NCBI GenBank assembly: GCA_029262065.1
Contig: JAJDAC010000016.1
Span: 62,001 to 126,000 of the forward strand
Length of the DNA stretch: 64,000 nucleotides
Direction of reading: 5' to 3'
Source of the DNA: Candidatus Krumholzibacteriota bacterium
GTDB lineage: Bacteria; Krumholzibacteriota; Krumholzibacteriia; JAJRXK01
Shown here: piece by piece, positions 1 to 64,000 of the stretch
Layout: each line of letters begins with the position of its first letter
Numbering within the stretch: the stretch's first letter is position 1
Made by a program: the position numbers and the translations under genes
Notes under the pieces: model-generated
What the model was told of the DNA's origin: nothing
Databases searched by the model: none
Seen by the model: the letters and a program-made list of their open reading frames with translations, nothing else

Positions 1-1
1 C

Positions 2-661
2 GGGTGCAGTCGGAAGATCAAGACGCTCACCGACGCGATCGTGATGCTGGGGTTCAACACCATCCGCAGTCTCGTCGTCACCAGTGCGGCGCGGAACATG
101 TACATCAAGAGTGGCAAGACAATGGGTCTCAAGGAGCGCCTGCTGTGGGAGCACTCCATTGGTTGCGCCATCGCCTGCCGGATCCTTGTCTCCGTGCGTC
201 ACCCGCAACTGGCGGAGGAAGCCTTCCTGGCGGGTTTGATGCACGACATCGGCAAGCTGGTTCTCAATCAGTACGCATCCGACGTCTTTGATGAGATCGT
301 GCAGGATGTATATAACGAAGGCCGGGGGTTCATCGAGGTTGAGCGTGAGCTGTTGGGCTTCGATCATACCGAGGTGGGCTTCATGCTCGTGAACAAGTGG
401 AAGCTGTCATCCCAGTTGGAAGAAGCAATCCGTTTCCACCACAGCGAAGAAGAATTCAACGAGAACCGCCTGGTGCTTTGCTACCTCGATCTGGGCAACA
501 ATCTTTGCAAGAAGCAGGGAATTGGATTCATCGAGGATCCCGACATCGACCTGGTTTCTTTGAAGAGCAACGAGGTCCTGGGATTCAACGAGGGAGAGTT
601 CGAGGCCTTGACCGAGCAGCTGAGCAAGACCCTGGAATCGGAGATGGAGATCTTTGTCTGA
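2..661 (+). CDS. HDOD domain protein, 5' end outside window
   Basis: The reading frame is open from base 2, so the gene starts upstream of the window. The visible 219 residues carry an HDOD-type helical domain with the remnant HD-like segment LMHDIGKL and a late FDHTEVGFML helix, both typical of HDOD proteins. Such domains are signalling modules related to HD phosphodiesterases and usually lack hydrolase activity; they are common in c-di-GMP and chemotaxis-like pathways. The stop overlaps the next gene, another HDOD protein, by 8 bases, so the two are translationally coupled. Any N-terminal domain cannot be seen. The specific pathway is unknown. Confidence 0.85.
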   Translation, partial: GCSRKIKTLTDAIVMLGFNTIRSLVVTSAARNMYIKSGKTMGLKERLLWEHSIGCAIACRILVSVRHPQLAEEAFLAGLMHDIGKLVLNQYASDVFDEIVQDVYNEGRGFIEVERELLGFDHTEVGFMLVNKWKLSSQLEEAIRFHHSEEEFNENRLVLCYLDLGNNLCKKQGIGFIEDPDIDLVSLKSNEVLGFNEGEFEALTEQLSKTLESEMEIFV

Positions 662-1541
662 TCTCGCCCCATCACCGGTTGCCGTGGACGGCGACGCTCT
701 CGAGGAGATTCTCGAGGGCTTCCACGACATTCCGACCATACCCGAGGTATTGGTGCGGATATGGCAGATCGTCGACGACCCCAAGTCCAGCGCAAGCGAC
801 CTCGAGGAGGTCGTGCGTCTGGAACCACCGTTGGCGGCAAAGGTTCTTCGCCTCGCCAACAGTCCTTACTTTGGCGGCCGGGGTCGCATCGCCGACGTTC
901 GGATGGCTATTACCACGCTGGGTTTCGAGACACTGCGTAACCTGGCGGTGTGTTTGAGTGTGGCCAGCGGATTGGCGGGGCGTCAGCCCACCGAATCCCG
1001 CCTCGATACGCGTCAACTCTGGCAGCATTGCGTGGCCACCGGCGTGGTTGCGCGTGCCTTGGCGAAGGAGCGCGGTCTGGATCGGCCGGACGAAGCGTTC
1101 ACGGCCGGACTACTGCACGACATCGGAAAGTTCGTGATCGGCATGGGCCGACCGGACGCCTACGGCGAGGTGGCCCGCTTGGTGGTTGACGAGGGCCTCG
1201 ATCCCCGGGCCGCCGAAGTTGCGGTTCTGGGTTTCGACCATGCCATCGTCGGCATGGCCTTCGCCGCGCGTTGGAATTTTCCACCGCGCCTGCAGGCCGT
1301 ACTTTGTCACCACCACGACACCGGCCGCGACGACCTTGACGATGTGTTCCACGCGGTGGTACTGGCCAACCGGATTACCTACGCCCTGGACGACTACGCG
1401 ATTATACCCGGTTGCCCGGGACACGGCCCCGACGACGCGCACTTCGAAGCTTTCAAGATGGAACCGGCTTGGTTGGACGAGCACTCCGACGAATTGCGCA
1501 GTGAGATCGACGAAGCGCACGAGTTCATGAACCTGGTGTGA
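654..1541 (+). CDS. HDOD domain signalling protein
   Basis: This 295-residue protein starts at a TTG inside the end of the preceding HDOD gene. It has a complete HDOD domain: an N-terminal helical part (about residues 20-120, with LANSPYF, a hallmark of the family), then LLHDIGKFVIG and LGFDHAIVGM segments at about 150-205. It probably acts as a cytoplasmic adaptor or sensor and not as an enzyme, because the metal-binding HD set is incomplete. It resembles the preceding gene, which suggests duplication. The following CheY-like receiver starts 8 bases after its stop, so HDOD-HDOD-receiver looks like one transcription unit. The signal sensed is not apparent. Confidence 0.88.
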   Translation: MSDLAPSPVAVDGDALEEILEGFHDIPTIPEVLVRIWQIVDDPKSSASDLEEVVRLEPPLAAKVLRLANSPYFGGRGRIADVRMAITTLGFETLRNLAVCLSVASGLAGRQPTESRLDTRQLWQHCVATGVVARALAKERGLDRPDEAFTAGLLHDIGKFVIGMGRPDAYGEVARLVVDEGLDPRAAEVAVLGFDHAIVGMAFAARWNFPPRLQAVLCHHHDTGRDDLDDVFHAVVLANRITYALDDYAIIPGCPGHGPDDAHFEAFKMEPAWLDEHSDELRSEIDEAHEFMNLV

Positions 1542-1548
1542 GGCAGCG

Positions 1549-1950
1549 ATGACGAAGACTCCCGAAATACTCGCCGTGCGCGCCGTCATTGCCGATGACG
1601 AAGCGTTCATTCGTCAGGTCTTGCTGAAGATGCTCGAGCGTTTGGATGTCGACGTCGTGGGCGTGGCTGAGAACGGTCGGGAGGCCGTGGAGTTGTTCCA
1701 GCAGCATCGCCCCGACCTGGTCATACTGGATATTGCCATGCCCGAAATGGATGGCCTGGACGCCGTGCGGCGCATCATGGAAATCGATCCCGAAGCCAGG
1801 GTGCTGATGTGCACCAGCTTTTCCAGCAAGCAATATGTGGTCGAAGCCGTGAAGTTGGGGGCGAAGGGGTACTTGAACAAACCGTTCGACCTGAACAAGA
1901 TTCGCGAGAAGATCAGCAAGATCTGTAGCGTGGGACACGTATCTCCCTGA
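1549..1950 (+). CDS. CheY-like response regulator receiver
   Basis: A stand-alone 133-residue receiver domain. It has the acidic pocket (D16-D17), the phosphoacceptor Asp at about residue 61 within ILDIAMPEMDG, the Thr/Ser switch in MCTSFS, and the conserved Lys in NKPFD near residue 112. No output domain follows. A GAGG ribosome binding site precedes the ATG. It lies between two HDOD genes and a sigma-54 activator, so it may relay phosphate to or compete with that regulator. No histidine kinase is in the window, so the donor is unknown. The family call is secure; the pathway is inferred from position only. Confidence 0.92.
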   Translation: MTKTPEILAVRAVIADDEAFIRQVLLKMLERLDVDVVGVAENGREAVELFQQHRPDLVILDIAMPEMDGLDAVRRIMEIDPEARVLMCTSFSSKQYVVEAVKLGAKGYLNKPFDLNKIREKISKICSVGHVSP

Positions 1951-1995
1951 GCGAGCCCCTTGACATGGTTGCGAGCCGCCGCGACCATCCGAATC

Positions 1996-3513
1996 ATGGC
2001 CACCCAGTCGACTCTTCTGGTTCTTTCCCCTGACGCCGACCTCCGGTCGTCAGCGTTGCGTTTCGCCGACGATCGCAGTCAGGTGGTGTTCTTTGACGAC
2101 GCCGCCGAAGCCCTCAGCGCCGGTCGGAAATTGGCCGTGGCGGTCTTCCTGGTCGATGCCCGGGAGCGCCACTTGCTGACCGAGGGCCTGGTCCGACGCA
2201 TTCGGCAGCTTCCGTCGGCGCCTCAACTGCTCATTCTTCCGCCCGAAGACGAAGCGTTGCCGGCGCAGGTAATGCCCGATGAAATCCATCTGGCCGACGG
2301 GCGAGAGGAGTCCCTGCGCAACCAGGTGCGACGGCTTCTGCGCTTCCACGCCGTGCGTACACGTAGTGGCATCGTGGGCTCGACCACCGGCATCAGCGAG
2401 CTGCTCAACACGATTGTGCAAGTGGGGCCGCTGGACGTCCCGGTGTTGATCCAGGGGGAGAGTGGCACGGGCAAGGAGCTGGTGGCGCGGGCGCTGCACG
2501 ACGAGAGTCCCCGCCGCGACCTGCCGTTCGTGTCGGTGAACGTGGGCAGCTTGCCCGAGACACTGCTCGAGAGCGAACTGTTCGGTCACGAGAAGGGGGC
2601 ATTCACGGGTGCCGTGGCCCGACGCGAAGGCGTATTCGAGCGGGCCAATCGGGGCACACTGTTCCTGGACGAAGTGGGAGAAATGCCTCCGGCCATGCAG
2701 GTGAAGTTGCTGCGTGTCCTGGAATCGAACGAGTACCAGCGGGTGGGAGGAAACCAGACGCTGAGTACCGATGTGCGGCTTCTGGCCGCCACCCATCGCA
2801 GCCTCGAAGAGGAAATGAAGGCAGGGCGTTTCCGCGGAGACCTCTACTATCGCTTGAAGGTCATCAAGGTGGAGATTCCGCCGCTGCGGGATCGCTATGA
2901 AGACATTCCGTTGCTCGTGCAGTCGTTCCTTACCGCCATCAATGCGCGTCACGGGCTGCACCGCAAGGGTCTGACCCGCGACGCCATGGAGAGGCTCGTG
3001 CGCTACGCGTGGCCGGGTAACGTGCGTGAACTGCGAAACGTGGTGGCCTCGATGGCCGTGTTGGGCACGTCCGACTACCTCGGCGTGGACGACCTGCCCG
3101 AGGAGTTGGTGACCCAGGAGACCGGGCAGGGGGTCATGCCGGTACCCGTACGGTTGGGGTCGAACGGTCGCGAGGGGGACTCCCTGCTGACCAGCACGTT
3201 GCTGTCGCTGATGACCGATCTTCGACGCGTCAATGAACGCCTGGATCGGATCGAGACGCTGCTGGGCCGGGGATCGCATGAAACCGGAGCGGGGGCCGGC
3301 TCGGGTCCGGGCTCCGTCATCTGGGATGACGCCGCCGACGACGCAGAGTTCACGCCGGTGGCGCCAGATTTGCCCCAGGACCTGGCCGGGGCCGAACGCA
3401 CCATGATCGAGGCCTCGCTGCGGCAACATCGGGGAAACCGCCGCAGGGCGGCCGAGCAGTTGGGGATCAGCGAACGCACGCTCTACCGGAAATTGAAGGC
3501 CTACGGCCTCTGA
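1996..3513 (+). CDS. Sigma-54-dependent transcriptional activator (NtrC-like, degenerate receiver)
   Basis: A bacterial enhancer-binding protein of about 505 residues. The N-terminal 120 residues look like a receiver fold, but the normal phosphorylation set is incomplete: there is no clear conserved Lys and the usual Asp-Met-Pro context is missing. The AAA+ domain has Walker A GESGTGKE (154-161), the sigma-54 contact loop GAFTGA intact at 201-206, and Walker B around FLDEVGE (about 222-228). The C-terminus is a Fis-type helix-turn-helix ending in RTLYRKLKAYGL. I prefer the ATG at 1996; an in-frame TTG at 1960 would add 12 residues without domain content. Its target promoters are not evident; I saw no convincing -24/-12 site beside it. 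Confidence 0.93.
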   Translation: MATQSTLLVLSPDADLRSSALRFADDRSQVVFFDDAAEALSAGRKLAVAVFLVDARERHLLTEGLVRRIRQLPSAPQLLILPPEDEALPAQVMPDEIHLADGREESLRNQVRRLLRFHAVRTRSGIVGSTTGISELLNTIVQVGPLDVPVLIQGESGTGKELVARALHDESPRRDLPFVSVNVGSLPETLLESELFGHEKGAFTGAVARREGVFERANRGTLFLDEVGEMPPAMQVKLLRVLESNEYQRVGGNQTLSTDVRLLAATHRSLEEEMKAGRFRGDLYYRLKVIKVEIPPLRDRYEDIPLLVQSFLTAINARHGLHRKGLTRDAMERLVRYAWPGNVRELRNVVASMAVLGTSDYLGVDDLPEELVTQETGQGVMPVPVRLGSNGREGDSLLTSTLLSLMTDLRRVNERLDRIETLLGRGSHETGAGAGSGPGSVIWDDAADDAEFTPVAPDLPQDLAGAERTMIEASLRQHRGNRRRAAEQLGISERTLYRKLKAYGL

Positions 3514-3538
3514 CGGGGGTCCCTTGGCCAATCGAGGG

Positions 3539-3568
3539 TGGCCAGTGAGCGTAACCTCATACTATACT
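3539..3568 (+). promoter_or_regulatory. Candidate sigma-70-like promoter for the PorV-like gene
   Basis: TATACT at 3563-3568 is a good -10 match. The hexamer at the usual distance, TGGCCA (3539-3544, spacer 18), is a weak -35. It lies in the gap after the sigma-54 activator and would give a leader of about 120 bases. Confidence 0.35.
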
Positions 3569-3597
3569 TCTATGACTGCCCACCATCTTTTCGCCTT

Positions 3598-3666
3598 CCC
3601 CGACGGAGGGGATCCAAGGCCCCCGAAGGCGGGGACTAAAGCGCCCGCGGCGCATTCCCCTGTGCG
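3598..3666 (+). promoter_or_regulatory. Structured 5' leader (four consecutive GC-rich hairpins)
   Basis: Four short hairpins follow each other: CCCC/GGGG (3598-3601 with 3608-3611), CCCCG-AAGG-CGGGG (3621-3634), GCGCC-CGC-GGCGC (3641-3653) and CGCA/TGCG (3651-3654 with 3663-3666). The third and fourth share three bases, so they are mutually exclusive. The element sits between the candidate promoter and the ribosome binding site of the PorV-like gene. Its second hairpin followed by GACTAAAGC partly resembles c-di-GMP-I riboswitches, but the other conserved segments do not match. Confidence 0.35.
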
Positions 3667-3697
3667 TTCTGTCGTTGCCCCGTTTTGGAGGAGCTTC

Positions 3698-4732
3698 GTG
3701 AAGCTGCGTTCGACTCGTAATGCAATTGTTCTAACCATCGTGGCGGCAAGCCTCATCGTGGTTACTCCGGGCGCCCAGGCGACCAAGTACGCGGGAGCGT
3801 TCATGGCCGACGGCGGTGGCGCGCGCGCGCTGGGTATGGGGAGCGCCTTCGTGGCCGTGGCCGACGACGCCAGCGCTACCTTCTGGAATCCGGCCGGACT
3901 TCTGAGTGTGAAGTCGCGCGAAGTCAACGCCATGCACAGCGAGCGATTCGGCGATCTGATCGATCGCGATTTCGTTTCCTATGTGCAGCCCAAAGGGCAG
4001 GGTTCATTCGGCTTCAGTTTGATCCGGCTGGGCATCGATGACATTCCCTTCACCGATCACCTCACCGATCGCCTCGACGCCAACAACGACGGTCAGGTGG
4101 ACAACAGCGAAGCTGCCGCGTTGCTTGGGCTTCAGGACGAGATTCGTTTCGAGAGTGATTCGGAGTGGGCCTTCATGGGCACCTACGCGCGTCCTCTGGG
4201 CGAGTGGCAGGTCGGCGCGACCATCAAGTTCGTGCGGCAGTCGGTAGGCGACTTCTCCAGCGCCGGCGTGGGTGTGGATCTGGGTGCGCTGCGACGCGAC
4301 ATCTGGCGCCAACTCGACGTGGGCATCAAACTGCAGGACATCACCACGACCTATCTCAGTTGGAGTACCGGGCGCAACGAAACCGTCGCGCCGGTGGCCG
4401 TGCCTGGGGCCGCCTACGACATCTCCATCGAAAGCGCTCGTCTGGACCTGACTTTCGCGGCCGCCTTCGAAATCCACTTCGACGGCCGCAAGAGCGCCGA
4501 TCAATACCGTTGGGGCGGCGGCGTAACCAGCAACGCCTACTACGGCATCGAAGCCACGCTCAGCGACCGCGCGCACATTCGCGCCGGTAACCATGGGGGC
4601 TGGGACAGCAGCAACTTCACGTACGGAGTGGGCCTTGAGCTGGGTCCGCTGCTGGTCGACTACGCGCTGGCCGGTGACGTTCTCGACATCGACGAGAACA
4701 CGCATCGCGCCAGTCTCGGGTACCGTTTCTAG
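3698..4732 (+). CDS. PorV/PorQ-family outer-membrane beta-barrel protein
   Basis: The protein has 344 residues from the GTG at 3698, preceded by GGAGGAG. The same frame extends upstream to 3524, but that extension would precede the signal peptide. Residues 1-28 form a signal peptide ending ...GAQA. The mature start, with GGGARALGMGSAFVAVADDASATFWNPAGL broken as GARALGMGSAF then ADDASA then FWNPAGL, is the hallmark of the PorV/PorQ (UPF0164) family, FadL-like barrels in the outer membrane. An Asp/Asn-rich stretch near residue 130 may bind calcium. PorV in Bacteroidetes shuttles type IX secretion substrates. Two proteins elsewhere in the window have C-terminal domains like those substrates. Confidence 0.85.
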   Translation: MKLRSTRNAIVLTIVAASLIVVTPGAQATKYAGAFMADGGGARALGMGSAFVAVADDASATFWNPAGLLSVKSREVNAMHSERFGDLIDRDFVSYVQPKGQGSFGFSLIRLGIDDIPFTDHLTDRLDANNDGQVDNSEAAALLGLQDEIRFESDSEWAFMGTYARPLGEWQVGATIKFVRQSVGDFSSAGVGVDLGALRRDIWRQLDVGIKLQDITTTYLSWSTGRNETVAPVAVPGAAYDISIESARLDLTFAAAFEIHFDGRKSADQYRWGGGVTSNAYYGIEATLSDRAHIRAGNHGGWDSSNFTYGVGLELGPLLVDYALAGDVLDIDENTHRASLGYRF

Positions 4733-5359
4733 GTGCCCCACGGGTCCTCGGCCGAATTTCGCATCGATGCACCGACGCTGGTGGCCGTTACGCCGCCGGA
4801 CGTCGGTGCCTCGATGGCGCTTCTCCCCGAACTCCTGCCCGCGCTGCAGCCCCATGTCAGCCTGGTGGTATTGCGTTGGCCTACCGCGCCCGCCTGGGCC
4901 GCCCTGCGAGCCTGTCGCCAGCTCGCCGCGCTCTCCCTGCGGCCTCGTCTGCTGGTGAGCGATCGGTTCGATATGGCCGAGCTGGCCGGGTTGGACGGCG
5001 TCCACCTGAAGGACGGCGGTATTCCAGCCGCGCGCGTGCGTCGACTGCGCCCCAACTGGGTGGTGGGCGTGAGTCTCCACGAACCCATGGTTTGGGATCG
5101 GACCCAGGGGGCCGACTACGCGTTCGTGAGTCCGGTGTTTCCCACGCCAAGCAAGCCCGGGGCGCAGCCGCTGGGACTTGTTCGCCTGCGCGAACTCGCA
5201 CGGCAGGCTCCGTTGCCATTGTTGGCTCTGGGCGGCGTGGGTGCCCACAACGCGGCGGCTTGCCGCGAAACGGGTGCCGCCGGCGTGGTCGCCTCGAGTG
5301 GCATTTTTGATCAAGGAGATCCGGTGTCGGCCGCCGTCCAGATACGCGCGGCGCTATGA
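4733..5359 (+). CDS. thiE: Thiamine-phosphate synthase-like protein (ThiE/TenI family)
   Basis: A TIM-barrel protein of about 208 residues starting with a GTG directly after the stop of the barrel gene. Family signatures are SDRFDMAELAGLDGVHL in the middle (diphosphate/metal side), VGVSLHE, SPVFPTPSKPG (the GPVFPTPSK motif) and LLALGGVG near the C-terminus. ThiE joins the thiazole and pyrimidine phosphates to make thiamine phosphate. The usual HLGQ is HLKD here, and no other thiamine gene or thiamine riboswitch is nearby, so a TenI-like or divergent role cannot be excluded. The N-terminal 25 residues are poorly conserved and a later start is possible. Confidence 0.72.
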   Translation: MPHGSSAEFRIDAPTLVAVTPPDVGASMALLPELLPALQPHVSLVVLRWPTAPAWAALRACRQLAALSLRPRLLVSDRFDMAELAGLDGVHLKDGGIPAARVRRLRPNWVVGVSLHEPMVWDRTQGADYAFVSPVFPTPSKPGAQPLGLVRLRELARQAPLPLLALGGVGAHNAAACRETGAAGVVASSGIFDQGDPVSAAVQIRAAL

Positions 5360-5386
5360 ACCGCCCGGTCTGTGAGCGTCTCGAGG

Positions 5387-7291
5387 CTAGTTCTTGGGTC
5401 GCCAGATATCCAGCATCTGGCCCGCGCGGATGCGACCGTTGGCGGGAAGGTTGTTCCAGCCCAGGAGGTCGCTCACGGTCACCCCAAAACGGCGACCGAT
5501 GGTAGTGAGGTTGTCGCCCTGTAGCACCTTGTAGCGTGTGCGGTCGTGGGATGACTCGTTGACCTTGATGGCCGCGCGGGTGTTGCCTTTTGACAGCACC
5601 AGGACCTGTCCCGCGTAGATACGGTTGCCGGACAGGTTGTTCAGGTCCCGTAGCTTCGAAACGGTGGTTCCGTAGCGTCGGGCCACGCTCGAAAGCGTGT
5701 CACCCCGCCGCACGGTGTGTCGTCCCGACACTGTTGCGTTGCCCGAAGCGCGAGCTATCGTCGCCGGCGGAACCACGCCGCGCGGAAACGGGATCGTGAG
5801 TACACGACCCGAGCGCACGCGGCGCGGGTTGGAGATACCATTGAGTTCCATGATCGCGGCGGTGCTGGTTCGGTACCGTCGCGCCAGCTGTCCCAACGTC
5901 TCGCCCTTGGCCAGGCGATGCTTGCGCCATTGCAGACGGTCCCCCTCGGGGATCTGGGCCACGGCCGTCATGGTCTGGGGGCCCTTGCCGGCGGGGACGC
6001 GCAACGAATACGCGGACATGTTGGGTGGCGTACAGTGCGCGATGAGTTGCGGGTTCAGGTTGCGAATGGTCGTTTCGTTCACACCGGCCGAGACGGCGAC
6101 CTGATCGAGGCTGAACGCGTCGTCGAGCGTGATCACGTCGTAGCGCAGGGTATCCTGCGGTGTCAGCGTGAAACCGTGGAGCTCGGGGTCTGCCCCCAGG
6201 CGCGCCGCGGCAATGAATTTGGGTACGTACTCGCGTGTCTCGCGCGGCAGCCTCAGCTGCCAGTAGTCCGGATCACCCTGCAAACCGATGGCGCGCTGGA
6301 TGCGATACTCGCCCGCGTTGTACGCCGCGAATGCCAGGGACCAGCGTCCGAACATGCCGTGCAGCATCTTGAGGTGTCGGCAGGCCGCGCGCGTGGCTTT
6401 CTCGATGTCGCGGCGCTCGTCCAGCCACTCGTTCACGACCAGGCCACGGTTGCGCGCGGTGCTACGAATGAACTGCCAGTAGCCCACCGCGGCGGCGCGA
6501 CTTCGCGCGCGGGCGGAGAGCCCCGATTCGATCATGGCCAGATAGATGAGTTCGGGGGGAAGCTCTTCGTCGGCCAGGATCTCGGCGATCACGTGACCGA
6601 TTTCAGCGCGCCGATCCAACCACTTCTGGTAGGTATCGCGGCCGTTTCCGGTGAAGTACTTGATCCACTTGTCGACCTCGGGGGCTTCGATGGCCAACAG
6701 CTCGCTGTGCAGCGACGATGGTTCTTCGGCCACGACGGGCATGATGAAATCGGGCAGGCCATAGCGGGTACGCAGACTGTCGAACGCCTCATTCAGCGTC
6801 TGCTCAATGGGAGCGTAGCTGTCGGAAAAGAAGCGCTCCTCGGCCAGGATGTCCGCGAAGTAACCCAGCTTGCGTTCGATCGAATCCAGGTACAGCAACG
6901 CCAGCGAATCCGGGTCCGAGCTGCGGGCCTCGACGATTCTCTCCTGTAGGACGAAGAAGTTTTCCTCGGCCAGATCCAGCTCGCGCATCAAGTAGCGCTC
7001 AGTCCCTTCCTGGTAGAGCACGTCGATGTCGTCCAGCCCGGGATGGGAGCGCAGTATCTTATCCAGAAGGCTCTCATCGGTGCGCTCGGGGGCCAGGCCC
7101 GGGAGACCCTCGGGCGCCAGCGTGAACAGGGTGTCCGCGGCGGCGTAATCAGCCATTTCGTCTGACTCGGCCAACGGATCGCTCTCGATGACCGGGGGTG
7201 CCGAGGAGCAGGCCTCGAGCATACCGCTCAACGCGAAGGTGCCTAGAAGGACACCAAGGGACGATTGGGTGCGACTGGAAATTTGTTTCAT
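5387..7291 (-). CDS. mltD: MltD-like membrane-bound lytic transglycosylase with three LysM domains
   Basis: A 634-residue lipoprotein from the ATG at 7291. A lipobox-like LEAC puts the lipidated Cys at residue 28. After a helical N-terminal region, the SLT domain has the catalytic Glu at residue 255 in MIESGLS, then GYWQFI and AYNAGEYRIQRAI. Three LysM peptidoglycan-binding repeats follow at about 458-501, 525-566 and 586-631. MltD-type enzymes cleave the MurNAc-GlcNAc bond in the periplasm, releasing anhydro-muropeptides. It is transcribed divergently from the diguanylate cyclase and convergently with the ThiE-like gene, with only 27 bases between their ends. The family call is firm. Confidence 0.93.
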   Translation of the reverse strand: MKQISSRTQSSLGVLLGTFALSGMLEACSSAPPVIESDPLAESDEMADYAAADTLFTLAPEGLPGLAPERTDESLLDKILRSHPGLDDIDVLYQEGTERYLMRELDLAEENFFVLQERIVEARSSDPDSLALLYLDSIERKLGYFADILAEERFFSDSYAPIEQTLNEAFDSLRTRYGLPDFIMPVVAEEPSSLHSELLAIEAPEVDKWIKYFTGNGRDTYQKWLDRRAEIGHVIAEILADEELPPELIYLAMIESGLSARARSRAAAVGYWQFIRSTARNRGLVVNEWLDERRDIEKATRAACRHLKMLHGMFGRWSLAFAAYNAGEYRIQRAIGLQGDPDYWQLRLPRETREYVPKFIAAARLGADPELHGFTLTPQDTLRYDVITLDDAFSLDQVAVSAGVNETTIRNLNPQLIAHCTPPNMSAYSLRVPAGKGPQTMTAVAQIPEGDRLQWRKHRLAKGETLGQLARRYRTSTAAIMELNGISNPRRVRSGRVLTIPFPRGVVPPATIARASGNATVSGRHTVRRGDTLSSVARRYGTTVSKLRDLNNLSGNRIYAGQVLVLSKGNTRAAIKVNESSHDRTRYKVLQGDNLTTIGRRFGVTVSDLLGWNNLPANGRIRAGQMLDIWRPKN

Positions 7292-7314
7292 GGCCTCAGG
7301 TGGCGGGGGGCGTG

Positions 7315-7344
7315 AACGTACGTGCACATTGTCCCCGGGAGCAA
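7315..7344 (-). promoter_or_regulatory. Candidate promoter for the mltD-like gene
   Basis: On the minus strand, TTGCTC (7344-7339), an 18-base spacer and TACGTT (7320-7315) form a moderate sigma-70-like match about 24 bases upstream of the ATG at 7291. Confidence 0.3.
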
Positions 7345-7428
7345 GTCTGGATTCCCGGACACGCGGTCATCAGCTGTGATACGATTCTGGTCTCTGGGAT
7401 AGACGCGCTCCGCATCGTTAGAATATAC

Positions 7429-8712
7429 ATGCACTATCAATTGCAACGCGTTGACCTTCAAACGTTTCTGCGTAACGAGGTTCCACTGTCCCGGCTCAGC
7501 CCGGACCTGCGCCAGCAGATCCGTCAGGCCCTGATCCAGGGTCGCCCTCTGGGGCCGCTGGGAGCACGCGCCGTGCGCGAACTCATGACCCGCGGCCTGA
7601 TCCGCCATTCGGGTTTCCTCCGCGAGGGACCTGACAAAATACCCCTGTATTCCCTGGTTGGTTCCGCCCTGGCCTTCGACCTGAGGCGCCTTCTCGCCGA
7701 AGAGGTGGAAGAAACTGCCGATGCGCCGCCCGAAGGCGCGCCGATTGCGGAAATGACGCCAGTGGTCGAAACCACCTCCAAGAGCCATGCCAGACAAAAC
7801 GGAAACGCCTGGGCGGTGCTGGAAGGGATTCGATCCACGCTGCGTCGCGATTGGGTGTCACACGGGTTGGAGGCCAGCCTCGAGGACCTGCTCATGGAAA
7901 TGGGGCGTCGCATGGACGACCCCCAGCTGCGACTTGCGCTCTGGCGCGAGAGAGTCGATGTGGCCCTCGACAGCGATGATCCGCGGTGGGAAGTGTGGTC
8001 GGACGAGGATCCGTCGTCGCTGGCTCTCCTGCAGAGTCTCCAGAGTGCCAGCGCGGGAACCACGGTGGGCGACCGTCGATGGGTGGGTATCCGCGCCCGC
8101 GGCAGTATCGTTGGCGCCCTGGGCGCATCCCCCGACACGGACAACGCATTGCACGCGGCCGCGGCGGGAACGGTCGGCGAGCTCTTCGAGGCCTATCTTC
8201 GAAGTCAACAACGTGTGTATACCGATCCGCTGACCGGCGTGAACAATCGACGATTCTTCGACCGTCAACTTCCCGTGGAACTGGAACGCAGTCGGCGCTT
8301 GAACCAGAATGTGGCGCTGTTGTTCGTCGACATCGATTTCTTCAAGAAGATCAACGACGAGCACGGTCACGCGGCCGGCGATCGCGTGTTGCACCAGGTG
8401 GCCCAGTCCTTTCTCGGGCATCTGCGTCGCATCGATTCGGTGTTTCGATGGGGCGGTGAAGAGTTTGCCCTGATCCTGCCGGGAACCGACGCCGATGAGG
8501 CTCTCCAAACGGCCGATCGGCTACGCGAGATGGTATCGCAACAACGGGTGACCCTGGACGACGGTAATGATATCTCGGTGACCGTCAGCGTCGGCGCGGC
8601 GATCTTTCCCGCGCACGCTTCGGGCGAACGGGAATTGCTGCGGCGCGCCGACCAGGCGCTGTACCGGGCCAAGGACGAAGGACGCAATCGCGTCTACATG
8701 TGGGAATCCTGA
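7429..8712 (+). CDS. Diguanylate cyclase (GGDEF) with GAF-like sensor region
   Basis: A 427-residue protein from the ATG at 7429; the frame is open upstream to 7198 but that part overlaps the divergent gene start. The first 70 residues are helical and unassigned. Residues about 130-255 look GAF-like (ending in IVGALGAS and a helical linker). The C-terminal GGDEF domain starts at DPLTGVNNRRFF and has the active-site GGEEF at 342-346. The product-inhibition I-site RxxD is intact (RRID, 333-336), five residues before GGEEF. It should make c-di-GMP from two GTP in the cytoplasm under feedback control. No c-di-GMP phosphodiesterase is visible nearby. Its ligand or partner is unknown. Confidence 0.93.
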   Translation: MHYQLQRVDLQTFLRNEVPLSRLSPDLRQQIRQALIQGRPLGPLGARAVRELMTRGLIRHSGFLREGPDKIPLYSLVGSALAFDLRRLLAEEVEETADAPPEGAPIAEMTPVVETTSKSHARQNGNAWAVLEGIRSTLRRDWVSHGLEASLEDLLMEMGRRMDDPQLRLALWRERVDVALDSDDPRWEVWSDEDPSSLALLQSLQSASAGTTVGDRRWVGIRARGSIVGALGASPDTDNALHAAAAGTVGELFEAYLRSQQRVYTDPLTGVNNRRFFDRQLPVELERSRRLNQNVALLFVDIDFFKKINDEHGHAAGDRVLHQVAQSFLGHLRRIDSVFRWGGEEFALILPGTDADEALQTADRLREMVSQQRVTLDDGNDISVTVSVGAAIFPAHASGERELLRRADQALYRAKDEGRNRVYMWES

Positions 8713-8756
8713 ACCCACTCTCCCACCCGCCTCCCGGGTAGGACTCTCTAGACATC

Positions 8757-10964
8757 ATGAACGCACGACACGGACTTCCGCGCGGGCCGGGGCCCGCGTG
8801 GGAACTGTTCGCCGGCTTGCTTCTGGGTCAAATCTTTACTGGACCCCGCATCGACGATCACGTGGCGCCGCTGGCTTCGTTCGTGGTGCTGGTTTGGTTG
8901 TTCCGCACTCGTCGCGGGTTCGTTCTGGGCATCGGCGTGGCCGTGGGGTTGGTGGGAGGCTTGCGAAGTACCCATATCGTGAACCAGGCGCGAAACTGGA
9001 CCCATGGTGACACGGTTGCCAACGTGCAGATCGAGCGACGCGTCGGCCCGGAGGTGCACGAGGTCTGGGTAGGCGAGTCTGGTCGGGCCGTGCGGGCGCG
9101 GGTGTCGGGGTTGGCGGATTCACTGCGACACGGAGCGAGGATCACGGCCGATCTACGCACCTGGCTGCCCGAGTACCGGAGAAATTTCGATGATCGGGAC
9201 ACCTGGCGTGCGTCGCTCGGCCGCGGCGTGGTGTTACGGGGTCGTGTGCGGCGGTGGCAAGTCGAAGCGCACGGAACGTCCGTGTGGACGACGCGGGTTC
9301 GACAGGCCATGAGCGCCTGGTTGGTTGAGACCTGCGGCGGAACCGGGTCGGCCGGCGGATTCTGGGCCGCGATCCTCGTGGGCGATCGCGAAGCCATTGG
9401 CGACGGTGCGTGGCGACGGTTCCAGCGCCTGGGGCTGGCGCACCTCCTGGCGTTGAGCGGCTTCCACGCCGGATTGCTCACCGCGCTGATGGGTGGGTTG
9501 CTACGCGTGCGCACGCACCCCGAGCGGCAGTGGGTTCTGCTGGCGGTACTGGTCTTGTGGATGCTGGTGGCGGGCGCGACACCGTCGCTTCTGCGTACGG
9601 TGGGCATGGTGGCATGGGCGGTGACGGGGCGTCGGGTTGGACGAGGTGCTTCGCTGATCGACGGGCTGGCGCTGGTCGGGGTCCTGGAACTGACGGTTTG
9701 GCCATGGCACGTGGCTGCGTTGGGCTGGTGGCTCAGCTACTCGGCCACGGCGTCCATTCTCATGATCGCCCCCGCGGTGCGGTCGCGGCGGGCGTGGTCG
9801 CAGGCGATGCTCGTCTCCGGGGCGGCGCAATCGGCAACGCTCCCGTGGACGCTCTCGGCGTTCGGAACGCTGGTCTGGGTTTCACCGGTCGCCAACCTGA
9901 TCGTTGCGCCGGCGTTCGCGTTGTTGGCCACGGCAGGTACCGTCGCGTTGGTGTTGGCCGCGCTGCTGCCGACGTTCGCGCCGGCGTTGGGATCGTTGGT
10001 GAGTTTGGCAACGCACGCGCTGGGTGCACTGCTCGTGCTCTGCGACAAGTTGGCGCCGGCACCGTGGGGCCACCCGGGACTGCACGGGTTCAGCTGGACC
10101 ATGGCGTTGGGCATCGTCTGTCTGCTGTGCGTTCCCACGCGGCCCGTGGCATGGCGTTGGCGCCTGGCCGGGACCGCGGTACTCGTGGCGCTGGCGCACG
10201 TGCCGCTGCTCATGGAACCGTCCCGCGTTTGGTTCGCGCTCGACGTGGGCCAGGGCGACGCGACCGCGTTGCGGGATCACGGGCACTGGCTGGTGGTGGA
10301 TACCGGCGGTGCGTGGGAAGGCGACGACGCAGGTCGTCGTACGGTGTTGCCATTTCTGGCCCGACGCAACGCAAGTGACGTGGACCTCGTGCTTACGCAC
10401 GGTCACCTCGACCACATTGGCGGCGCAGCCAGTTTGCTACGTAGCGGGCGCGTGGGGCGCCTTTGGATGGCGGCTTCGGATAGTGCCGAATCCTGGGCCA
10501 AGCGCCTCGCCGAGTTCGGGGCGCAAGTGCGGTGGATATCGAGAGGGGACACGGTCCGGGTAGGTCGCTCGGCCTTGGCTTGCCTGTGGCCGCCGCTCGA
10601 GACCGGTGATCTGGGTGCGAATGACCGCAGCGTGGTCTTGTCGTTGGGCACCGAACTCCTGCTCACCGGCGATGCTGAGTGGGAGGCCGAAGCACACCTG
10701 GAGGCTTCGGCCGCCACGGTCCTGAAGGTGGCTCATCACGGTGGCAATACGGGTACCGGGGTGGACTTCCTGGCTGCGACGCGGCCCCGTCTGGCGGTGG
10801 TCTCGTGCGGCCGGCAAAACCGCTACGGCCACCCCAAGCTCCAGACCCTGAACCGGTTGTCGTTGTGGGGCACGCGCGTGCTCCGGACGGACCAATGTGG
10901 CGCCATCCGGATCGAATGGAGGCCTGAAGGCGTAAGAGTACGGACAGTGCGCGGGGTCCCTTGA
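8757..10964 (+). CDS. comEC: ComEC/Rec2-family DNA uptake channel
   Basis: A 735-residue polytopic inner-membrane protein. The N-terminal part has membrane segments around a soluble OB-like region. The Competence domain in the middle carries the family motif LLALSGFHAGLL at about residue 230 and a run of hydrophobic helices to about 480. The C-terminus is a metallo-beta-lactamase domain with THGHLDHIGG (His548, His550, Asp552, His553) and a later AHHGGNTGT. ComEC moves single-stranded DNA across the inner membrane during natural transformation; the C-terminal domain may degrade the other strand. No other competence genes are present in the window. Its stop codon is part of the -35 element of the purC promoter. 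Confidence 0.93.
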   Translation: MNARHGLPRGPGPAWELFAGLLLGQIFTGPRIDDHVAPLASFVVLVWLFRTRRGFVLGIGVAVGLVGGLRSTHIVNQARNWTHGDTVANVQIERRVGPEVHEVWVGESGRAVRARVSGLADSLRHGARITADLRTWLPEYRRNFDDRDTWRASLGRGVVLRGRVRRWQVEAHGTSVWTTRVRQAMSAWLVETCGGTGSAGGFWAAILVGDREAIGDGAWRRFQRLGLAHLLALSGFHAGLLTALMGGLLRVRTHPERQWVLLAVLVLWMLVAGATPSLLRTVGMVAWAVTGRRVGRGASLIDGLALVGVLELTVWPWHVAALGWWLSYSATASILMIAPAVRSRRAWSQAMLVSGAAQSATLPWTLSAFGTLVWVSPVANLIVAPAFALLATAGTVALVLAALLPTFAPALGSLVSLATHALGALLVLCDKLAPAPWGHPGLHGFSWTMALGIVCLLCVPTRPVAWRWRLAGTAVLVALAHVPLLMEPSRVWFALDVGQGDATALRDHGHWLVVDTGGAWEGDDAGRRTVLPFLARRNASDVDLVLTHGHLDHIGGAASLLRSGRVGRLWMAASDSAESWAKRLAEFGAQVRWISRGDTVRVGRSALACLWPPLETGDLGANDRSVVLSLGTELLLTGDAEWEAEAHLEASAATVLKVAHHGGNTGTGVDFLAATRPRLAVVSCGRQNRYGHPKLQTLNRLSLWGTRVLRTDQCGAIRIEWRPEGVRVRTVRGVP

Positions 10965-10989
10965 CCCGGTCGCTTCGCGCACCTATTCT
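10961..10989 (+). promoter_or_regulatory. purC promoter, -35 overlapping the comEC stop
   Basis: TTGACC (10961-10966), a 17-base spacer and TATTCT (10984-10989). The comEC stop TGA (10962-10964) lies inside the -35 hexamer. The same hexamers with the same spacing and an ACC before the -10 recur upstream of rpsA. Confidence 0.62.
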
Positions 10990-11020
10990 GCCGCCGTCAA
11001 CCCCAACCCCGAGGAGTACT

Positions 11021-11929
11021 GTGAAGAACGTAAAGCCGCTCATCAGCACCGAAGAGTTGGGCTTGAAGCCGGATTTCCGCGGCAAGGTGCGCGAAATCTT
11101 CGACTTGGGTGAACAGCTGCTCCTGGTGGCCACCGATCGCATCAGCGCCTACGACGTCGTCATGAACGAGCCCGTGCCCGGCCGTGGCGCACTGCTCACG
11201 CAAATGACCCTCTCCTGGTACGACCATTTCGGCGACGACCTGCACCACCACCTGGTACACGCGGACTCACGTGAACTGCCGGCGCCGTTCGCGGCCCACG
11301 CCGATCGCCTGGCCCACCGCATCATGCTCGTCCACAAGGCGGACCGATATGATATCGAGGCCGTTGTCCGCGGCTATCTCGCCGGTAGTGGCTTCGCCGA
11401 CTACACGTCGACCGGTGCGGTCTGCGGCCACACCTTGCCCGACGGGATGACGCGCTGTGAAAAATTACCGCGGCCCATATTCACACCGGCGACGAAAGCC
11501 GACGAAGGCCACGACGAGAATATCACCGAGTCGCAGGCGGCCGACATCGTAGGAGCGAAGGCCTTCGCCGAAATCAAGGAGAAGAGTTTCTTCTTGTATG
11601 AGTCGGCGCGCGACTACGCGGCGCAGCGTGGCGTGATCATCGCCGATACCAAGTTCGAGTTTGGTGTGATCGACGGACGCCTCGCGTTGATCGACGAGGT
11701 CCTTACACCCGACTCCAGCCGCTACTGGGACAAGGAACTCTACGAGCCCGGACGCGAACAGGACAGCATGGACAAGCAGATTCTTCGCAACTATCTGGCT
11801 GGCCTGCCGTGGGACAGGAATCCACCCCCACCTGCTTTGGATCCGGCCGTGCTCGAGCGCGTGGCCGACGGCTACGTTTCCATTTTCCGTCGCCTGTTCC
11901 CCGCCCAGGTCGAGGCACTGCAATGGTAA
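11021..11929 (+). CDS. purC: Phosphoribosylaminoimidazole-succinocarboxamide synthase
   Basis: A 302-residue SAICAR synthetase starting at GTG 11021, chosen because GAGGAG sits just upstream and the region before it holds the promoter. It joins aspartate to CAIR with ATP in purine synthesis. Family features include GKVREIFDLGEQLLLVATD broken as GKVREIFDLG and LLVATDRISAYD near the N-terminus, VVRGYLAGSG, and LIDEVLTPDSSRYW near residue 220. The length fits the longer form of PurC seen in many non-proteobacteria. Its last codons overlap the start of purH (ATGGTAA), so the two are coupled, with guaA 41 bases after purH. The three form a purine nucleotide cluster. Confidence 0.96.
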   Translation: MKNVKPLISTEELGLKPDFRGKVREIFDLGEQLLLVATDRISAYDVVMNEPVPGRGALLTQMTLSWYDHFGDDLHHHLVHADSRELPAPFAAHADRLAHRIMLVHKADRYDIEAVVRGYLAGSGFADYTSTGAVCGHTLPDGMTRCEKLPRPIFTPATKADEGHDENITESQAADIVGAKAFAEIKEKSFFLYESARDYAAQRGVIIADTKFEFGVIDGRLALIDEVLTPDSSRYWDKELYEPGREQDSMDKQILRNYLAGLPWDRNPPPPALDPAVLERVADGYVSIFRRLFPAQVEALQW

Positions 11930-13449
11930 AGAGCCGGCGCAAGAGAGCGCTGCTCAGCGTGACGGACAAAGAAGGTTTGGTGGAACTGGCCCGGGTATTG
12001 GATGGCCACGGCTACGAGTTGGTGGCCAGCGGTGGCACCGCGGGGGCGCTGCGCGACGCGGGACTCACCGTCGTGGACGTCGCCACCGTAACCGGGCAGC
12101 CTGAGATTCTCGGCGGCCGCGTAAAGACGCTGCACCCGGCCATGGCCGCGGGGATCCTCGCGCCATCACCGCAAGACCTCAACGGCACAGGCTTTGATCC
12201 TATCGATGTGGTGGTGGTGAATCTCTACGACTTCTACGGTGCGGTGGCCGATAACCGGAAGCAGGGCGATCTGGTCGAGGCCATTGATATCGGTGGACCC
12301 ACTCTGTTGCGAGCGGCGGCCAAGAACTTCGACCGCGTGACCGTATTGCCTGACCCCGGCGTGTACCGTGAGTTTGCGCGCGAGCTCGATGAAGGCCGTG
12401 GTTCCACCCGACCGGCCTTTCGAAGACGCATGGCGGGCCGTGTGTTCGAATTGACCAGTCGCTACGATGCGGCCATTGCCGGGGGATTGTTCGACGACAC
12501 CGCGTCGGCGGCGGTGAGTGGGTCGCCGCGCCATCCGTTGCGCTACGGAGAGAATCCTCACCAGGGCGCGTGGTGGTCGGTGGAAAACGGGCAGGGACTC
12601 GAGGACCTGGGACTGTCGCGACACGGCGGTAAGGAGCTCAGCTACAACAACCTGCTCGACCTGATCGCGGCCCAGAAACTGGCGTCGGATCTCCCGGTGG
12701 GAGGGTGCGCCATCTTGAAGCACACGAACCCCTGTGGTGTGGGGGTGGGGACATCGCCGCACGAGGCTCTGGCCCGCGCATTCGCCTGCGATCCGGTGTC
12801 TGCGTTCGGTGGCATCGTGGCGCTGCGCGACACGGTGGACGGCGATACCGCGGGTTTGATCGCCGAGCGTTTCCTGGAGGTGGTCGTGGCTCCCGACTTC
12901 GATGCCACGGCCCGTGAGGTTCTGGCCAAGAAGAAGAACCTGCGCTGGCTTTCCGTCGACGCCGCGCGCTTCGCGCAGGCCACCAGTGGCAGTCAGCGCC
13001 GTTGGGGCAATCTGGTCTTGAGCCAGGAAGAAGACGAAGGCTTTCCCGAACTCGAACGTTGGCAGTTGGCGGTGGGTGACGCGCCCAGTGAGGAAACACT
13101 ACGCGCCGCCGAACTCGCGTGGCGGGTTTCGAAACACGTGAAGAGCAATGCCATCGTCCTGGGCGACGCCAACGGCACCCTGGGTATCGGGGCGGGGCAG
13201 ATGAGCCGAGTTGATAGTTGTCGCTTGGCCGTACGCAAAGCAAGTGACCAGGGCCACGACCTCAAGAATACCGTGGCCGCAAGTGACGGTTTCTTTCCCT
13301 TCGCTGACGGGCTCGAGCTTCTGGCCGAGGCGGGGGTCACCACCGTGGTGCAACCGGGCGGTTCCATCCGTGACACCGAGGTTGCCGATGCCGCCACACG
13401 GTTGGGAGTTACGTTGTTTCTCACGGGCGTACGTCATTTTCGACACTGA
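11923..13449 (+). CDS. purH: Bifunctional AICAR transformylase/IMP cyclohydrolase
   Basis: The protein has 508 residues from the ATG at 11923, which overlaps the purC stop; the frame is open further upstream but only as a shadow of purC. The N-terminal MGS-like IMP cyclohydrolase domain has SGGTAGALRDAG and GGRVKTLHP. The C-terminal transformylase domain has RYGENPHQGAWW, KELSYNNLLD, LKHTNPCGVG and AFGGIVA. It carries out the last two steps to IMP: formylation of AICAR with 10-formyl-THF and ring closure. The length is normal for PurH. It sits between PurC and GMP synthase, so the operon makes IMP and then commits part of it to GMP. Confidence 0.97.
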   Translation: MVKSRRKRALLSVTDKEGLVELARVLDGHGYELVASGGTAGALRDAGLTVVDVATVTGQPEILGGRVKTLHPAMAAGILAPSPQDLNGTGFDPIDVVVVNLYDFYGAVADNRKQGDLVEAIDIGGPTLLRAAAKNFDRVTVLPDPGVYREFARELDEGRGSTRPAFRRRMAGRVFELTSRYDAAIAGGLFDDTASAAVSGSPRHPLRYGENPHQGAWWSVENGQGLEDLGLSRHGGKELSYNNLLDLIAAQKLASDLPVGGCAILKHTNPCGVGVGTSPHEALARAFACDPVSAFGGIVALRDTVDGDTAGLIAERFLEVVVAPDFDATAREVLAKKKNLRWLSVDAARFAQATSGSQRRWGNLVLSQEEDEGFPELERWQLAVGDAPSEETLRAAELAWRVSKHVKSNAIVLGDANGTLGIGAGQMSRVDSCRLAVRKASDQGHDLKNTVAASDGFFPFADGLELLAEAGVTTVVQPGGSIRDTEVADAATRLGVTLFLTGVRHFRH

Positions 13450-13490
13450 CTTGCGCCCGCCACGCTTACGAACGCATTAGGGGAGGCAGA

Positions 13491-15032
13491 GTGAAAGGTC
13501 GTCCGACGATCATCGTCATCGACTTCGGCTCGCAGTATAGCCAGCTCATTACGCGGCGATTACGCGAGTTGGGGGCGTTCAGTGAGATGCTGCCGCCGCA
13601 GCAGGCCGGGAATCTGGCGAGCCACGAACACCTGGCCGGGGTCATTCTTTCCGGCGGTCCCTCGAGCGTGAAGGAAGCCGAAGCGCCGGGCCTGGCTCCG
13701 GAGTTGTTGGCGCTCGACGTACCTCTGCTGGGGATCTGCTACGGCATGCAGCTGTTGGCCGAGGCCTTGGGTGGTTCGGTCGAGGCGGCCGCGCGCCGCG
13801 AGTATGGCAACGAGCGTATCGAGACCACAGGTAGCAGTCCGCTATTCAAGAGCACGCCGTCGGTACAGACAGCCTGGATGAGCCACGGCGATCACGTCGC
13901 TTCGGTTCCCGACGGTTTCGAGGTGCACGCACGATCAGGCAGTGGCACGTTGGCCGCCATGTCCAACGTCGGACGTCGCATCTACGGAATCCAGTTTCAT
14001 CCCGAGGTCAGTCATACCGAGTTTGGCATGCAGCTTCTGGAGAATTTCGTTCGGGAAATCTGCGGCATCGAAGAAGCATGGGACCGCGGATCGTTCGTGG
14101 AAGATCAGATCGTCTCGATTCAGGAGACGGTAGGGAATGACCGCGTGCTGTGCGCTGTAAGCGGCGGTGTGGACAGTACGGTCACCGCGGTCATGGCCGA
14201 GCGCGCGGTTGGTGATCGACTCACCGCGGTGTTTGTTGACAATGGCCTGCTACGCCATCGTGAGGCCGAGCAGGTCGCCGCCAACCTGAAGGATCTGCTG
14301 CGCGGACATCTGGTCGTCGAGGAAGCGGGCGACAAGTTTCTCGATCAGCTGAAGGGCGTGACCGATCCTGAGGTCAAACGCAAGCGAATCGGCCATACCT
14401 TCATCGACGTGTTTACCCAGACCGCGAAGGAACACGGGCCGTTCAAGTATCTGGCGCAGGGCACTCTCTACCCCGATCGCATCGAGAGCCTTTCGGTTCG
14501 CGGACCCAGCCATGTCATCAAGACCCACCACAACGTGGGAGGGCTGCCCGAGGAGTTGGGCTTCGACCTCATAGAGCCCCTGGGCGAGCTGTTCAAGGAC
14601 GAAGTGCGGGCGGTAGGGACCGAACTGGGTATCCCCGCCGAGATGTTGCATCGCCATCCCTTTCCGGGCCCCGGCCTGGCGGTGCGGATTCTGGGAGAAA
14701 TAACGCCTGAGCGTCTTGACCTGCTGCGACGAGCCGACCACATTTTCATTGAAGAGCTGGTACGCAGCGACCAATACGATGAGATCTGGCAAGCCGGCGC
14801 GGTACTGCTTCCCATTCAGAGCGTGGGGGTCATGGGAGATGCCCGCACCTACCAGAGCGTCGTGGCGTTGCGGGCCGTCACCAGCCGGGATGCCATGACC
14901 GCCGACTGGTCCAGGATCCCAGACGATATCCTGGCCCGAATCAGCAATCGCATCGTTCGCGAAGTGGATGGCATCAACCGCGTGGTCTACGACATCAGCA
15001 GCAAACCGCCGTCCACGATCGAGTGGGAATAG
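13491..15032 (+). CDS. guaA: GMP synthase (glutamine-hydrolysing)
   Basis: The protein has 513 residues from GTG 13491, with a GGGGAGG ribosome binding site. The N-terminal class I amidotransferase domain has the nucleophile Cys in GICYGMQLL and the His/Glu of the triad in FHPEVSHTEFG. The ATP-pyrophosphatase domain has the P-loop SGGVDSTV, and the C-terminal dimerisation domain ends in the conserved KPPSTIEWE. It converts XMP to GMP with ATP and glutamine. Length and domain order are standard. It follows purH with a 41-base gap. No clear terminator separates it from the M6 protease gene that starts 10 bases downstream. Confidence 0.97.
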   Translation: MKGRPTIIVIDFGSQYSQLITRRLRELGAFSEMLPPQQAGNLASHEHLAGVILSGGPSSVKEAEAPGLAPELLALDVPLLGICYGMQLLAEALGGSVEAAARREYGNERIETTGSSPLFKSTPSVQTAWMSHGDHVASVPDGFEVHARSGSGTLAAMSNVGRRIYGIQFHPEVSHTEFGMQLLENFVREICGIEEAWDRGSFVEDQIVSIQETVGNDRVLCAVSGGVDSTVTAVMAERAVGDRLTAVFVDNGLLRHREAEQVAANLKDLLRGHLVVEEAGDKFLDQLKGVTDPEVKRKRIGHTFIDVFTQTAKEHGPFKYLAQGTLYPDRIESLSVRGPSHVIKTHHNVGGLPEELGFDLIEPLGELFKDEVRAVGTELGIPAEMLHRHPFPGPGLAVRILGEITPERLDLLRRADHIFIEELVRSDQYDEIWQAGAVLLPIQSVGVMGDARTYQSVVALRAVTSRDAMTADWSRIPDDILARISNRIVREVDGINRVVYDISSKPPSTIEWE

Positions 15033-15041
15033 TGGGGTAAC

Positions 15042-17906
15042 GTGTTCCGTATTCGTCGCTGGCTTGGCGCCATCACCTTGGTGCTTCTTTTTTCGTTGGT
15101 TGAGGTACCCGCATGGGGTAGCACGCTCAGTCCCGGTCATCCGGTCTGGCAATCCACTGATCTCGATCACCAGGCCCTACGTACCTGGTTGGCCAGACAA
15201 CGCATACAGAACCAGAAACTGTTCTCGGTCATGCCCGCCGGTGCTGATGCTCAAGCCAAGGGACTGAGCGCGCATGCGCAGCGGGTTCTGGTGATCCCCG
15301 TACGGTACGCCGACGACACGGGCGATCCGCCGGTGTCGGTCGACAGTTTGAATCGCGCGTTCTTCAGCCGGGCAAATCCCCGCAGCGTCGCGTCCTACTA
15401 TGAGCAGGTCAGTGGCGGCCGATTCATCCCCAAAGGAAGCGTGACGCCGTGGGTACGTTTGCCGGGCACACGGCTGACCTACCCGAACATCATCAACGGA
15501 AATCCCGCGGGCGGCGGCGGACCCGAAGCGATGGCCCGCGACGCCGTGCGACTGGCCGCGGGTCTGGTCGATCTGACCGCGTTCGACGACGACGGTGAAG
15601 ACGGGCTGCCCGGCAGCGGCGACGACGATGGCATCATCGATCTACTTGTCATTTTGCACCCCGACGTGGGCTGGGAAGTCGATCCCGTCACCGAGGGCCC
15701 GGCGATTCTCTCCATCGTGAGTTCGGCGCTCGACGATCCTGAGATGGTCTCGGTGGGAGTTCGCGCCGACGGGTTCCTCGTGTCATCGGCTCGTGGCCCA
15801 CTGGGCGTTTGGGTCCATGAAATGGGCCATCTGCTGGGGTTGGATGATCTCTACGATCTGGACGTCACGGGCCCGATCCAGAGCAACCCCAACCGAGGCG
15901 GGCTCGGCCTGTGGTCGTTGATGGCGCACGGCACCTGGGGTGGAGGCGGCGCGCAACCGAGCAATCTCGACGCGCTGAGCCGCCAATTGTTGGGCTGGGA
16001 AGACGAAGTGCTTCGCGTGTTCGGCGCGGGTGACTTCATTCTCGACGCCGTGGAAGAAGGAGACTCGCGCAGCGCCGAGGTGCTGCCGTTGGGTCCCTGG
16101 GGTCGCGAACGGTTCGTGATCGAAAATCGACGGCGCAGAGATGGCGCGGTGGTAGACGGTGACCTGCCCGGCTCGGGCATATTGATCTATCGAGTCGACG
16201 ACGAACAACCCGTGAACCGGAGCCCGGATCCTTACTGGGTTGAGGTACTCGAGGCGGATGGTCGCAACGATCTTCGCGACGCTGCCAACAATGGCGACGC
16301 CAGCGACCCGTTCACGGGCAGTGGGATAACGGGCATCGACGGTGGCACCACGCCGTCGACCAGCAGTCGCCGGCCCGATACGGACAAGGCGGCCCCGTCG
16401 ATCCTGGTGGGATCACCCGATGCCCTGGGCGGGCAACGGGTGACCATTGCGATGTCTTCGACACCGGCGCTGCGGTTGCAGTCCGCGTTGTTCGAAGCGG
16501 GTGCTCTCGACTTTCGCGCCTTCTTGCGGATCAGCGACTCGTTGCCGTGGCGATTGATCTTTGATGATGGGGGGACGACACCCACGGCCGTTTCGGCCAC
16601 GTTTTCCGCCAGCGATGCGCGGATCGCCGTTTCGCCCCTGTCGGTGGACCTGGTCGCCAGTGGTGGTACCTGGATTCCCGACGAGACGGTCACCGTTACC
16701 GTGAATGGACTGGTCGAAACGTTGCCGGCGCCCGAGGTCACCGTGACGCTCACCGTGGACGGCGTCGCGCGAACCCTGGTAGTCGGTGCTCCGATATCCG
16801 TGGGGCCGGGCCTTGCCGGCAACGATTTCTCGAAATGGGACCCCGCGATGGTGGGCGCGTCGGGCGCGGCGACCGAATTCACCCTGCTTGGCCTGGCGGA
16901 GCTTCCGTTGCCGGCCGACAACGGGTGGCAGACTACGACCGGTGGCGACCCCGGCTACACGGCGGGGGCCGAGCTCACCCTCACCAGTCCATGGTTTGCT
17001 CCGCCCGACAACGGCCGCGTACAACTGTGGTCTCGCCAGGAGACGGAGGCAGGCCGGGCCGGATTGGTCTGGGACGGGGGCGTGATCGAGTACCTGGTGC
17101 CCGACCGCGGATGGCGGGCGTTGGTGCCCGAGGGCGGTCCCGTGGCCTACGTAAACCATCGCAGCGCCGCCGCTACCCGTGGACTCGTTGGCTTCGGCGG
17201 TCCGGCCACCGATTGGCAGGGTTATTCCGCACCGCTTCCGACGTCCAACGGCCCCATGAGGGTTCGGTTTCGATTTGGCGCGGACGAGACCATCCAGTTG
17301 GGAAGTTGGGCGTTGGCCAAGGCCGGAACCAATCCAGCCCCGGGCACGGCCGCATTGACTCTGGCGGACGGTGTATTCGGCGAACAACTGATCGAGGCTA
17401 CGTTCGATGGCGACCTTACGCGGGTAACGTCGGTCCGGTTCCGATACCGTCGTCCGCTCACCGACGATTGGATCGCGGCCTCGGACCTCTTTACCCTTAC
17501 GCCGGATCTGCAGCGGTTGGTCGCTGAACTGACGTTGCCCACCGATGCCGACGTGCTGACCATTGGATTGTTCGGCGAGACGTCGGGAGGGAATGTCGTT
17601 CCTCCGCTATTGCTGGGCACGATCGGGTTTCGCGCCACGCGATCTCCGGTGGTCTCGCTGCGAGCCCGGCCGAATCCTTCCGCGGCCGACGTTTTCGTTC
17701 AGTTCGCATCGCAGGATGTTCCTACCGAACTGCTGGTCTTTGACCTGCGCGGTCGACGCGTCCGTTCGATAGCGGTACCGTCGCGCGTTAGCACCGCCGT
17801 ATGGGACGGTACGGACGATGCTGGGGGCCGGATGGCGTCGGGGCGATACGTGATCGCCCTGGCCAACGATCCCACTGTCAGAATATCGGTGGTACTGCTG
17901 CGGTGA
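15042..17906 (+). CDS. Secreted M6-family metalloprotease with C-terminal FlgD/sorting-like domain
   Basis: This is a 954-residue exported protein with an N-terminal signal peptide (about 1-26, ending VPAWGS). The M6 peptidase domain (about 80-480) has the zinc motif HEMGHLLGLDD at residues 259-269, in which His259, His263 and the downstream Asp are ligands and Glu260 is catalytic; this is the immune-inhibitor-A/metzincin-like pattern. Several beta-sandwich regions follow. The last 85 residues (PNPSAADVFV, DLRGRRVRS, WDGTDDAGGRMASGRYV) match the FlgD-Ig or type-A sorting domain pattern found at the end of many FCB secreted proteins. It ends with a GTGA overlap into the Slt-like gene. The substrate is unknown. 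Confidence 0.9.
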   Translation: MFRIRRWLGAITLVLLFSLVEVPAWGSTLSPGHPVWQSTDLDHQALRTWLARQRIQNQKLFSVMPAGADAQAKGLSAHAQRVLVIPVRYADDTGDPPVSVDSLNRAFFSRANPRSVASYYEQVSGGRFIPKGSVTPWVRLPGTRLTYPNIINGNPAGGGGPEAMARDAVRLAAGLVDLTAFDDDGEDGLPGSGDDDGIIDLLVILHPDVGWEVDPVTEGPAILSIVSSALDDPEMVSVGVRADGFLVSSARGPLGVWVHEMGHLLGLDDLYDLDVTGPIQSNPNRGGLGLWSLMAHGTWGGGGAQPSNLDALSRQLLGWEDEVLRVFGAGDFILDAVEEGDSRSAEVLPLGPWGRERFVIENRRRRDGAVVDGDLPGSGILIYRVDDEQPVNRSPDPYWVEVLEADGRNDLRDAANNGDASDPFTGSGITGIDGGTTPSTSSRRPDTDKAAPSILVGSPDALGGQRVTIAMSSTPALRLQSALFEAGALDFRAFLRISDSLPWRLIFDDGGTTPTAVSATFSASDARIAVSPLSVDLVASGGTWIPDETVTVTVNGLVETLPAPEVTVTLTVDGVARTLVVGAPISVGPGLAGNDFSKWDPAMVGASGAATEFTLLGLAELPLPADNGWQTTTGGDPGYTAGAELTLTSPWFAPPDNGRVQLWSRQETEAGRAGLVWDGGVIEYLVPDRGWRALVPEGGPVAYVNHRSAAATRGLVGFGGPATDWQGYSAPLPTSNGPMRVRFRFGADETIQLGSWALAKAGTNPAPGTAALTLADGVFGEQLIEATFDGDLTRVTSVRFRYRRPLTDDWIAASDLFTLTPDLQRLVAELTLPTDADVLTIGLFGETSGGNVVPPLLLGTIGFRATRSPVVSLRARPNPSAADVFVQFASQDVPTELLVFDLRGRRVRSIAVPSRVSTAVWDGTDDAGGRMASGRYVIALANDPTVRISVVLLR

Positions 17907-20170
17907 AGTTTTCCTGGCTGATTTTCCTGTGTTGCGGGGCAATGGGCGCAAGCGCGGATGCAGACGCGCGCCCGTTCCATCCTGCTCGTGTCACGCACGA
18001 TCTTTCCCTGGCCCAGGATCTCGAGGCCCTGGACCGAGCGGTGATTGCCCTCGCCCTGGGTGATCGTGCCGACGCGGCCGCTCGCCTCCGGGCCGGCGGC
18101 ATTGAACCGCACCTGGCGGGCTGGTTGCGTGGCCGCGTCTTGATGGACGAGGCCAACTACGATCGCGCGGTCACGGTACTGGAAGACGCGGCCCAGGACT
18201 GGCGCCGTTCCCTTCGTCGGCCGGAACCGTTGACCATTGTTCGAGAGTTCGATCGCGATCGGCTCGAGGCGGCGATTCACGCGCGTAAGTGGCGGCAAGC
18301 ACGCCGGATCATGAACGACCCCCGGGCCGACCATGCCGGCGATCAGATCTGGGAGGCTCTTGGCGCCGCCGTCGTGTTGGGCAGTGGCCGGGCTACAACG
18401 GCCCAGAGGGCGCTGGATGCCGCCTGGGCCGCGGCCACGAAGGCCGAGCGCCGCCACTGGGCTTTCGGGTGGCGAGCCGTGGCCATCTTGCGAAACGGCG
18501 ATGCCGATCGCGCCGCCGACGCCTGGTTGGATTTTACCGATGGCCTGAAGTCCTCTGCCGAGGTTCGGCAGGCTCGCAAGCTGTGGGATGACTCGCCGAC
18601 TTTGGGGTCGGCCCTGGCCGTCGACGGCCGTCGCCTGCGTGGCATCCGCTGGCTCGCTCGCATCCTGCGCCGGGACCTGGCCCTCGAGTTGGCCGTGGAC
18701 GGTTACGAACGCGCCACGGGCCGCGAGCAGGCCGAGTGTTTCGTGGCCGCCGCCGAGCAGATGTATCGCCTGCGGCAGCACGACGAGTTGTTGACCCACC
18801 TGGCGAGGCCAAGACCGGCGGCACTGGATGCCGAGGAGTTGGCTTCGCTCGACGCGTACGTTTGGGGGGTGCGCCGCCGCCAGGGAATCTCGGCTGACGT
18901 GGCGCGTGGGTTCGACCAGGTGGTAGCTGACCACGATGGCACCGCGAGAGCCACCGAAGCCCTTTGGGAAGCTGCGTGGATGTGGGAACTATCAGGTGAT
19001 ACGGAAACCGCCCGGCACCGGTTTCTCACCTACGCACGCAACCATTCCAAGGGGCCTTTCGCGCACGACGCCGGCGTTCGTGCGCTGTATCTGTCGCTGA
19101 AGGCCGGTGACCACGATCAGGTCATGGCGACATTTCAGTCCTTGTACGCGCAGGGGGGACCGGGTGAGGGTATGGCGGAGGCAGCCGCGCTTTGGGTTGT
19201 CGCCCGCGCCAGCGCGGCTCGCAACGACACCCAGACTTCGTCGCGACTTTCACTTCGACTGAGCGACCAGCACCAGGATTCCCCATGGTTGCTGCCGCCG
19301 CCGTCCCCCTTGCGAACGACACCCCCAGGCCGAGCGGGGATCGACGAACTCCTGGAAGATCTCTACCGCGCCCAATTGGAGGCCTTGACGGCCGTCGCCA
19401 AAGAAGTGGGTTTGTCGTTGGAGAGTTCCGACCTGCCGGCGCCATTGGATCTGGCTGAGCGCTGCTTTCAGTTGGGCTTGTTCGACAAGGGCGAATCGCA
19501 GGTGGCCGACTACGCGGCTCAAGGCCGACGCGATGCGAAGACGCAACTGCGTGCGCTCGCGCTGTGCTGGCGCTACGGACGCGCCGAACGCCAGGCACGA
19601 GTTGGCTATCAGTTGCGACTGCTCCTACGCGGCAAGAGCGCGATCCTCGATCGACATCTGGACGTTCTGGCTCATCCCACGCCCTACGCACGCGAGGTAT
19701 TGCAGGCGTCGGATCAACTCGGTCTGCCGGCGGGATTGCTGTGGGCCCTGATGCGCCGCGAGAGTTTCTACGAGGCCGACGTCATCTCATTCGCGGGTGC
19801 CCACGGTCTCATGCAATTGCTTCCGAGCACGGCCGAAAGAATGGCCACCAAGCTGGGTGATCCAATGCCGCCCGCCGGCGAACTGCGGCGGCCTCGCCTG
19901 AACGTGAGGTACGGGACCGCATATCTGGCTCAGCTTCTGGACGAGGCCGAAGGAAACGTCTACCGAGCGTTGGCCTCGTACAACGCGGGCGAAAGCAACG
20001 GCGAGCGATGGTTGGCCCGTCTACCCGAAGACGCGCCGCCGCAGGAAATGATCCTTCTCATCAGCTACTCCGAGACCCGTGCCTACGTGTATCACGTGCT
20101 GCGTTTCTGGCGCCTGTATTCCCGCGTTTACGCCCAGTTGGGGCAGTATGACGGACTCGTCGAGCCGTAG
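17903..20170 (+). CDS. Slt-like soluble lytic transglycosylase
   Basis: A 755-residue periplasmic protein starting at GTG 17903 inside the stop of the protease gene. A signal peptide (ending around ADADA) precedes about 550 residues of helical, TPR-like superhelix, as in Slt70. The C-terminal SLT domain has the catalytic Glu at residue 620 (RRESFYEADV), GAHGLMQLLP and ASYNAGESNGERW. Slt enzymes cleave peptidoglycan glycan strands exolytically. The helical part is longer than in E. coli Slt. The next gene starts inside its 3' end. It is the second transglycosylase in the window, but it lacks LysM repeats, unlike the MltD-like one. Confidence 0.9.
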   Translation: MKFSWLIFLCCGAMGASADADARPFHPARVTHDLSLAQDLEALDRAVIALALGDRADAAARLRAGGIEPHLAGWLRGRVLMDEANYDRAVTVLEDAAQDWRRSLRRPEPLTIVREFDRDRLEAAIHARKWRQARRIMNDPRADHAGDQIWEALGAAVVLGSGRATTAQRALDAAWAAATKAERRHWAFGWRAVAILRNGDADRAADAWLDFTDGLKSSAEVRQARKLWDDSPTLGSALAVDGRRLRGIRWLARILRRDLALELAVDGYERATGREQAECFVAAAEQMYRLRQHDELLTHLARPRPAALDAEELASLDAYVWGVRRRQGISADVARGFDQVVADHDGTARATEALWEAAWMWELSGDTETARHRFLTYARNHSKGPFAHDAGVRALYLSLKAGDHDQVMATFQSLYAQGGPGEGMAEAAALWVVARASAARNDTQTSSRLSLRLSDQHQDSPWLLPPPSPLRTTPPGRAGIDELLEDLYRAQLEALTAVAKEVGLSLESSDLPAPLDLAERCFQLGLFDKGESQVADYAAQGRRDAKTQLRALALCWRYGRAERQARVGYQLRLLLRGKSAILDRHLDVLAHPTPYAREVLQASDQLGLPAGLLWALMRRESFYEADVISFAGAHGLMQLLPSTAERMATKLGDPMPPAGELRRPRLNVRYGTAYLAQLLDEAEGNVYRALASYNAGESNGERWLARLPEDAPPQEMILLISYSETRAYVYHVLRFWRLYSRVYAQLGQYDGLVEP

Positions 20171-20729
20171 CCGCCTGGCCAACGAACTTGGTCGAAAAGG
20201 CTTTCACCTCGCCTTGCTTCTTCTGATTCCGGCCGGACGCATGGCGGGGGAGCGGGCCGGGCTCCTGGCAATTGGCGCGCTCGTGGGCTCGCTGGCCATC
20301 GAGGCCGCTCGCGGTACGTTCGCGGCCACGTGGTTCGAACGCTGGTTGGGCCCGCTGCTTCGCCCGCGTGAACGAAGCGGACCGCTGGGTTGCACCTCGT
20401 TCCTCACGGTCGTGGCGATCGCGGCTCAGGTCGCCCCCTGGGCGAATGTCGAATTGATGATCTGGGTGTTTCTGTGGGCTGATGCCGCCGCGGCCATCGG
20501 TGGAAGGCTACTGGACGGGGCGGAAGGACGCACCCGGAGCGGGTCCGCCTGCCATGTTCTGGTGGGCACCCTGGCCGGCCTGGTCTGGGGAATTGGTTGG
20601 CCCGCGGCCCTCCTGGCGGTGGCCAGCGCGGCCGCTGAAAGGGTGGCAGGGCGCTTGCATGTCGATGACAACTGGATCGCGCCTCCCGTTGTCCTTTGCA
20701 TCAGTATCGTGGGTGGTTGGCCCACGTAG
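20148..20729 (+). CDS. Polyprenol/diacylglycerol kinase-like membrane protein (SEC59/DGK1/VTE5 type)
   Basis: A 193-residue integral membrane protein from ATG 20148, overlapping the Slt-like gene by 23 bases. It begins with ELGRKGFHLALLLL, matching the E-x-x-RK-x-x-H signature of the CTP-dependent lipid kinase/phosphatidate cytidylyltransferase superfamily. Hydrophobic helices follow, with a loop GPLGCTSFLTVV and a second WADAAAAIGGRLLDG segment resembling the nucleotide-binding part of that family. It probably phosphorylates a polyprenol, diacylglycerol or similar lipid at the inner membrane; the substrate cannot be read from sequence. Its stop (TAG) forms part of the ribosome binding site of the next gene. 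Confidence 0.75.
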   Translation: MTDSSSRSRLANELGRKGFHLALLLLIPAGRMAGERAGLLAIGALVGSLAIEAARGTFAATWFERWLGPLLRPRERSGPLGCTSFLTVVAIAAQVAPWANVELMIWVFLWADAAAAIGGRLLDGAEGRTRSGSACHVLVGTLAGLVWGIGWPAALLAVASAAAERVAGRLHVDDNWIAPPVVLCISIVGGWPT

Positions 20730-20736
20730 GAGCCCG

Positions 20737-21657
20737 ATGTTTCTCAAGAGCGTCTTCCGGATACTGCCCAAGGACCCGTTGCACGACGGGTTGGAGGCCT
20801 TCAATCGGGGGCGATTGAAGGAAGCAATCGGGCAGTTTGAGCCTCTGCTCGACGATGACAACGAAGAAATCAGGAAGAAGGCCGGGTTGTACGCCTGCGA
20901 GGCGCACCTCCAGTGGGGCGACGAGATCGTCGATCGGGAGCCGGAAAAAGCTGCCGTTCACTTCGAGGCGGCTCGGCAGCTTCAACCACGGTTTGCCGAC
21001 ATCCACAATCGCCTGGGCGAGACCTACCGGCGCCTTGATCGCCAAAGCGAATCGCGCGAGTGTTTCGAGGCGGCCAAGAGCATCAACCCGCGCTACTTCC
21101 GGGCCATTCTCAATCTTTGCCATAGCTACACGACCACCCAGGAATACCACCGAGCGCAATCGGAGCTACACGGGCTGGCCGAGTGGTGTCCGTCGATGTA
21201 TCGCGACACGCTTCACGTCCTGGCCGATGCCTGCGCGCGTGGCAACGAAGTGGACTGGGATGCGCGCTTCGCCCAGGTGCGGGAGATGGCGCCGTCGAGG
21301 GTCGACATGGGGCGTAGGTCCGCCCTGGTAGCCATCCAGCGCGGCGACGCGAAAGTCGCCGAGGAGACGCTACGAGAACTCTTGCGCGATCATCCTCGCT
21401 TTCCTGACCTCTGGCACCTGCTGGGTGTGGCCCAGGGTGCAATGGACATGACCGATGCCAGTATCGAGTCGTTTCAGCGCGCGCTGGAAATCAATCCACA
21501 TTACCTGAAAGCACGGATCAACCTGGGAATTACATACCTGGAGCTCGAGCAGCTCGACAGCGCGCAGCGGGAACTCAAGCTCGCGCTGCAAACCGACCCC
21601 AACAATACCCTGGCGCGGACTGCTCTCGACGAGATCACCGTGCTGCGGGTCGACTGA
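20737..21657 (+). CDS. Tetratricopeptide repeat protein
   Basis: The protein has 306 residues from ATG 20737; TAGGAG, made of the previous stop and following bases, is the ribosome binding site. At least five TPR-like helix pairs are visible, for example FNRGRLKEAIGQFEPLL, RLGETYRRLDRQSESRECFE, LWHLLGVAQGAMDMTDASIESFQ and ARINLGITYLELEQLDSAQR. There is no signal peptide and no catalytic domain. TPR proteins act as scaffolds. It is followed 10 bases later by a J-domain/TPR protein and then by secA, so a role in protein handling before export is possible but only inferred. Confidence 0.85.
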   Translation: MFLKSVFRILPKDPLHDGLEAFNRGRLKEAIGQFEPLLDDDNEEIRKKAGLYACEAHLQWGDEIVDREPEKAAVHFEAARQLQPRFADIHNRLGETYRRLDRQSESRECFEAAKSINPRYFRAILNLCHSYTTTQEYHRAQSELHGLAEWCPSMYRDTLHVLADACARGNEVDWDARFAQVREMAPSRVDMGRRSALVAIQRGDAKVAEETLRELLRDHPRFPDLWHLLGVAQGAMDMTDASIESFQRALEINPHYLKARINLGITYLELEQLDSAQRELKLALQTDPNNTLARTALDEITVLRVD

Positions 21658-21667
21658 GGCAACCGAT

Positions 21668-22387
21668 ATGGCCGCCGCAGACTTCTACTCGATTCTCCAG
21701 ATCGAGCGGACGGCAACACAGGCCGAAGTACGTACGGCGTACTTCAAACTCGCCAAGGTCTACCATCCCGACGTTCAGGACGACGCCAGCGAAGATGCCA
21801 CCGAGATCTTCCTGGCGATCCAGAATGCCTACCAGACTCTCATGGATCCCAAGGAGAGGCTGCAGTACGACGCGGCCCTGGACCAGGGGGGCGCGGCCGG
21901 GGCTGGCTCGGCGAAACCGGATCGGAAGAAGTCCCAGAGCAATACCCCCAACCCGGGCGAGCAGCGCAAGGCCTCGATCGAGGAATCCCGTGACGCGCGC
22001 CTGGCCGTGATGAAGGTGGAAAATCTGCTCGAGGTGGGTGACGTGGAAACCGCACTCCAGATCATGGCCGCGGTGGTGCGCACCGTCCCGGACGAGCCCG
22101 ATTACCAGAGCCTCTACGGGTACACTCTGGCGCTCAATGGCCAGCGGCTCCACGCTGCCCGTGACTACTGCCGACGCGCCCTGGCGGCAGAGCCCCACAA
22201 CGCCGATCGCCACGCTTACCTCGGATACGTGTACCTCAGAGCTGGCCTGAAGAAATCGGCGGAACAGTGCTTCGAAGAAGCACTTAGATTGAATCCAACC
22301 CACCAACTCGCGTGCGAGAACATGGGTTCGAACAGCGGTTCCGAGGGCGGACTCTTCAGCGGCTTGCGCCGCATCTTCTCGCGCTGA
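21668..22387 (+). CDS. J-domain protein with C-terminal TPR-like repeats
   Basis: A 239-residue protein. Residues 5-72 form a J domain with helix II basic residues and the HPD tripeptide at 33-35, needed to stimulate DnaK ATPase. A Pro/Lys-rich linker follows, then helical repeats (about 105-220; GYTLALNGQRLHAARDY, LGYVYLRAGLKKSAEQCFEEAL) typical of TPRs. It lacks the G/F, zinc and C-terminal substrate domains of true DnaJ, so it is a class III J-protein that probably directs Hsp70 to a specific client. It is paired with another TPR gene upstream and is followed by a terminator-like hairpin and secA. Confidence 0.88.
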   Translation: MAAADFYSILQIERTATQAEVRTAYFKLAKVYHPDVQDDASEDATEIFLAIQNAYQTLMDPKERLQYDAALDQGGAAGAGSAKPDRKKSQSNTPNPGEQRKASIEESRDARLAVMKVENLLEVGDVETALQIMAAVVRTVPDEPDYQSLYGYTLALNGQRLHAARDYCRRALAAEPHNADRHAYLGYVYLRAGLKKSAEQCFEEALRLNPTHQLACENMGSNSGSEGGLFSGLRRIFSR

Positions 22388-22408
22388 CCATCCCTTCTCG
22401 CGGTCGTC

Positions 22409-22487
22409 TTGACAGCCCGCGACCCGCCGCACTACCGTAGCTTTTCCATGGCCTCGCCCTCGGTTTGAGGCCGTTTTTGCGTATATT
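22409..22487 (+). promoter_or_regulatory. secA upstream region with candidate promoter elements
   Basis: TTGACA at 22409-22414 is a perfect -35, but the hexamer 18 bases later (TACCGT) is weak and the terminator-like hairpin at 22450 would lie downstream of it. A second -10-like TATATT at 22482-22487 lies past the hairpin but lacks a good -35. Which drives secA is not decided. Confidence 0.3.
22450..22478 (+). terminator. Rho-independent terminator after the J-domain gene
   Basis: GGCCTC (22450-22455) pairs with GAGGCC (22467-22472) around an 11-base loop and is followed by GTTTTT. It lies 62 bases after the J-domain stop and 60 before secA. Confidence 0.5.
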
Positions 22488-22537
22488 CTTGTTTCCCAAT
22501 CCTCTAGATATCCGAGCCCAGAGAGCGGTGCAAGCTC

Positions 22538-25500
22538 ATGCCGATCCTCAAGCTGCTGAACAAGGTCTTCAAGAACAAGGCCGAGCGTGACCATCTCAAG
22601 CTGCGTCCCCAGCTCGAAGCCACCCAAACCCATCGGGACGCCTACCAGGCCTTGAGCGACGACGAGATGCGGGCGAAAACCGTGGAGTTCAGGGAGCGCC
22701 TCAGCGCCGGCGAAACGCTGGAGGACATTCTTCCCGAGGCCTACGCCAACGTCTGGGAGGCATGCCGCCGGCTGACGGAGCGCAAGGCGGCGTGGCCGGT
22801 ACAGGGGCACGACCTGGTTTGGGACATGGTGCCCTACGACGTGCAGATCATTGGTGCGATCGCCTTGCACCAGGGGCGTATCACGGAGATGGCGACGGGC
22901 GAAGGCAAGACCCTGGTGGCCACCATGCCGTTGTACCTCAACGCGTTGGCGGGCGAGGGTGCGCACCTGGTCACCGTGAACGACTACCTGGCCCAACGCG
23001 ACGCCGAGTGGATGGGAGGGATCTACGAATTCCTTGGTTTGTCCTGCGCGTTCATTCGCAACGAGATGACGCCGGCTCAACGTCGGGATTCCTACAACTC
23101 CGACATCACCTACGGCACCAACAACGAATTCGGCTTCGACTATCTGCGCGACAACATGTGTATCCGGGCCGATGACCTGGTGCAGCGTGGCTTTCACTAC
23201 GCCATTGTCGACGAAGTCGACTCGGTCCTGGTCGACGAAGCCCGAACTCCCCTCATCATCAGCGGTCCCGTCGGCGAGAGCACGCATCGTTTCGAGGAAC
23301 TGAATCCCTTCGTCGACAAGCTCGTGCGCAAGCAGGGCAAGATCCTCAACGACTACCTGAGCCAGATCGAGCGGCATCTGAAAGCCGACGATGGAATCGA
23401 CGACGAGACCAGCCTCATGCTCCTGCGTGTCAGCCGGGGGGGCGGGCACAAGATGAGCCGGTACATGAAGGTACTGAAGCACGCCGGCGTGCAGGATGCG
23501 ATTACCAGGACCGAGGGTCGCTACATGCGCGACAAGGCCATGTGGGAAGCCGACCAGGACCTGCTCTACGTCATCGACGAGAAGCAGAACTCGGTGGACA
23601 TGACCGAACGCGGGCGCGCCGAATTCGGTTTCGACGATCCCGACTTCTTCGTGCTCCCCGATCTTTCCGAAGAACTGGGCAGCATCGAAGGCGACGAAAG
23701 CCTCACTCCCGAAGAGAAGGCCAAGAAGGTCGACGCGCTGCATCGCCAGTACGGCGAGCGCAATGAGGGCATCCACAACGTTCAGCAGTTGGTGAAGGCC
23801 TACACGCTGTTCACCAAGGACGATGAGTACGTGGTCATGGACGGCAAGGTCCAGATTGTCGATGAGAACACCGGCCGCCTCATGTCCGGCCGCCGTTTCA
23901 GCGACGGACTCCACTCGGCGCTCGAGGCCAAAGAGGGCCTGCGCATCGAAGCCGAAACCCAGACCTACGCCACGGTTACGCTACAGAACTTCTTCCGCAT
24001 GTACGACAAGCTGGCCGGCATGACGGGAACCGCCGAGACCGAAGCCGGGGAGTTCCACGAGATCTACGGGCTGGACGTCATGGTCATTCCCACGCACCGT
24101 CCCATTACGCGCGAGGATCGTGACGATCAGATCTATCGCACCAAACGCGAGAAGTACAACGCGATCGTCGAAGAAGTGGCCCGTCTCAACGCCAAGGGGC
24201 TGCCGGTATTGGTCGGTACGACCACGGTCGAAGTCAGTGAGACGTTGTCGCGCATGCTGCGACGCCGCAACATCCGTCACAACGTGCTCAACGCCAAGCA
24301 GCACGCGCGGGAAGCAGATATCATAACCGAGGCGGGGCGTAGTGGCGCCGTGACCATTGCCACCAACATGGCGGGTCGCGGTACCGATATCAAGCTGGGC
24401 CCCGGCGTACTGGGCGACGATGGGAAGGAGCTCGAACGGGATGGCGATCCGACCGGTCTGCAGATCGTCGGCAGCGAGCGTCATGACAGTCGACGCATTG
24501 ATCGGCAGCTTCGCGGTCGCGCGGGTCGCCAGGGGGATCCGGGCTCAAGCCAATTCTACCTGAGCCTTGAAGACGATCTGATGCGTTTGTTCGGTGGCAT
24601 CGAACGGGTCAGCCGCCTGATGGAGAAAATGGGGGTTGAGGAGGGCGAGGTCATCACCCACTCCATGGTTACCAAGGCCATTGAACGGGCGCAGCGCAAG
24701 GTTGAAGAGAACAACTTCAGCATCCGCAAGCGACTGCTTGAGTACGACGATGTCATGAACAAGCAGCGCGAAGTTGTGTACTCGCTCCGTCGCGAGGCGT
24801 TGGTCGAAGAAGACATCAGCGCCGCCACGCGCGAACACATGGACGACGTCCTGGACGATCTCGTCGACGAGCACGCCAACTCCACCGAGCCGTCGGAGTA
24901 CTGGGATTGGGATCGCCTTTCCCTGGAATTCACGTCGACGTTCTTGACTCCGTTGCCCGTTCCCGAGCCCGATCGCAATACCATTGGTTCGGATCGCTTG
25001 CGTGAAGTATTGGGCGAGGCCGTGTTGGCGGCCTACCACGCCAAGGAGCAGCGGATCACGCCCGAGCTGACGCGTCAGCTGGAACGCTTCGTGACCCTGA
25101 GGGCCATCGATGAACTCTGGAAAGACCATCTGCACGAGTTGGATATGGTTCGAGCGGGTATCGGTCTCCGTGCCTACGGCCAGAAGGATCCCCTCCTCGA
25201 GTACAAGGGCGAGAGCTTCAAGCTGTTCGAAGCCATGATGATGCAGGTGCGGCGCGAGATCGTGTCGAGGTTCTTCCGCTATGAACTGGCCGCCGCGCCG
25301 CCAACTCCAACTTCGGTCATGGCGCAGGGGAAAGCGCAGGCAAGGTCCGAAGCTTCCCATGCCGCGCCGTCACAAGGATCGCAACCGGAGGCCGCCGAGG
25401 CCCCCGCGAAGGCAGTGTCCGCCATTGGCCTGGGGTCGGGAGCCGACATGAGTGGCGTGTTCGACAAGGGCAAGGCCAGCAAAGCCGACGCGGCGTCGAC

Positions 25501-25618
25501 CGGGGCACCACAAAAGGCACAGCAGCCGGTGGTGCGGGACATGCCAAAGGTCGGGCGCAACGAACCCTGTCCGTGTGGCAGTGGCAAGAAGTTCAAGAAG
25601 TGCCACGGTGTAACCTAA
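22538..25618 (+). CDS. secA: Preprotein translocase ATPase SecA
   Basis: The protein has 1026 residues from ATG 22538. SecA is the motor that pushes unfolded preproteins through SecYEG. NBD1 has Walker A TGEGKT with Lys124 and the DEAD-like motif [19 protein letters not shown] broken as [11 protein letters not shown] and RTPLIISG. Later come the cross-linking domain, NBD2 with [26 protein letters not shown], and the helical scaffold. After a low-complexity Ala/Lys/Gln linker, the C-terminus is a SEC-C zinc motif, [14 protein letters not shown], which binds SecB and phospholipid in known SecAs. It is at the long end of SecA lengths. The TrmFO gene follows after 10 bases. Confidence 0.98.
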
Positions 25619-25628
25619 GTGAGCGCGA

Positions 25629-27017
25629 GTGACTGACGCAGTGATCAGCGACCAGAAGGTATCGCGCGAAAACCCGATCGTGATCGTCGGTGGAGGACTG
25701 GCCGGGACCGAAGCGGCGCTGCAACTCGCCGATCGCGGTTTCCACGTTCGGCTGTACGAAATGCGGCCCGCACGGTCGACCGACGCGCATCGCAGCGAAC
25801 GCCTGGCCGAGCTCGTCTGCAGCAACACGTTCAAGAGCGTACGCACCGACACACCGTCGGGTGCACTCAAGGCAGAACTGGAACTCCTGGGTTCACGCTT
25901 GTTGCCGCTGGCGCATCGGGCGCGGGTCCCCGGTGGCGCCGCCCTGGCCCTCGACCGCGACGAGTTTTCCGCGTTGGTAACCGCGGCCATCGATGCGCAT
26001 CCGAACATCGAGGTGGTGCGCGAAGAGGTGAAAGCCCTGCCCACGAGCCGTCCTTGCATCGTTGCCACCGGACCGCTCACCTCGCCTGACCTGCAGGCTG
26101 ACCTGCAAACGCGGCTAGGTGAAAAGAGCCTCTATTTCTACGATGCCATCGCGCCCTCGGTAATGGCCGATAGCGTGAACCAGGACACGGTCTACCGCGC
26201 GGCTCGCTACGACAAGGGCGACGCCGACTACGTCAACTGTCCGCTCGACCGCGATCAGTACGAAGCCTTCCTCGACGCGTTGTTGTCGTCGGAGACGGTA
26301 CCCATGAAAGACTTCGAAAAGGCCGCCTATTTTCCCGGGTGTATGCCGATCGAGGCGATTGCCGCGGGCGGTCGCGAGTCGTTGCGGTTTGGGCCGATGC
26401 GCCCGGTGGGTTTGCATGATCCACGCACGGGCCAGCGTCCATGGGCGGTGGTGCAACTGCGACAGGAAAGTCGTGACGGCGGATTGTTGGGTCTCGTGGG
26501 TTGTCAGACACAGCTGCGTTACGGCGAGCAGGAGCGGGTATTTCGCATGATTCCCGGCCTGGAGAACGCCGAGTTCGCGCGCCTGGGCAGTCTACACCGC
26601 AACACGTTTCTGAACTCACCTCGACATCTTTCGTCCGACCTGAGTTGGCAGCAGGACCCGTCCCTATGGTTCGCGGGGCAGATGACGGGTTGTGAGGGGT
26701 ACGTCGAGAGTCTCAGTACGGGGCTGATCGCGGCGTTGGCGTTGGTCGCGAAGTCCCGCGGCGACGAGTGGACTCCACCGCCGGTCGAGACACTTCTGGG
26801 TTCGCTCCTGGCGTACCTGCGCGACGTGACCCACAAACGACTGACGCCGATGAATGTAAACTTCGGGCTCGTTCCCCCCCTGACGCGCCCGCCGCGTCAC
26901 AAGGGTGAGCGGAAAGAGGCATACAGTGCTCGGTCGCGGGAAGCCATGGCCGCGTGGGTAGCGCAGCACGCGGCGTGGTTCCCTGAGCCCACGACGCTAT
27001 GCAGCTTTGATTCCTAG
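25629..27017 (+). CDS. trmFO: tRNA m5U54 methyltransferase, folate/FAD-dependent
   Basis: A 462-residue flavoprotein from GTG 25629. The dinucleotide-binding motif VGGGLAGTEAA lies near residue 20, followed by YEMRP and LVCSNTFKS with the conserved Cys that forms an adduct with the flavin. Near the C-terminus is QMTGCEGYVESLSTG and later MNVNFGL. TrmFO methylates U54 in the T-loop of tRNA using methylenetetrahydrofolate. It occurs in Firmicutes, deltaproteobacteria and other lineages in place of SAM-dependent TrmA. It heads a trmFO-xerC-hslV-hslU order that is conserved in those groups. Confidence 0.96.
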   Translation: MTDAVISDQKVSRENPIVIVGGGLAGTEAALQLADRGFHVRLYEMRPARSTDAHRSERLAELVCSNTFKSVRTDTPSGALKAELELLGSRLLPLAHRARVPGGAALALDRDEFSALVTAAIDAHPNIEVVREEVKALPTSRPCIVATGPLTSPDLQADLQTRLGEKSLYFYDAIAPSVMADSVNQDTVYRAARYDKGDADYVNCPLDRDQYEAFLDALLSSETVPMKDFEKAAYFPGCMPIEAIAAGGRESLRFGPMRPVGLHDPRTGQRPWAVVQLRQESRDGGLLGLVGCQTQLRYGEQERVFRMIPGLENAEFARLGSLHRNTFLNSPRHLSSDLSWQQDPSLWFAGQMTGCEGYVESLSTGLIAALALVAKSRGDEWTPPPVETLLGSLLAYLRDVTHKRLTPMNVNFGLVPPLTRPPRHKGERKEAYSARSREAMAAWVAQHAAWFPEPTTLCSFDS

Positions 27018-27064
27018 CGACTCGTAGCGACTCATGGCCTCGTTGCCCCGTACGTGGACCGACG

Positions 27065-28057
27065 GTGTCCGTGGGTATTCATCGCCTGAGTGGGTGGGCT
27101 CAAATGGGTGAAACGGATCCACACGAACGGGCCTACCTGGACCATCTACGGGTGGTAGTGGGCGCAGCTCCGGCCACCATCGATTCCTACGGGCGCGATC
27201 TCGATCTCGTCCGCCGGACTCTCGCGGACACGAGGGCGGTGGACTGGGTCCGGATAGGGACCGACGATCTTCGCCACTACCTGGCCCTGGCGCGGCGCGG
27301 TGGCCTGGGATCGACCACGCTCGCGCGCCGGGTGGCGGCGCTACGGGGTTTCTTCCGCTTCTTGCAGGAGCGGCACCTTCGTGAAGACGATCCTACCAGC
27401 GGTTTGCGATCGCCACGCCTACGGCGTCGGCTCCCCCGCACCCTGAGCCTCGAGATGGCTTCCCGCCTGGTGGAGAGTCCCGATCCGGCCAAGCCCACCG
27501 GGTTACGGAACCGGGCCATGTTGGAATTGTTATATGGATGCGGCATTCGTCTGGCCGAGCTGGTCAGCCTGGACCTGGATCGGATCGACCTGGCCGGTGA
27601 ATGCGTTCGCGTGCTCGGCAAGGGAAGCAAGGAACGCGTGGTTCCGTTGGTGGGTGAAGCGAATCAGGCGCTGCGTAGGTATCTTGAGGCTCGCCTGCCG
27701 GCTTCGGTGTACCAGGCGTTGGGTGAAGGGAGCTCGGCCGCTCTTTCGGCGCCGGTATTCCTGGGCCGGGGCATGCGTCGCATTTCCCGCCGTACCGTCC
27801 AGTCTGTCGTGACCCGAGCCGTGCGCGATGCGGCGGCGACGACAGGGGTGTCTCCCCACGATCTACGTCACGCGTTCGCGACGCACCTGCTGGACGCCGG
27901 TGCCGACCTTCGGAGCGTGCAGGAGCTATTGGGACACGCGAGTCTATCGACAACCCAGATCTACACCCACGTTACCACCGCGCGCATGCGCGAAACCTAC
28001 GACCAGGCCCATCCGCGTGCCCGACGCAAACGCGGCCGAAAGGACGAAGAACCCTGA
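27065..28057 (+). CDS. xerC: Tyrosine recombinase XerC
   Basis: A tyrosine recombinase of 330 residues from GTG 27065; an ATG at 27104 would start closer to the conserved N-terminus (HERAYLDHLRVV) and is an equally good choice. The N-terminal SAM-like DNA-binding domain is followed by the catalytic domain with Arg in YGCGIRLAEL, Lys in LGKGSKERVV, the HxxR box HDLRHAFATHLL, His in LLGHASLSTTQIYTH, and the nucleophile Tyr in that last motif. XerC with XerD resolves chromosome dimers at dif. Its place beside hslVU supports XerC and not a phage integrase. The second Xer recombinase is at 42251. Confidence 0.93.
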   Translation: MSVGIHRLSGWAQMGETDPHERAYLDHLRVVVGAAPATIDSYGRDLDLVRRTLADTRAVDWVRIGTDDLRHYLALARRGGLGSTTLARRVAALRGFFRFLQERHLREDDPTSGLRSPRLRRRLPRTLSLEMASRLVESPDPAKPTGLRNRAMLELLYGCGIRLAELVSLDLDRIDLAGECVRVLGKGSKERVVPLVGEANQALRRYLEARLPASVYQALGEGSSAALSAPVFLGRGMRRISRRTVQSVVTRAVRDAAATTGVSPHDLRHAFATHLLDAGADLRSVQELLGHASLSTTQIYTHVTTARMRETYDQAHPRARRKRGRKDEEP

Positions 28058-28062
28058 AGCGC

Positions 28063-28623
28063 ATGATTCGATCCACCACCATCTTGGGGCTCACGCGCAA
28101 TGGCGTGACCTGCATGGGCGGCGATGGACAAGTTACATTCGGTCAGATCCAGATGAAGCGCGGCGCCCGCAAAGTGCGTTCCATGTACAACGAAAAGGTG
28201 CTGGCCGGTTTCGCGGGCTCGGCCGCCGACGCCTTCACACTCTTCAGCAAGTTCGAAGGGCATCTCGAGGCGCTCGAAGGCAATCTGGCCCGCGCGGCAG
28301 TGGAGATGGCCAAGGAGTGGCGCAGCGACCGCGTCCTGCGACGCCTCGATGCGTTGCTGGCGGTCATCGATCCCAATCAGGGCTACGTCTTGTCGGGGCA
28401 GGGCGACGTGATCCAACCCGACGACGGAATTCTGTCGATCGGTTCGGGAAGTGCCTACGCGACGGCGGCGGCGCGCGCGTTGGTGCGCCACAGCCAGCTC
28501 GATACAAAGACCATTTGCGAGCAATCGTTGACGATCGCCTCTGAGATCTGCATCTACACCAATGACAACCTCGAGATCCTTACGCTCGACGCGGAGACGG
28601 CCGACGGGAGTGGTATCGCGTGA
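28063..28623 (+). CDS. hslV: ATP-dependent protease peptidase subunit HslV
   Basis: The protein has 186 residues from ATG 28063. After a short propeptide (MIRS) the mature enzyme should begin at the catalytic Thr of [10 protein letters not shown], the threonine-protease nucleophile. Other features are [15 protein letters not shown] and the [12 protein letters not shown] segment, with [14 protein letters not shown] near residue 130. HslV forms a double hexamer capped by the HslU unfoldase and degrades misfolded or regulatory proteins in the cytoplasm. Its stop overlaps the start of hslU (GTGA), so the subunits are coupled. The length is normal. Confidence 0.97.
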
Positions 28624-29984
28624 GTGAGAACCGAACGGAAGTGGCCCCCCGCGATCTGACCCCTCGCATGATCGTGAGTGAGTTGGACCGCTACATCGTC
28701 GGCCAGTCCGACGCCAAGCGCGCCGTGGCCATAGCGTTGAGGAACCGCTGGCGACGTATGGAGGTTACCGGCGACCTACGCGACGAGATCATTCCCAACA
28801 ACATCATCATGATCGGACCCACCGGGGTGGGAAAGACCGAGATCGCGCGACGGCTGGCCCGCCTGGCCGGCTCCCCGTTCGTGAAGGTCGAAGCCACGAA
28901 GTTCACCGAGCGCGGTTACGTGGGGCGAGACGTCGAGTCCATGATCCGCGACCTGGTGGAGGCGTCGGTAAAGATGGTGCGCGAGGAGCTGGCGGCCGAG
29001 GTCGAAGGTGTGGCCGCGCAAGCGGTGGAAGAAGCGCTGCTCGATCTTTTGCTGCCGCCGCTGCGTGATACCGGCGAGGACACCGCGGCCCGGTACACGC
29101 GAAGCCGTGAGGCGTTGCGGGACCAGTTGCGGCGACGCGAGCTGGAAGAACGAACCGTGACGATCGAGGCCACCGTACGTGGCGGCCCGATGATCGACAT
29201 CATGCAATCGGGCGGTGATGAACTGGGGGCGGGCCTGGGCGAGGCGCTGAAGAACATGCTTCCCAGCCGCAAGAAGGAGCGCAGTGTATCGCTGCGCCAA
29301 GCGCGGGAGATCCTGCTCCAGGATGAGCTGGACCGAAGGATCGATCAGGATCGGGTGGCCACCGAGGCGTTGGCCCGGGCCGAAACCAGTGGCATCGTGT
29401 TTCTGGATGAGATCGACAAGGTGGCCAGCCGTGGCGAGATGCACGGAGCCGACGTGAGCCGCGAGGGCGTGCAGCGAGACCTGCTGCCCATCGTCGAAGG
29501 CGCGGCCGTGCAAACCAAGTACGGGCCCTTGAAAACCGACCACATCCTATTCGTGGCGGCGGGCGCGTTCCACATGAGCAAGCCCAGCGATCTGATTCCC
29601 GAGCTGCAGGGTCGCTTTCCCATTCGGGTCGAGCTGAAATCATTGACCGAGGCGGACTTCGTGCGCATTCTCGCCGAGCCGGAAACGTCTCTGCCCAAGC
29701 AGTACCAGGCGTTGTTGGCCACGGAGAATTGCACGCTGGAGTTCACCGAAGACGGATTCGAAGAGTTGGCCCGTATTGCGCACGACGTGAATACGCGGCA
29801 GGAGAACATCGGAGCAAGACGTCTTCATACCATCTTGACCACCCTACTCGACGATATGTTGTTCGAACTGCCACCAGAAGGCGATGAAAGACCAGCCACG
29901 CATGTGCGCGTCGATGGCGAATTCGTGCGGGAGAAACTGGGCGACCTTGTGAAGGACGAGGACCTGAGCCGCTACATACTGTAG
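28620..29984 (+). CDS. hslU: ATP-dependent protease ATPase subunit HslU
   Basis: A 454-residue AAA+ unfoldase from GTG 28620. It begins with [17 protein letters not shown], characteristic of HslU/ClpX. Walker A is GPTGVGKTE, the pore motif is in [10 protein letters not shown], the inserted I-domain spans about residues 110-230, and Walker B is VFLDEIDK. The sensor/arm region contains [14 protein letters not shown], and the C-terminal tail LSRYIL would insert into HslV to activate it. It unfolds substrates and feeds them to HslV. No heat-shock operator was recognised upstream. The following 64 bases hold no clear terminator. Confidence 0.97.
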
Positions 29985-30048
29985 CTGCGCAAGAGAACCC
30001 GAGGACGACGTCAACCATGGGCGGCGCGCGATCCTCTTCCGGCTTGGA

Positions 30049-31230
30049 GTGAGCGTGCGCGCGTTGTTGGTGGTTATAGCGGCGGTGGCGGTCGCGGCGT
30101 GCGCCGAGGTCGCCCGGCCTCCGGGTGGTCCGGTCGACCGAACGCCGCCCACGGCCACCGCGGCCTCGCCTGGCAGTCTGGCCACCTCCGTGGATGCGAG
30201 GGCGGCTATCTCGTTCGTGCTGTCCGAGAAGGTCGATCGGCGCAGCGCGGCGCGAGCGCTCACGGTGATTCCGCCGGTCGAACTCAAGTCCCCCAAATTG
30301 GATGGCCTGGGGCTCGAGTATCGGCCGAGGGAAGCGTGGCCCCCCGATACCGTCGTGGTCTGGACGTTGGAAACCAGTTTGAAGGACAAGCACGGGGTGA
30401 CCCTGGAGGAACGCCTCACGGGCGTCTTCACACGCGGCGCGACACTGCCCACGGGACGTATCGAGGGCAGCGCCAGGGTGCTGGGTGGGAGCGTCGAAGG
30501 CCCCCCAGAATCGACCATCGGAGGCGCCGACCCCAAGCCAGCCGGTGGTGGGGCGGCAAAGCCCTCGGGCGACCTTTCGACGCTTCGCGTGAATCTCAGC
30601 TTACCCGCGCCCGAGGGTCAGCGCCGCCGGCCGCTTTGGCGTTGGGCGAACGGCGATGCCGTGGGCCGATTTCGTCTGGATTGGTTGCGGGTTCCCTCGG
30701 GTCCATACCATCTCGAGGCCTTCCTCGACGGCAATGGAGATGGAAGCAGGGACGAGCGTGAGGCCGTGGCCACGGTGGACAGCTTGTTTCTGGCCGCGGG
30801 GGACAGTACTTTGATATTGGACGGGTTGGAGCTGGTGGACCTAGAAGGTCCGGTGGACCTGCTGATCTGCGTGCCGGTGGAAACCCCGGACTCGCTGGTG
30901 GTGCGGGTGTTCGTGGCTCCCGAATCGGGTTCGGAGAGCGTGGCCGTGGCACGATTGGATTCGACGGGCTGCGTGGTGGAGTCGGTGGTTCCGGGTTCCT
31001 ACCGAGTGGGCGCGTGGCTCGACGTCGATGGCGACGGTCGATTCTCGCCCGACTCGCTGGGCATCAGCGAGCCGTTCGCTACGCCCCTGAATTGGAAAGC
31101 GCTGCCCGCCCGACCCGACAGCCTTGTGCTTGGCGCTCCCCTGACCACCTCGTCGTGGGCCGAGCTGGACACCCTGCGCCTCCCCCCGGTGCCGCGGGAC
31201 TTGTTTTCCGCAGGTACGGACCCACCATGA
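30049..31230 (+). CDS. Lipoprotein with bacterial Ig-like (Big_5-type) domain
   Basis: A 393-residue predicted lipoprotein from GTG 30049 (a second GTG at 30055 is possible). The lipobox VAAC puts the lipidated Cys at residue 18. Residues about 25-130 resemble a Big_5-type Ig-like domain: DRTPPTATAASPGS, then ISFVLSEKVDR and VVWTLETSLKDKHG. Downstream is a Gly/Pro-rich linker and beta-rich repeats with FLDGNGDGSRDEREA and WLDVDGDGRFSPD, which look like Asp-rich calcium-binding loops. Such proteins are common surface lipoproteins in FCB bacteria. Function is unknown. It overlaps the dapF-like start (ATGA) and heads a three-gene unit. Confidence 0.8.
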   Translation: MSVRALLVVIAAVAVAACAEVARPPGGPVDRTPPTATAASPGSLATSVDARAAISFVLSEKVDRRSAARALTVIPPVELKSPKLDGLGLEYRPREAWPPDTVVVWTLETSLKDKHGVTLEERLTGVFTRGATLPTGRIEGSARVLGGSVEGPPESTIGGADPKPAGGGAAKPSGDLSTLRVNLSLPAPEGQRRRPLWRWANGDAVGRFRLDWLRVPSGPYHLEAFLDGNGDGSRDEREAVATVDSLFLAAGDSTLILDGLELVDLEGPVDLLICVPVETPDSLVVRVFVAPESGSESVAVARLDSTGCVVESVVPGSYRVGAWLDVDGDGRFSPDSLGISEPFATPLNWKALPARPDSLVLGAPLTTSSWAELDTLRLPPVPRDLFSAGTDPP

Positions 31231-32048
31231 CGCACATCGACTCGCCGTTGTCTTTCGCCAAAATGAACGGGGCCGCCAACGACTTCGTGCTGATAACGGG
31301 GGCGCCGCCGGTTGAACCGGAAGTCGGCGAACTGGTGCGTAGGCTTTGTCATCGACGGCGCGGTATCGGCGGCGACGGAGTGCTCTTCATGGAGCGCCTG
31401 CACGGCTTTGCTGACGATGTGTTCCACATGCATTTCTACAACTGCGATGGCGGTCGCGCGCAACTCTGCTTGAATGGCGCGCGCTGCTGCGTTCGACGGG
31501 CGGTTCAGCTGGGGTGGGCGGAGGGCCGCTTCTCTTTCCGGACCGATGTCGGCAGCATCGAGGGCGAACTCGTCGACGCGAACCAGGTGGCCCTGTGGGT
31601 CCAACCTCCCGAGCGTCCCATGGAGAGCATCCAGTTGCCGCCCAATCCCTGGGCTTCCGTGGGTCATCCGGTCTTCACCGGCGACGAGCATCTGGTCATC
31701 GAGGTGTCGGCCGAAGCACTGCGGTCCATGGATCTGGTACAGGCCGCGCGACCGCTTCGCGAGTGGACGGGCGCCTTCGCGCGCGGAAACAACGTTCACT
31801 TCGTGCATCGCGACGGGCGGGAGTGGACCATCCGCACATACGAACGCGGCGTCGAGGCCGAGACCTGGGCCTCAGGCAGTGGCTGTATGTCAGCGGTGGC
31901 CGCGCTGGGCACCGACGGCGAGGAAATTCGCCTTCGTACCCACGGCGGCGACGAAATTCGAATCGCCCGTCAGCCTGGACGCTGGCAAATGATCGGGCCC
32001 ACCCAGTTGGCGTGCGAAGGCCAGGCGCCGGGTGGAGGTATTCAATGA
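31227..32048 (+). CDS. dapF: Diaminopimelate epimerase-like protein, one catalytic Cys replaced
   Basis: The protein has 273 residues from ATG 31227, overlapping the lipoprotein stop. DapF interconverts LL- and meso-diaminopimelate for lysine and peptidoglycan using two cysteines. Family features are the start FAKMNGAANDFV, the first Cys site LCLNGARC (Cys81; the usual CGNG is CLNG), GNNVHFVH and TYERGVEAETWASGSGC. In the last motif the second catalytic Cys (usual ACGSG or ACGTG) is Ser216, with a Cys four residues later at 220. The fold is clearly DapF-like, but epimerase activity is uncertain. No lysine-pathway gene is adjacent. It overlaps the next gene by ATGA. Confidence 0.82.
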   Translation: MTHIDSPLSFAKMNGAANDFVLITGAPPVEPEVGELVRRLCHRRRGIGGDGVLFMERLHGFADDVFHMHFYNCDGGRAQLCLNGARCCVRRAVQLGWAEGRFSFRTDVGSIEGELVDANQVALWVQPPERPMESIQLPPNPWASVGHPVFTGDEHLVIEVSAEALRSMDLVQAARPLREWTGAFARGNNVHFVHRDGREWTIRTYERGVEAETWASGSGCMSAVAALGTDGEEIRLRTHGGDEIRIARQPGRWQMIGPTQLACEGQAPGGGIQ

Positions 32049-34867
32049 CCGGGTCGCGCGGGGTGTGTGCGGTGCTCGTGGCGATCCTGGCGTTCATGGC
32101 AGCTGGCGATGCGGGCGCCCAGATCCGTTACGGCAAGAACAAGGTCGTGTACGCCGACCGCGAGTGGCAGGTATTCGAGGAAGGGCAGGTACACCTGTAC
32201 TTCTACGAAGAAGAGGAGGATCTGGCGCGCCAGACCCTGGCCATGGCCGTCGACGCCTACGCAGACTTCGTCGAGTACTTCGGGTTCGAATTCGAAGAAC
32301 CCATTCCCATCATTCTCTACGGCACGCATCACGACTTCAAGCAGACCCATGTGACGCCGGGGTTCGTAAGCGACGGTACGGCGGGTTTCACGGAGTTTGC
32401 CAAGGGCCGCATTGCGATCCGGGCCACCGGCAACTACGGCGACCTCCTGCACCTGGTGCGCCACGAGATGGTCCACGCGTTCATGCTGTCGGAGCTCGCC
32501 AAGGTCATGAACGACCACGGCATCTACGACTACGCCGGACCGCCATTGTGGTTCATCGAAGGCTTGGCGGAAAACATAGCCAACCCGAAGGCCAACGCGC
32601 AGGCCCATATGTTCCTGCGCGACTCGGTCCTGAACGATCGGCTTCTGCCCATCCCCGAGATGTGGCGCATCCGCGGCAGCTTTCTGATGTACAAGATGGG
32701 CGAATCGATCGTGGGTTTCCTACGCGACCAGTACGGCGATCATGTGCCGGCATTGCTCATCGACCATTGGTGGTTGGGACGAGGCTTCGAAGATCTTCTG
32801 CAGCTCGAGTTGGGGCTGACGCTGCAGGAGCTGAGCGATCGTTGGGTCGCCTATTTGAAACGCCGGTACTTCCCTGAACTGTTGGTACGGCGATCGCCCG
32901 CCGAGAGTGGTGATCCCGTGGTAAAGAAACCACAGGTCGAGTTGGCGCCCACCGTGGTCAGCAACGAGAACGACGAGTTGGAACTGGTGGCGCTGAGTTA
33001 CCGGGGTGGAACGCTCGGGTTGTGGCGCATACGAACCAACGCGGACCACGAAGAGAGCTTTCATCAGTTGATCGAAAGCGCGCGCACGGCGCGCTTTGAA
33101 ACGTTACCGTCGTTTCGTAGTCGATTGGATACCTGGGGTGGGCAGCGATTGACGTTCGTGGCCAAGAGCGGCGGTCAGGACGCGCTGTACATCTATGATC
33201 TGATCGACGAGAAGATAGAGAACTCCTTTTCGTTTCCCAATCTGCGCGAGATCTCCAGTCCCACATTCTCACCCGACGGCAACATCGTGGCCTTCAGTGC
33301 ATTGAGCGCCGAGGGCTACAGCGATCTGTACGTGGTCGAACTGGATTCGCGCCGACTGCGACGGATTACCCACGACCTGTACCATGACATCCATCCCGAC
33401 TGGCATCCCGAACGCGCTGAACTGGTATTCGCCTCCGACCGCCACAGTTACGAACAAGGCACCCACGACCTCTACCGGCTGGAGCTCGCCGCGGGGGCAC
33501 GTCCGCAACCCATGGTGCGCACGAAAGCCGATGAGACCGAGCCGGTTTGGTCCCCCGATGGCGAGTCGGTTCTCTATGTGAGCACGTCTTCTGATGCGCG
33601 CAATCTCCACGTCCTGAGCGGTGGCAAGACCCACCAGATCACCAACCTGACCGGCGGCACGTTCTTTCCCGACTGGATCAAGGCTCCTTCTCCGGACGAG
33701 CCCGGAGAGATCGTGGCCTCGGTGTTTCATCAGGGGACGTTTCATCTCTACCGGTTTCCGGTGCAACTGGATGCGCGTGGTGCATCGGCGCCGGTAACCG
33801 CGGCGAGCGCTTTGGTCGAGGCCGAGGCCCAGCCCGAGGTAGCCCGTTTGGGACGCAACGCGGAAGCCCGCAAGTACAACGTGAGTCTGGGGCTGGATTT
33901 CGTCCAGACGGTAGCCGTGGTGGACCCCGACCTGCCCTACAGTTCTGGAGCCAGTTTGGGCTTCAGTGATTTGTTGGGAGAACACCAGCTGTCTGTTTCG
34001 GTGAGCAACAGCAGCAACGAATTCAACTTGAAAGACATGAACGTCGGCGTGGGGTACTCCAACTTCTCGCGGCGATGGAACCGGCATCTGGGCATGTTCC
34101 GTTTCAACACCCTGCAGAATCTGAACAGCCTCCGCCCGGTGGCACGGGAGGAGCGGCGCACGGGCGTTTTCGCCGGCCTCACCTATCCGTTTTCCACGTT
34201 CAAGCGGGTGGAGTTCAGCACGGTGATGCGCTACCTCGAGCGCAACGAGCAGGCGCAGGCGGTTATTGGCAAGGCCGGTAGTAGTTGGTTGTGGAGTGCA
34301 TTCGCGAGCTATGTGTATGACAACTCGCTCTGGACCTGGCAAGGGCCGTTGCGCGGAAAGCGGTACGCGTTCACGGTGGGACAGACGTTCGACTTGCTGG
34401 GACGTGGTTTCGATCGACAGACGGCGCAGCTCGACTACCGTCACTACCTCGAACTCTGGCGCCAATCGTCCATCGCCCTGCGCTGGAACCAGCGCCACAG
34501 CTTCGGCAGCGATACCTCGATTTTCTACGTCGGCGGGCCCAACGATTTGCGGGGTTACGACTGGTTCGAATTCTTCGGAGATCAGATCTATCTTGGCAAC
34601 CTGGAGCTACGCGTGCCACTGATCGACCATCTGTTGCTGCGATTTCCGTTCGGGCGATTCGACGTTCCCAATATCCGTGGCGCCGCGTTCTTCGACGTCG
34701 CCAACGTGGAGGGGCCGTTTGACACCGGCTGGATCGGCAGTTTCGGCTACAGTTTCTACCTGACGCTGTTTCCCCCGTTGGTCGTGCGGATGGACGTGGT
34801 CAAGACCCACGACTTCGACGAGGTCGAAGCGTGGGACGTGGATTGGAACCTCAGTTTCCTGTTCTGA
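32045..34867 (+). CDS. Peptidase MA-like / beta-propeller / outer-membrane barrel protein
   Basis: A 940-residue exported protein with a signal peptide (about 1-25, ending DAGAQ). Residues 30-290 resemble the peptidase MA (gluzincin) family: HEMVH at 140-144 with His140, Glu141 and His144, and the third ligand Glu172 in WFIEGLAENIA. Residues about 300-600 contain WD40/TolB-like propeller blades such as SPTFSPDGNIVAFSA, HPDWHPERAELVFASDR and EPVWSPDGESVLYVS. The last 300 residues look like a BamA/surface-antigen barrel (GGPNDLRGYDWFEF) and end in Phe (NLSFLF), as outer-membrane barrels do. This combination suggests a cell-surface or periplasmic protease anchored by its own barrel. The substrate is unknown. 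Confidence 0.85.
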   Translation: MTGSRGVCAVLVAILAFMAAGDAGAQIRYGKNKVVYADREWQVFEEGQVHLYFYEEEEDLARQTLAMAVDAYADFVEYFGFEFEEPIPIILYGTHHDFKQTHVTPGFVSDGTAGFTEFAKGRIAIRATGNYGDLLHLVRHEMVHAFMLSELAKVMNDHGIYDYAGPPLWFIEGLAENIANPKANAQAHMFLRDSVLNDRLLPIPEMWRIRGSFLMYKMGESIVGFLRDQYGDHVPALLIDHWWLGRGFEDLLQLELGLTLQELSDRWVAYLKRRYFPELLVRRSPAESGDPVVKKPQVELAPTVVSNENDELELVALSYRGGTLGLWRIRTNADHEESFHQLIESARTARFETLPSFRSRLDTWGGQRLTFVAKSGGQDALYIYDLIDEKIENSFSFPNLREISSPTFSPDGNIVAFSALSAEGYSDLYVVELDSRRLRRITHDLYHDIHPDWHPERAELVFASDRHSYEQGTHDLYRLELAAGARPQPMVRTKADETEPVWSPDGESVLYVSTSSDARNLHVLSGGKTHQITNLTGGTFFPDWIKAPSPDEPGEIVASVFHQGTFHLYRFPVQLDARGASAPVTAASALVEAEAQPEVARLGRNAEARKYNVSLGLDFVQTVAVVDPDLPYSSGASLGFSDLLGEHQLSVSVSNSSNEFNLKDMNVGVGYSNFSRRWNRHLGMFRFNTLQNLNSLRPVAREERRTGVFAGLTYPFSTFKRVEFSTVMRYLERNEQAQAVIGKAGSSWLWSAFASYVYDNSLWTWQGPLRGKRYAFTVGQTFDLLGRGFDRQTAQLDYRHYLELWRQSSIALRWNQRHSFGSDTSIFYVGGPNDLRGYDWFEFFGDQIYLGNLELRVPLIDHLLLRFPFGRFDVPNIRGAAFFDVANVEGPFDTGWIGSFGYSFYLTLFPPLVVRMDVVKTHDFDEVEAWDVDWNLSFLF

Positions 34868-35068
34868 CCACGCGCGCGCATCGATACCAAACTTCGGCGT
34901 GACCCCTTGCGCCACGACCGCCCGATTCAACATCTTGCCTGCATGATGCGCAGCGCCTCCCGCGCTCGTGTTGTCTCCTGCCTCATCGGGAAGCCCGGTC
35001 TTTTTGCCGTGCTTTCCGCCGCGTCGCTCGCACCGGCATCCGTCGGTCCCATTGGCGGAGGAGGCAGA

Positions 35069-37732
35069 ATGTTCGCGTTCTGGTCGCGATCAGGATTCCC
35101 CCGGCTGGTCCTTTGGCTGGCCCTGTCCCATGCGGTCGCTGCGTCGGCCGCCAGCGAACGCATTCCCCGGGCGGCTGCGCCCAAGGACATGGTGTTCGAT
35201 GAGTTCGTCCACAACGCGGGCGAGCTCCAGATGAACATCACCAACTGGGGACTGTTGGGTTCGTATCCCAACTCGCCGGCTTTCTTTGCCGATCAACCCT
35301 CGGCCATGTGGCCGGCCGGTAGCGGCGTCGAGTACCTGTTCGCGGCGGGGCTGTGGGTTGGTGCCGTCCAGAATGGGGTTCCGTTGGTAACCACGTCGCA
35401 GTTCGAGGCGGAGCTGCGGCCAAACCCCGAAGACCCCCTGGATACCATCTGGGCCGCCGCCCAGGGACAGGCCAATGGCGCTCGGTATCCGGATCCCGGC
35501 GAGGACGACGACGGGGACGGATCTGTCAACGAAGACCCCTTGAACGGTCTGGACGACGACGGCGACGGTGCCATCGACGAGGATTTCGCGGCCATCGGCA
35601 ATCAGCATTTTCGTTGCGTCATGCGAGACGATCGGCCGCTCGCGCGCGAAGACAATCCCGAACACCAACCGTTGAACATCAGCGTCGTGCAGGAGACATT
35701 CCAGTGGGAGAACGACCAGGTCGATGACTTCGTGGGCTTCCAGTTCACGCTCACCAACGTAGGCAACGCTCCCTTGCAGCAGGTGTTCGTGGGGTTCTGG
35801 GCCGACCCCGACTGCGGCCCGCGTGACGTGGATGACGTGGCGTCGGATGACCTGCTTCACTTCGAAGAAGACCCGACCTACCGGGCTCCCGACGGCAGCT
35901 CCGTGCCGCTATCGATCGCCTGCGCCTACGATGCCGACGGCGACGGCGGTCGCACGCCGGGCTGGCTGGGAATGATGTTCCTGGACCATCCCACCGATCC
36001 CACCGGTGAAAACGCGCCGGAGTTCGTACGCATTCGCAGCTTCCAGTCGTTGCAACGCAACACACCGTTTGACCGTGGCGGTGATCCCAACAACGATCCC
36101 GAACGCTATGAGTTGCTGTCGACCAATGGTATCGACAATACCCCTCCACTGTTCACGGTCGAGCGCGCCAACGATGCGCGAATCCTGTTGTCCAACGGTC
36201 CCTTCGACAACATCGAACCGGGCGAAAGCCTGACGTTTCAGATGGCCATCGTCATGGGGGAGGGCCTGGCCGGTTTGAAGGCCAACGCCGCCCAGGCCGC
36301 GCTGACTTTCTACGGTGGATACTTCGATCGAGATGGCGATTCGTCCACGGGCGTGAAGGGCCGCGAGTCCCGCGTTTGCGCGGAAGACTTTCCACCGGGC
36401 AGCGGCGTCGAGATCACCGACCTGTTTCTGGACTGCGCCGTGGATCCCGGCGACGGCGTGCTGGCGGGAGATCGGATCACCGAAGCTGATCTCGACGAGG
36501 ACGGATGCGTGTACCGCAACGGCGATTGTCCTTTCGAAACGCTGCGGTCTTCGAACGATTGCTCCCAGGACGGACCCGCCGTGGAAGTGGCCGATCTGGT
36601 GGGGTGCACCGGCGTGGGCGGGAAGGAGTTCCATGTGCCTTGGCTGGTGGGACTGGCGCCCGACCCGCCCCCGCTGCGCCTGTGGGAAACCGATGGTCGG
36701 GTTCACCTGTTCTGGAACAGTCTGAGCGAGAACCTGAAGGACATTCGCCTGCAACAGGTGGATTTCGAGTCGTACCGATTGTGGCGAGCCGACGGTTGGG
36801 AGCGGCCGTTTGGATCTTCCATTCGCAACGGGCCCGAGGCTCGACTATGGCGTTTGATTGCGGAGTATGATCGCGTCGACGCGATGTTGGTCGACAATCC
36901 CAGTACGACGACGCCGCCCGAACCATTGCCCCTGGGAGACAACACCGGACTGGACGTGGTGAGGTACCAGCCAGAGGTATTGCGGCCGGACAGCCCGCAG
37001 GCGCAGGAACTGGCCGAGCTTCGGACGTTGGTCGACGAGATCGTGGCCTGGCGCCGACCCGCGGTGAGCGTCGACCCGTCCGCGTTTCTACGCTACGTGG
37101 GATCCGACGGACGCGTGACCGACGTGGGGCATGAGTTTCCCGAGCTGGCGAACTGGGACTGCTGTTACGACCAGGCCGATACCTTGCTCATGGATGCCGT
37201 GGGGCTGGTGTTCTACGAGTTCGTCGACCTGGACGTACACAACGGTCACAACTACTTCTACTCGGTCACCGCCACGGATTTCGACGCGCGCGTTACCAGC
37301 GGCGGCTTGACGCCCATTGGCCCCGGTCTGGCCGGGGATCCGCAGAGCAATTTCCAGTTCGCGGTGCCAAAACCCAGATCGCAGAGCGAAGAGGATCGGC
37401 GCCAGGACGGCCAGAACATCTACGTGTTTCCCAACCCAGCCACGCGAGATGCCTTGGCCGAGTTTGGCCAGTTGCATCCCAACGGTGATGATCCCACCGG
37501 AGTTCGCGTGATGTTCGCGAACCTGCCCCGCGAGCAGTGCACCATCCGAATCTTCACGTTGGCCGGGGATCTCGTCGAGACGGTGGTCCACGATGGCTCT
37601 CAGGGTGACGGGGGGGCGTTCTGGAACCTGGTGTCTCGCAATGGTCAGGAGATCGTCAGCGGGATCTACCTGTACTCGGTCGAGGCGCCGGGTTTTGACC
37701 GCGTCATCGGTCGCTTCGTGGTCGTGCGCTGA
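35069..37732 (+). CDS. Large secreted protein with Ca-binding loops and C-terminal sorting-like domain
   Basis: The protein has 887 residues from ATG 35069, just after GGAGGAGG; the frame is open back to 34907. A signal peptide spans about 1-30 (ALSHAVAASA). Near residue 150 are tandem Asp-rich loops (EDDDGDGSVNEDP, LDDDGDGAIDEDF) like thrombospondin-type-3 or dockerin calcium sites. Long beta-rich regions follow. The C-terminal 85 residues (FPNPATRD, FTLAGDLVETVV, FWNLVSRNGQEIVSGIYLY, RFVVVR) match a type-A sorting or FlgD-Ig-like domain and align with the end of the M6 protease at 15042. No enzymatic domain is recognised. It is probably exported to the surface or medium. Confidence 0.8.
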   Translation: MFAFWSRSGFPRLVLWLALSHAVAASAASERIPRAAAPKDMVFDEFVHNAGELQMNITNWGLLGSYPNSPAFFADQPSAMWPAGSGVEYLFAAGLWVGAVQNGVPLVTTSQFEAELRPNPEDPLDTIWAAAQGQANGARYPDPGEDDDGDGSVNEDPLNGLDDDGDGAIDEDFAAIGNQHFRCVMRDDRPLAREDNPEHQPLNISVVQETFQWENDQVDDFVGFQFTLTNVGNAPLQQVFVGFWADPDCGPRDVDDVASDDLLHFEEDPTYRAPDGSSVPLSIACAYDADGDGGRTPGWLGMMFLDHPTDPTGENAPEFVRIRSFQSLQRNTPFDRGGDPNNDPERYELLSTNGIDNTPPLFTVERANDARILLSNGPFDNIEPGESLTFQMAIVMGEGLAGLKANAAQAALTFYGGYFDRDGDSSTGVKGRESRVCAEDFPPGSGVEITDLFLDCAVDPGDGVLAGDRITEADLDEDGCVYRNGDCPFETLRSSNDCSQDGPAVEVADLVGCTGVGGKEFHVPWLVGLAPDPPPLRLWETDGRVHLFWNSLSENLKDIRLQQVDFESYRLWRADGWERPFGSSIRNGPEARLWRLIAEYDRVDAMLVDNPSTTTPPEPLPLGDNTGLDVVRYQPEVLRPDSPQAQELAELRTLVDEIVAWRRPAVSVDPSAFLRYVGSDGRVTDVGHEFPELANWDCCYDQADTLLMDAVGLVFYEFVDLDVHNGHNYFYSVTATDFDARVTSGGLTPIGPGLAGDPQSNFQFAVPKPRSQSEEDRRQDGQNIYVFPNPATRDALAEFGQLHPNGDDPTGVRVMFANLPREQCTIRIFTLAGDLVETVVHDGSQGDGGAFWNLVSRNGQEIVSGIYLYSVEAPGFDRVIGRFVVVR

Positions 37733-37801
37733 ACAAGCCAGTCGGATGGCCGTCGGATGGGCGCCGGTGCGCCGCCCGACCGGCCGCATCCGCGGCTCCG
37801 G

Positions 37802-37830
37802 TTGAGACGCGACGTGAATTCCACTATGTT
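37802..37830 (+). promoter_or_regulatory. Candidate htpG promoter
   Basis: TTGAGA (37802-37807), a 17-base spacer and TATGTT (37825-37830). It lies in the gap between the secreted-protein gene and htpG. No CIRCE inverted repeat was found. Confidence 0.5.
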
Positions 37831-37832
37831 CT

Positions 37833-37912
37833 CGGGGCCCGATCTACCGGGCATCTGCCCCGGCCTTCCAGGTCGGGGCGTTTTCCTGGGCACCCCGCGT
37901 GGTGCGGGCCCC
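37833..37912 (+). promoter_or_regulatory. htpG leader with terminator/antiterminator-like alternative pairings
   Basis: A 10-base-pair hairpin (37857-37866 with 37870-37879, one G-U pair, loop TCC) followed by GTTTT looks like an intrinsic terminator inside the leader. CGGGGC at 37833-37838 can instead pair with GCCCCG at 37857-37862, disrupting it. A third option is a perfect 8-base pairing of 37834-37841 with 37905-37912. If the promoter at 37802 is wrong, the hairpin may simply end the upstream operon. Confidence 0.42.
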
Positions 37913-37943
37913 AAATTCACCGCCATCGTGACGAGGTTCGATT

Positions 37944-39836
37944 ATGTCCGGCAAGACCAGGACCCTCAAGTTCCGCACGGAACTCGAGCAGTTGCTCGAC
38001 ATCATCATCCACTCCCTGTACTCGGAGAAGGAGATCTTCCTGCGGGAACTCATTTCCAACGCTTGCGATGCCATCGACAAGGCACGGTTCGAAGGCTTGA
38101 CCAATCCGGCCATCCTCGAGGACGGCAATGACTGGTACGTGCGTCTCGCGACGGATTCCGAAAACGGAACCCTCACCGTCTCGGACAACGGCATGGGAAT
38201 GTCCGAGGAAAGCATCGTCGAGCATCTCGGCACCATTGCCCGGTCGGGTACGCAGGAATTCCTGCAACGATTGCAGCAGGCCGACGCGGCGGAACGACCC
38301 ACCCTGATCGGTCAGTTCGGCGTGGGGTTCTACTCGGCGTTCATGGTGGCCGACCGCGTGACGGTGGACAGCAAAATGGCGGATCAGCCGGCGGTGCGAT
38401 GGGAATCCACCGGCAAGGGCAAGTTCAACCTGTCGGAGGGCACGCGCACCACGCGCGGCACCGAAATAACGCTGCACCTCAAGGAAGACGCCCAGGAGTT
38501 CCTGGACGACTACCGACTGCGCGCGGTGGTGAAGAAGTACTCGGACTTCGTTGAGCATCCCATCCTGAAGGCAACCGCTGCGCCCGCGCAAGAGGGCGAA
38601 GAGAGCGAAGCCGCGGAACCGGTCGACGAGACGCTGAACTCGCGCAAGGCGCTGTGGTTGCGTTCGCCGTCCGATGTGGAGGAAAGCGAATACGAGGAAT
38701 TCTACAAGCAGGTGTCGAAGGACTTCGAAGCACCGGCACGCACGATCCACTTCTCGGCCGAGGGCGCGCTGGAGTTCCGATCACTTCTGTTCCTGCCGGC
38801 GCGCAAGCCCATGGACTTCGCCTGGAGCGAGCCCAAGGCGGGCGTCCAACTCTACGTCCAACGCGTCCTCATCATGCAGGAATGCGAAGAGCTTCTGCCC
38901 CTGTACCTGAGGTTCGTGCGCGGCGTTGTCGACTCGTCGGATCTACCGCTGAATGTATCGCGTGAGATATTGCAACAGAACGATGTGCTCGCTCGCATTC
39001 GCAAGGCCCTGGTGAACAAGGTGCTGCGCGTGCTGGGACAGATGAAGGAAAAGGAATACGACGCCTACGTCGACTTCTATCGGGAGTTCGGCGCCACGCT
39101 TAAGGAGGGAGTCCACCAGGACTTCGAACAACGCGAGGCGCTCACCAGGTTGCTGTTGTTCGATAGCGTGGCGACGGGCGAGGGTTCGTACCTTTCGCTG
39201 GACCAGTACATCGAGGCCATGCCCGAGAGTCAGGACGTCATCCACTACCTCATTGGCGAAAACCGGGCGGCCCTGGTGAATTCTCCCTACGTCGAGCGCA
39301 TGCGGGAGCGAGGCGAAGACGTGTTGTTGCTGACCGACCCCATCGACGAGTTCATGGTGTCGTCCATCGGCGAGTACGAGGGCAAGACCCTCCAGGCCGC
39401 CGATCGCGGCAGCGTCGAGGACGACTCGGACGAGCTGAAGGAAGCCGCCGAGCGATTCGCCGGACTATTGACGGCCATGCAGGAAAAGCTGGCCGAGGTC
39501 AAGGAGGTGCGGTTGTCCGCGCGTCTGACGACGAGTGCTTCTTGCCTCGTGGCCGATGACGGGGCCATGAGTGCGCACCTGGAGCGCCTGATGTCCCGCA
39601 TGGGCCGCGGCGAGGAAGCGCCACCTCAGCCCCGCATCCTCGAGCTCAACGCAAAGCACCCGGCGGTGGAGGCCCTGTGGAAGCTCCACAGCGCCGATGC
39701 ATCGGATCAGCGGGTCGAGGACTACGCCCGTCTGCTCTACGACCAGGCCGTGCTGGCCGAGGGGTCGAAGGTGGGGGATCCGTCGGCCATGGCCAGGCGC
39801 ATCAATGACCTGATCGCGCGCTCGGTAACTGGCTGA
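37944..39836 (+). CDS. htpG: Hsp90-family chaperone HtpG
   Basis: The protein has 630 residues from ATG 37944, with GAGG upstream. The N-terminal GHKL ATPase domain has the catalytic Glu/Asn region ELISNACDAIDKARF, the nucleotide motif DNGMGM, and GQFGVGFYSAFMVAD. The middle domain has WLRSPSDVEESEYEEFYK and the conserved SREILQQN. The C-terminal dimerisation domain lacks a eukaryotic MEEVD tail, as expected. HtpG remodels client proteins in the cytoplasm with DnaK. It is a single-gene unit with its own promoter and structured leader, convergent with rpsT. Its stop lies in a 12-base tandem repeat that supplies two more in-frame stops. Confidence 0.97.
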   Translation: MSGKTRTLKFRTELEQLLDIIIHSLYSEKEIFLRELISNACDAIDKARFEGLTNPAILEDGNDWYVRLATDSENGTLTVSDNGMGMSEESIVEHLGTIARSGTQEFLQRLQQADAAERPTLIGQFGVGFYSAFMVADRVTVDSKMADQPAVRWESTGKGKFNLSEGTRTTRGTEITLHLKEDAQEFLDDYRLRAVVKKYSDFVEHPILKATAAPAQEGEESEAAEPVDETLNSRKALWLRSPSDVEESEYEEFYKQVSKDFEAPARTIHFSAEGALEFRSLLFLPARKPMDFAWSEPKAGVQLYVQRVLIMQECEELLPLYLRFVRGVVDSSDLPLNVSREILQQNDVLARIRKALVNKVLRVLGQMKEKEYDAYVDFYREFGATLKEGVHQDFEQREALTRLLLFDSVATGEGSYLSLDQYIEAMPESQDVIHYLIGENRAALVNSPYVERMRERGEDVLLLTDPIDEFMVSSIGEYEGKTLQAADRGSVEDDSDELKEAAERFAGLLTAMQEKLAEVKEVRLSARLTTSASCLVADDGAMSAHLERLMSRMGRGEEAPPQPRILELNAKHPAVEALWKLHSADASDQRVEDYARLLYDQAVLAEGSKVGDPSAMARRINDLIARSVTG

Positions 39837-39862
39837 GGTTTTGGCTGAGGTTTTGGCTGAGG
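39831..39862 (+). repeat. 12-bp tandem repeat over the htpG stop
   Basis: GGCTGAGGTTTT repeats at 39831 and 39843, with a partial third copy at 39855. Each copy carries TGA in the htpG frame, so three in-frame stops occur 12 bases apart. Confidence 0.8.
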
Positions 39863-39879
39863 GTTGGCCAGGCAAAAGA

Positions 39880-39913
39880 AAAGCCCCGGCGCCGGGCGAG
39901 GCGTCGGGGCTTT
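39880..39913. terminator. Bidirectional rho-independent terminator between htpG and rpsT
   Basis: AAAGCCCCG (39880-39888) pairs perfectly with CGGGGCTTT (39905-39913), and the stem continues inward through a G-U pair and three G-C pairs. A-rich sequence on the left and T-rich on the right allow termination of htpG on plus and rpsT on minus. Confidence 0.8.
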
Positions 39914-39936
39914 ATCGTATCTCGGTATGCCGCGAA

Positions 39937-40200
39937 TCAGCTGGGCATATGGGCCGTGAGACGGCTCTTGAGGCGAGCCACCTGATTGCGATGCATGAGG
40001 CCCTTGGTGGTCATGCGATCGAGCATGGAGGTAACCTGCAGCAGATTGGTGGTGAGCTCTTCCGAGGGACCATCGGCACCGGCCATGGCCGTACGCAGGT
40101 CACGCACCACGTGCCGTACCCGCGAACGCCGGGCGATGTTTCGTTGGCGGCGGACCTCGTTGGTTTTCATCCGCTTCTTTGTAGACTTAGTGTGAGCCAC
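39937..40200 (-). CDS. rpsT: Small ribosomal subunit protein S20 (bS20)
   Basis: The protein has 87 residues from GTG 40200 on the minus strand, the first codon after a well-placed GGAGG; the frame is open much further upstream but without family content. The sequence VAHTKSTKKRMKTNEVRR and RNIARRSRVRHVVRDLR is typical of bS20, which binds 16S rRNA in the body of the small subunit. High Lys/Arg content and length are normal. It has its own promoter about 150 bases upstream and shares the terminator at 39880 with the convergent htpG. Confidence 0.95.
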   Translation of the reverse strand: MAHTKSTKKRMKTNEVRRQRNIARRSRVRHVVRDLRTAMAGADGPSEELTTNLLQVTSMLDRMTTKGLMHRNQVARLKSRLTAHMPS

Positions 40201-40266
40201 TGACCGATCCTCCAGGTCGGGACCCCGCGGGGGGGCGCCGTTCCTTGGTTTGGGCGGGTGCGGGCC

Positions 40267-40281
40267 GGCCGACAATCGGCC
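40267..40281 (-). promoter_or_regulatory. Hairpin in the rpsT leader
   Basis: GGCCGA and TCGGCC form a perfect 6-base-pair stem with a 3-base loop. It lies in the roughly 145-base leader of rpsT. S20 is autoregulated in E. coli; whether this hairpin takes part is unknown. Confidence 0.4.
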
Positions 40282-40352
40282 AGGGACGCAACCTGTTGAA
40301 ACAAAAGTACTTGAAAAGATTCGCCTGAAGTCGCTCCCAGGCAAGTCCAAGC

Positions 40353-40382
40353 AAGTTAGCAACGGGTCGGCATACTTGTCAA
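40353..40382 (-). promoter_or_regulatory. rpsT promoter
   Basis: On the minus strand TTGACA (40382-40377), an 18-base spacer and TAACTT (40358-40353) with an upstream TGC that resembles an extended -10. It lies 21 bases before the uvrC start on the other strand. Confidence 0.6.
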
Positions 40383-40403
40383 GAAATCCGAAGGCGTACG
40401 CCC

Positions 40404-42254
40404 GTGTCTGATGACCATCCGCTGCGAGAAAAGCTGAAATCCCTGCCCTCGGCACCCGGCGTGTACCTCATGAAGGACAGCCGGTCGAAGGTGATCTACG
40501 TGGGGAAGGCGGCTCGCCTGGCCAACCGGGTTTCCAACTATTTCGGTCCGCCCGAGCAGCTGGACCCCAAAACCCGGCAGCTGGTGACCAAGATCACCGA
40601 CTTCGACTACGTGGTGACGCCGAACGAACGGGACGCTCTCCTGCTGGAAAGCCAGCTGGTGAAAGAGTACCGGCCCCGTTACAACATCCGGTTGAAGGAC
40701 GACAAACAGTTTCCGTACCTGCGGCTCACCTCGAGCGAACCATTTCCCCGGATCGAGGTCGTACGTCGTCCGAGCGACGATGGAGACGAGTACTTCGGAC
40801 CCTACACGAACGCGGGGGCCATGCGCTTGGCCCTGAAAACCCTGACGAAGATCTTTCCGGTGCGCACCTGCACCTTGAAGCTGCCCGAGGAGACGGTGCC
40901 CCGGCCCTGTCTCGACTATTACATCCACCGATGCGGCGCGCCGTGCGTGGACTACGTGGACCAGACCGAGTATCGCGACATGATCGATCGCATGCGTCTG
41001 TTTCTGCGTGGTCGCAGCGACGAACTCATACGCGATCTCGAGTCCCAGATGGATGACATGTCACGGGACCTTCGCTTTGAGGATGCCGCCAAGATGCGCG
41101 ACACAATCGCGGCCGTCCGTTCGGTGGCCGAGCATCAGGAGATGGTGCTCAAACCGGGGGAAGATGTTGATGTGCTGGGCCTGGAGCGCGAAGGAAAAGA
41201 CGCTTGCGGTGTGGTCCTACGCGTGCGCAGCGGCAAGCTCGTGCGGTCGGAGACATACTTCTTCCGGGCCACGCTGGATGAGACCGAGGAGGATTTCTTC
41301 GCGCGATTCGCGGCCGAGTCGTTCGAGCGCGGCCAGGACGCGGGTCGGCGGATTCTCCTGGCCCATGGGCTGTCGGACCAGGCAACCTGGGAACAGCACC
41401 TGGCCGATCGGCATGGCCATCGCGTGGAGATGCTGGTTCCCCAACGTGGTGAACGGGTTCGGTTGATCGAGATGGCCCGCACCAACGCTCGATTCAAATT
41501 GCGTGAGGCATTGGCCAAGCGGGGCGATCGCGCCCCTTCACGCACCGACGATGCCCCCGGCGTGCTCGATCTGAAGCGTCGCCTGGAACTCCCGGTGGCG
41601 CCGCAATCCATCGAATGTTTCGACATGAGTCATTTCCAGGGAAGTCAGCGGGTTGGCGCCCTCGTGTACTTCTCAGATGGCGAGCCCCTGAAGAGCCGCT
41701 ACCGCCGTTTCCAGATCAAACAGGTCGAAGGTATCGATGACTTCGCGATGATGCAGGAGGTGATGGAACGCTACTACAGTCGTCTGCAAGAGGAAGACAA
41801 GCTGCCCGCCGACCTGGTGGTGGTGGACGGGGGAGCTGGCCAACTCTCGGTCGCGGTGCGCACGCTGCGACGCTACGGGTTCGTGGAAACCGCCGTCATT
41901 GGTCTGGCCAAGCGAGAGGAAGAAATCTACGTACCGGGATTGAGCGAACCAGTACGCCTGCCGCGCTCGAGCGAAGGCCTCAAACTCCTGCAACGCGTGC
42001 GCGACGAGGCGCACCGATTTGCCATTACCTATCACCGCACGCGGCGTCACAACGAGACGTTCCGCAGCGTGCTCGACGACATCCCCGGCATCGGCGCCGC
42101 GAAGAGGCGTGCGTTGCTCACCAGTTTTGGCTCGGCGCAGGCAGTGGGTACCGCCTCGGCCGAGGACCTCGGCGCGGTCAAGGGTATCGGGTCCAAGGAC
42201 ATTGAACGCATCTTCGAGTTCTTCACGAACCGACCGCCGGAGAAAGACAGTTGA
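40404..42254 (+). CDS. uvrC: Excinuclease ABC subunit C
   Basis: The protein has 616 residues from GTG 40404. UvrC makes both incisions in nucleotide excision repair after UvrA/UvrB load at a lesion. The N-terminal GIY-YIG nuclease has PGVYLMKDS and VIYVGKA; a UVR motif (about 200-235) contacts UvrB; the RNase H-like 5' nuclease begins around IECFDMSHFQG and continues through VVVDGGAGQL; the C-terminal helix-hairpin-helix pair has DDIPGIGAAKRRALL and VKGIGSKDIERI. The length is standard. Its stop overlaps the xerD start (TTGA), so the two are coupled. Confidence 0.97.
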   Translation: MSDDHPLREKLKSLPSAPGVYLMKDSRSKVIYVGKAARLANRVSNYFGPPEQLDPKTRQLVTKITDFDYVVTPNERDALLLESQLVKEYRPRYNIRLKDDKQFPYLRLTSSEPFPRIEVVRRPSDDGDEYFGPYTNAGAMRLALKTLTKIFPVRTCTLKLPEETVPRPCLDYYIHRCGAPCVDYVDQTEYRDMIDRMRLFLRGRSDELIRDLESQMDDMSRDLRFEDAAKMRDTIAAVRSVAEHQEMVLKPGEDVDVLGLEREGKDACGVVLRVRSGKLVRSETYFFRATLDETEEDFFARFAAESFERGQDAGRRILLAHGLSDQATWEQHLADRHGHRVEMLVPQRGERVRLIEMARTNARFKLREALAKRGDRAPSRTDDAPGVLDLKRRLELPVAPQSIECFDMSHFQGSQRVGALVYFSDGEPLKSRYRRFQIKQVEGIDDFAMMQEVMERYYSRLQEEDKLPADLVVVDGGAGQLSVAVRTLRRYGFVETAVIGLAKREEEIYVPGLSEPVRLPRSSEGLKLLQRVRDEAHRFAITYHRTRRHNETFRSVLDDIPGIGAAKRRALLTSFGSAQAVGTASAEDLGAVKGIGSKDIERIFEFFTNRPPEKDS

Positions 42255-43195
42255 GCCGCCTCAACCACACGGGATCCCGAGCCTCCGACGATCTACTCCG
42301 AGCGGCCGATTCGTTCCTGCTCACGCTCGATGTGGAACGGGGCGCGGCGTCCAATACGCTGGAAAGCTACGGGCGGGACCTGCGCGAATACCTGGACTTT
42401 CTGGAAGATACGGGTGTTACCAAACTGGCGGAAGTCGAGCCGGCTCACGTGTTGCAGTTTCTCCACGCGCGCGAGGCCCAGGGTCTAATGGCGCGCAGTC
42501 GTGCCCGGTTGCTTTCAACCCTACGGGGACTGCACCGGCACGGCTGTGAAGCGGGGTGGTCGAGCGTGGATCCCACCGCTCGCATCCAGGGGCCCAAATT
42601 GCCCGCGAACCTGCCGCGGGTCCTGAGTCAGGCTGAGGCCACTCGTTTGTTGCGGGCGCCGTTGCCGTCGACCGCTCTGGGCGTACGCGATCGTGCGCTG
42701 CTCGAGATCATGTACGCGTGCGGCTTGCGGGCATCGGAGGTTTGTGGTCTCACGCTGTTGGCGCTCGACGTGCGGGAGGCACTGGTACGGGTGAGGGGCA
42801 AGGGAGACAAGGAACGAATCGTGCCGGTCGGTGAGACGGCGGTGACCGCCGTCGAAGACTACTGCGCGGGAGCAAGGTCCGAATTGGTCAAAGGGCGGGG
42901 AACCGTCGAACTCTTTGTGAACGTTCGCGGTACCGCCCTCAGCCGGGTGGGCCTGTGGAAGATCCTGAAGAAACACGCGCTGGCTGCGGGGCTGTCGGGC
43001 AAGGTCACGCCGCATACCCTGCGACACTCGTTCGCGACCCACCTTCTGCAGGGCGGGGCCGACCTGAGGGCGGTGCAGGAGATGCTCGGACACGCCGATA
43101 TACGCACCACCGAGATCTATACCCACCTGGATCGAGACTACCTGAAAGAGGAGCACCGCCGGTATCATCCCCGCGCCATGGCCGGCGAGGCCTGA
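42251..43195 (+). CDS. xerD: Tyrosine recombinase XerD
   Basis: The protein has 314 residues from TTG 42251, inside the uvrC stop. The SAM-like N-terminus has ASNTLESYGRDLREYLDFL. The catalytic set is Arg in YACGLRASEV, Lys in RGKGDKERIV, HTLRHSFATHLLQGG, LLGH-type MLGHADIRTTEIYTHL with nucleophile Tyr, and the XerD-like end RYHPRA. It partners with XerC (27065) to resolve chromosome dimers at dif under FtsK control. Assignment as XerD and not a second XerC rests on that C-terminal end and on the XerC-type neighbourhood of the other copy. Confidence 0.9.
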   Translation: MSRLNHTGSRASDDLLRAADSFLLTLDVERGAASNTLESYGRDLREYLDFLEDTGVTKLAEVEPAHVLQFLHAREAQGLMARSRARLLSTLRGLHRHGCEAGWSSVDPTARIQGPKLPANLPRVLSQAEATRLLRAPLPSTALGVRDRALLEIMYACGLRASEVCGLTLLALDVREALVRVRGKGDKERIVPVGETAVTAVEDYCAGARSELVKGRGTVELFVNVRGTALSRVGLWKILKKHALAAGLSGKVTPHTLRHSFATHLLQGGADLRAVQEMLGHADIRTTEIYTHLDRDYLKEEHRRYHPRAMAGEA

Positions 43196-43222
43196 ACCCG
43201 GGCGCTTTGGCCACCGGGCCCG

Positions 43223-43252
43223 TTGACAGCGCGCGGAGGCCTTTGCTAGCTT
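43223..43252 (+). promoter_or_regulatory. scpA operon promoter
   Basis: TTGACA (43223-43228), an 18-base spacer and TAGCTT (43247-43252) with TGC immediately before it, an extended -10. It resembles the rpsT promoter. A short hairpin with a GCGA tetraloop (43284-43297) lies in the leader. Confidence 0.6.
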
Positions 43253-43328
43253 GCCGGCAACTCAGCGCCCAACGATTCCCTTCCCGCCGCGAGGCGGTCT
43301 CCAACCGGCCGTCAGGTCGAGGGCCTCC

Positions 43329-44360
43329 ATGATCAGACCGCCAGACGAAGCCAACGAGCCAGCCGAGGGCGCCGCCGCGGAAACGGCCCTGACCGCCGCC
43401 GGGGACCCAGGTGCAATTGAAGATGACGCATCGAAATACACGATTCACCTCGACAGTTTTGAGGGCCCGCTCGACCTGCTGCTGTACCTGATCCAGCGCG
43501 ACGAAATTGATGTCTACGACATCCCCATCGCGCACATCACCAAGCAATACCTGGCCTCTCTCGACGCCCTGGACATCTTCGGTTTGGACAACGCGGGCGA
43601 GTTCCTGGTCATGGCCGCCACGCTGATGCGAATCAAGGCGCGGATGTTGTTGCCGGTGCAGACGGCCGAAGACGAAGACGACGAGGGCGATCCGCGCGAC
43701 GAGCTGGTGCGCCGGCTGCTCGAATACAAAAAGTACAAGGAAGCGGCCCAGAAGCTGGCCGACGCCGAGACGGTACGTCGCGAGTTGTTTCGTCGTGGCC
43801 TGGAGTATCCGTTTCTCAACCACGACGAGGAACCGCCCGAGTTCTCCCTGAGCATGACCGACATGCTCAAGGCCGTGCAGAACGTGCTCGATCAGATCAA
43901 AGGTGAGAACAAGCACCACGTGTATTCCGAGGTGTATACGGTCGATGGCCAGGGCGCGCTCATTCTGGAGCGCCTGGCGCAGATCGAGAAGATGCGGTTT
44001 GAAGAGGTGTTCCGCGAAGCAAAGATCAAGATGGAAGTCGTGGTCACGTTCGTGGCCATGCTCGAACTCATCAAGCGTCGCCGGCTGCGGGCCTACCAGA
44101 TCGGTTCGTACGACGAAATCTGGTTGAGCTTGCGTCCTCCTGAAGACGAATTCGAGGGTGACGAGGAGATCGACGATGCCAGCGAAGACACGTCCGAAAT
44201 CACAGCCAACGAAGAAGGGCCCGATGGCGAAGAATCAGAATCCGGACCCCGTGGAGATGGAGAATCCGGAGCCGGCCGCGGCGCAGAGTTCAGAGTCGGA
44301 ACCGACGATGGCGACGGAACCGAATCGGGACCTCGTGCAGAATCAAGCAGTGCATCGTAA
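43329..44360 (+). CDS. scpA: Segregation and condensation protein A
   Basis: The protein has 343 residues from ATG 43329. ScpA is the kleisin that bridges the SMC heads in the chromosome condensin complex. The family signature is FEGPLDLLLYLIQRDEIDVYDIPIAHIT at about 40-67 (read as FEGPLDLLLYLI then RDEIDVYDIPI). The helical middle and the C-terminal winged helix (MKMRFEEVFREAKIKM-type, MLELIKRRRLRAYQ) follow. After about residue 275 there is an acidic, Gly/Ser-rich tail absent from typical ScpA. This tail overlaps the 5' part of scpB in another frame. The smc gene is not in the window. Confidence 0.95.
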   Translation: MIRPPDEANEPAEGAAAETALTAAGDPGAIEDDASKYTIHLDSFEGPLDLLLYLIQRDEIDVYDIPIAHITKQYLASLDALDIFGLDNAGEFLVMAATLMRIKARMLLPVQTAEDEDDEGDPRDELVRRLLEYKKYKEAAQKLADAETVRRELFRRGLEYPFLNHDEEPPEFSLSMTDMLKAVQNVLDQIKGENKHHVYSEVYTVDGQGALILERLAQIEKMRFEEVFREAKIKMEVVVTFVAMLELIKRRRLRAYQIGSYDEIWLSLRPPEDEFEGDEEIDDASEDTSEITANEEGPDGEESESGPRGDGESGAGRGAEFRVGTDDGDGTESGPRAESSSAS

Positions 44361-45153
44361 GGTCGAGGCGCTTCTCTTTGCTTCTGACCAACCGCTGTCC
44401 TTGTCGAAACTGGCCGGCTTGTTTCCCAGCCAGGATCGCAAGAAACTGAAGGAAGCGGTCGGAGCCCTCCAGAAGGAGTACGACGAGCGCGGCAACGCCT
44501 TCACTATCGTGGAGTTCGGTGGGGGGTACTCGATTACCACGCGTAAGGACTACGCGAGTCTGGTACGCAAGCTGTTTCGCGGCAGGCGCAAGGCCCGTTT
44601 GAGCAAGGCCGCCCTGGAATGTCTGTCGATCATTGCCTACAAGCAACCGGTGACCCGCCTGGAGATGGAAGAGATCCGCGGCGTTTCGGTTTCTGGTGTT
44701 CTGGGTACGTTGCTGGAACGGGATCTGATCCACATCGTGGGTCGCGCCGAGAGCCTCGGTCATCCGCTGCTCTACGGTACAACCCGCACCTTCCTCGACT
44801 ACCTGGGGCTCAAGCGACTGCAGGATCTACCCCAGCTATCGGAGCTGGAAGATCTGCTGGCCGAAAAGGAAGAACTGAAACAGCTGGCGGCGCGCTACGC
44901 GGGTGAGCTGAGCGACGAGGATATCGACGAGGTTCTGGGCGATGGCAATGACGACGAGGACTCGCCCGGTGACAGGGCTGACGAAGTCATTTCAGACGGA
45001 GAGTCTCTAGCCGACGCAGACGACGAAGCGGCCGAGGCCGTGTCCGATGATGTGACGTTGGACGTGCCCGGGGTATCTGACTCCGGCGACGACGTGCTGG
45101 CCGAATCGGCCGGCGCTTCTCCTACCGTATCGGGTGGCGGTGCGGATAAATAA
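44176..45153 (+). CDS. scpB: Segregation and condensation protein B
   Basis: The start is uncertain: ATGs at 44176 (GAGGAG upstream), 44224 (GAAGAAGGG upstream) and 44308 all precede the conserved core, which begins at VHRKVEALLFASDQPLSLSKL. The two winged-helix domains run through ALECLSIIAYKQPVTRLEMEEIRGVS and LLYGTTRTFLDYLGL. ScpB dimerises and binds ScpA in the SMC complex. The N-terminal extension is hydrophilic and overlaps the scpA tail by up to 185 bases. A long acidic C-terminal tail (about 90 residues) follows the core. It overlaps rluB by 20 bases. Confidence 0.93.
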   Translation: MPAKTRPKSQPTKKGPMAKNQNPDPVEMENPEPAAAQSSESEPTMATEPNRDLVQNQAVHRKVEALLFASDQPLSLSKLAGLFPSQDRKKLKEAVGALQKEYDERGNAFTIVEFGGGYSITTRKDYASLVRKLFRGRRKARLSKAALECLSIIAYKQPVTRLEMEEIRGVSVSGVLGTLLERDLIHIVGRAESLGHPLLYGTTRTFLDYLGLKRLQDLPQLSELEDLLAEKEELKQLAARYAGELSDEDIDEVLGDGNDDEDSPGDRADEVISDGESLADADDEAAEAVSDDVTLDVPGVSDSGDDVLAESAGASPTVSGGGADK

Positions 45154-45901
45154 GTTTCTATCTCAAGCGGGCCTCGGCTCGCGCCGTAGCGTGGAGTCCC
45201 TCGTGCGCGACGGGAAGGTCCGCGTCAACGGCCAGCTGGTTACGTCGCTCTCCACGAACGTCGATGCCGCCGCCGACAAGGTCGAGGTAGACGGTCGCAA
45301 AGTGCGCGGAGCCAAGCCCGGTAGGCTGTTGGTTCTGAACAAGCCCATTGGCATCGTTTGTAGCATGAAGAAGCAGGGAAAGACCCTCTGTCTGGGTGAC
45401 GTGCTTCCCGCCAACATAAACACGGGACGACTGTTCCACGTAGGGAGACTCGACGCCGATTCCACCGGTCTTCTACTCCTGAGCGACGACGGCGACCTGG
45501 GCCACCGGATCCTGCACCCACGCAACCCCGTGTGGAAATCCTACAAGGTCACCGTGGATGGCGCGCTTACCCCCGAGCAACTCCAGGCAATTCGACGCGG
45601 CGGTCTGATGCTCGACGGGCGGCCTACGCTGCCGGCACGAATTCAACGCAAGAGCGGCGGCTCCACCAAAACGCACTATCAAGTACAGCTGAGAGAGGGA
45701 CGCCGGCGCCAGATCCGTCGCATGTTCGAGCGGTGGGGATTGGACGTAATTGGCCTGCACCGTTTCGCGTTCGGCCCCATCCAGTTGGGCCGACTGCCCA
45801 GCGGCGGAATCCGACCGGCCACCCGCGGTGAAATGGCCGAACTGCGCAACATAGCGTTCGGTGAATCGCAGACGACGCCAAGGGGGGGAGCGAAGCGATG
45901 A
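45134..45901 (+). CDS. rluB: 23S rRNA pseudouridine synthase, RluB/RsuA family
   Basis: The protein has 255 residues from GTG 45134, overlapping the scpB 3' end. An N-terminal S4 RNA-binding domain (RINKFLSQAGLGSRRSVESLV) precedes the catalytic domain, with the active-site Asp107 in GRLDADSTGLLLL and the later REGRRRQIRRMFE motif. Placement directly after scpA-scpB is conserved in many bacteria and supports RluB (pseudouridine 2605 of 23S rRNA) over RsuA, although specificity cannot be proven from sequence. It ends with an ATGA overlap into hisC. Confidence 0.92.
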   Translation: MAVRINKFLSQAGLGSRRSVESLVRDGKVRVNGQLVTSLSTNVDAAADKVEVDGRKVRGAKPGRLLVLNKPIGIVCSMKKQGKTLCLGDVLPANINTGRLFHVGRLDADSTGLLLLSDDGDLGHRILHPRNPVWKSYKVTVDGALTPEQLQAIRRGGLMLDGRPTLPARIQRKSGGSTKTHYQVQLREGRRRQIRRMFERWGLDVIGLHRFAFGPIQLGRLPSGGIRPATRGEMAELRNIAFGESQTTPRGGAKR

Positions 45902-47016
45902 GCGCAATCGGTGATCGTGTCAGCCCTGAGATCCATGCTCTGAATCCCTATCAGCCCGGCAAGCCCATTGAGGAACTCCAACGCGAGTTGGGATTACCAC
46001 GCGTGGTCAAGTTGGCCAGCAATGAATACCCCGAGGGTCCCTTCCCGGAAGTACTCGAGGCTCTGAGCCGGGAAATGGCGATCCTCAACCGCTATCCCGA
46101 TCCCACCTGGTTCGAACTGGGCACGGCCATGGCCAGTCATCAGGGTCTGAAGCGCGAGGAACTGCTGTTCGGCAACGGGGCGAACGAGATTCTCGAGCTT
46201 CTGCTGCACGTGTTCACCGAGCCCAAAGACGAGGTGGTCTACGCCAACCCGAGTTTCCCCATCTATCGATTGTTGACCCAGAGTCACCGCGCCCAAGGCG
46301 TGCCGGTGCCGTTGGATGAGAACCACGTGCACGATCTGGAGGCGATGGCTGCGGCCATCACGTCGCGGACCCGTTTGGTCTTCGTCTGCAATCCGAACAA
46401 TCCAACGGGCACATACGTCACGGCAGAAGCGATGGCGGCGTTCATGGCCAAGGTCCCCGCCGACGTCGTGGTGGTACTGGACGAGGCCTACTTCGAGTTC
46501 GTAACGGCCAAGGACTTTCCCTCCTACCATACCCTGCGCAAGACGTATCCCAACCTGGTGTGCTTGCGATCGATGTCGAAGGCCTACAGCCTGGCGGGCC
46601 TGCGCGTGGGTTACGCCATGGGCTCGGTCGAGGTCATCCAATTGTTGCAACGCGTGCGACAGCCGTTCAACGTGAATCGGTTGGCGCAGGTTGCCGCCGT
46701 CGCCGCGTTGGCCCAACGCGAGCGCACGGCCGAGCGACGCGTCGTTACGCGTCGCCGCGTGGACCACCTGGGCGAGAAACTGGTCGAGCTCGGCTGCAAG
46801 GTGGTTCCCTCGCAGACGAACTTCCTCCTGGTGTTTGCCCCGGAACGTTCGCTCGGGCTTTTCGACCGCCTTCTACGCGAGGGTGTGATCGTGCGCCCGA
46901 TGCACCACTTCGGTCTGGACGAAGGTTCATTCCGCGTGAACGTGGGCACCGAGGACGAGAACGAATTCTTCCTGAATGCGCTTTCGCGCGTGCTCGCCGT
47001 GAGCGATACGGTCTGA
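45898..47016 (+). CDS. hisC: Histidinol-phosphate aminotransferase
   Basis: A 372-residue class I/II PLP aminotransferase. Signatures are LASNEYPEGPFP (family LxxNENPxG variant), GNGANEILELLL, NPNNPTGTY, DEAYFEF, and the PLP Lys at residue 228 in SMSKAYSLAGLRVGY. It converts imidazole-acetol phosphate to histidinol phosphate; HisC enzymes often also transaminate aromatic amino acids. It is isolated from other his genes and is followed after 4 bases by aroA, so an aromatic role is plausible. The Asn of the usual NENP site is present as SNEYP. Confidence 0.92.
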   Translation: MSAIGDRVSPEIHALNPYQPGKPIEELQRELGLPRVVKLASNEYPEGPFPEVLEALSREMAILNRYPDPTWFELGTAMASHQGLKREELLFGNGANEILELLLHVFTEPKDEVVYANPSFPIYRLLTQSHRAQGVPVPLDENHVHDLEAMAAAITSRTRLVFVCNPNNPTGTYVTAEAMAAFMAKVPADVVVVLDEAYFEFVTAKDFPSYHTLRKTYPNLVCLRSMSKAYSLAGLRVGYAMGSVEVIQLLQRVRQPFNVNRLAQVAAVAALAQRERTAERRVVTRRRVDHLGEKLVELGCKVVPSQTNFLLVFAPERSLGLFDRLLREGVIVRPMHHFGLDEGSFRVNVGTEDENEFFLNALSRVLAVSDTV

Positions 47017-47020
47017 CCGC

Positions 47021-48322
47021 GTGAGCCCGTCGCTCGTGCTGCGGCCGATCGGCCCGTTGCGGGGCGAAGTCGCACTGCCGGGTGACAAGTCGATCAGTCA
47101 TCGCGCGTTTCTGCTGAATGCCCTGGGAATCGGCCATGCCCGCGTGACGGGAGCCAACCCGGGCGCCGACGTGGCGTCGACCCGCGCCTGCTTGCGTGCA
47201 CTGGGTGTATCGATTCTCGATCGCGATGGGGGATTCGACGTGACCGGTCGCGCCGGCGTGTTGCGACCGTCGGTTGACCGACTCGACTGCGGCAACTCGG
47301 GTACGACCATGCGCCTGCTGGCGGGAATCGTGGCCGCGCAATCGTTCACCAGCACTCTCGATGGAGACGACAGTCTACGCGGTCGACCCATGGGTCGTAT
47401 TGCCACCCCGTTGCGTCACATGGGTGCGCGGGTCGAGGGCCCCCACGCCGGTCGGCGACCGCCTCTGATCATCACGGGCGGTGAACTTCGGGGCGATCGC
47501 TTCGAGTTGCCCGTGGCTTCGGCCCAGTTGAAGAGTTGTGTTCTGTTGGCCGCGGTGACCGGCAGTGTGGCGGTCCAGGTCGTGGAGCCGGGTCCGTCAC
47601 GCGACCATACCGAACGGATGCTACGGGCCATGGGAGCCCCGGTGGAGACGGAGGGCACCGTCATCACTCTGCCCGCGACGGGCGACCTTGCCTGTGTCGA
47701 TGTCTCGGTCCCCGGCGATCCCTCGAGCGCGGCGTTGGTTGCGGTGGCCGTGGCGGCGATCGCGGGCAGCGAGGTCTCGTTCCTGAACGTGCTGCTGAAT
47801 CCGCGGCGCTGTGGATTCGTGGACGTGTTGCGGCGCATGGGGGTCACGATCGGCGTGCACGAGGCAACTCGGGTGGCCGACGAGCCCACGGGAACTCTCA
47901 AGGTCACCGCCGCGAATGCACTGCTGGCCACGACCATCGAGGCTCATGAGATACCCGCGCTGATCGACGAGGTGCCGGCGCTGGCCGTGGTCATGGCACA
48001 GGCGCGGGGCCGTTCCTGGATTCGCGGCGTGGCCGAACTTCGAGTGAAGGAATCCGATCGGGTCGCCGCCGTCATCGAGATGTTGGCGGCATTCGGAATC
48101 GAGTCCGCCGCCGAGGGCGACGACCTGTGGATCGATGGGGGGGTACCGCGGGCGCCCGCCACGCTGCCGGCCAGCGATGACCATCGGATGATCATGGCGG
48201 GAGCGGCCATGGCCTGGGGCTGCCTTCGCGAGGGTGAGACGACGAAAGTTGTCGACGCCGGTCCGGCCGCGGTGAGTTTCCCGGGGTTCTTTCCTCTCGT
48301 GCGGGGATTGGCCGATGCTTGA
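47021..48322 (+). CDS. aroA: 3-phosphoshikimate 1-carboxyvinyltransferase (EPSP synthase)
   Basis: The protein has 433 residues from GTG 47021; no strong ribosome binding site is seen, so translation may depend on coupling with hisC, which ends 4 bases before. Substrate-binding motifs are PGDKSISHRAFLL near the start, DCGNSGTTMRLL at about 87-98, and RVKESDRVAAV near residue 345. The enzyme adds enolpyruvate to shikimate-3-phosphate in the chorismate pathway. It overlaps the following cytidylate-kinase fusion by 8 bases. The hisC-aroA-cmk order resembles the aromatic clusters of many bacteria. Confidence 0.96.
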   Translation: MSPSLVLRPIGPLRGEVALPGDKSISHRAFLLNALGIGHARVTGANPGADVASTRACLRALGVSILDRDGGFDVTGRAGVLRPSVDRLDCGNSGTTMRLLAGIVAAQSFTSTLDGDDSLRGRPMGRIATPLRHMGARVEGPHAGRRPPLIITGGELRGDRFELPVASAQLKSCVLLAAVTGSVAVQVVEPGPSRDHTERMLRAMGAPVETEGTVITLPATGDLACVDVSVPGDPSSAALVAVAVAAIAGSEVSFLNVLLNPRRCGFVDVLRRMGVTIGVHEATRVADEPTGTLKVTAANALLATTIEAHEIPALIDEVPALAVVMAQARGRSWIRGVAELRVKESDRVAAVIEMLAAFGIESAAEGDDLWIDGGVPRAPATLPASDDHRMIMAGAAMAWGCLREGETTKVVDAGPAAVSFPGFFPLVRGLADA

Positions 48323-49667
48323 CCGCGATCCGGTGCACGTCGCCATCGACGGTCCCGCGGGTTCGGGCAAGAGCAGTGTGGCGCGCGAACTCTCGCAACG
48401 CCTGGGTCTGGTTCACCTGGATACGGGAGCCATGTATCGCGCCCTCACGTGGGTTGTTCTCGAGGAAGAGTTGGCGCCCGACGACGGCCCGGCCCTGGCG
48501 GCGCGCCTGGAGGCCATGGACCTGCGCCTGGCCGAGGGGAGTATTCACGCCGATGGCGCCGATATCACGGTCGCGATCCGCGAGGATCGCGTAACCGGCT
48601 TGGTCTCACAGGTGAGCGCCCATGCGCCGGTGCGTGTCGCCATGGTTCAACGACAGCGGGCGCTGGCCGAAGCGTCCACGCAGGGTGCGGTGCTCGAAGG
48701 CCGCGATATCGGCAGTCGGGTCCTGCCCCTGGCTCGCTGCAAGATCTACCTGGACGCGAGCGCCCGGGTCAGGGCGTTGCGTCGTGTCCGCCAGATGAAA
48801 CGCAACGAAGACGAAGCCAGCGTGGCCAGTATGGAGCAGGAGATCGTCGAGCGCGACCGCAAGGACTCGACCCGCGCGCACAGCCCGCTCCTGGTGTCGC
48901 CGGACGCTCACGTGATCGATACCAGCGAGATGGACTTCGAACAGGTCGTGGAAGCCTGCGCGGGTCACGCCCAAGAGGCCGAATCCTACCTGGAAGACGA
49001 CCGCCCGTCGGGCCAGGTCCACCTGGTGCATTGGCAGTACAAAGCGGCGCACGTGATCCTGAATTTCCTGTATAGCGTGTTCGCAGGCGGCCTGCGCGTA
49101 TACGGTCGCGACCATCAGCACGCACGATCTGGCTTCATCTACTCCAGCAACCACGTCTCGAATCTGGATCCGCCCGCCCTCGGTGCCGCCCTGACCCGGG
49201 AGGTGTACTTCCTGGCCAAGAGCGAACTGTTCTTTTGGCCGCTCGCGCCGGCCATTCGCTTCATGAACGCTATTCCCATCATCCGGGGCCGATTCGACGC
49301 CAAGGCATTCGAGGCGGCCACCGAACGGTTGACCGCGGGGTTCAGCATCCTGATTTTCCCCGAGGGCACCCGAAGGCCGGTCGGCCGGCCAGGACCGGTA
49401 AAGAAGGGGTTGGGCCTGCTCGCCATCATGAGCCAGCACCCCTACGTGCCCTGCCATGTCAGTGGCACGAAGCACTTCTGGCGCACGATGTTGAGGCTCC
49501 AGCCCCTCGAGGTGCGTTTGGGGCCGCCGGTCAGGCTGCATGCGATCGAGCATCTAAGGCAGTTGGGCCTCAGCGAGAACCAGATCCACGTCAGGGTGGG
49601 GGACCTGTTTCTGGAGCAGCTCCGATCGCTGGGGGACCGGGCCCGCGGAAATCGAAGCGCCTCTTGA
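48315..49667 (+). CDS. cmk: Cytidylate kinase-PlsC acyltransferase fusion
   Basis: A 450-residue two-domain protein. Residues 5-225 are (d)CMP kinase, with P-loop GPAGSGKS (13-20), DTGAMYRALT, LEGRDIGSRVLP and RRVRQMKR. Residues about 240-430 are a PlsC-type 1-acyl-glycerol-3-phosphate acyltransferase, with the catalytic box NHVSNLD (279-285) and FPEGTR (348-353). In many bacteria cmk, plsC and rpsA are separate neighbours; here the first two are one reading frame with no stop between them. The frame is open throughout, so this is a real fusion and not a misread junction. Both active sites look intact. The stop codon lies in the -35 of the rpsA promoter. Confidence 0.93.
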   Translation: MLDRDPVHVAIDGPAGSGKSSVARELSQRLGLVHLDTGAMYRALTWVVLEEELAPDDGPALAARLEAMDLRLAEGSIHADGADITVAIREDRVTGLVSQVSAHAPVRVAMVQRQRALAEASTQGAVLEGRDIGSRVLPLARCKIYLDASARVRALRRVRQMKRNEDEASVASMEQEIVERDRKDSTRAHSPLLVSPDAHVIDTSEMDFEQVVEACAGHAQEAESYLEDDRPSGQVHLVHWQYKAAHVILNFLYSVFAGGLRVYGRDHQHARSGFIYSSNHVSNLDPPALGAALTREVYFLAKSELFFWPLAPAIRFMNAIPIIRGRFDAKAFEAATERLTAGFSILIFPEGTRRPVGRPGPVKKGLGLLAIMSQHPYVPCHVSGTKHFWRTMLRLQPLEVRLGPPVRLHAIEHLRQLGLSENQIHVRVGDLFLEQLRSLGDRARGNRSAS

Positions 49668-49692
49668 CCTTTTGGCTACTCGTACCTATTCT
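49664..49692 (+). promoter_or_regulatory. rpsA promoter, -35 overlapping the cmk-plsC stop
   Basis: TTGACC (49664-49669), a 17-base spacer and TATTCT (49687-49692). The stop TGA of the cmk-plsC gene (49665-49667) is inside the -35. It has the same hexamers and spacing as the purC promoter. Confidence 0.65.
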
Positions 49693-49747
49693 CTGCGGAT
49701 GTCTGCTTTCGGGCAGGCAAATCTAGTTTAGGAGGCGAATAGCCAAC

Positions 49748-51586
49748 ATGTCCGAAGTTTCTACTCGATCTGCGGGGCGAGAAACCCGCAGCCGGCCCGG
49801 TGCGGGCCGTCCCCTTCGCACCGTAACCTTTGATGTAAAAGATATCGTCAACGCCGAGCTCCTCGAAGATCAGGGGGGTCTCGATCCCGCTGAACTCCTT
49901 GAGATGATCCAGGAGTACGAAAGTACTCTGGCCGAGATCCGTGAGGGTCAGATCGTCAGGGGCAAGGTCGTCAACGTTCTCGATAACGAGGTCCTGGTGG
50001 ACGTCGGTTTCAAGAGCGAAGGAACCATCTCAATCGATGAGTTCCGAGACGGTGAGTCCATCCAGATTGGCGACATGTACGATGTCTATCTGGAGAGCAT
50101 CGAGAATCAGGATGGAGTCATCTCCCTCAGTAAGGAGAAGGCTGACTTCCTCAAGGTCTGGGACGACATCAAGCGCGCATTCGACGCCGGTCGGGTCGTG
50201 CACGGTGTGGTCGATCGTCGCATCAAGGGTGGTCTGGTGGCCAACCTCATGGGCGTCGACGCGTTCCTGCCGGGTTCCCAGGTTGCGCTGCGGCAGGTCC
50301 CCGACCTCGACGCGCTCATCGGCGAAACCTTCGAGTTCCGCATCATCAAGATCAACAAGCGGCGCCGCAACATCGTGGTCAGCCGTCGCGTCGTGCTCGA
50401 AGAAGAACGCGAGAAGAAGAAGAAGAAGCTCATCGCCGAGCTCGAAAAGGGCCAGGTGCGCAAGGGCACCGTCAAGAACATCACTGACTTCGGCGCCTTT
50501 GTCGATCTCGGTGGTATCGACGGTCTGTTGCACATCACCGATCTCTCGTGGGGCCGCGTAAGCCACCCCAGCGAGGTCGTGAACATCGGCGACGAGGTCG
50601 AGGTGAAGGTGCTCGAGTTCGACCGCGATCGCGAGCGTATCAGCCTGGGCCTGAAGCAACTCCAGGCGTATCCCTGGGCGGACGTGGAAGCCAAGTACCC
50701 GGAGAACGGCCTGGTCAACGGCAAGGTCGTGAGCATCACCAACTACGGTGCTTTCGTCGAGTTGGAGAAGGGCATCGAGGGTCTCATCCACATCAGTGAG
50801 ATGAGCTGGACGCGCAACGTGCGTCACCCATCGAAGGTCGTGACCATCGGCGAAGAGGTCGAGGCCATGGTGCTAAAGGTCGACCGCGAGAACGAGAAGA
50901 TCTCGCTGGGTCTGAAGCAAGCCGAGCCCGATCCGTGGGAGAGCCTCGCCGAACGGTACCCCATGGGTACCCAGATCAGCGGCAAGGTTCGCAACCTCAC
51001 CGATTTCGGCGCGTTCGTCGAGGTCGAGGAGGGGATCGACGGGCTGGTTCACATCAGCGACATGAGCTGGACCAAGCGAGTCCGTCACCCCAAGGAGATC
51101 GTCAAGAAGAACGACCTGGTTGAGGTCGTCATTCTCGACATCAACAAGGAGAAGCGCCGGATCAGCTTGGGCATCAAGCAGCTCATGGAGAATCCGTGGG
51201 AAGATCTGGCGGCGCGCTACGATCTGGACACCGTATCCAACGGCAAGGTTGTACGGATGCTCGATCACGGAGCGATCGTGGAGGTCGAGGATCAGGTGGA
51301 GGGTTTCGTACCCCTGCAGCACCTGGGCATCGCCGAAATCGAGCGCCCGCACGAGCACTTCGAGGTGGGTCAGGAGATCCCCATGAAGGTCATCAAGATC
51401 CAGCCGGAGAATCGCAAGATCGTGCTGAGTGCCACCGAGTACTTCAAGGAACACGAGGATGAACATGCCGCGTTCCTGGAAGCCCATCCCAAGCGTGAGC
51501 TCTCCGAAGAGGAACTCGCCTTGCTCGCCAGTGAGCAGGACGAAGAACTCAATCGAGAGCTTGCCGCGGAGGATGCCGAGGCCTAG
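49748..51586 (+). CDS. rpsA: Small ribosomal subunit protein S1 (bS1)
   Basis: The protein has 612 residues from ATG 49748, with TAGGAGG upstream. Six S1 (OB-fold RNA-binding) repeats are visible, starting near GQIVRGKVVNVLDN, GRVVHGVVDRRI, GQVRKGTVKNITDFGAFVD, NGLVNGKVVSITNYGAFVE, GTQISGKVRNLTDFGAFVE and SNGKVVRMLDHGAIVE. S1 brings mRNA to the 30S subunit. The first two repeats are more divergent, as usual, and serve ribosome binding. An acidic tail follows the sixth repeat. It has its own promoter and a strong terminator. Confidence 0.97.
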   Translation: MSEVSTRSAGRETRSRPGAGRPLRTVTFDVKDIVNAELLEDQGGLDPAELLEMIQEYESTLAEIREGQIVRGKVVNVLDNEVLVDVGFKSEGTISIDEFRDGESIQIGDMYDVYLESIENQDGVISLSKEKADFLKVWDDIKRAFDAGRVVHGVVDRRIKGGLVANLMGVDAFLPGSQVALRQVPDLDALIGETFEFRIIKINKRRRNIVVSRRVVLEEEREKKKKKLIAELEKGQVRKGTVKNITDFGAFVDLGGIDGLLHITDLSWGRVSHPSEVVNIGDEVEVKVLEFDRDRERISLGLKQLQAYPWADVEAKYPENGLVNGKVVSITNYGAFVELEKGIEGLIHISEMSWTRNVRHPSKVVTIGEEVEAMVLKVDRENEKISLGLKQAEPDPWESLAERYPMGTQISGKVRNLTDFGAFVEVEEGIDGLVHISDMSWTKRVRHPKEIVKKNDLVEVVILDINKEKRRISLGIKQLMENPWEDLAARYDLDTVSNGKVVRMLDHGAIVEVEDQVEGFVPLQHLGIAEIERPHEHFEVGQEIPMKVIKIQPENRKIVLSATEYFKEHEDEHAAFLEAHPKRELSEEELALLASEQDEELNRELAAEDAEA

Positions 51587-51617
51587 TCTCGGGTGGCGGT
51601 ACAGTCTCTGCAACGTC

Positions 51618-51653
51618 GTAAGGCCCCGCATTTGTGGGGCCTTACTCGTTTCT
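51618..51653 (+). terminator. Rho-independent terminator after rpsA
   Basis: GTAAGGCCCC (51618-51627) pairs perfectly with GGGGCCTTAC (51636-51645), and the loop can close by two further pairs; TCGTTTCT follows. Confidence 0.82.
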
Positions 51654-51682
51654 GCTCATGAACGAGGAAACAAGATCCGGCC

Positions 51683-53020
51683 ATGCGTGTGGCGTTTACA
51701 ACCCTGGGCTGCCGTCTCAATCAATTCGAGACCGAGGGCATGGCGCGCTCGGTGCGTACCTCGCTGGGTACGCCCGACGCCGTCGTCGACTTCGACGCCG
51801 AGGCCGACGTGTACGTCATCAACTCGTGTACGGTGACGGCGCGGGCCGAGCAGAAGTGCCGGCAGTTGGCGCGCGGTATAAAACGCAAACATCCCACCGC
51901 CAAAGTCATGGTGGTCGGCTGCTACGCGCAGTTGCGGGGCGAAGATCTGTTGGCCTCGCCCGAGGTCGACGCCGTGCTGGGCAACGAGGAAAAGCGCGCG
52001 CTACCCGACTATCTGGAACGGGTACAGACCGAACGCTTCGCCGCCGCCGGCCGCTTTCGTCGTGGCATGCCCATGGCCGAAGAGTGGATCGATGAGTTTG
52101 GTGACCACGCGCGCGCCACGGTAAAAGTCCAGGAGGGGTGCAATCTCCGGTGCACCTTCTGCGCCATCTGGAAGGCCCGCGGCCCCAGCCGCAGCCGTCC
52201 GCCACGTCACGTGGTTGAACAGGTGCAGAGACTGGCGGCACGCGGCTACCAGGAGATCGTCCTCGCGGGCGTCCATCTGGGGCACTACGGTCGCGATCTC
52301 GACACCCCGTCATCCTTGCACGAGCTGCTCGACATGCTGCTGGAGCTCGTGGACCCGTCGGTCCGGTTGCGGCTATCGAGCATCGATCCCACGGAAATCG
52401 ACACGGCAATGGTCCAGCGTTTGGTAAAGGACCCCCGTCTGTGTCGATACCTGCATCTACCACTACAGGCCGGCTCCAATCGCACGCTGCGGGCCATGCG
52501 ACGCGCCTACAGCACGGAGTACTACGCCGCACTGCTCGATCAGATCGCGGCCGCGGACCCGGTGTTCGGGGTGGGAGCAGACGTCATCGTCGGTTTCCCG
52601 GGGGAGAGTGAGGCCGACTTCCAGGCCACCTACGACCTCCTGGAGCGGTTGCCGGTGTCGTTCTTCCACGTGTTTCCCTACTCGGATCGTCCCGGCACCT
52701 CGGCTACCACCATGGCCGACAAGGTTCCGCGGGCCGTCGTGGCCCAGCGCAGTGCGCGGCTGCGCGAACTGGGCCAGGCCAAGAAGGCAGGTTTCCTGCA
52801 TTCCCACGTGGGTTCGGTCTACGAGGGCGTTCTCGAACGGTCCGGCCGCGATGGCCAGGCCTTGCTCGATGACTATGCTATGGTTGCGTGCGACGCACCC
52901 GAGCACTGGGTGCGACAGCGATTGCTCATTCGCGTCGATTCCATCGAGGGCATGACCCTACGGGGAAGCGTGCTGGGTCCGGTGGACGCGATCAGCCAGG
53001 ATGGAGCTCGGGTATCATGA
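51683..53020 (+). CDS. mtaB: tRNA t6A37 C2-methylthiotransferase MtaB
   Basis: A 445-residue radical SAM methylthiotransferase from ATG 51683. The N-terminal domain ligates one iron-sulfur cluster through Cys in TLGCRLNQFE, INSCTVTA and VVGCYAQL. The radical SAM cluster motif is EGCNLRCTFC (CxxxCxxC). A C-terminal TRAM-like RNA-binding domain ends the protein. The LGCRLNQFET start fits the MtaB branch, which makes ms2t6A at tRNA position 37. Its stop overlaps the start of miaB (ATGA), so two methylthiotransferases acting on position 37 are co-expressed. Confidence 0.92.
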   Translation: MRVAFTTLGCRLNQFETEGMARSVRTSLGTPDAVVDFDAEADVYVINSCTVTARAEQKCRQLARGIKRKHPTAKVMVVGCYAQLRGEDLLASPEVDAVLGNEEKRALPDYLERVQTERFAAAGRFRRGMPMAEEWIDEFGDHARATVKVQEGCNLRCTFCAIWKARGPSRSRPPRHVVEQVQRLAARGYQEIVLAGVHLGHYGRDLDTPSSLHELLDMLLELVDPSVRLRLSSIDPTEIDTAMVQRLVKDPRLCRYLHLPLQAGSNRTLRAMRRAYSTEYYAALLDQIAAADPVFGVGADVIVGFPGESEADFQATYDLLERLPVSFFHVFPYSDRPGTSATTMADKVPRAVVAQRSARLRELGQAKKAGFLHSHVGSVYEGVLERSGRDGQALLDDYAMVACDAPEHWVRQRLLIRVDSIEGMTLRGSVLGPVDAISQDGARVS

Positions 53021-54378
53021 CCGTGGCGGGAAACGGCAAAGCCGGCAAGCGCGTCTACGTGGAAACGTACGGTTGCCAGATGAACGTGTACGACAGTCGC
53101 GCCATCGAGCAGCTGATGGCGGATGATGGCTACGAACAGGTGAACCGGCCCGATCAGGCCGACGTCATGCTGCTCAATACCTGCGCGGTACGCGACAACG
53201 CCGAGACGCGGGTGCTGGGCCGTATCGGCCAACTCCAATCGCACAAGCGCGACCGGGAGGTCATCCTTGGCATCGTGGGCTGCATGGCCCAGCGCCTGGG
53301 CGACCAATTGGCGGCGCAGAAGAAAGCGGTGGACCTGGTCGTTGGAACCGACAACTACCGGCAGATCCCGGGCATGATCGCGCAGGCACGCGCGGGGGCC
53401 CCGGTGCAGGTGCAGACCCAAGCCGATGGAGTCACCACGTACGACGTGGCGCCCGAACGGGACCCGCTGAACAATAGTCATTTCATTTCCATCACGCGCG
53501 GCTGCGACTACCGATGCACGTTCTGCGTCGTACCGGCCACGCGGGGGATTCTGCGGGCCAAGGATCCCCGTCAGGTCGTGCGCGAAGCCGAGCAGGTGGC
53601 GCGGTCAGGCGGCGTGGAAGTCACGTTGTTGGGTCAGAACGTGACCGCGTACCGCCATCCCGACGCAAGTTTTGCCCAGTTGCTGACCGACGTAGCCAAC
53701 GTTTCGGGGATTCGGCGGGTGCGGTTCCTGACCAGTCACCCCACCGACTTCCCGACCGAAACTCTTCAGGCCATTGCCGACAACGTGGAGGTGTGCCCCT
53801 GGCTCCACATGCCGGTGCAGAGCGGTAGCGATCGCGTGTTGCGGCGCATGAAACGGGGCTACCGTCGCGCCGCCTACATGGAACTGGTGCACCAGGCTCG
53901 ACGTATGCTGCCTGATGTCACGTTCAGCACGGACATGATCGTCGGCTTCCCGGGCGAAACCGAGGACGACTTCGAGCAGACTCTCGACTTGATGCGCGAG
54001 GTGGAATTCGACTCGGCCTTCACTTTCAAATACTCGCCGCGTCCGCAGACGCCGGCCGACCGTTTGGAGGATGACGTTTCCGAGGAGGCCAAGGGCGAGC
54101 GGTTGCAACGATTGCTGCGTGTGCAAGACGAGGTCTGGCAGAAGAAATCGCAGAGCTTGTTGGGAGCGCGTTGCGAGGTGGCGATCGAGGCCGAGGATCA
54201 CAAGGGCTTGGGGTACATGAAGGGGCGGACGCGAAACAATCGCAAGGTCCTGGTTCCCAGAAGCGAGAAATTGAATACCGGAGACGAAGTGTTGGTGCGA
54301 CTCACCGGGGTGCAGGCGACGACGTTCTACGCCGAACCGGTGGGCATGCTTTGGAAGTACGAACATGTGGGTGGCTAG
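53017..54378 (+). CDS. miaB: tRNA i6A37 C2-methylthiotransferase MiaB
   Basis: The protein has 453 residues from ATG 53017; the frame is open to 52888 but only over mtaB. N-terminal cluster Cys residues are in ETYGCQMNVYDS, LLNTCAVRDNA and IVGCMAQRL. The radical SAM motif is GCDYRCTFCVVP, followed by GILRAKDPRQVVREAE, and a TRAM domain at about 375-445. The YGCQMNxxDS start is diagnostic for MiaB, which converts i6A37 to ms2i6A37. MiaA is not in the window. It overlaps the lapA-like start by 14 bases. Confidence 0.95.
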   Translation: MTVAGNGKAGKRVYVETYGCQMNVYDSRAIEQLMADDGYEQVNRPDQADVMLLNTCAVRDNAETRVLGRIGQLQSHKRDREVILGIVGCMAQRLGDQLAAQKKAVDLVVGTDNYRQIPGMIAQARAGAPVQVQTQADGVTTYDVAPERDPLNNSHFISITRGCDYRCTFCVVPATRGILRAKDPRQVVREAEQVARSGGVEVTLLGQNVTAYRHPDASFAQLLTDVANVSGIRRVRFLTSHPTDFPTETLQAIADNVEVCPWLHMPVQSGSDRVLRRMKRGYRRAAYMELVHQARRMLPDVTFSTDMIVGFPGETEDDFEQTLDLMREVEFDSAFTFKYSPRPQTPADRLEDDVSEEAKGERLQRLLRVQDEVWQKKSQSLLGARCEVAIEAEDHKGLGYMKGRTRNNRKVLVPRSEKLNTGDEVLVRLTGVQATTFYAEPVGMLWKYEHVGG

Positions 54379-54703
54379 AATTGTTCTCTTCGTGGCTCTG
54401 CTGAGCACCTTCATCTGGGTGGCTTTGCAGAACACGCAATTGGTCGACGTCCGGGTATTCACCAAGACCTTCCTGGGCATCCGATTGTTCGTGGTCATGT
54501 TTCTCAGCGTGCTACTGGGATTCACCGCGGGCTTGCTGCTGGCCGCGATGCGCGAGGTGAGACTGCGTCTGGCCCTGTCACGCGAGCAGAAGGAAAAGGT
54601 GGGGCTCAAGCGCGAAATCGGTGACCTGCGGGCGGCCCCGTTGCAGGGGCTCGAGGCCGAGGTGGCCAGCGACGTCACGACTGTCGACCGAGTTTCGGAG
54701 TGA
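54365..54703 (+). CDS. lapA: LapA-like inner-membrane protein
   Basis: A 112-residue protein with two hydrophobic segments (about 4-22 and 40-62) separated by QNTQLVDVRVFTKTF, the LapA (DUF1049) pattern, and a basic, helical cytoplasmic tail. In E. coli LapA works with LapB in lipopolysaccharide assembly and LpxC control at the inner membrane. The lapB-like gene follows with a TGATG overlap, which supports the pair. The start ATG lies 14 bases inside miaB. Confidence 0.8.
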   Translation: MWVARIVLFVALLSTFIWVALQNTQLVDVRVFTKTFLGIRLFVVMFLSVLLGFTAGLLLAAMREVRLRLALSREQKEKVGLKREIGDLRAAPLQGLEAEVASDVTTVDRVSE

Positions 54704-55881
54704 TGACCGATCCCGTTACGCTGGGCGTCATCATCACGGTTGCGCTGATCGCGGCCGTGGTGGGTGTTCTGCTGTTCACGGGCGCTCCCGCCCGGCGACG
54801 GCCAGCCAAGGGCGATGCCGAGGCCTTCCACCGTCTGCTCCTGGGTCACCGTGACGAAGCCCGCCAGCTCATGACCGAGCTCGTGCGCGCGGGCGACGCC
54901 ACGCCCCAGGTCTATCTGCGGCTCGGCGTACTGCTGCGCGAAGAGGGGCAGCTCAAGCGCAGTCTCGCGCTTCACCAGGGTCTGTTGGCCCGGGATGGGC
55001 TGGAAGACGACGTTCGTCGCCTGACCGAACTCGCCGTGGCCGAAGACCTGCTGGCCATGGGTCGCAGTGAAGACGCAGCCTCGCGCCTGTCCGAACTCGA
55101 CAAACACCTGATCGATGAAGACGTCCTGGCCATGCACGCCGTGGCGTTGCACCGATTGGGCCGGCTGGACGACGCCGCCGATGTCCTCCTGCGGAGGGCC
55201 AAGCTGGGGAAGCAGCGTGAAGATCTGGAAGCGGCGCGTTACCTGGTGGAAATCGGACGCGAAGCACTTCGCAACGGTCAGCCCGACACCGCTGCTCGAC
55301 GCGCCCGCCAGGCGCGCAAATTGGCCGAGTGGACGGCTTCGTACGTGGTCGAAGGCGACAGTCTGTTGCAGAGGGGTGACGTGGGCAAGGCCATGGACGT
55401 CTGGCGCGAGGGCCTGCGACACGCGGGCGACAATCGAGCGACGCTGCTGCCACGTCTGGTAGAAGGCGCCTTCCAGACCGGCAAGCTCGAAAGCCTGGTG
55501 GAGGAGCTGGAGACCATGCGCGACGAACATCCCGATGATCCCGCCCTCTGGAAAGCGGTGGCCGACCTTCGCCTTCGTCGCGGCGACATCGAACCCTTCT
55601 TCGTGCTGATCGAGGACCCGCCGCATCCCGGGGCCGCCGATCTGGCCGCCTGGGCCGGTTGGTTGAGGCACCTGAGCGTCGGCGATCCCGCGCATCTTCG
55701 TCGTCTGTTGGGAGAGATGCCGGACAGCTTCGGTCCCACGCAGTGGGTATGCTCGTCGTGCCACGAAACCGACGCCGAGCCCCGATTGGCGTGCATGAAC
55801 TGCGGCGCGTTGGCCGATCTGAACGCGGTACCGGCCCTGACACCGGCGCGACGACGCATTGCGTCGGGGAGTTCGATGTGA
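54703..55881 (+). CDS. lapB: LapB-like TPR protein with rubredoxin-type zinc ribbon
   Basis: A 392-residue protein from ATG 54703 (a GTG one codon earlier is possible). An N-terminal transmembrane helix (about 5-26) is followed by helical TPR-like repeats (40-340), and the C-terminus carries CSSCHETDAEPRLACMNCGAL, a two-CxxC zinc ribbon as in LapB/YciM. LapB recruits the FtsH protease to LpxC to balance lipopolysaccharide with phospholipid synthesis in enterobacteria. Presence of the LapA partner strengthens the call. Whether it acts on LpxC here is inference. It overlaps the SPOR-protein start by GTGA. Confidence 0.85.
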   Translation: MTDPVTLGVIITVALIAAVVGVLLFTGAPARRRPAKGDAEAFHRLLLGHRDEARQLMTELVRAGDATPQVYLRLGVLLREEGQLKRSLALHQGLLARDGLEDDVRRLTELAVAEDLLAMGRSEDAASRLSELDKHLIDEDVLAMHAVALHRLGRLDDAADVLLRRAKLGKQREDLEAARYLVEIGREALRNGQPDTAARRARQARKLAEWTASYVVEGDSLLQRGDVGKAMDVWREGLRHAGDNRATLLPRLVEGAFQTGKLESLVEELETMRDEHPDDPALWKAVADLRLRRGDIEPFFVLIEDPPHPGAADLAAWAGWLRHLSVGDPAHLRRLLGEMPDSFGPTQWVCSSCHETDAEPRLACMNCGALADLNAVPALTPARRRIASGSSM

Positions 55882-56933
55882 AGCGCATCGTTCTTCCCGT
55901 GGCGGTTTCAGTCTTGGCCCTGGCGCTGGCGGCCACCCAACTCATCGGCGCGGATGATCTTCTTTTGCGCGTTCGTCAGCTGAAGACCGAAACGCAGTAC
56001 GATCTTGCGCTTTCGTTGCTGGACGAGACGCCGCCGGCCAAGGCGGACCTCAGCGACGAGTATGCGTGGCTACAAGCCCAACTCACACCCGACCCCGATC
56101 GGTTCGATCGCCTGGTCGAGCGTCTGGTCGAGGACCACGACGTGCTGGAGGCCGCGGTCCAGGAACGCAGCCTGGCGCGGGCACGCGAGGCTTTTGCCCG
56201 CGGTCGATACCGGGGCACGCTGGAAGGGCTCGCGGCGTTGCCCGCCAACGCACGCGGTGACGATTCCGAGATACCCCTCTTCGAATCCATGGCCTCGATC
56301 GCGGTGGGAGACGCCGCCACCGCCCGTGACGGATTGCAGTCGATCGATGCGTCCAGTCCGCACTATGCTTCGGCGCAGGCGTTGTTGGCGCATCTTTCGG
56401 TGAAGACCCAGCGGCCTAAGGACGCCATGGAGCACGCGCGTCGCGCTCTGAAATCCGGCAACGACGATGTCGACGCCCAGGCTCTGTACTCGCTGATCCA
56501 GGGTGCCCGCAGTCTCGGCCTGGAGTCGGACGCGAGTCGCGCCCGGGCGGAATTGCTCGAGCGGTTCCCGCGTAGCGTGGAGGCGGGTCACGAGCGCGTC
56601 GGAACCGTTTCGCCGGCCAGTCCATCTGCGTCGGTCGATAGCACCCGCGTGGTCGAAGAGGAAGCCGCGGGCACGCGCAATGAATTCGCTCTGCAGTTTG
56701 GCGCATTCCATGATCGTGCGTTGGCTCTGAAGTTGGTCGAAAAGCTCAGCCGGAATCCCGCGGCGAATATCGCCACCCTGCGCATCGAGACCGACCGTTC
56801 GGCTTCGCCCACCTGGTACCGGGTGATTGGAGGTCGATACCAGACCCGGCGCACGGTCGAGGAATCGCGCGACCGACTCCGGGAGGCCGGCATCGATACC
56901 ATGGTGCTTCAGCCGGGCCGTGGTGGTCGATGA
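55878..56933 (+). CDS. SPOR-domain protein with helical repeats
   Basis: A 351-residue protein from GTG 55878, overlapping the lapB stop. A signal sequence or anchor spans about 3-24. The middle is helical and TPR-like (ARGRYRGTLEGLAALP, AQALLAHLSVKTQRPKDAMEHARRAL broken as AQALLAHLSVK and DAMEHARRAL). The last 75 residues form a SPOR domain: FALQFGAFHDRALALKL, WYRVIGGRYQTRRTVEE, and the closing strand. SPOR domains bind denuded glycan strands at division sites, so it is probably an envelope or division-related protein. It overlaps mutS (ATGA). Confidence 0.87.
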   Translation: MKRIVLPVAVSVLALALAATQLIGADDLLLRVRQLKTETQYDLALSLLDETPPAKADLSDEYAWLQAQLTPDPDRFDRLVERLVEDHDVLEAAVQERSLARAREAFARGRYRGTLEGLAALPANARGDDSEIPLFESMASIAVGDAATARDGLQSIDASSPHYASAQALLAHLSVKTQRPKDAMEHARRALKSGNDDVDAQALYSLIQGARSLGLESDASRARAELLERFPRSVEAGHERVGTVSPASPSASVDSTRVVEEEAAGTRNEFALQFGAFHDRALALKLVEKLSRNPAANIATLRIETDRSASPTWYRVIGGRYQTRRTVEESRDRLREAGIDTMVLQPGRGGR

Positions 56934-59566
56934 GCCGCGGCAAGAACAAGAACGGCCACACGCCCATGATGGTCCAATACCTGGGCATCAAGGCACAACA
57001 TCCCGACTCCATCCTGCTGTTCCGGATGGGCGACTTCTACGAAACCTTCTACGAAGACGCCGAGACCGTGGCCGGTTTGCTGGGCATCACGCTCACGAGT
57101 CGCGAGAAGAAGGGTGACCGTCCCATTCCCCTGGCCGGCATTCCGTACCACGCGTTGGACAACTACATGGGCAAGCTCATGACCGCGGGTTGCACCGTGG
57201 CTATTTGTGAGCAGGTCGAAGACCCGGCGCAGGCCAAGGGCCTGGTGCGTCGCGAAGTGGTGGAAGTTCTTTCGCCGGGAACGGTGAGCCATCCGGGTCT
57301 TTTGCCCGGTGACGACAGTGTGTTCCTGCTAGCGCTGGCGCCCGTGACCGACGACGCCGCCGGCCGCAATGACATCTGGGGCTACGCGTTGCTCGACGGA
57401 ACCACCGGAGAGTTCCGTTGCGGCGAAACCCCCGGCCGTGATGTGGCGGGGATGGTACGACGATCCGACGTGACCGAAGTGGTCGTCCCCGAGGGTCACG
57501 AGCGAGCCCTGGATCTGGCCACGCAGGCCGGCGCGAACACGTTGACCGAGGGTTCGGCGCTCTTGTTCGAGAGCGACTTCGCGCGCCAGGTGTTGTGCGA
57601 TCACTTCGCGCTACAGGGGCTGGAGGGATTGGGCCTGGCCGATTTTCCCGCGGCCGCCTGCGCGGCGGGCGCGGCCTTGCGGTACCTACACGATCGGCAA
57701 CGACGCAAACCGCTGCACGTTCGCGAACTGCAGGTGGACCGGACCGGCGATGTACTGTTGCTCGACCGCGAAACGGTGTCCCACCTCGAGCTGTTCGAAG
57801 GAGCGCGAGGCGAGAAGGACACCACGGTCTTCCATCACCTGAATACGACCCGTACGCCGATGGGGCGCCGCAGCCTGGCGCGCTGGTTGCGTGCGCCGCT
57901 GTGCGACGCCACGGCCATCATAGGTCGTCAGGACGCCGTGGCGTGGTTTTTCGATCGTCCCGCCATGCTCGCCGCCGCGCGCGATGCATTGCGTGGCATG
58001 GGCGACCTCGAACGAGGCTGCGGTCGCATTGCCACCGGTCGCGCCAGCCCCGCCGAGCTGGCGTCGCTGCGCCAGGGCTTCTCGCGCCTGAATGATCTGG
58101 TAGCCGCCCTTGAGTCGCCGGCGCCCGCGAGCGCCGAAGCGGTGCGCGACGTGGCTCCCCGTGTGTTCGAGTTGGTGCGCCCGCTGCAACGCCTCGTGGA
58201 TCAGCCACCGACACATCTGCGTACGGGCGGCATCTTCCGTACCGGCGGCGACGATGAACTCGATCGGTTGCACGAGCTGACGCGCGGCGGCAAGCAGTGG
58301 ATCGCTACCTACCAGGAGAACGAGCGGCAACGCACCGGAATCGGCTCGCTCAAGGTGGGGTACAACCGCGTGTTCGGCTACTACCTCGAAGTAACCAATC
58401 CCCATCTGAGCAAGGTTCCCGACGACTACCAGGAAAAGCAGACCCTCGCCAACGCACGCCGATTCATCACGCCAAGCCTGAAGGAACGGGAACAGCAGAT
58501 CCTGCGGGCCGAAGAAGATCAGGTCACGCGCGAAGCGGAGCTGTTCGCGGCGTTGCTCGATGAAATGCAACAAACCCTGCCCGAACTCGATGCGGCGACT
58601 GGCGCCATCGCCACGCTCGACGCCCTGGCGTCATTGGCTGACGTGGCGCGTGCGCGCGGGTACGTGCGCCCGGTGGTCGACGAAGGGTTGCAACTGGAAG
58701 TGGTCGAAGGTCGGCATCCGGTGGTGGAACGCATCGCCCGCGATCCATTCGTACCCAACGACCTTTCGTTGGCGCCTGACTCGGCTCAACTCCTGTTGCT
58801 GACCGGGCCAAACATGGGGGGCAAGTCGACCTATCTGCGACAAACGGCCTTGCTGGTGGTGTTGGCCCAGATGGGGAGTTTCGTACCGGCCGCAAGCGCC
58901 AGGGTGGGCGTGGTCGACCGCCTGTTCACGCGCGTTGGCGCCTCGGACAACCTGGCGCGTGGCCAGAGCACGTTCCTGGTCGAGATGGCGGAGACCGCGA
59001 ACATCCTGCGTAACGCGACCAATCGCAGCCTGGTGATCCTGGACGAGGTCGGGCGGGGGACGTCCACCGACGACGGCCTGGCCCTGGCCTGGGCCATCAC
59101 CGAGTATCTGCACGATGGGCCCACGCGGCCGAAAACACTGTTCGCGACCCACTTCCACCAACTGACCGGTTTGGCCGACCGGCTCGAGCACCTACGGAAC
59201 ATCCAGATGGAAGTGCGAGAGGTGAAGGGAACCATCGTCTTCCTGCATCGCGTCGTCGCAGGCGCGGCCGATCGCAGCTACGGCGTCCACGTCGCCGAAC
59301 TTGCCGGCGTACCGCAGCCGGTCCTGGTGCGTGCGCGGCAGATCATGGCCGATCGCGGTGAAGAAGCGACGGGCCAGGTCGTCGGCCGTGCCGCGGCGCA
59401 GGCGGCGGCCGGAGCGAGCAGCGCCCATGACCAGCTGGGGTTGTTTGCCGGCGCCACCGAACACGAGGTGATCGATCGCCTGCGGGCAATCGACATCGAT
59501 CAGATGCGCCCGGTCGAGGCGCTGCAACTGCTGGCCGATCTTGCCGATCGCGTCCGGCACCGCTAG
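56930..59566 (+). CDS. mutS: DNA mismatch repair protein MutS
   Basis: The protein has 878 residues from ATG 56930, overlapping the SPOR gene. The mismatch-binding domain I has the Phe-X-Glu motif in RMGDFYETFYEDAE. The connector, lever and clamp follow; the ATPase domain has Walker A GPNMGGKST with Lys632, LDEVGRGTSTDDGLALA and ATHFHQLT. The C-terminal tail carries a short helix for tetramerisation. MutS recognises mismatches and recruits MutL, whose gene begins about 2.6 kb downstream, separated by a sensor gene. Length and motifs are standard for MutS1. Confidence 0.98.
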   Translation: MSRGKNKNGHTPMMVQYLGIKAQHPDSILLFRMGDFYETFYEDAETVAGLLGITLTSREKKGDRPIPLAGIPYHALDNYMGKLMTAGCTVAICEQVEDPAQAKGLVRREVVEVLSPGTVSHPGLLPGDDSVFLLALAPVTDDAAGRNDIWGYALLDGTTGEFRCGETPGRDVAGMVRRSDVTEVVVPEGHERALDLATQAGANTLTEGSALLFESDFARQVLCDHFALQGLEGLGLADFPAAACAAGAALRYLHDRQRRKPLHVRELQVDRTGDVLLLDRETVSHLELFEGARGEKDTTVFHHLNTTRTPMGRRSLARWLRAPLCDATAIIGRQDAVAWFFDRPAMLAAARDALRGMGDLERGCGRIATGRASPAELASLRQGFSRLNDLVAALESPAPASAEAVRDVAPRVFELVRPLQRLVDQPPTHLRTGGIFRTGGDDELDRLHELTRGGKQWIATYQENERQRTGIGSLKVGYNRVFGYYLEVTNPHLSKVPDDYQEKQTLANARRFITPSLKEREQQILRAEEDQVTREAELFAALLDEMQQTLPELDAATGAIATLDALASLADVARARGYVRPVVDEGLQLEVVEGRHPVVERIARDPFVPNDLSLAPDSAQLLLLTGPNMGGKSTYLRQTALLVVLAQMGSFVPAASARVGVVDRLFTRVGASDNLARGQSTFLVEMAETANILRNATNRSLVILDEVGRGTSTDDGLALAWAITEYLHDGPTRPKTLFATHFHQLTGLADRLEHLRNIQMEVREVKGTIVFLHRVVAGAADRSYGVHVAELAGVPQPVLVRARQIMADRGEEATGQVVGRAAAQAAAGASSAHDQLGLFAGATEHEVIDRLRAIDIDQMRPVEALQLLADLADRVRHR

Positions 59567-59621
59567 GCCCTACCTGGCGCGATCGGTGCTTACCCGGACA
59601 GGGATGCTGGGCTGAATGCCT

Positions 59622-59743
59622 GGTTTCCTGGAAACCTCGGGTGGGACCATGTGTCCGACGTTCGTTCGACCGGCCGGTGATCGGATCCGGGCACGACCTC
59701 AGAACCCACCCCCAAGATGACTTCTATCTCGTTGTCATACAAT
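59622..59743 (+). promoter_or_regulatory. Intergenic region upstream of the GAF sensor gene
   Basis: The 221-base gap after mutS holds a perfect 6-base inverted repeat (GGTTTC-CTG-GAAACC, 59622-59636) without a T tract, so it is not a clear terminator, and a -10-like TACAAT at 59738-59743 with only a weak -35 upstream. No gene was recognised in it. Confidence 0.3.
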
Positions 59744-59787
59744 GATATGGAGTCTCAGGTCTACCGGCCCAGAAGAGCTGTTCCAAA

Positions 59788-62031
59788 TTGGTAGCGGAGC
59801 GGGGTGACACCTCGCCCATTCTGGTGGCATTGCTTGGAGCGGGGGAATCAGAAATCCCCGTTCTGGCCGAACTGCACCGGAACCGGCGAATAGAGATTGT
59901 TGGGATCTATGATTCCGACGAACACGCCGTAGGCCTTGAGCTGGCGGAGATTCTGGGCTTGCGCCACGGTAGCTCCTCGCGCCTTCTGGAAGAAATTGCC
60001 GCCTGCGAGCAGGTCGTTCTCCCCCGCGATCGCAATCGCTTCCAGGAAGAGATCGATTTCCTGCGCTCGCGGCGCACCCGCCTATTGACGCCCACCGAAG
60101 CTCTGGGCATGTACACCGTGGACAAGATGGTTGAAGCCACGTCGCGTCCGATGCCGCCGGTGGAGACCGAAGCCCGGGTGGCGCACCTCGAAGAAGCCCT
60201 GGGTTGGCTGGGACGAGCCCTCGACCGCGAGGACCTGCTGCGCGCGTTGTTGTCCATCGGGATCCAGGCGGTCGACGCCGACAACGGTTCGATTCAACTC
60301 GTGGATCCACTCACGCAGGAACTCTACGTCGCCTACGCCGAAGGACTGAGTGATCACACCGTGCGCACCAGTCGCCAACGTTTGGGCGAGGGTGTGGCCG
60401 GCAGCGTGGCCGCCACGCGTCGGGCGCGTCTGCTGCACGGCAACGAGTACTCACCGCATCATCGCGAGCGTCCCGATCTCTTGAGTGGAATCTCGGTACC
60501 GTTGGTGGCCCAGGACGAGCTGTTGGGCGTGCTGAACGTTTCGACCGAACTGGGTTCGAAACGACTTGAAGCGGGCGATCTGGAGATCATGAATCGGGTG
60601 TCCGAGCGCGTCAGCCCCGTACTTCGTCGATTGCTCGAAATCCAGGGGCTGCACGAACGGGCCCTGGTCGAAGACCTGCGGCGCGAACTCGATCGTCTCC
60701 TCCAGATGGACTTCCAACTGCTGGAACGATTGTCGCTCGCGCGCGATCTTCTTCAAGACCTCAGCAGCGCCCATTCGGCGAGCCTGGTCGTGCTGACCCC
60801 CGACGGGCCCGCGTTCCGGCTGTTGGGCGGCCGCGACGAAGATGGCAATCCCCGTATTGCGCCGGACATGGATCCCAGCCACGGAATTCTCGGCCAGGTG
60901 CTCCTGGGCCACGAACCGGTGATCATGGAAGAGAAGATCCGGCCGGCGGGGCAAAGGAAGATCCATCGTCACCTGACCCTGTATCTGCCCATGGGCGATC
61001 CCGAGGTGTTCTGCGTTTTCGTCGGCCACTTCGAGGGTCTGGCGGTGCTGTCGCATTTCCAACGCAACATGGACCGCGTGGTCGAAGTCATGACGCCCCG
61101 CCTGGGCGCTATTCTGGCGCAGGAGGAAACCGGCGCTCGCATGCGACGACTACGCGCGTTGGCCTCCGGACTCAGCGCGCTCGCGGCCGAGCCCACCATG
61201 TTGAGGGCCGAGACGGCGGCCGAAGTCTTCACGCGCCAGTCCGACGCCGACACCGTGGCGGTATGGCTCACGGGTAACGATGAGCCCACCGCCGTCCGGC
61301 GCAAAGGCAACGAGAGCGCAGCGGAGTACGAATCGCTTTGGCCGTTGGTGCGGGAACGGATCGACCAGAAGTCGCCGCAGCGGCTCAGGAACGTCGACCT
61401 CGAGGGAACCGCCCTCATGTCGGTGCTCATGATCGGTAGCCCCGGAGGTCCCGCGATCGCGGCCCTCAACCGTCGACCCGAAGGTCCGCTCGAGGAGTTG
61501 GGCTTTCGAGAGGAAGATGTCGAGGCCGCCCGACTGGTCCTGAATTCCCTGGCCGAGGTGGGCGGTGACGCGCCGGCCGGTCGCGCCTTGGCCTTGGCGG
61601 CCAGCGCCGATGAAGATGAGTTCGTCACGAATCGAGCCATCCTGAAGGACGCGGTCGAGCGGGAGCTGCAACGCGCGCAGCGGTACCACTTCGGGTTTTC
61701 GGTGACCGCGTTCGAGGTCCAGGTCCGCGAAAGCGATTGGGGTCGAATCGGCGACGCGCTGATGCATCGGGTCGATTCCACCAGCCGCGGTACGGACTGC
61801 GTACTGTGGCTCTCACCGGCTCGCTTTGCGGTGCTGGCCCCGGAAGAGGCCCGCGGCCAGAAGCGCCTGTCAAAACGCTTCCAGGCCCTGCTACGGGAAT
61901 TCCTGGACGAGGGCCTGGGCGAAGGCCGGGGATCGGTGCGGGCGGCCACCGGCACCTACCCCTACGATGCCGACACCGCCACCAGCCTTATCGATCACTG
62001 CCTGAACCAGCTCGACACGCCCACGGATTGA
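59788..62031 (+). CDS. Multidomain sensor: Rossmann-like, GAF domains and degenerate GGDEF
   Basis: The protein has 747 residues from TTG 59788; a GTG at 59824 is an alternative. Residues about 10-110 look like a Rossmann-type nucleotide fold (LVALLGAGESEIPVLAEL, then IVGIYDSDE). A GAF domain follows (about 125-290, GSIQLVDPLTQELYVAYA, GISVPLVAQDELLGVLNV), then a second, weaker GAF-like region (about 300-450). The C-terminal 150 residues have a GGDEF-type fold (ILKDAVERELQRAQRYHFGFSV broken as ILKDAVEREL and RYHFGFSVTAFEV), but the catalytic GGDEF is replaced by SPARF. It therefore probably binds or senses and does not make c-di-GMP. No transmembrane helix is seen. Its stop overlaps the mutL -35. 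Confidence 0.75.
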   Translation: MVAERGDTSPILVALLGAGESEIPVLAELHRNRRIEIVGIYDSDEHAVGLELAEILGLRHGSSSRLLEEIAACEQVVLPRDRNRFQEEIDFLRSRRTRLLTPTEALGMYTVDKMVEATSRPMPPVETEARVAHLEEALGWLGRALDREDLLRALLSIGIQAVDADNGSIQLVDPLTQELYVAYAEGLSDHTVRTSRQRLGEGVAGSVAATRRARLLHGNEYSPHHRERPDLLSGISVPLVAQDELLGVLNVSTELGSKRLEAGDLEIMNRVSERVSPVLRRLLEIQGLHERALVEDLRRELDRLLQMDFQLLERLSLARDLLQDLSSAHSASLVVLTPDGPAFRLLGGRDEDGNPRIAPDMDPSHGILGQVLLGHEPVIMEEKIRPAGQRKIHRHLTLYLPMGDPEVFCVFVGHFEGLAVLSHFQRNMDRVVEVMTPRLGAILAQEETGARMRRLRALASGLSALAAEPTMLRAETAAEVFTRQSDADTVAVWLTGNDEPTAVRRKGNESAAEYESLWPLVRERIDQKSPQRLRNVDLEGTALMSVLMIGSPGGPAIAALNRRPEGPLEELGFREEDVEAARLVLNSLAEVGGDAPAGRALALAASADEDEFVTNRAILKDAVERELQRAQRYHFGFSVTAFEVQVRESDWGRIGDALMHRVDSTSRGTDCVLWLSPARFAVLAPEEARGQKRLSKRFQALLREFLDEGLGEGRGSVRAATGTYPYDADTATSLIDHCLNQLDTPTD

Positions 62032-62056
62032 CACAAGCCGGGGGGCCGCTTAGTGT
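62028..62056 (+). promoter_or_regulatory. mutL promoter, -35 overlapping the upstream stop
   Basis: TTGACA (62028-62033), a 17-base spacer and TAGTGT (62051-62056). The stop TGA of the sensor gene (62029-62031) lies inside the -35, as with purC and rpsA. Confidence 0.6.
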
Positions 62057-62156
62057 GCCCGCAGGCGGATCGGGGTCGTTCCCGCCTTCGGCCTAAACCG
62101 GCAACTACCAATTCTTCCAGGCATTAGAGCAGGCGCCTACAGTGGTCTGTGATCTC

Positions 62157-64000
62157 ATGTCATTCATCTGGACGGTCTCGCGCATGAACCTGGCCCGGAC
62201 CCAGCGTCGTCCCATCAGGCTGCTCGACCCGGAGTGCGTCGAGCGTATCGCCGCCGGCGAGGTGGTGGAGCGCCCCGCTTCGGTGGTCAAGGAGCTGGTG
62301 GAAAACAGCCTGGATGCGGGGGCCACGCGCATCCTGGTTCGCCTGAAGCGTTCGGGTCTGGAAGAGCTGGTGGTTGAGGATGACGGTGCCGGCATTCCCG
62401 GCCGCGAACTGCCGCTGGCAGTCGAGCGCCACGCCACCAGCAAGATCGCCGGCAGCGGCGATCTCATGGCCATCTACAGCTACGGATTTCGTGGCGAGGC
62501 CCTGGCGGCGATCGCATCGGTAAGCCGCATGACCGTGCGATCACGCAGCGCCAATGAAGACATCGGCGCCCGCATCGACATTGCCGGCGGACGCATCGAG
62601 AAGCGGGAACCCGACGGCCGCCATCGTGGCACGACCATCGTCGTGCGCGATCTGTTTTTCAATACGCCCGCGCGAAAGGCCTTTCTGCGGTCGGAGCAGT
62701 CCGAGCGTCGCGCCGTGGCGCAGGTCATCACGTCGATGGCGTTGGCCCACCCGGCCGTGGCCTTCACGCTACGCAACGACGACTCCGTCGTCATCGACCT
62801 GTCGGCCGCGGACGATCTGGAGACGCGCGCCCACGCGGTGTTCGGCGCGGCCGTGGCGACGCACCTGCGACGCTTCGAAGGCGAGACCGAGGGACTGCGC
62901 GTGGAGGGGTTGGTCAGCTTACCCACCTACACTCGTGGCAACCGCACCGGTCAACACTTCCTGGTTAACCGACGCGTCATCCACGACAAGGGAATGTCCG
63001 GCGCCGTGTACGCCGCGTTCCGCGACGTTCTTCCCGCCGGTCGGTTTGCCCTGGCATTGGTCTTTCTGGAAGTAGGGCCGGCGAGGGTGGATGTGAACGT
63101 GCACCCTACGAAGGCCGAGGTCCGATTCCGCGACGAGGGCATGGTCCACGAGCTCATCCGACACTCCATCCGCGATGCGCTCACGCTCGGACGCGAGCGC
63201 GGGGAAGTTGCGCCGGCGCCGCCTCGACGCGGAGCGTCGTCGTCCGAAGGGCAAGGGGAACCGCACGTGACCGAGGCCGACCTGCTGTCGGGGCCAACCG
63301 AAGGCTACGATCGCGGGCCAGCCTGGAGTCGTCGCAAGGAGAGCCCGACGCTGTTCGACGACGGCCAGGTTGCCGAAGGCGGGACGTTCCGGCCACAGGG
63401 AGCGCCGGTGGATCCCGGCATGGATCCCGGCATGGCCATTCCCACGGCGGCGGCCGGCCTGCCCTTGTTCTGGCAGCTGCACAACACCTTCATTCTCACG
63501 CAGATCCGTGGTGCGCTGGTCATCGTCGATCAGCACAACAGCCACGAACGCATCCTGTACAACGAGGGCCAGAAGGCTCTGGCGGGGCAGGCGGTGGCGT
63601 CGCAACAGTTGTTGTTCCCCGCCACGTTGGAGTTGAACGCGGCCGAGTTGGCCACCTACGAAGTGCACCAAGGCGACCTCGAGAAAATGGCGTTCCGCAC
63701 CGAACCCTTCGGCGGCAATACGGTGTTGGTCCGAGGTATCCCTCCCGAGCTGCGCAACTGGAACGACGGAGCCCTGTTGCGCGACATCCTGGCTGATCTG
63801 GGTGACGCCGGGCGCAGTGGAAGTGATCCGCGCGAGGCGATCCTGGCCAGCTACGCCTGCCATGGCGCCATCCGCGCCGGAGAGAAGCTCACGTTGCCCG
63901 AGATGCAATCGCTGATGGATCGACTGTTCGCCACCGAGGTTCCGTATTCGTGTCCGCACGGGCGTCCCACGCTGATTCGACTGGGGCTTTCGGAGTTGGA
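62157..64000 (+). CDS. mutL: DNA mismatch repair protein MutL, 3' end outside window
   Basis: The frame runs open from ATG 62157 to the end of the window (614 residues seen). ATG 62184 or GTG 62142 are alternative starts. The N-terminal GHKL ATPase has ERIAAGEVVERPASVVKEL, VENSLDAGA, DDGAGIPG, SYGFRGEAL and LFFNTPARKAF. After a Pro/Gly-rich linker the C-terminal domain has QQLLFP, ACHGAIRAG and CPHGRPT, as in endonuclease-type MutL. The metal motif, normally DQHA-x2-E-x4-E, reads DQHNSHERILYNE (458-470), so Ala is Asn and the second Glu is one place later. MutL couples MutS mismatch recognition to strand excision. It has its own promoter. Confidence 0.95.
   Translation, partial: MSFIWTVSRMNLARTQRRPIRLLDPECVERIAAGEVVERPASVVKELVENSLDAGATRILVRLKRSGLEELVVEDDGAGIPGRELPLAVERHATSKIAGSGDLMAIYSYGFRGEALAAIASVSRMTVRSRSANEDIGARIDIAGGRIEKREPDGRHRGTTIVVRDLFFNTPARKAFLRSEQSERRAVAQVITSMALAHPAVAFTLRNDDSVVIDLSAADDLETRAHAVFGAAVATHLRRFEGETEGLRVEGLVSLPTYTRGNRTGQHFLVNRRVIHDKGMSGAVYAAFRDVLPAGRFALALVFLEVGPARVDVNVHPTKAEVRFRDEGMVHELIRHSIRDALTLGRERGEVAPAPPRRGASSSEGQGEPHVTEADLLSGPTEGYDRGPAWSRRKESPTLFDDGQVAEGGTFRPQGAPVDPGMDPGMAIPTAAAGLPLFWQLHNTFILTQIRGALVIVDQHNSHERILYNEGQKALAGQAVASQQLLFPATLELNAAELATYEVHQGDLEKMAFRTEPFGGNTVLVRGIPPELRNWNDGALLRDILADLGDAGRSGSDPREAILASYACHGAIRAGEKLTLPEMQSLMDRLFATEVPYSCPHGRPTLIRLGLSEL

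What the first reader, a model, noticed from the sequence alone, without database searches (positions are those of the whole stretch)
31227..32048. DapF-like epimerase with a catalytic Cys replaced by Ser
Sequence: the first catalytic site keeps Cys81 but in CLNG instead of CGNG, and the second site reads ASGSGCM with Ser216 where DapF has Cys; Cys220 lies four residues later. Known: DapF uses two Cys as a base/acid pair, and replacing either usually abolishes epimerisation. Inference: the protein may be inactive, use another mechanism or have another substrate. It sits in a surface lipoprotein/protease operon and not with lysine genes.
Basis: partly seen in the sequence, partly recalled or inferred. 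Interest (0 to 1): 0.6.

Follow-up and report, generated by a model that had tools for sequence, protein, structure and literature searches.

The report
DapF-like epimerase with Cys/Ser pair
A cell-wall/lysine-type amino-acid epimerase in an uncultured bacterium really does have one of its two catalytic cysteines replaced by serine, but the same swap is fixed in most sampled Rhodobacteraceae as their apparently only such enzyme, so it is probably an active variant rather than a broken one; the odder fact is that its bacterial family has lost the pathway that normally feeds it.

Summary
Window 31227-32048 encodes an intact DapF-family protein with Cys81 in CLNG and Ser216 (TCA) in ASGSGC. It is the only DapF homologue found in this Krumholzibacteriota MAG.

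CLNG/CFNG and Cys220 are shared by all four genomes of the bacterial family. Ser216 occurs only here: the other three genomes have Cys at that site. TCA is two base changes from the relatives' TGC/TGT, so a single miscall cannot explain it.

The lipoprotein-dapF linkage is the class's ancestral dapF locus, so the neighbours do not argue against DapF. However, all four genomes lack an above-cut-off dapA, dapB and lysA, while MurE keeps the DNPR motif read as DAP-type.

Cys-to-Ser need not kill DapF. 44 of 50 sampled Rhodobacteraceae DapFs carry Ser at the same position; in the searched Ser-type genomes it is generally the only homologue, with no DAP dehydrogenase. A tree gives exactly two Cys-to-Ser events: that clade's stem and this genome.

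Best reading: an active, forward-biased epimerase (Cys81 base, Ser216 acid) acting on a DAP-like diamino-diacid not made de novo. Activity and substrate are inferred. Verdict: new variant of a known kind.

The parts
31227..32048 (+). DapF-family epimerase, 273 aa (P0001), translationally coupled to both neighbours by ATGA overlaps
   Evidence: TIGR00652 131.8 bits, above cut-off; AlphaFold pLDDT 93.4; DapF and O-ureidoserine racemase fold matches; overlaps
31467..31469 (+). Cys81, first catalytic Cys (E. coli Cys73 equivalent); the base that removes the alpha-H of L,L substrate by homology
   Evidence: alignment; L,L-aziDAP alkylates the equivalent Cys75 in Anabaena DapF (PMC12039745)
31470..31472 (+). 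Leu82 in place of the class-invariant Gly next to the catalytic Cys; Leu/Phe in all four genomes of the family
31683..31685 (+). Asp153 at the E. coli Asn157 position (Asp in this family, Val in the class)
31842..31847 (+). Glu206-Arg207, which recognise the distal amino and carboxylate groups of DAP; retained
   Evidence: role and mutants in C. glutamicum DapF (PMC5296763)
31872..31874 (+). Ser216 (TCA), replacing the second catalytic Cys (E. coli Cys217)
31884..31886 (+). Cys220, conserved in all four genomes of the family next to Ser216 or Cys216; one turn inside helix 217-227
30049..31230 (+). Big_5 (bacterial Ig-like) lipoprotein-like gene, adjacent to dapF across the class
   Evidence: Pfam PF13205; synteny
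28620..29984 (+). hslU-like AAA ATPase gene, upstream part of the conserved block
   Evidence: Pfam AAA_2; synteny
28063..28623 (+). hslV-like proteasome-type subunit
   Evidence: Pfam PF00227; synteny
32045..34867 (+). PD40/WD40-like propeller plus Omp85-like barrel protein with a weak peptidase-MA match, downstream of dapF
   Evidence: Pfam; synteny

Best explanation
This is the vertically inherited DapF of the class Krumholzibacteriia, still folded, encoded within an apparent operon and probably catalytic, with a Cys/Ser catalytic pair instead of Cys/Cys. Cys81 removes the alpha-proton of the L,L substrate and Ser216 at the helix N-terminus returns a proton from the other face, so catalysis would be slower and biased towards L,L to meso. 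Because this bacterial family has lost the genes that make L,L-DAP and lysine but keeps a MurE with the DNPR motif and a DapF with the distal-carboxylate Arg, the substrate is most likely a DAP-like diamino-diacid that is scavenged or made by another route (DAP or lanthionine), feeding the cell wall. Shown: sequence, uniqueness, synteny, missing genes, retained binding residues, independent parallel in Rhodobacteraceae. Inferred: activity, direction and substrate.
For: Intact ORF with ATGA overlaps on both sides. End-branch length is in line with its Cys-bearing relatives (0.78 against 0.54-0.77), and 53-66% of identical residues use different codons, so the protein has been kept under selection. 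Seven of eight C. glutamicum substrate residues are conserved (roles). Ser is fixed at the same site in 44 of 50 sampled Rhodobacteraceae DapFs; two such genomes have a single TIGR00652 hit, nearly all have a single hit in the protein search, and none of 31 has a DAP dehydrogenase over cut-off. The tree needs two Cys-to-Ser changes. Cys/Thr racemases acting in one direction are known or predicted (PMC8142540), and a Ser-Cys hydroxyproline epimerase exists in the related superfamily (PMC4113996). The Cys facing L,L substrate is the retained one. dapA (above cut-off), dapB and lysA are missing in 4 of 4 genomes, while murE (DNPR) and murI are present.
Against: Laboratory Cys-to-Ser mutants of the DapF-like HisR have greatly reduced turnover (PMC11602996), and C83A/C221A in C. 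glutamicum are almost dead. In Rhodobacteraceae the Ser comes with Gly220 changed to Ser/Cys, which this protein lacks, so a compensating change may be missing. The Ser is seen in a single MAG. No source of DAP or lanthionine was identified. lysA, dapB and dapA were not searched in the Ser-type Rhodobacteraceae here. The direction bias is inferred from other enzymes.
Confidence: 0.5

Rival explanations
1. Decaying or structural remnant: after the family lost dapA, dapB and lysA the enzyme became dispensable, and in this genome it has recently lost its second catalytic Cys and is inactive or nearly so.
For: Pathway genes gone; long stem branch of the family (1.2); Cys is kept in all other class members; lab Cys-to-Ser mutants are slow.
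Against: ORF intact and coupled; branch hardly longer than its Cys relatives; all other catalytic and most binding residues kept; the TCA codon needs two substitutions; Ser is maintained in the Rhodobacteraceae clade.
Confidence: 0.22
2. Substrate-shifted racemase: the whole family uses this protein on an amino acid other than DAP or lanthionine, as Fusobacterium HisR does with histidine.
For: DapF-like protein without DAP genes, as in F. nucleatum (PMC11602996); family-specific Leu/Phe82, Asp153, His191; long stem.
Against: Arg207, Glu206, Asn72 and Asn189, which bind the distal carboxylate and amine of DAP, are all kept, whereas the HisR pocket is reported to hold no basic residue. No D-amino-acid pathway is visible next to it.
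Confidence: 0.17
3. Ordinary DapF in an ordinary pathway, with DapA, DapB and LysA replaced by enzymes the family models do not recognise.
For: TIGR00652 over cut-off; MurE DNPR; G000 has one sub-cut-off dapA-like gene (174.5 bits).
Against: Three pathway genes missing in all four genomes, each 95-99% complete, while many class relatives score well for dapA and dapB; G001 and G002 have no dapA-like gene at all.
Confidence: 0.1
4. Sequencing or assembly error at the Ser codon.
For: Single MAG, no reads; three relatives have Cys.
Against: TCA differs from TGC/TGT by two adjacent bases; the rest of the ORF is clean.
Confidence: 0.03
5. DapF doubling as the cell's glutamate racemase, as in Chlamydia.
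For: DapF homologue without DAP genes; precedent PMC5885031 (listed).
Against: A MurI over cut-off is present in all four genomes; the bifunctional model NF038284 scores 64.5 against a cut-off of 350.
Confidence: 0.02

Closest known systems
Rhodobacteraceae DapF with ASGS[SC]xC motif (loci L101, L103, L143-L150 and others)
   Same: Natural Ser at the second catalytic position, Cys kept at the first; generally the only DapF homologue found; no DAP dehydrogenase in 31 such genomes
   Different: First site is CGNA rather than CLNG, Gly220 replaced by Ser/Cys, Asn157 kept; independent origin on the tree. The library searches found no paper describing it
Haemophilus influenzae DapF, C217S crystal structure (PDB 2q9j)
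   Same: Same fold and same substitution, made in the laboratory; sequence and fold match
   Different: Engineered, not natural; 28% identical; keeps CGNG and Asn157
Fusobacterium nucleatum HisR (DapF-like, in an organism without the DAP pathway)
   Same: DapF fold retained without DAP synthesis
   Different: Histidine racemase with two Cys; pocket without basic residues, whereas P0001 keeps Arg207
EcL-DER and MMP0739 aspartate/glutamate racemases (Cys/Thr pair)
   Same: One catalytic Cys replaced by a hydroxyl residue; one-way reaction reported for EcL-DER, predicted for MMP0739
   Different: Another structural group of racemases; Thr rather than Ser
Proline racemase superfamily 4HypE and t3HypD with Ser-Cys, Ser-Thr or Cys-Thr pairs
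   Same: Related fold; natural hydroxyl replacement with retained epimerase (Ser-Cys 4HypE) or dehydratase function
   Different: Different substrates; 13-17% identity in fold matches

Membership tests
DapF (diaminopimelate epimerase, TIGR00652) | Score above the curated family cut-off | tested here: met
   131.8 bits against 114.65
DapF (diaminopimelate epimerase, TIGR00652) | DapF fold | tested here: met
   AlphaFold pLDDT 93.4; Foldseek TM about 0.8 to DapFs
DapF (diaminopimelate epimerase, TIGR00652) | First catalytic Cys | tested here: met
   Cys81, although CGNG is CLNG
DapF (diaminopimelate epimerase, TIGR00652) | Second catalytic Cys | tested here: not met
   Ser216; natural Ser also in Rhodobacteraceae DapFs
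DapF (diaminopimelate epimerase, TIGR00652) | DAP-binding residues N11, N64, N75, N157, N190, E208, R209, S/T219 (E. coli numbering) | tested here: inconclusive
   Seven of eight kept; N157 is Asp here and Val in the class
DapF (diaminopimelate epimerase, TIGR00652) | Member of a complete DAP/lysine pathway | tested here: not met
   dapB and lysA not found over cut-off and no dapA over cut-off in four genomes; MurE DNPR present
DapF (diaminopimelate epimerase, TIGR00652) | Epimerises L,L-DAP | not testable with these tools
   Needs purified protein
Histidine racemase HisR/CntK | Substrate pocket without basic residues | tested here: not met
   Arg207 kept; HisR pocket described
Bifunctional DapF/glutamate racemase (NF038284) | Score above the curated cut-off; no separate MurI | tested here: not met
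   64.5 against 350; MurI present
O-ureidoserine racemase (DcsC) | O-ureidoserine substrate | not testable with these tools
   Best fold match 7vdy, 28% identity; substrate cannot be assayed here

The most novel reading that the evidence does not exclude
A Cys/Ser DapF that works as a one-way epimerase on a DAP substitute such as lanthionine, in a Krumholzibacteriota family that has abandoned DAP and lysine synthesis; together with the Rhodobacteraceae clade this would define a second, natural catalytic design of DapF that arose at least twice.
Probability: 0.15. Interest if true: 0.68.

Novelty: new variant of a known kind. Interest (0 to 1): 0.45.

Why it matters
DapF is the textbook two-thiol epimerase and an antibacterial target whose inhibitors include covalent Cys-reactive compounds. 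A large bacterial family whose apparently only DapF has Ser at the second site, plus this independent case, makes it directly testable whether DapF needs two thiols, and whether a Cys/Ser pair gives a one-way enzyme. Aziridine-DAP inhibitors that alkylate the second Cys should fail on such enzymes. The second point, a DapF and a DNPR-type MurE in a family without dapA (above cut-off), dapB or lysA, raises the question of what diamino acid these bacteria put in their walls.

Tried and rejected
Glutamate racemase role: rejected, MurI present. Bypass by DAP dehydrogenase: only sub-cut-off partial hits in this family and in Ser-type Rhodobacteraceae. A second dapF hidden in the genome: none; the extra G000 hit scores 10.7 bits. 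The lysA-like hit in G000 is below cut-off (228.9 against 297.9) and sits beside an arginine-deiminase-like gene (reading it as an ornithine-type decarboxylase is mine). The DapB_N hit in G000 is the N-terminus of a GAPDH-like protein. The first genome-contig scan with the single protein found no relatives. Named-species confirmation of the Rhodobacteraceae Ser-type through plasmid records found no Rhodobacteraceae among the organisms listed, only Ser-type copies on a Burkholderia and a Sphingomonas replicon. The Rhodobacter sphaeroides essential-gene paper does not mention dapF or lysine in its main text.

Full report
Observation. The ORF at 31227-32048 is intact, 273 codons, with ATGA overlaps to the gene before and after it. 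It is DapF by NCBIfam (131.8 bits, cut-off 114.65) and Pfam. AlphaFold gives a confident model (pLDDT 93.4) that matches O-ureidoserine racemase and many DapFs. Cys81 sits in CLNG, Ser216 replaces the second catalytic Cys and Cys220 follows. The stated coordinates are right.

Where the odd features come from. The window lies in contig C16 of a 5.77 Mb assembly, 95.6% complete. Three genomes of the same family are held; two of them carry contigs of the same lengths as named Krumholzibacteriia/Krumholzibacteriota MAG contigs. All four share CLNG or CFNG and Cys220. Only this genome has Ser216; the others have CGSGC. The Ser codon is TCA against TGC or TGT, two changes, so one miscalled base cannot create it. 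TCA is the rarest Ser codon in the neighbouring genes.

Genome and neighbourhood. No second DapF was found. trmFO, xerC, hslV, hslU, an Ig-like lipoprotein and dapF stand in the same order in all four genomes. The lipoprotein-dapF pair occurs through most of the class, including genomes where dapA and dapB follow dapF directly (coordinates). The locus is therefore the ancestral dapF site, and the absence of lysine genes beside it reflects loss in this family. dapB was not found, and lysA and dapA not above cut-off, in all four genomes, whereas many class relatives have dapA and dapB (lysA was searched only in the four). MurE is present with the DNPR motif (its reading as DAP-type is established knowledge), and MurI is present. 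Other families of the class (f4, and single genomes of f6 and f8) also lack a dapB hit, so this is a wider puzzle.

Is it still an enzyme? Of eight residues shown by mutation to matter in C. glutamicum DapF (PMC5296763), seven are kept; the eighth (Asn157 in E. coli numbering) is Asp in this family and Val in the rest of the class. The protein's end branch is similar to those of its Cys-bearing relatives (0.78 against 0.54-0.77), although the family's stem is long (1.2), which suggests a change of constraint or function before Ser216 arose. Half to two thirds of identical residues use different codons.

A natural parallel. Among the relatives fetched, two Rhodobacteraceae MAGs had Ser at the same site, each with a single TIGR00652 hit. 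A wider look at that bacterial family gave 50 sampled proteins, of which 44 have Ser, usually ASGSSSC or ASGSCxC. The first 30 were the nearest to a Ser-type query and so are biased; of 20 further ones picked down the ranking, 16 have Ser. Nearly all genomes of that search show one hit, and none of 31 Ser-type genomes has a DAP dehydrogenase over cut-off. The 169-protein tree needs only two Cys-to-Ser changes, one at the base of the Rhodobacteraceae clade and one in this genome (FastTree, with low support at some forks, and the Ser column itself was left in the alignment). A catalytic Ser kept through a radiation in the apparently only DapF argues that it works. lysA was not searched there; that these bacteria make lysine through DAP is general knowledge, and R. 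sphaeroides grows without added amino acids (PMC5513736), though the residue in that species was not established here. The literature library gave no description of this variant, which is not proof that none exists.

Mechanism. In Anabaena DapF, L,L-aziridine-DAP alkylates the first Cys and the D,L form the second (PMC12039745). By homology Cys81 is the base for L,L substrate and residue 216 the acid. Ser as acid with Cys as base would favour the L,L to meso direction. Precedents are EcL-DER, a one-way Cys/Thr racemase, and MMP0739, predicted to be one-way (PMC8142540), and a Ser-Cys hydroxyproline epimerase (PMC4113996). Against this, Cys-to-Ser mutants of HisR turn over far more slowly (PMC11602996).

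Substrate. F. nucleatum, without DAP synthesis, uses its DapF-like protein as a histidine racemase, so a shifted substrate is possible. But Arg207 and Glu206, which hold the distal end of DAP, are kept here, and the wall ligase MurE keeps DNPR. Anabaena and A. thaliana DapF turn over lanthionine as fast as DAP (PMC12039745). A DAP-like diamino-diacid, scavenged or made otherwise, is therefore the leading guess. The family-specific Leu/Phe82 beside the catalytic Cys may reshape the pocket.

Verdict. Observation confirmed; inference of inactivity weakened; inference of another substrate plausible. New variant of a known kind.

Noticed in passing
L101, L103, L143-L190 (most): Most sampled Rhodobacteraceae DapFs have Ser in place of the second catalytic Cys, together with Gly220 changed to Ser or Cys; a minority (L151, L163, L183-L186, Natronohydrobacter) keep Cys.
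   Followed up: partly
L191 (Burkholderia stagnalis plas1), L192 (Sphingomonas morindae p1): Ser-type dapF copies on extra replicons branch beside the Rhodobacteraceae Ser clade, suggesting transfer; the Sphingomonas copy lies near thiD and a PhzF-family gene.
   Followed up: no
G006, G010, G012, G014, G017, G019, G025: Further Krumholzibacteriia genomes outside the window's family also lack a dapB hit; the f4 DapFs (L037-L040) are very divergent, and G012 has two DapF homologues.
   Followed up: no
window 34907-37732: A 941-residue secreted-looking protein without any Pfam match at E 0.001; its end resembles a sorting-type C-terminal domain by eye.
   Followed up: no
H14-H18, H22, H30: About 91-97 kb plasmid records of several Enterobacteriaceae genera, and one of 426 kb from Citrobacter, carry an annotated dapF.
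   Followed up: no

Follow-up and report, generated by a model that had tools for sequence, protein, structure and literature searches.

The htpG gene of this genome (5.77 Mb in 59 contigs) is tentatively proposed to be preceded by a fixed intrinsic terminator, which would lie between the htpG promoter and the gene, insulate htpG and probably end part of its transcripts. The locus falls within a stretch of 64,000 nucleotides (contig C16, positions 62001-126000), referred to here as the window. No Pfam family was found in the product of the gene upstream, the stop codon of which (37732) is separated from the htpG start by a gap of 211 nt. The features of the region are as follows.

35069-37732, plus strand: upstream gene, 887 aa (open reading frame and own gene caller)
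37736-37797, plus strand: hairpin without T-tail, directly 3' of the upstream stop codon (dG -37.8, z -1.79)
37802-37830, plus strand: sigma-70-type promoter TTGAGA-17-TATGTT (sequence match), inferred +1 near 37837
37834-37841, plus strand: segment complementary to 37905-37912, lying in part before the inferred +1 (folding and shuffles)
37837-37852, plus strand: small 5' hairpin of five pairs, compatible with the terminator (nascent folds from 37837)
37857-37884, plus strand: intrinsic-terminator hairpin (37857-37879) with GTTTT tail (37880-37884)
37905-37912, plus strand: partner of 37834-37841, the pair enclosing the terminator (folding and shuffles)
37931-37936, plus strand: Shine-Dalgarno-like ACGAGG, 7 nt before the ATG (sequence)
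37944-39836, plus strand: htpG, HSP90 family, 630 aa (Pfam PF00183, E 2.6e-126)

Computation yields a terminator signature and a promoter match at this locus, with neither a competing fold nor any consistent thermal opening. Gene calls, start codons and the promoter and terminator scores come from simple scripts of our own, and comparisons within the genome draw on a sample of 834 kb of the 5.77 Mb, comprising 663 called genes and 751 kb of coding sequence. Terminators were ranked by d, a d'Aubenton-type score that combines a tail weight with the per-base stem energy.

The hairpin with its GTTTT tail, described in the first-pass annotation, was confirmed. Its stem has ten pairs, one of them G.U, and closes a 3-nt loop, with a dG of -19.2 kcal/mol. 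The d of 20.9, which rises to 40.3 when one extra T.G pair is counted, is attained by about 1% of 1000 dinucleotide shuffles of the htpG gap, placing the hairpin beyond chance. Across both strands of the sample, 39 sites have a d of at least 20.9, and 35 of them, the htpG hairpin included, lie in tandem or convergent gaps. By position there are 19 on the coding strand of tandem gaps (again counting that of htpG), 13 in convergent gaps, three antisense in tandem gaps and one in a divergent gap, with three places inside genes in 751 kb on both strands. Because the signature is rare in genes and in shuffles, the hairpin is assigned to the class of real terminators; judged from its sequence, it is a genuine intrinsic-terminator signature.

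Within this class the htpG hairpin is weak, since the other 18 tandem-gap hairpins with d of at least 20 all exceed 30. It lies 124 nt past the upstream stop, farther than 14 of those 18 (26-107 nt); the remaining four are found 312-575 nt from a stop, where the preceding genes may have been missed by the caller. Small genes do escape the caller, one convergent with htpG being an example, and some stop distances are therefore overlong. Between htpG and this small gene there is a strong two-way terminator (39883-39910, plus-strand d 45).

The genome holds no other copy of the leader hairpin at up to three mismatches, and a repeated element was rejected because the sole strong DNA match of the leader among 58 genomes is the leader itself. 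A weak match on contig C17 is inside a coding region, which we take to be mutS2-like.

The first-pass annotation had also placed a good promoter before the hairpin, and this holds, with 9 of 12 consensus matches at a site 26 nt 5' of the hairpin. On a matrix trained with 26 upstream matches from this genome, the htpG promoter being left out, it scores 16.2, the top value in the htpG gap. In 62.1 kb upstream of genes this score is reached 19 times in the sense direction (htpG included) and eight times antisense, and in 751 kb of coding sequence three times. In random 66-nt windows of tandem gaps a score of at least 12 is reached in 5.2% of cases in the sense direction and 0.175% antisense, and thus matches this good fall mostly on the strand of real promoters. 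With a first, smaller matrix the runner-up scored 8.2 against 12.6, and it overlaps the htpG start codon. The +1 near 37837 follows from the usual 7-nt distance after the -10. Between the hairpin and htpG no promoter scoring at least 10 was found, nor, by eye, a -35 element of a sigma-32-type promoter. A leader peptide seems unlikely: the sole frame across the leader (37757-38131) opens ahead of the inferred +1 and runs into htpG in a different frame.

On the preferred account, the hairpin would block read-through from the upstream gene and would probably also end part of the htpG transcripts, some 45 nt past their start. The remaining transcripts would pass the hairpin, allowing HtpG to be made, and the leader would contain no built-in RNA switch. 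The promoter is here presumed to be in use, termination to be partial and htpG to be the target of the hairpin. Should the promoter be active, htpG transcripts would have to traverse the terminator, whatever the origin of the latter. Since a promoter stands shortly before the hairpin and none after it, and the upstream stop is distant, a fixed terminator in the leader is preferred over a gene-end signal.

Several comparisons nevertheless count against a terminator in the leader. Shapes with d of at least 20 are rare in leaders, occurring on one of 114 leader sides (57 divergent gaps); the 280 tandem gaps hold 19 such hairpins and the 27 convergent gaps hold 13. Among tandem-gap hairpins with d of at least 10, a promoter scoring at least 12 lies within the 40 nt before in two of 24, where chance gives about 1.2. 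Furthermore, the same htpG layout was seen in no relative scanned.

These comparisons bear on a second explanation, held possible but with less confidence, in which the hairpin is an ordinary terminator closing the upstream gene, the promoter match is silent or of little consequence, and htpG is served by a promoter unlike the consensus. That the hairpin might end the upstream operon had been raised in the first annotation, and it is supported as an alternative, as terminator shapes follow gene ends (19 sense in tandem gaps and 13 convergent, against the one divergent). Their rarity in leaders favours a gene-end terminator. At most 19 of 304 upstream regions carry a promoter as strong as 16.2, and in a genome with such promoter-poor upstream regions the lack of a recognizable promoter 3' of the hairpin carries little weight. 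Against this explanation, 124 nt is far from a stop codon, a strong promoter match intervenes, and a long hairpin already stands right after the upstream stop. The latter has no T-tail; its energy is equalled or bettered in 2.1% of 193 tandem gaps.

The relatives offer few parallels. htpG is patchy in the phylum, being present in 12 of 80 genomes, this one included. It occurs in all four genomes of the family and in few others of the class. Ten of the 11 other htpG loci keep their 5' end and nine were scanned at the correct place; in none of the nine does a hairpin with d of at least 20 lie between a promoter and the htpG start. In one (L072, d = 42.1) the terminator overlaps what resembles a promoter and stops short of the -10, and in another (L007, d = 12.0) the match is inside the preceding transporter-like gene. 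Within the family, promoter-like sequences precede the htpG start by 94 nt in L006 and by 75 nt in L008 (that of L008 found by eye). No similarity was detected to the three same-family htpG leaders, the alignment scores being reached by 23-57% of shuffles, and gene order 5' of htpG is not conserved, with a transporter-like gene in two family genomes and a divergent gene in the third. No conserved layout was found at the htpG leader among these relatives, whose small number and large distance leave no room for a covariation signal.

The order of promoter, U-tailed hairpin and gene recurs before secA, in the window, and before ffh. At secA (22388-22537) a T-tailed hairpin (22448-22474) lies within 9 nt of a promoter. 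In three relatives the order is a J-domain gene, a promoter TTGACA-18-TAGCYT, a cold-shock-type gene, a hairpin and secA; the cold-shock domain was checked with Pfam in one of them and the J-domain was named by sight. The secA locus of the window retains the promoter and the hairpin and is missing the small gene. As a cold-shock-type gene separates the two in three relatives, the layout looks like a lost-gene scar, and on this comparison of sequences the secA promoter and hairpin seem to be what remains after loss of that gene. This apparent parallel, 15 kb away, lends something to a similar history for htpG, in which a small gene once lay between promoter and terminator and its deletion left the two adjacent before htpG. 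No relative has kept a small gene before htpG, however, and such a scar is considered unlikely.

The ffh leader has the following place.

L049 19417-19639, minus strand: ffh leader; also L109 and L111, upstream of ffh

In three of the four family genomes it consists of a promoter, a conserved CGCTGATTC, a species-specific hairpin and a T-tail, while L110 differs. This hairpin is possibly a promoter-proximal terminator or part of a short RNA. A wider comparison took in 30 of 75 ffh genes; the 26 further class members mostly have long leaders, in which CGCTGATTC is not at that place by eye.

A promoter scoring at least 10 lies within 100 nt before four of six tandem-gap hairpins with d of 10-21 and before none of the 18 whose d exceeds 30 (Fisher p 0.0014; with htpG left out, three of five, p 0.0056). 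A rule that weak hairpins follow promoters and strong ones end genes was nonetheless rejected and given no weight, since the grouping is post hoc and the window control is unsupportive (the two of 24 against about 1.2 expected).

Regulated attenuation, whereby a protein, a ligand or stress would alter read-through of the terminator and so control htpG, is judged improbable. It has on its side the order of promoter, terminator and gene, a d lower than in the other sampled tandem-gap terminators, and a leader more structured than its own shuffles (z -2.13). It is weakened by the length of RNA before the hairpin, only 20 nt, by the lack of conservation, and by Rfam, which at gathering score gives no match in the 64-kb window and for the leader only matches below threshold.

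A competing fold is also absent. The first-pass annotation had named two pairings, 37833-37838 with 37857-37862 and 37834-37841 with 37905-37912, that could form in place of the hairpin. Both complementarities are exact, but on folding neither replaces it. The 6-bp pairing is at chance, as 51% of 5000 shuffles match the 5' arm over as great a length and 73% of 5000 give at least 6 bp with either stem arm. Its bases 37833-37836 lie upstream of the +1, leaving two of six transcribed if the named promoter is used, and its probability is about zero from 20 to 70 C even for transcripts beginning at 37733, 37800 or 37833. The terminator stem has a probability of at least 0.999 over the same range in all transcripts computed. 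The 8-bp pairing, borderline against shuffles (4.6%), does not compete with the hairpin, which it encloses and leaves untouched, both forming with a probability above 0.9 in transcripts that start at or before 37833. From 37837 it reaches 0.17-0.35 for a transcript end at 37912 and is nearly absent for an end at 37962. As far as three same-family leaders can show, which are distant and align with this one no better than shuffles do, these pairings are not conserved, a point on which the proposal had been staked.

No mutually exclusive antiterminator fold was found, the upstream promoter of an attenuator being present as a sequence match. With a probability of about zero at every computed length and temperature, an antiterminator is rejected by folding and by chance-level complementarity, leaving the proposed terminator/antiterminator switch unsupported. 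A related idea, that htpG in this lineage is controlled by conditional read-through, in which heat or another stress affects RNA polymerase or a factor and no RNA switch takes part, and that ffh is controlled likewise in the family, is put forward as a long shot.

It is highly improbable that the element is a 5' hairpin without termination activity, serving for example mRNA stability. The tail of just four U after a G, and a d of 20.9 where 18 of 19 tandem-gap hairpins with d of at least 20 exceed 30, would suit such a role; set against this, a d of at least 20.9 is far above what gene content offers (the three places in 751 kb, both strands).

The least probable reading is an RNA thermometer covering the ribosome-binding site, an idea that the structured leader of a heat-shock gene would suit. 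The temperature-sensitive fold first proposed finds no support, for the terminator stem stays shut up to 70 C and the Shine-Dalgarno region is flat. Accessibility was taken from equilibrium folding as the mean unpaired probability of 37932-37937, which for RNA from 37837 is 0.36 at both 10 and 37 C, then 0.37 at 50 C, and reaches 0.42 at 60 C, and for RNA from 37733 runs from 0.28 to 0.39 over the same temperatures. Between 10 and 50 C the start codon opens in the former transcript (0.04 to 0.42) and closes in the latter (0.63 to 0.53); with such opposite trends there is no consistent thermometer. Ribosome-binding-site opening with temperature was thus not found by equilibrium folding, and the thermometer is rejected for its flat accessibility. 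With switch and thermometer both unsupported, the hairpin is probably either an ordinary fixed brake or a gene-end signal.

The suggestion that no CIRCE-type site lies at htpG was borne out by pattern and matrix searches. All four family genomes, this one included, carry hrcA, and canonical CIRCE at up to three mismatches is absent from all four. On a CIRCE-like matrix the best score around htpG is 2.7, compared with 17-27 for the eight groES training sites. In each of the four genomes the groES promoter is flanked by two CIRCE-like 27-base inverted repeats, recognized by eye, and seven of the eight sites are also recovered by pattern with at most one mismatch.

L069 914-940 and about 973-999 (this genome): groES CIRCE-like repeats; also L066, L067 and L068
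Repeat 1: TTGGCARTC-N9-GNTTGCCAA type, preceding or overlapping the -35
Repeat 2: TTGGCARAC-N9-GTYTGCTGA type, just after the -10

From its sequence, this repeat pair is likely a variant HrcA operator pair. Besides an intact groEL, the genome has an incomplete further match to a chaperonin, containing an in-frame TAG (L070, G000:C20:2699-3244).

If the terminator belongs to the htpG leader, the basal level of a bacterial Hsp90 would be set by a fixed brake, and the locus would allow conditional read-through to be tested at little cost in a lineage that has been little studied; if it does not, the hairpin is an ordinary gene-end signal. The analysis also gives a first view of the terminator, promoter and heat-shock operator sequences of this lineage.

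Among known systems, terminator/antiterminator attenuators have the order promoter, terminator, gene, together with a competing antiterminator fold. The htpG leader shares the gene order, but it has no competing fold and only 20 nt before the hairpin. With HrcA/CIRCE control it has in common a heat-shock gene in an hrcA-bearing genome, yet, unlike groES, htpG has no CIRCE-like site. A search of the open-access literature found nothing on a terminator in the leader of htpG, a weak indication that no such paper exists. In E. coli, premature termination has been mapped in 5' UTRs (PMC7815308). Those cases resemble htpG in that a terminator shape follows the promoter and precedes the start codon; they differ in having mapped 3' ends, the htpG terminator being predicted from sequence and having neither a regulator nor an evident upstream ORF. 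The closest likeness is to the intrinsic (Rho-independent) terminator itself, in the GC-rich stem, short loop, T-tail and intergenic place, although the tail at htpG is short and the hairpin stands behind a promoter, far from the upstream stop. The htpG hairpin is a known kind of terminator, in a place that is ordinary or slightly unusual.
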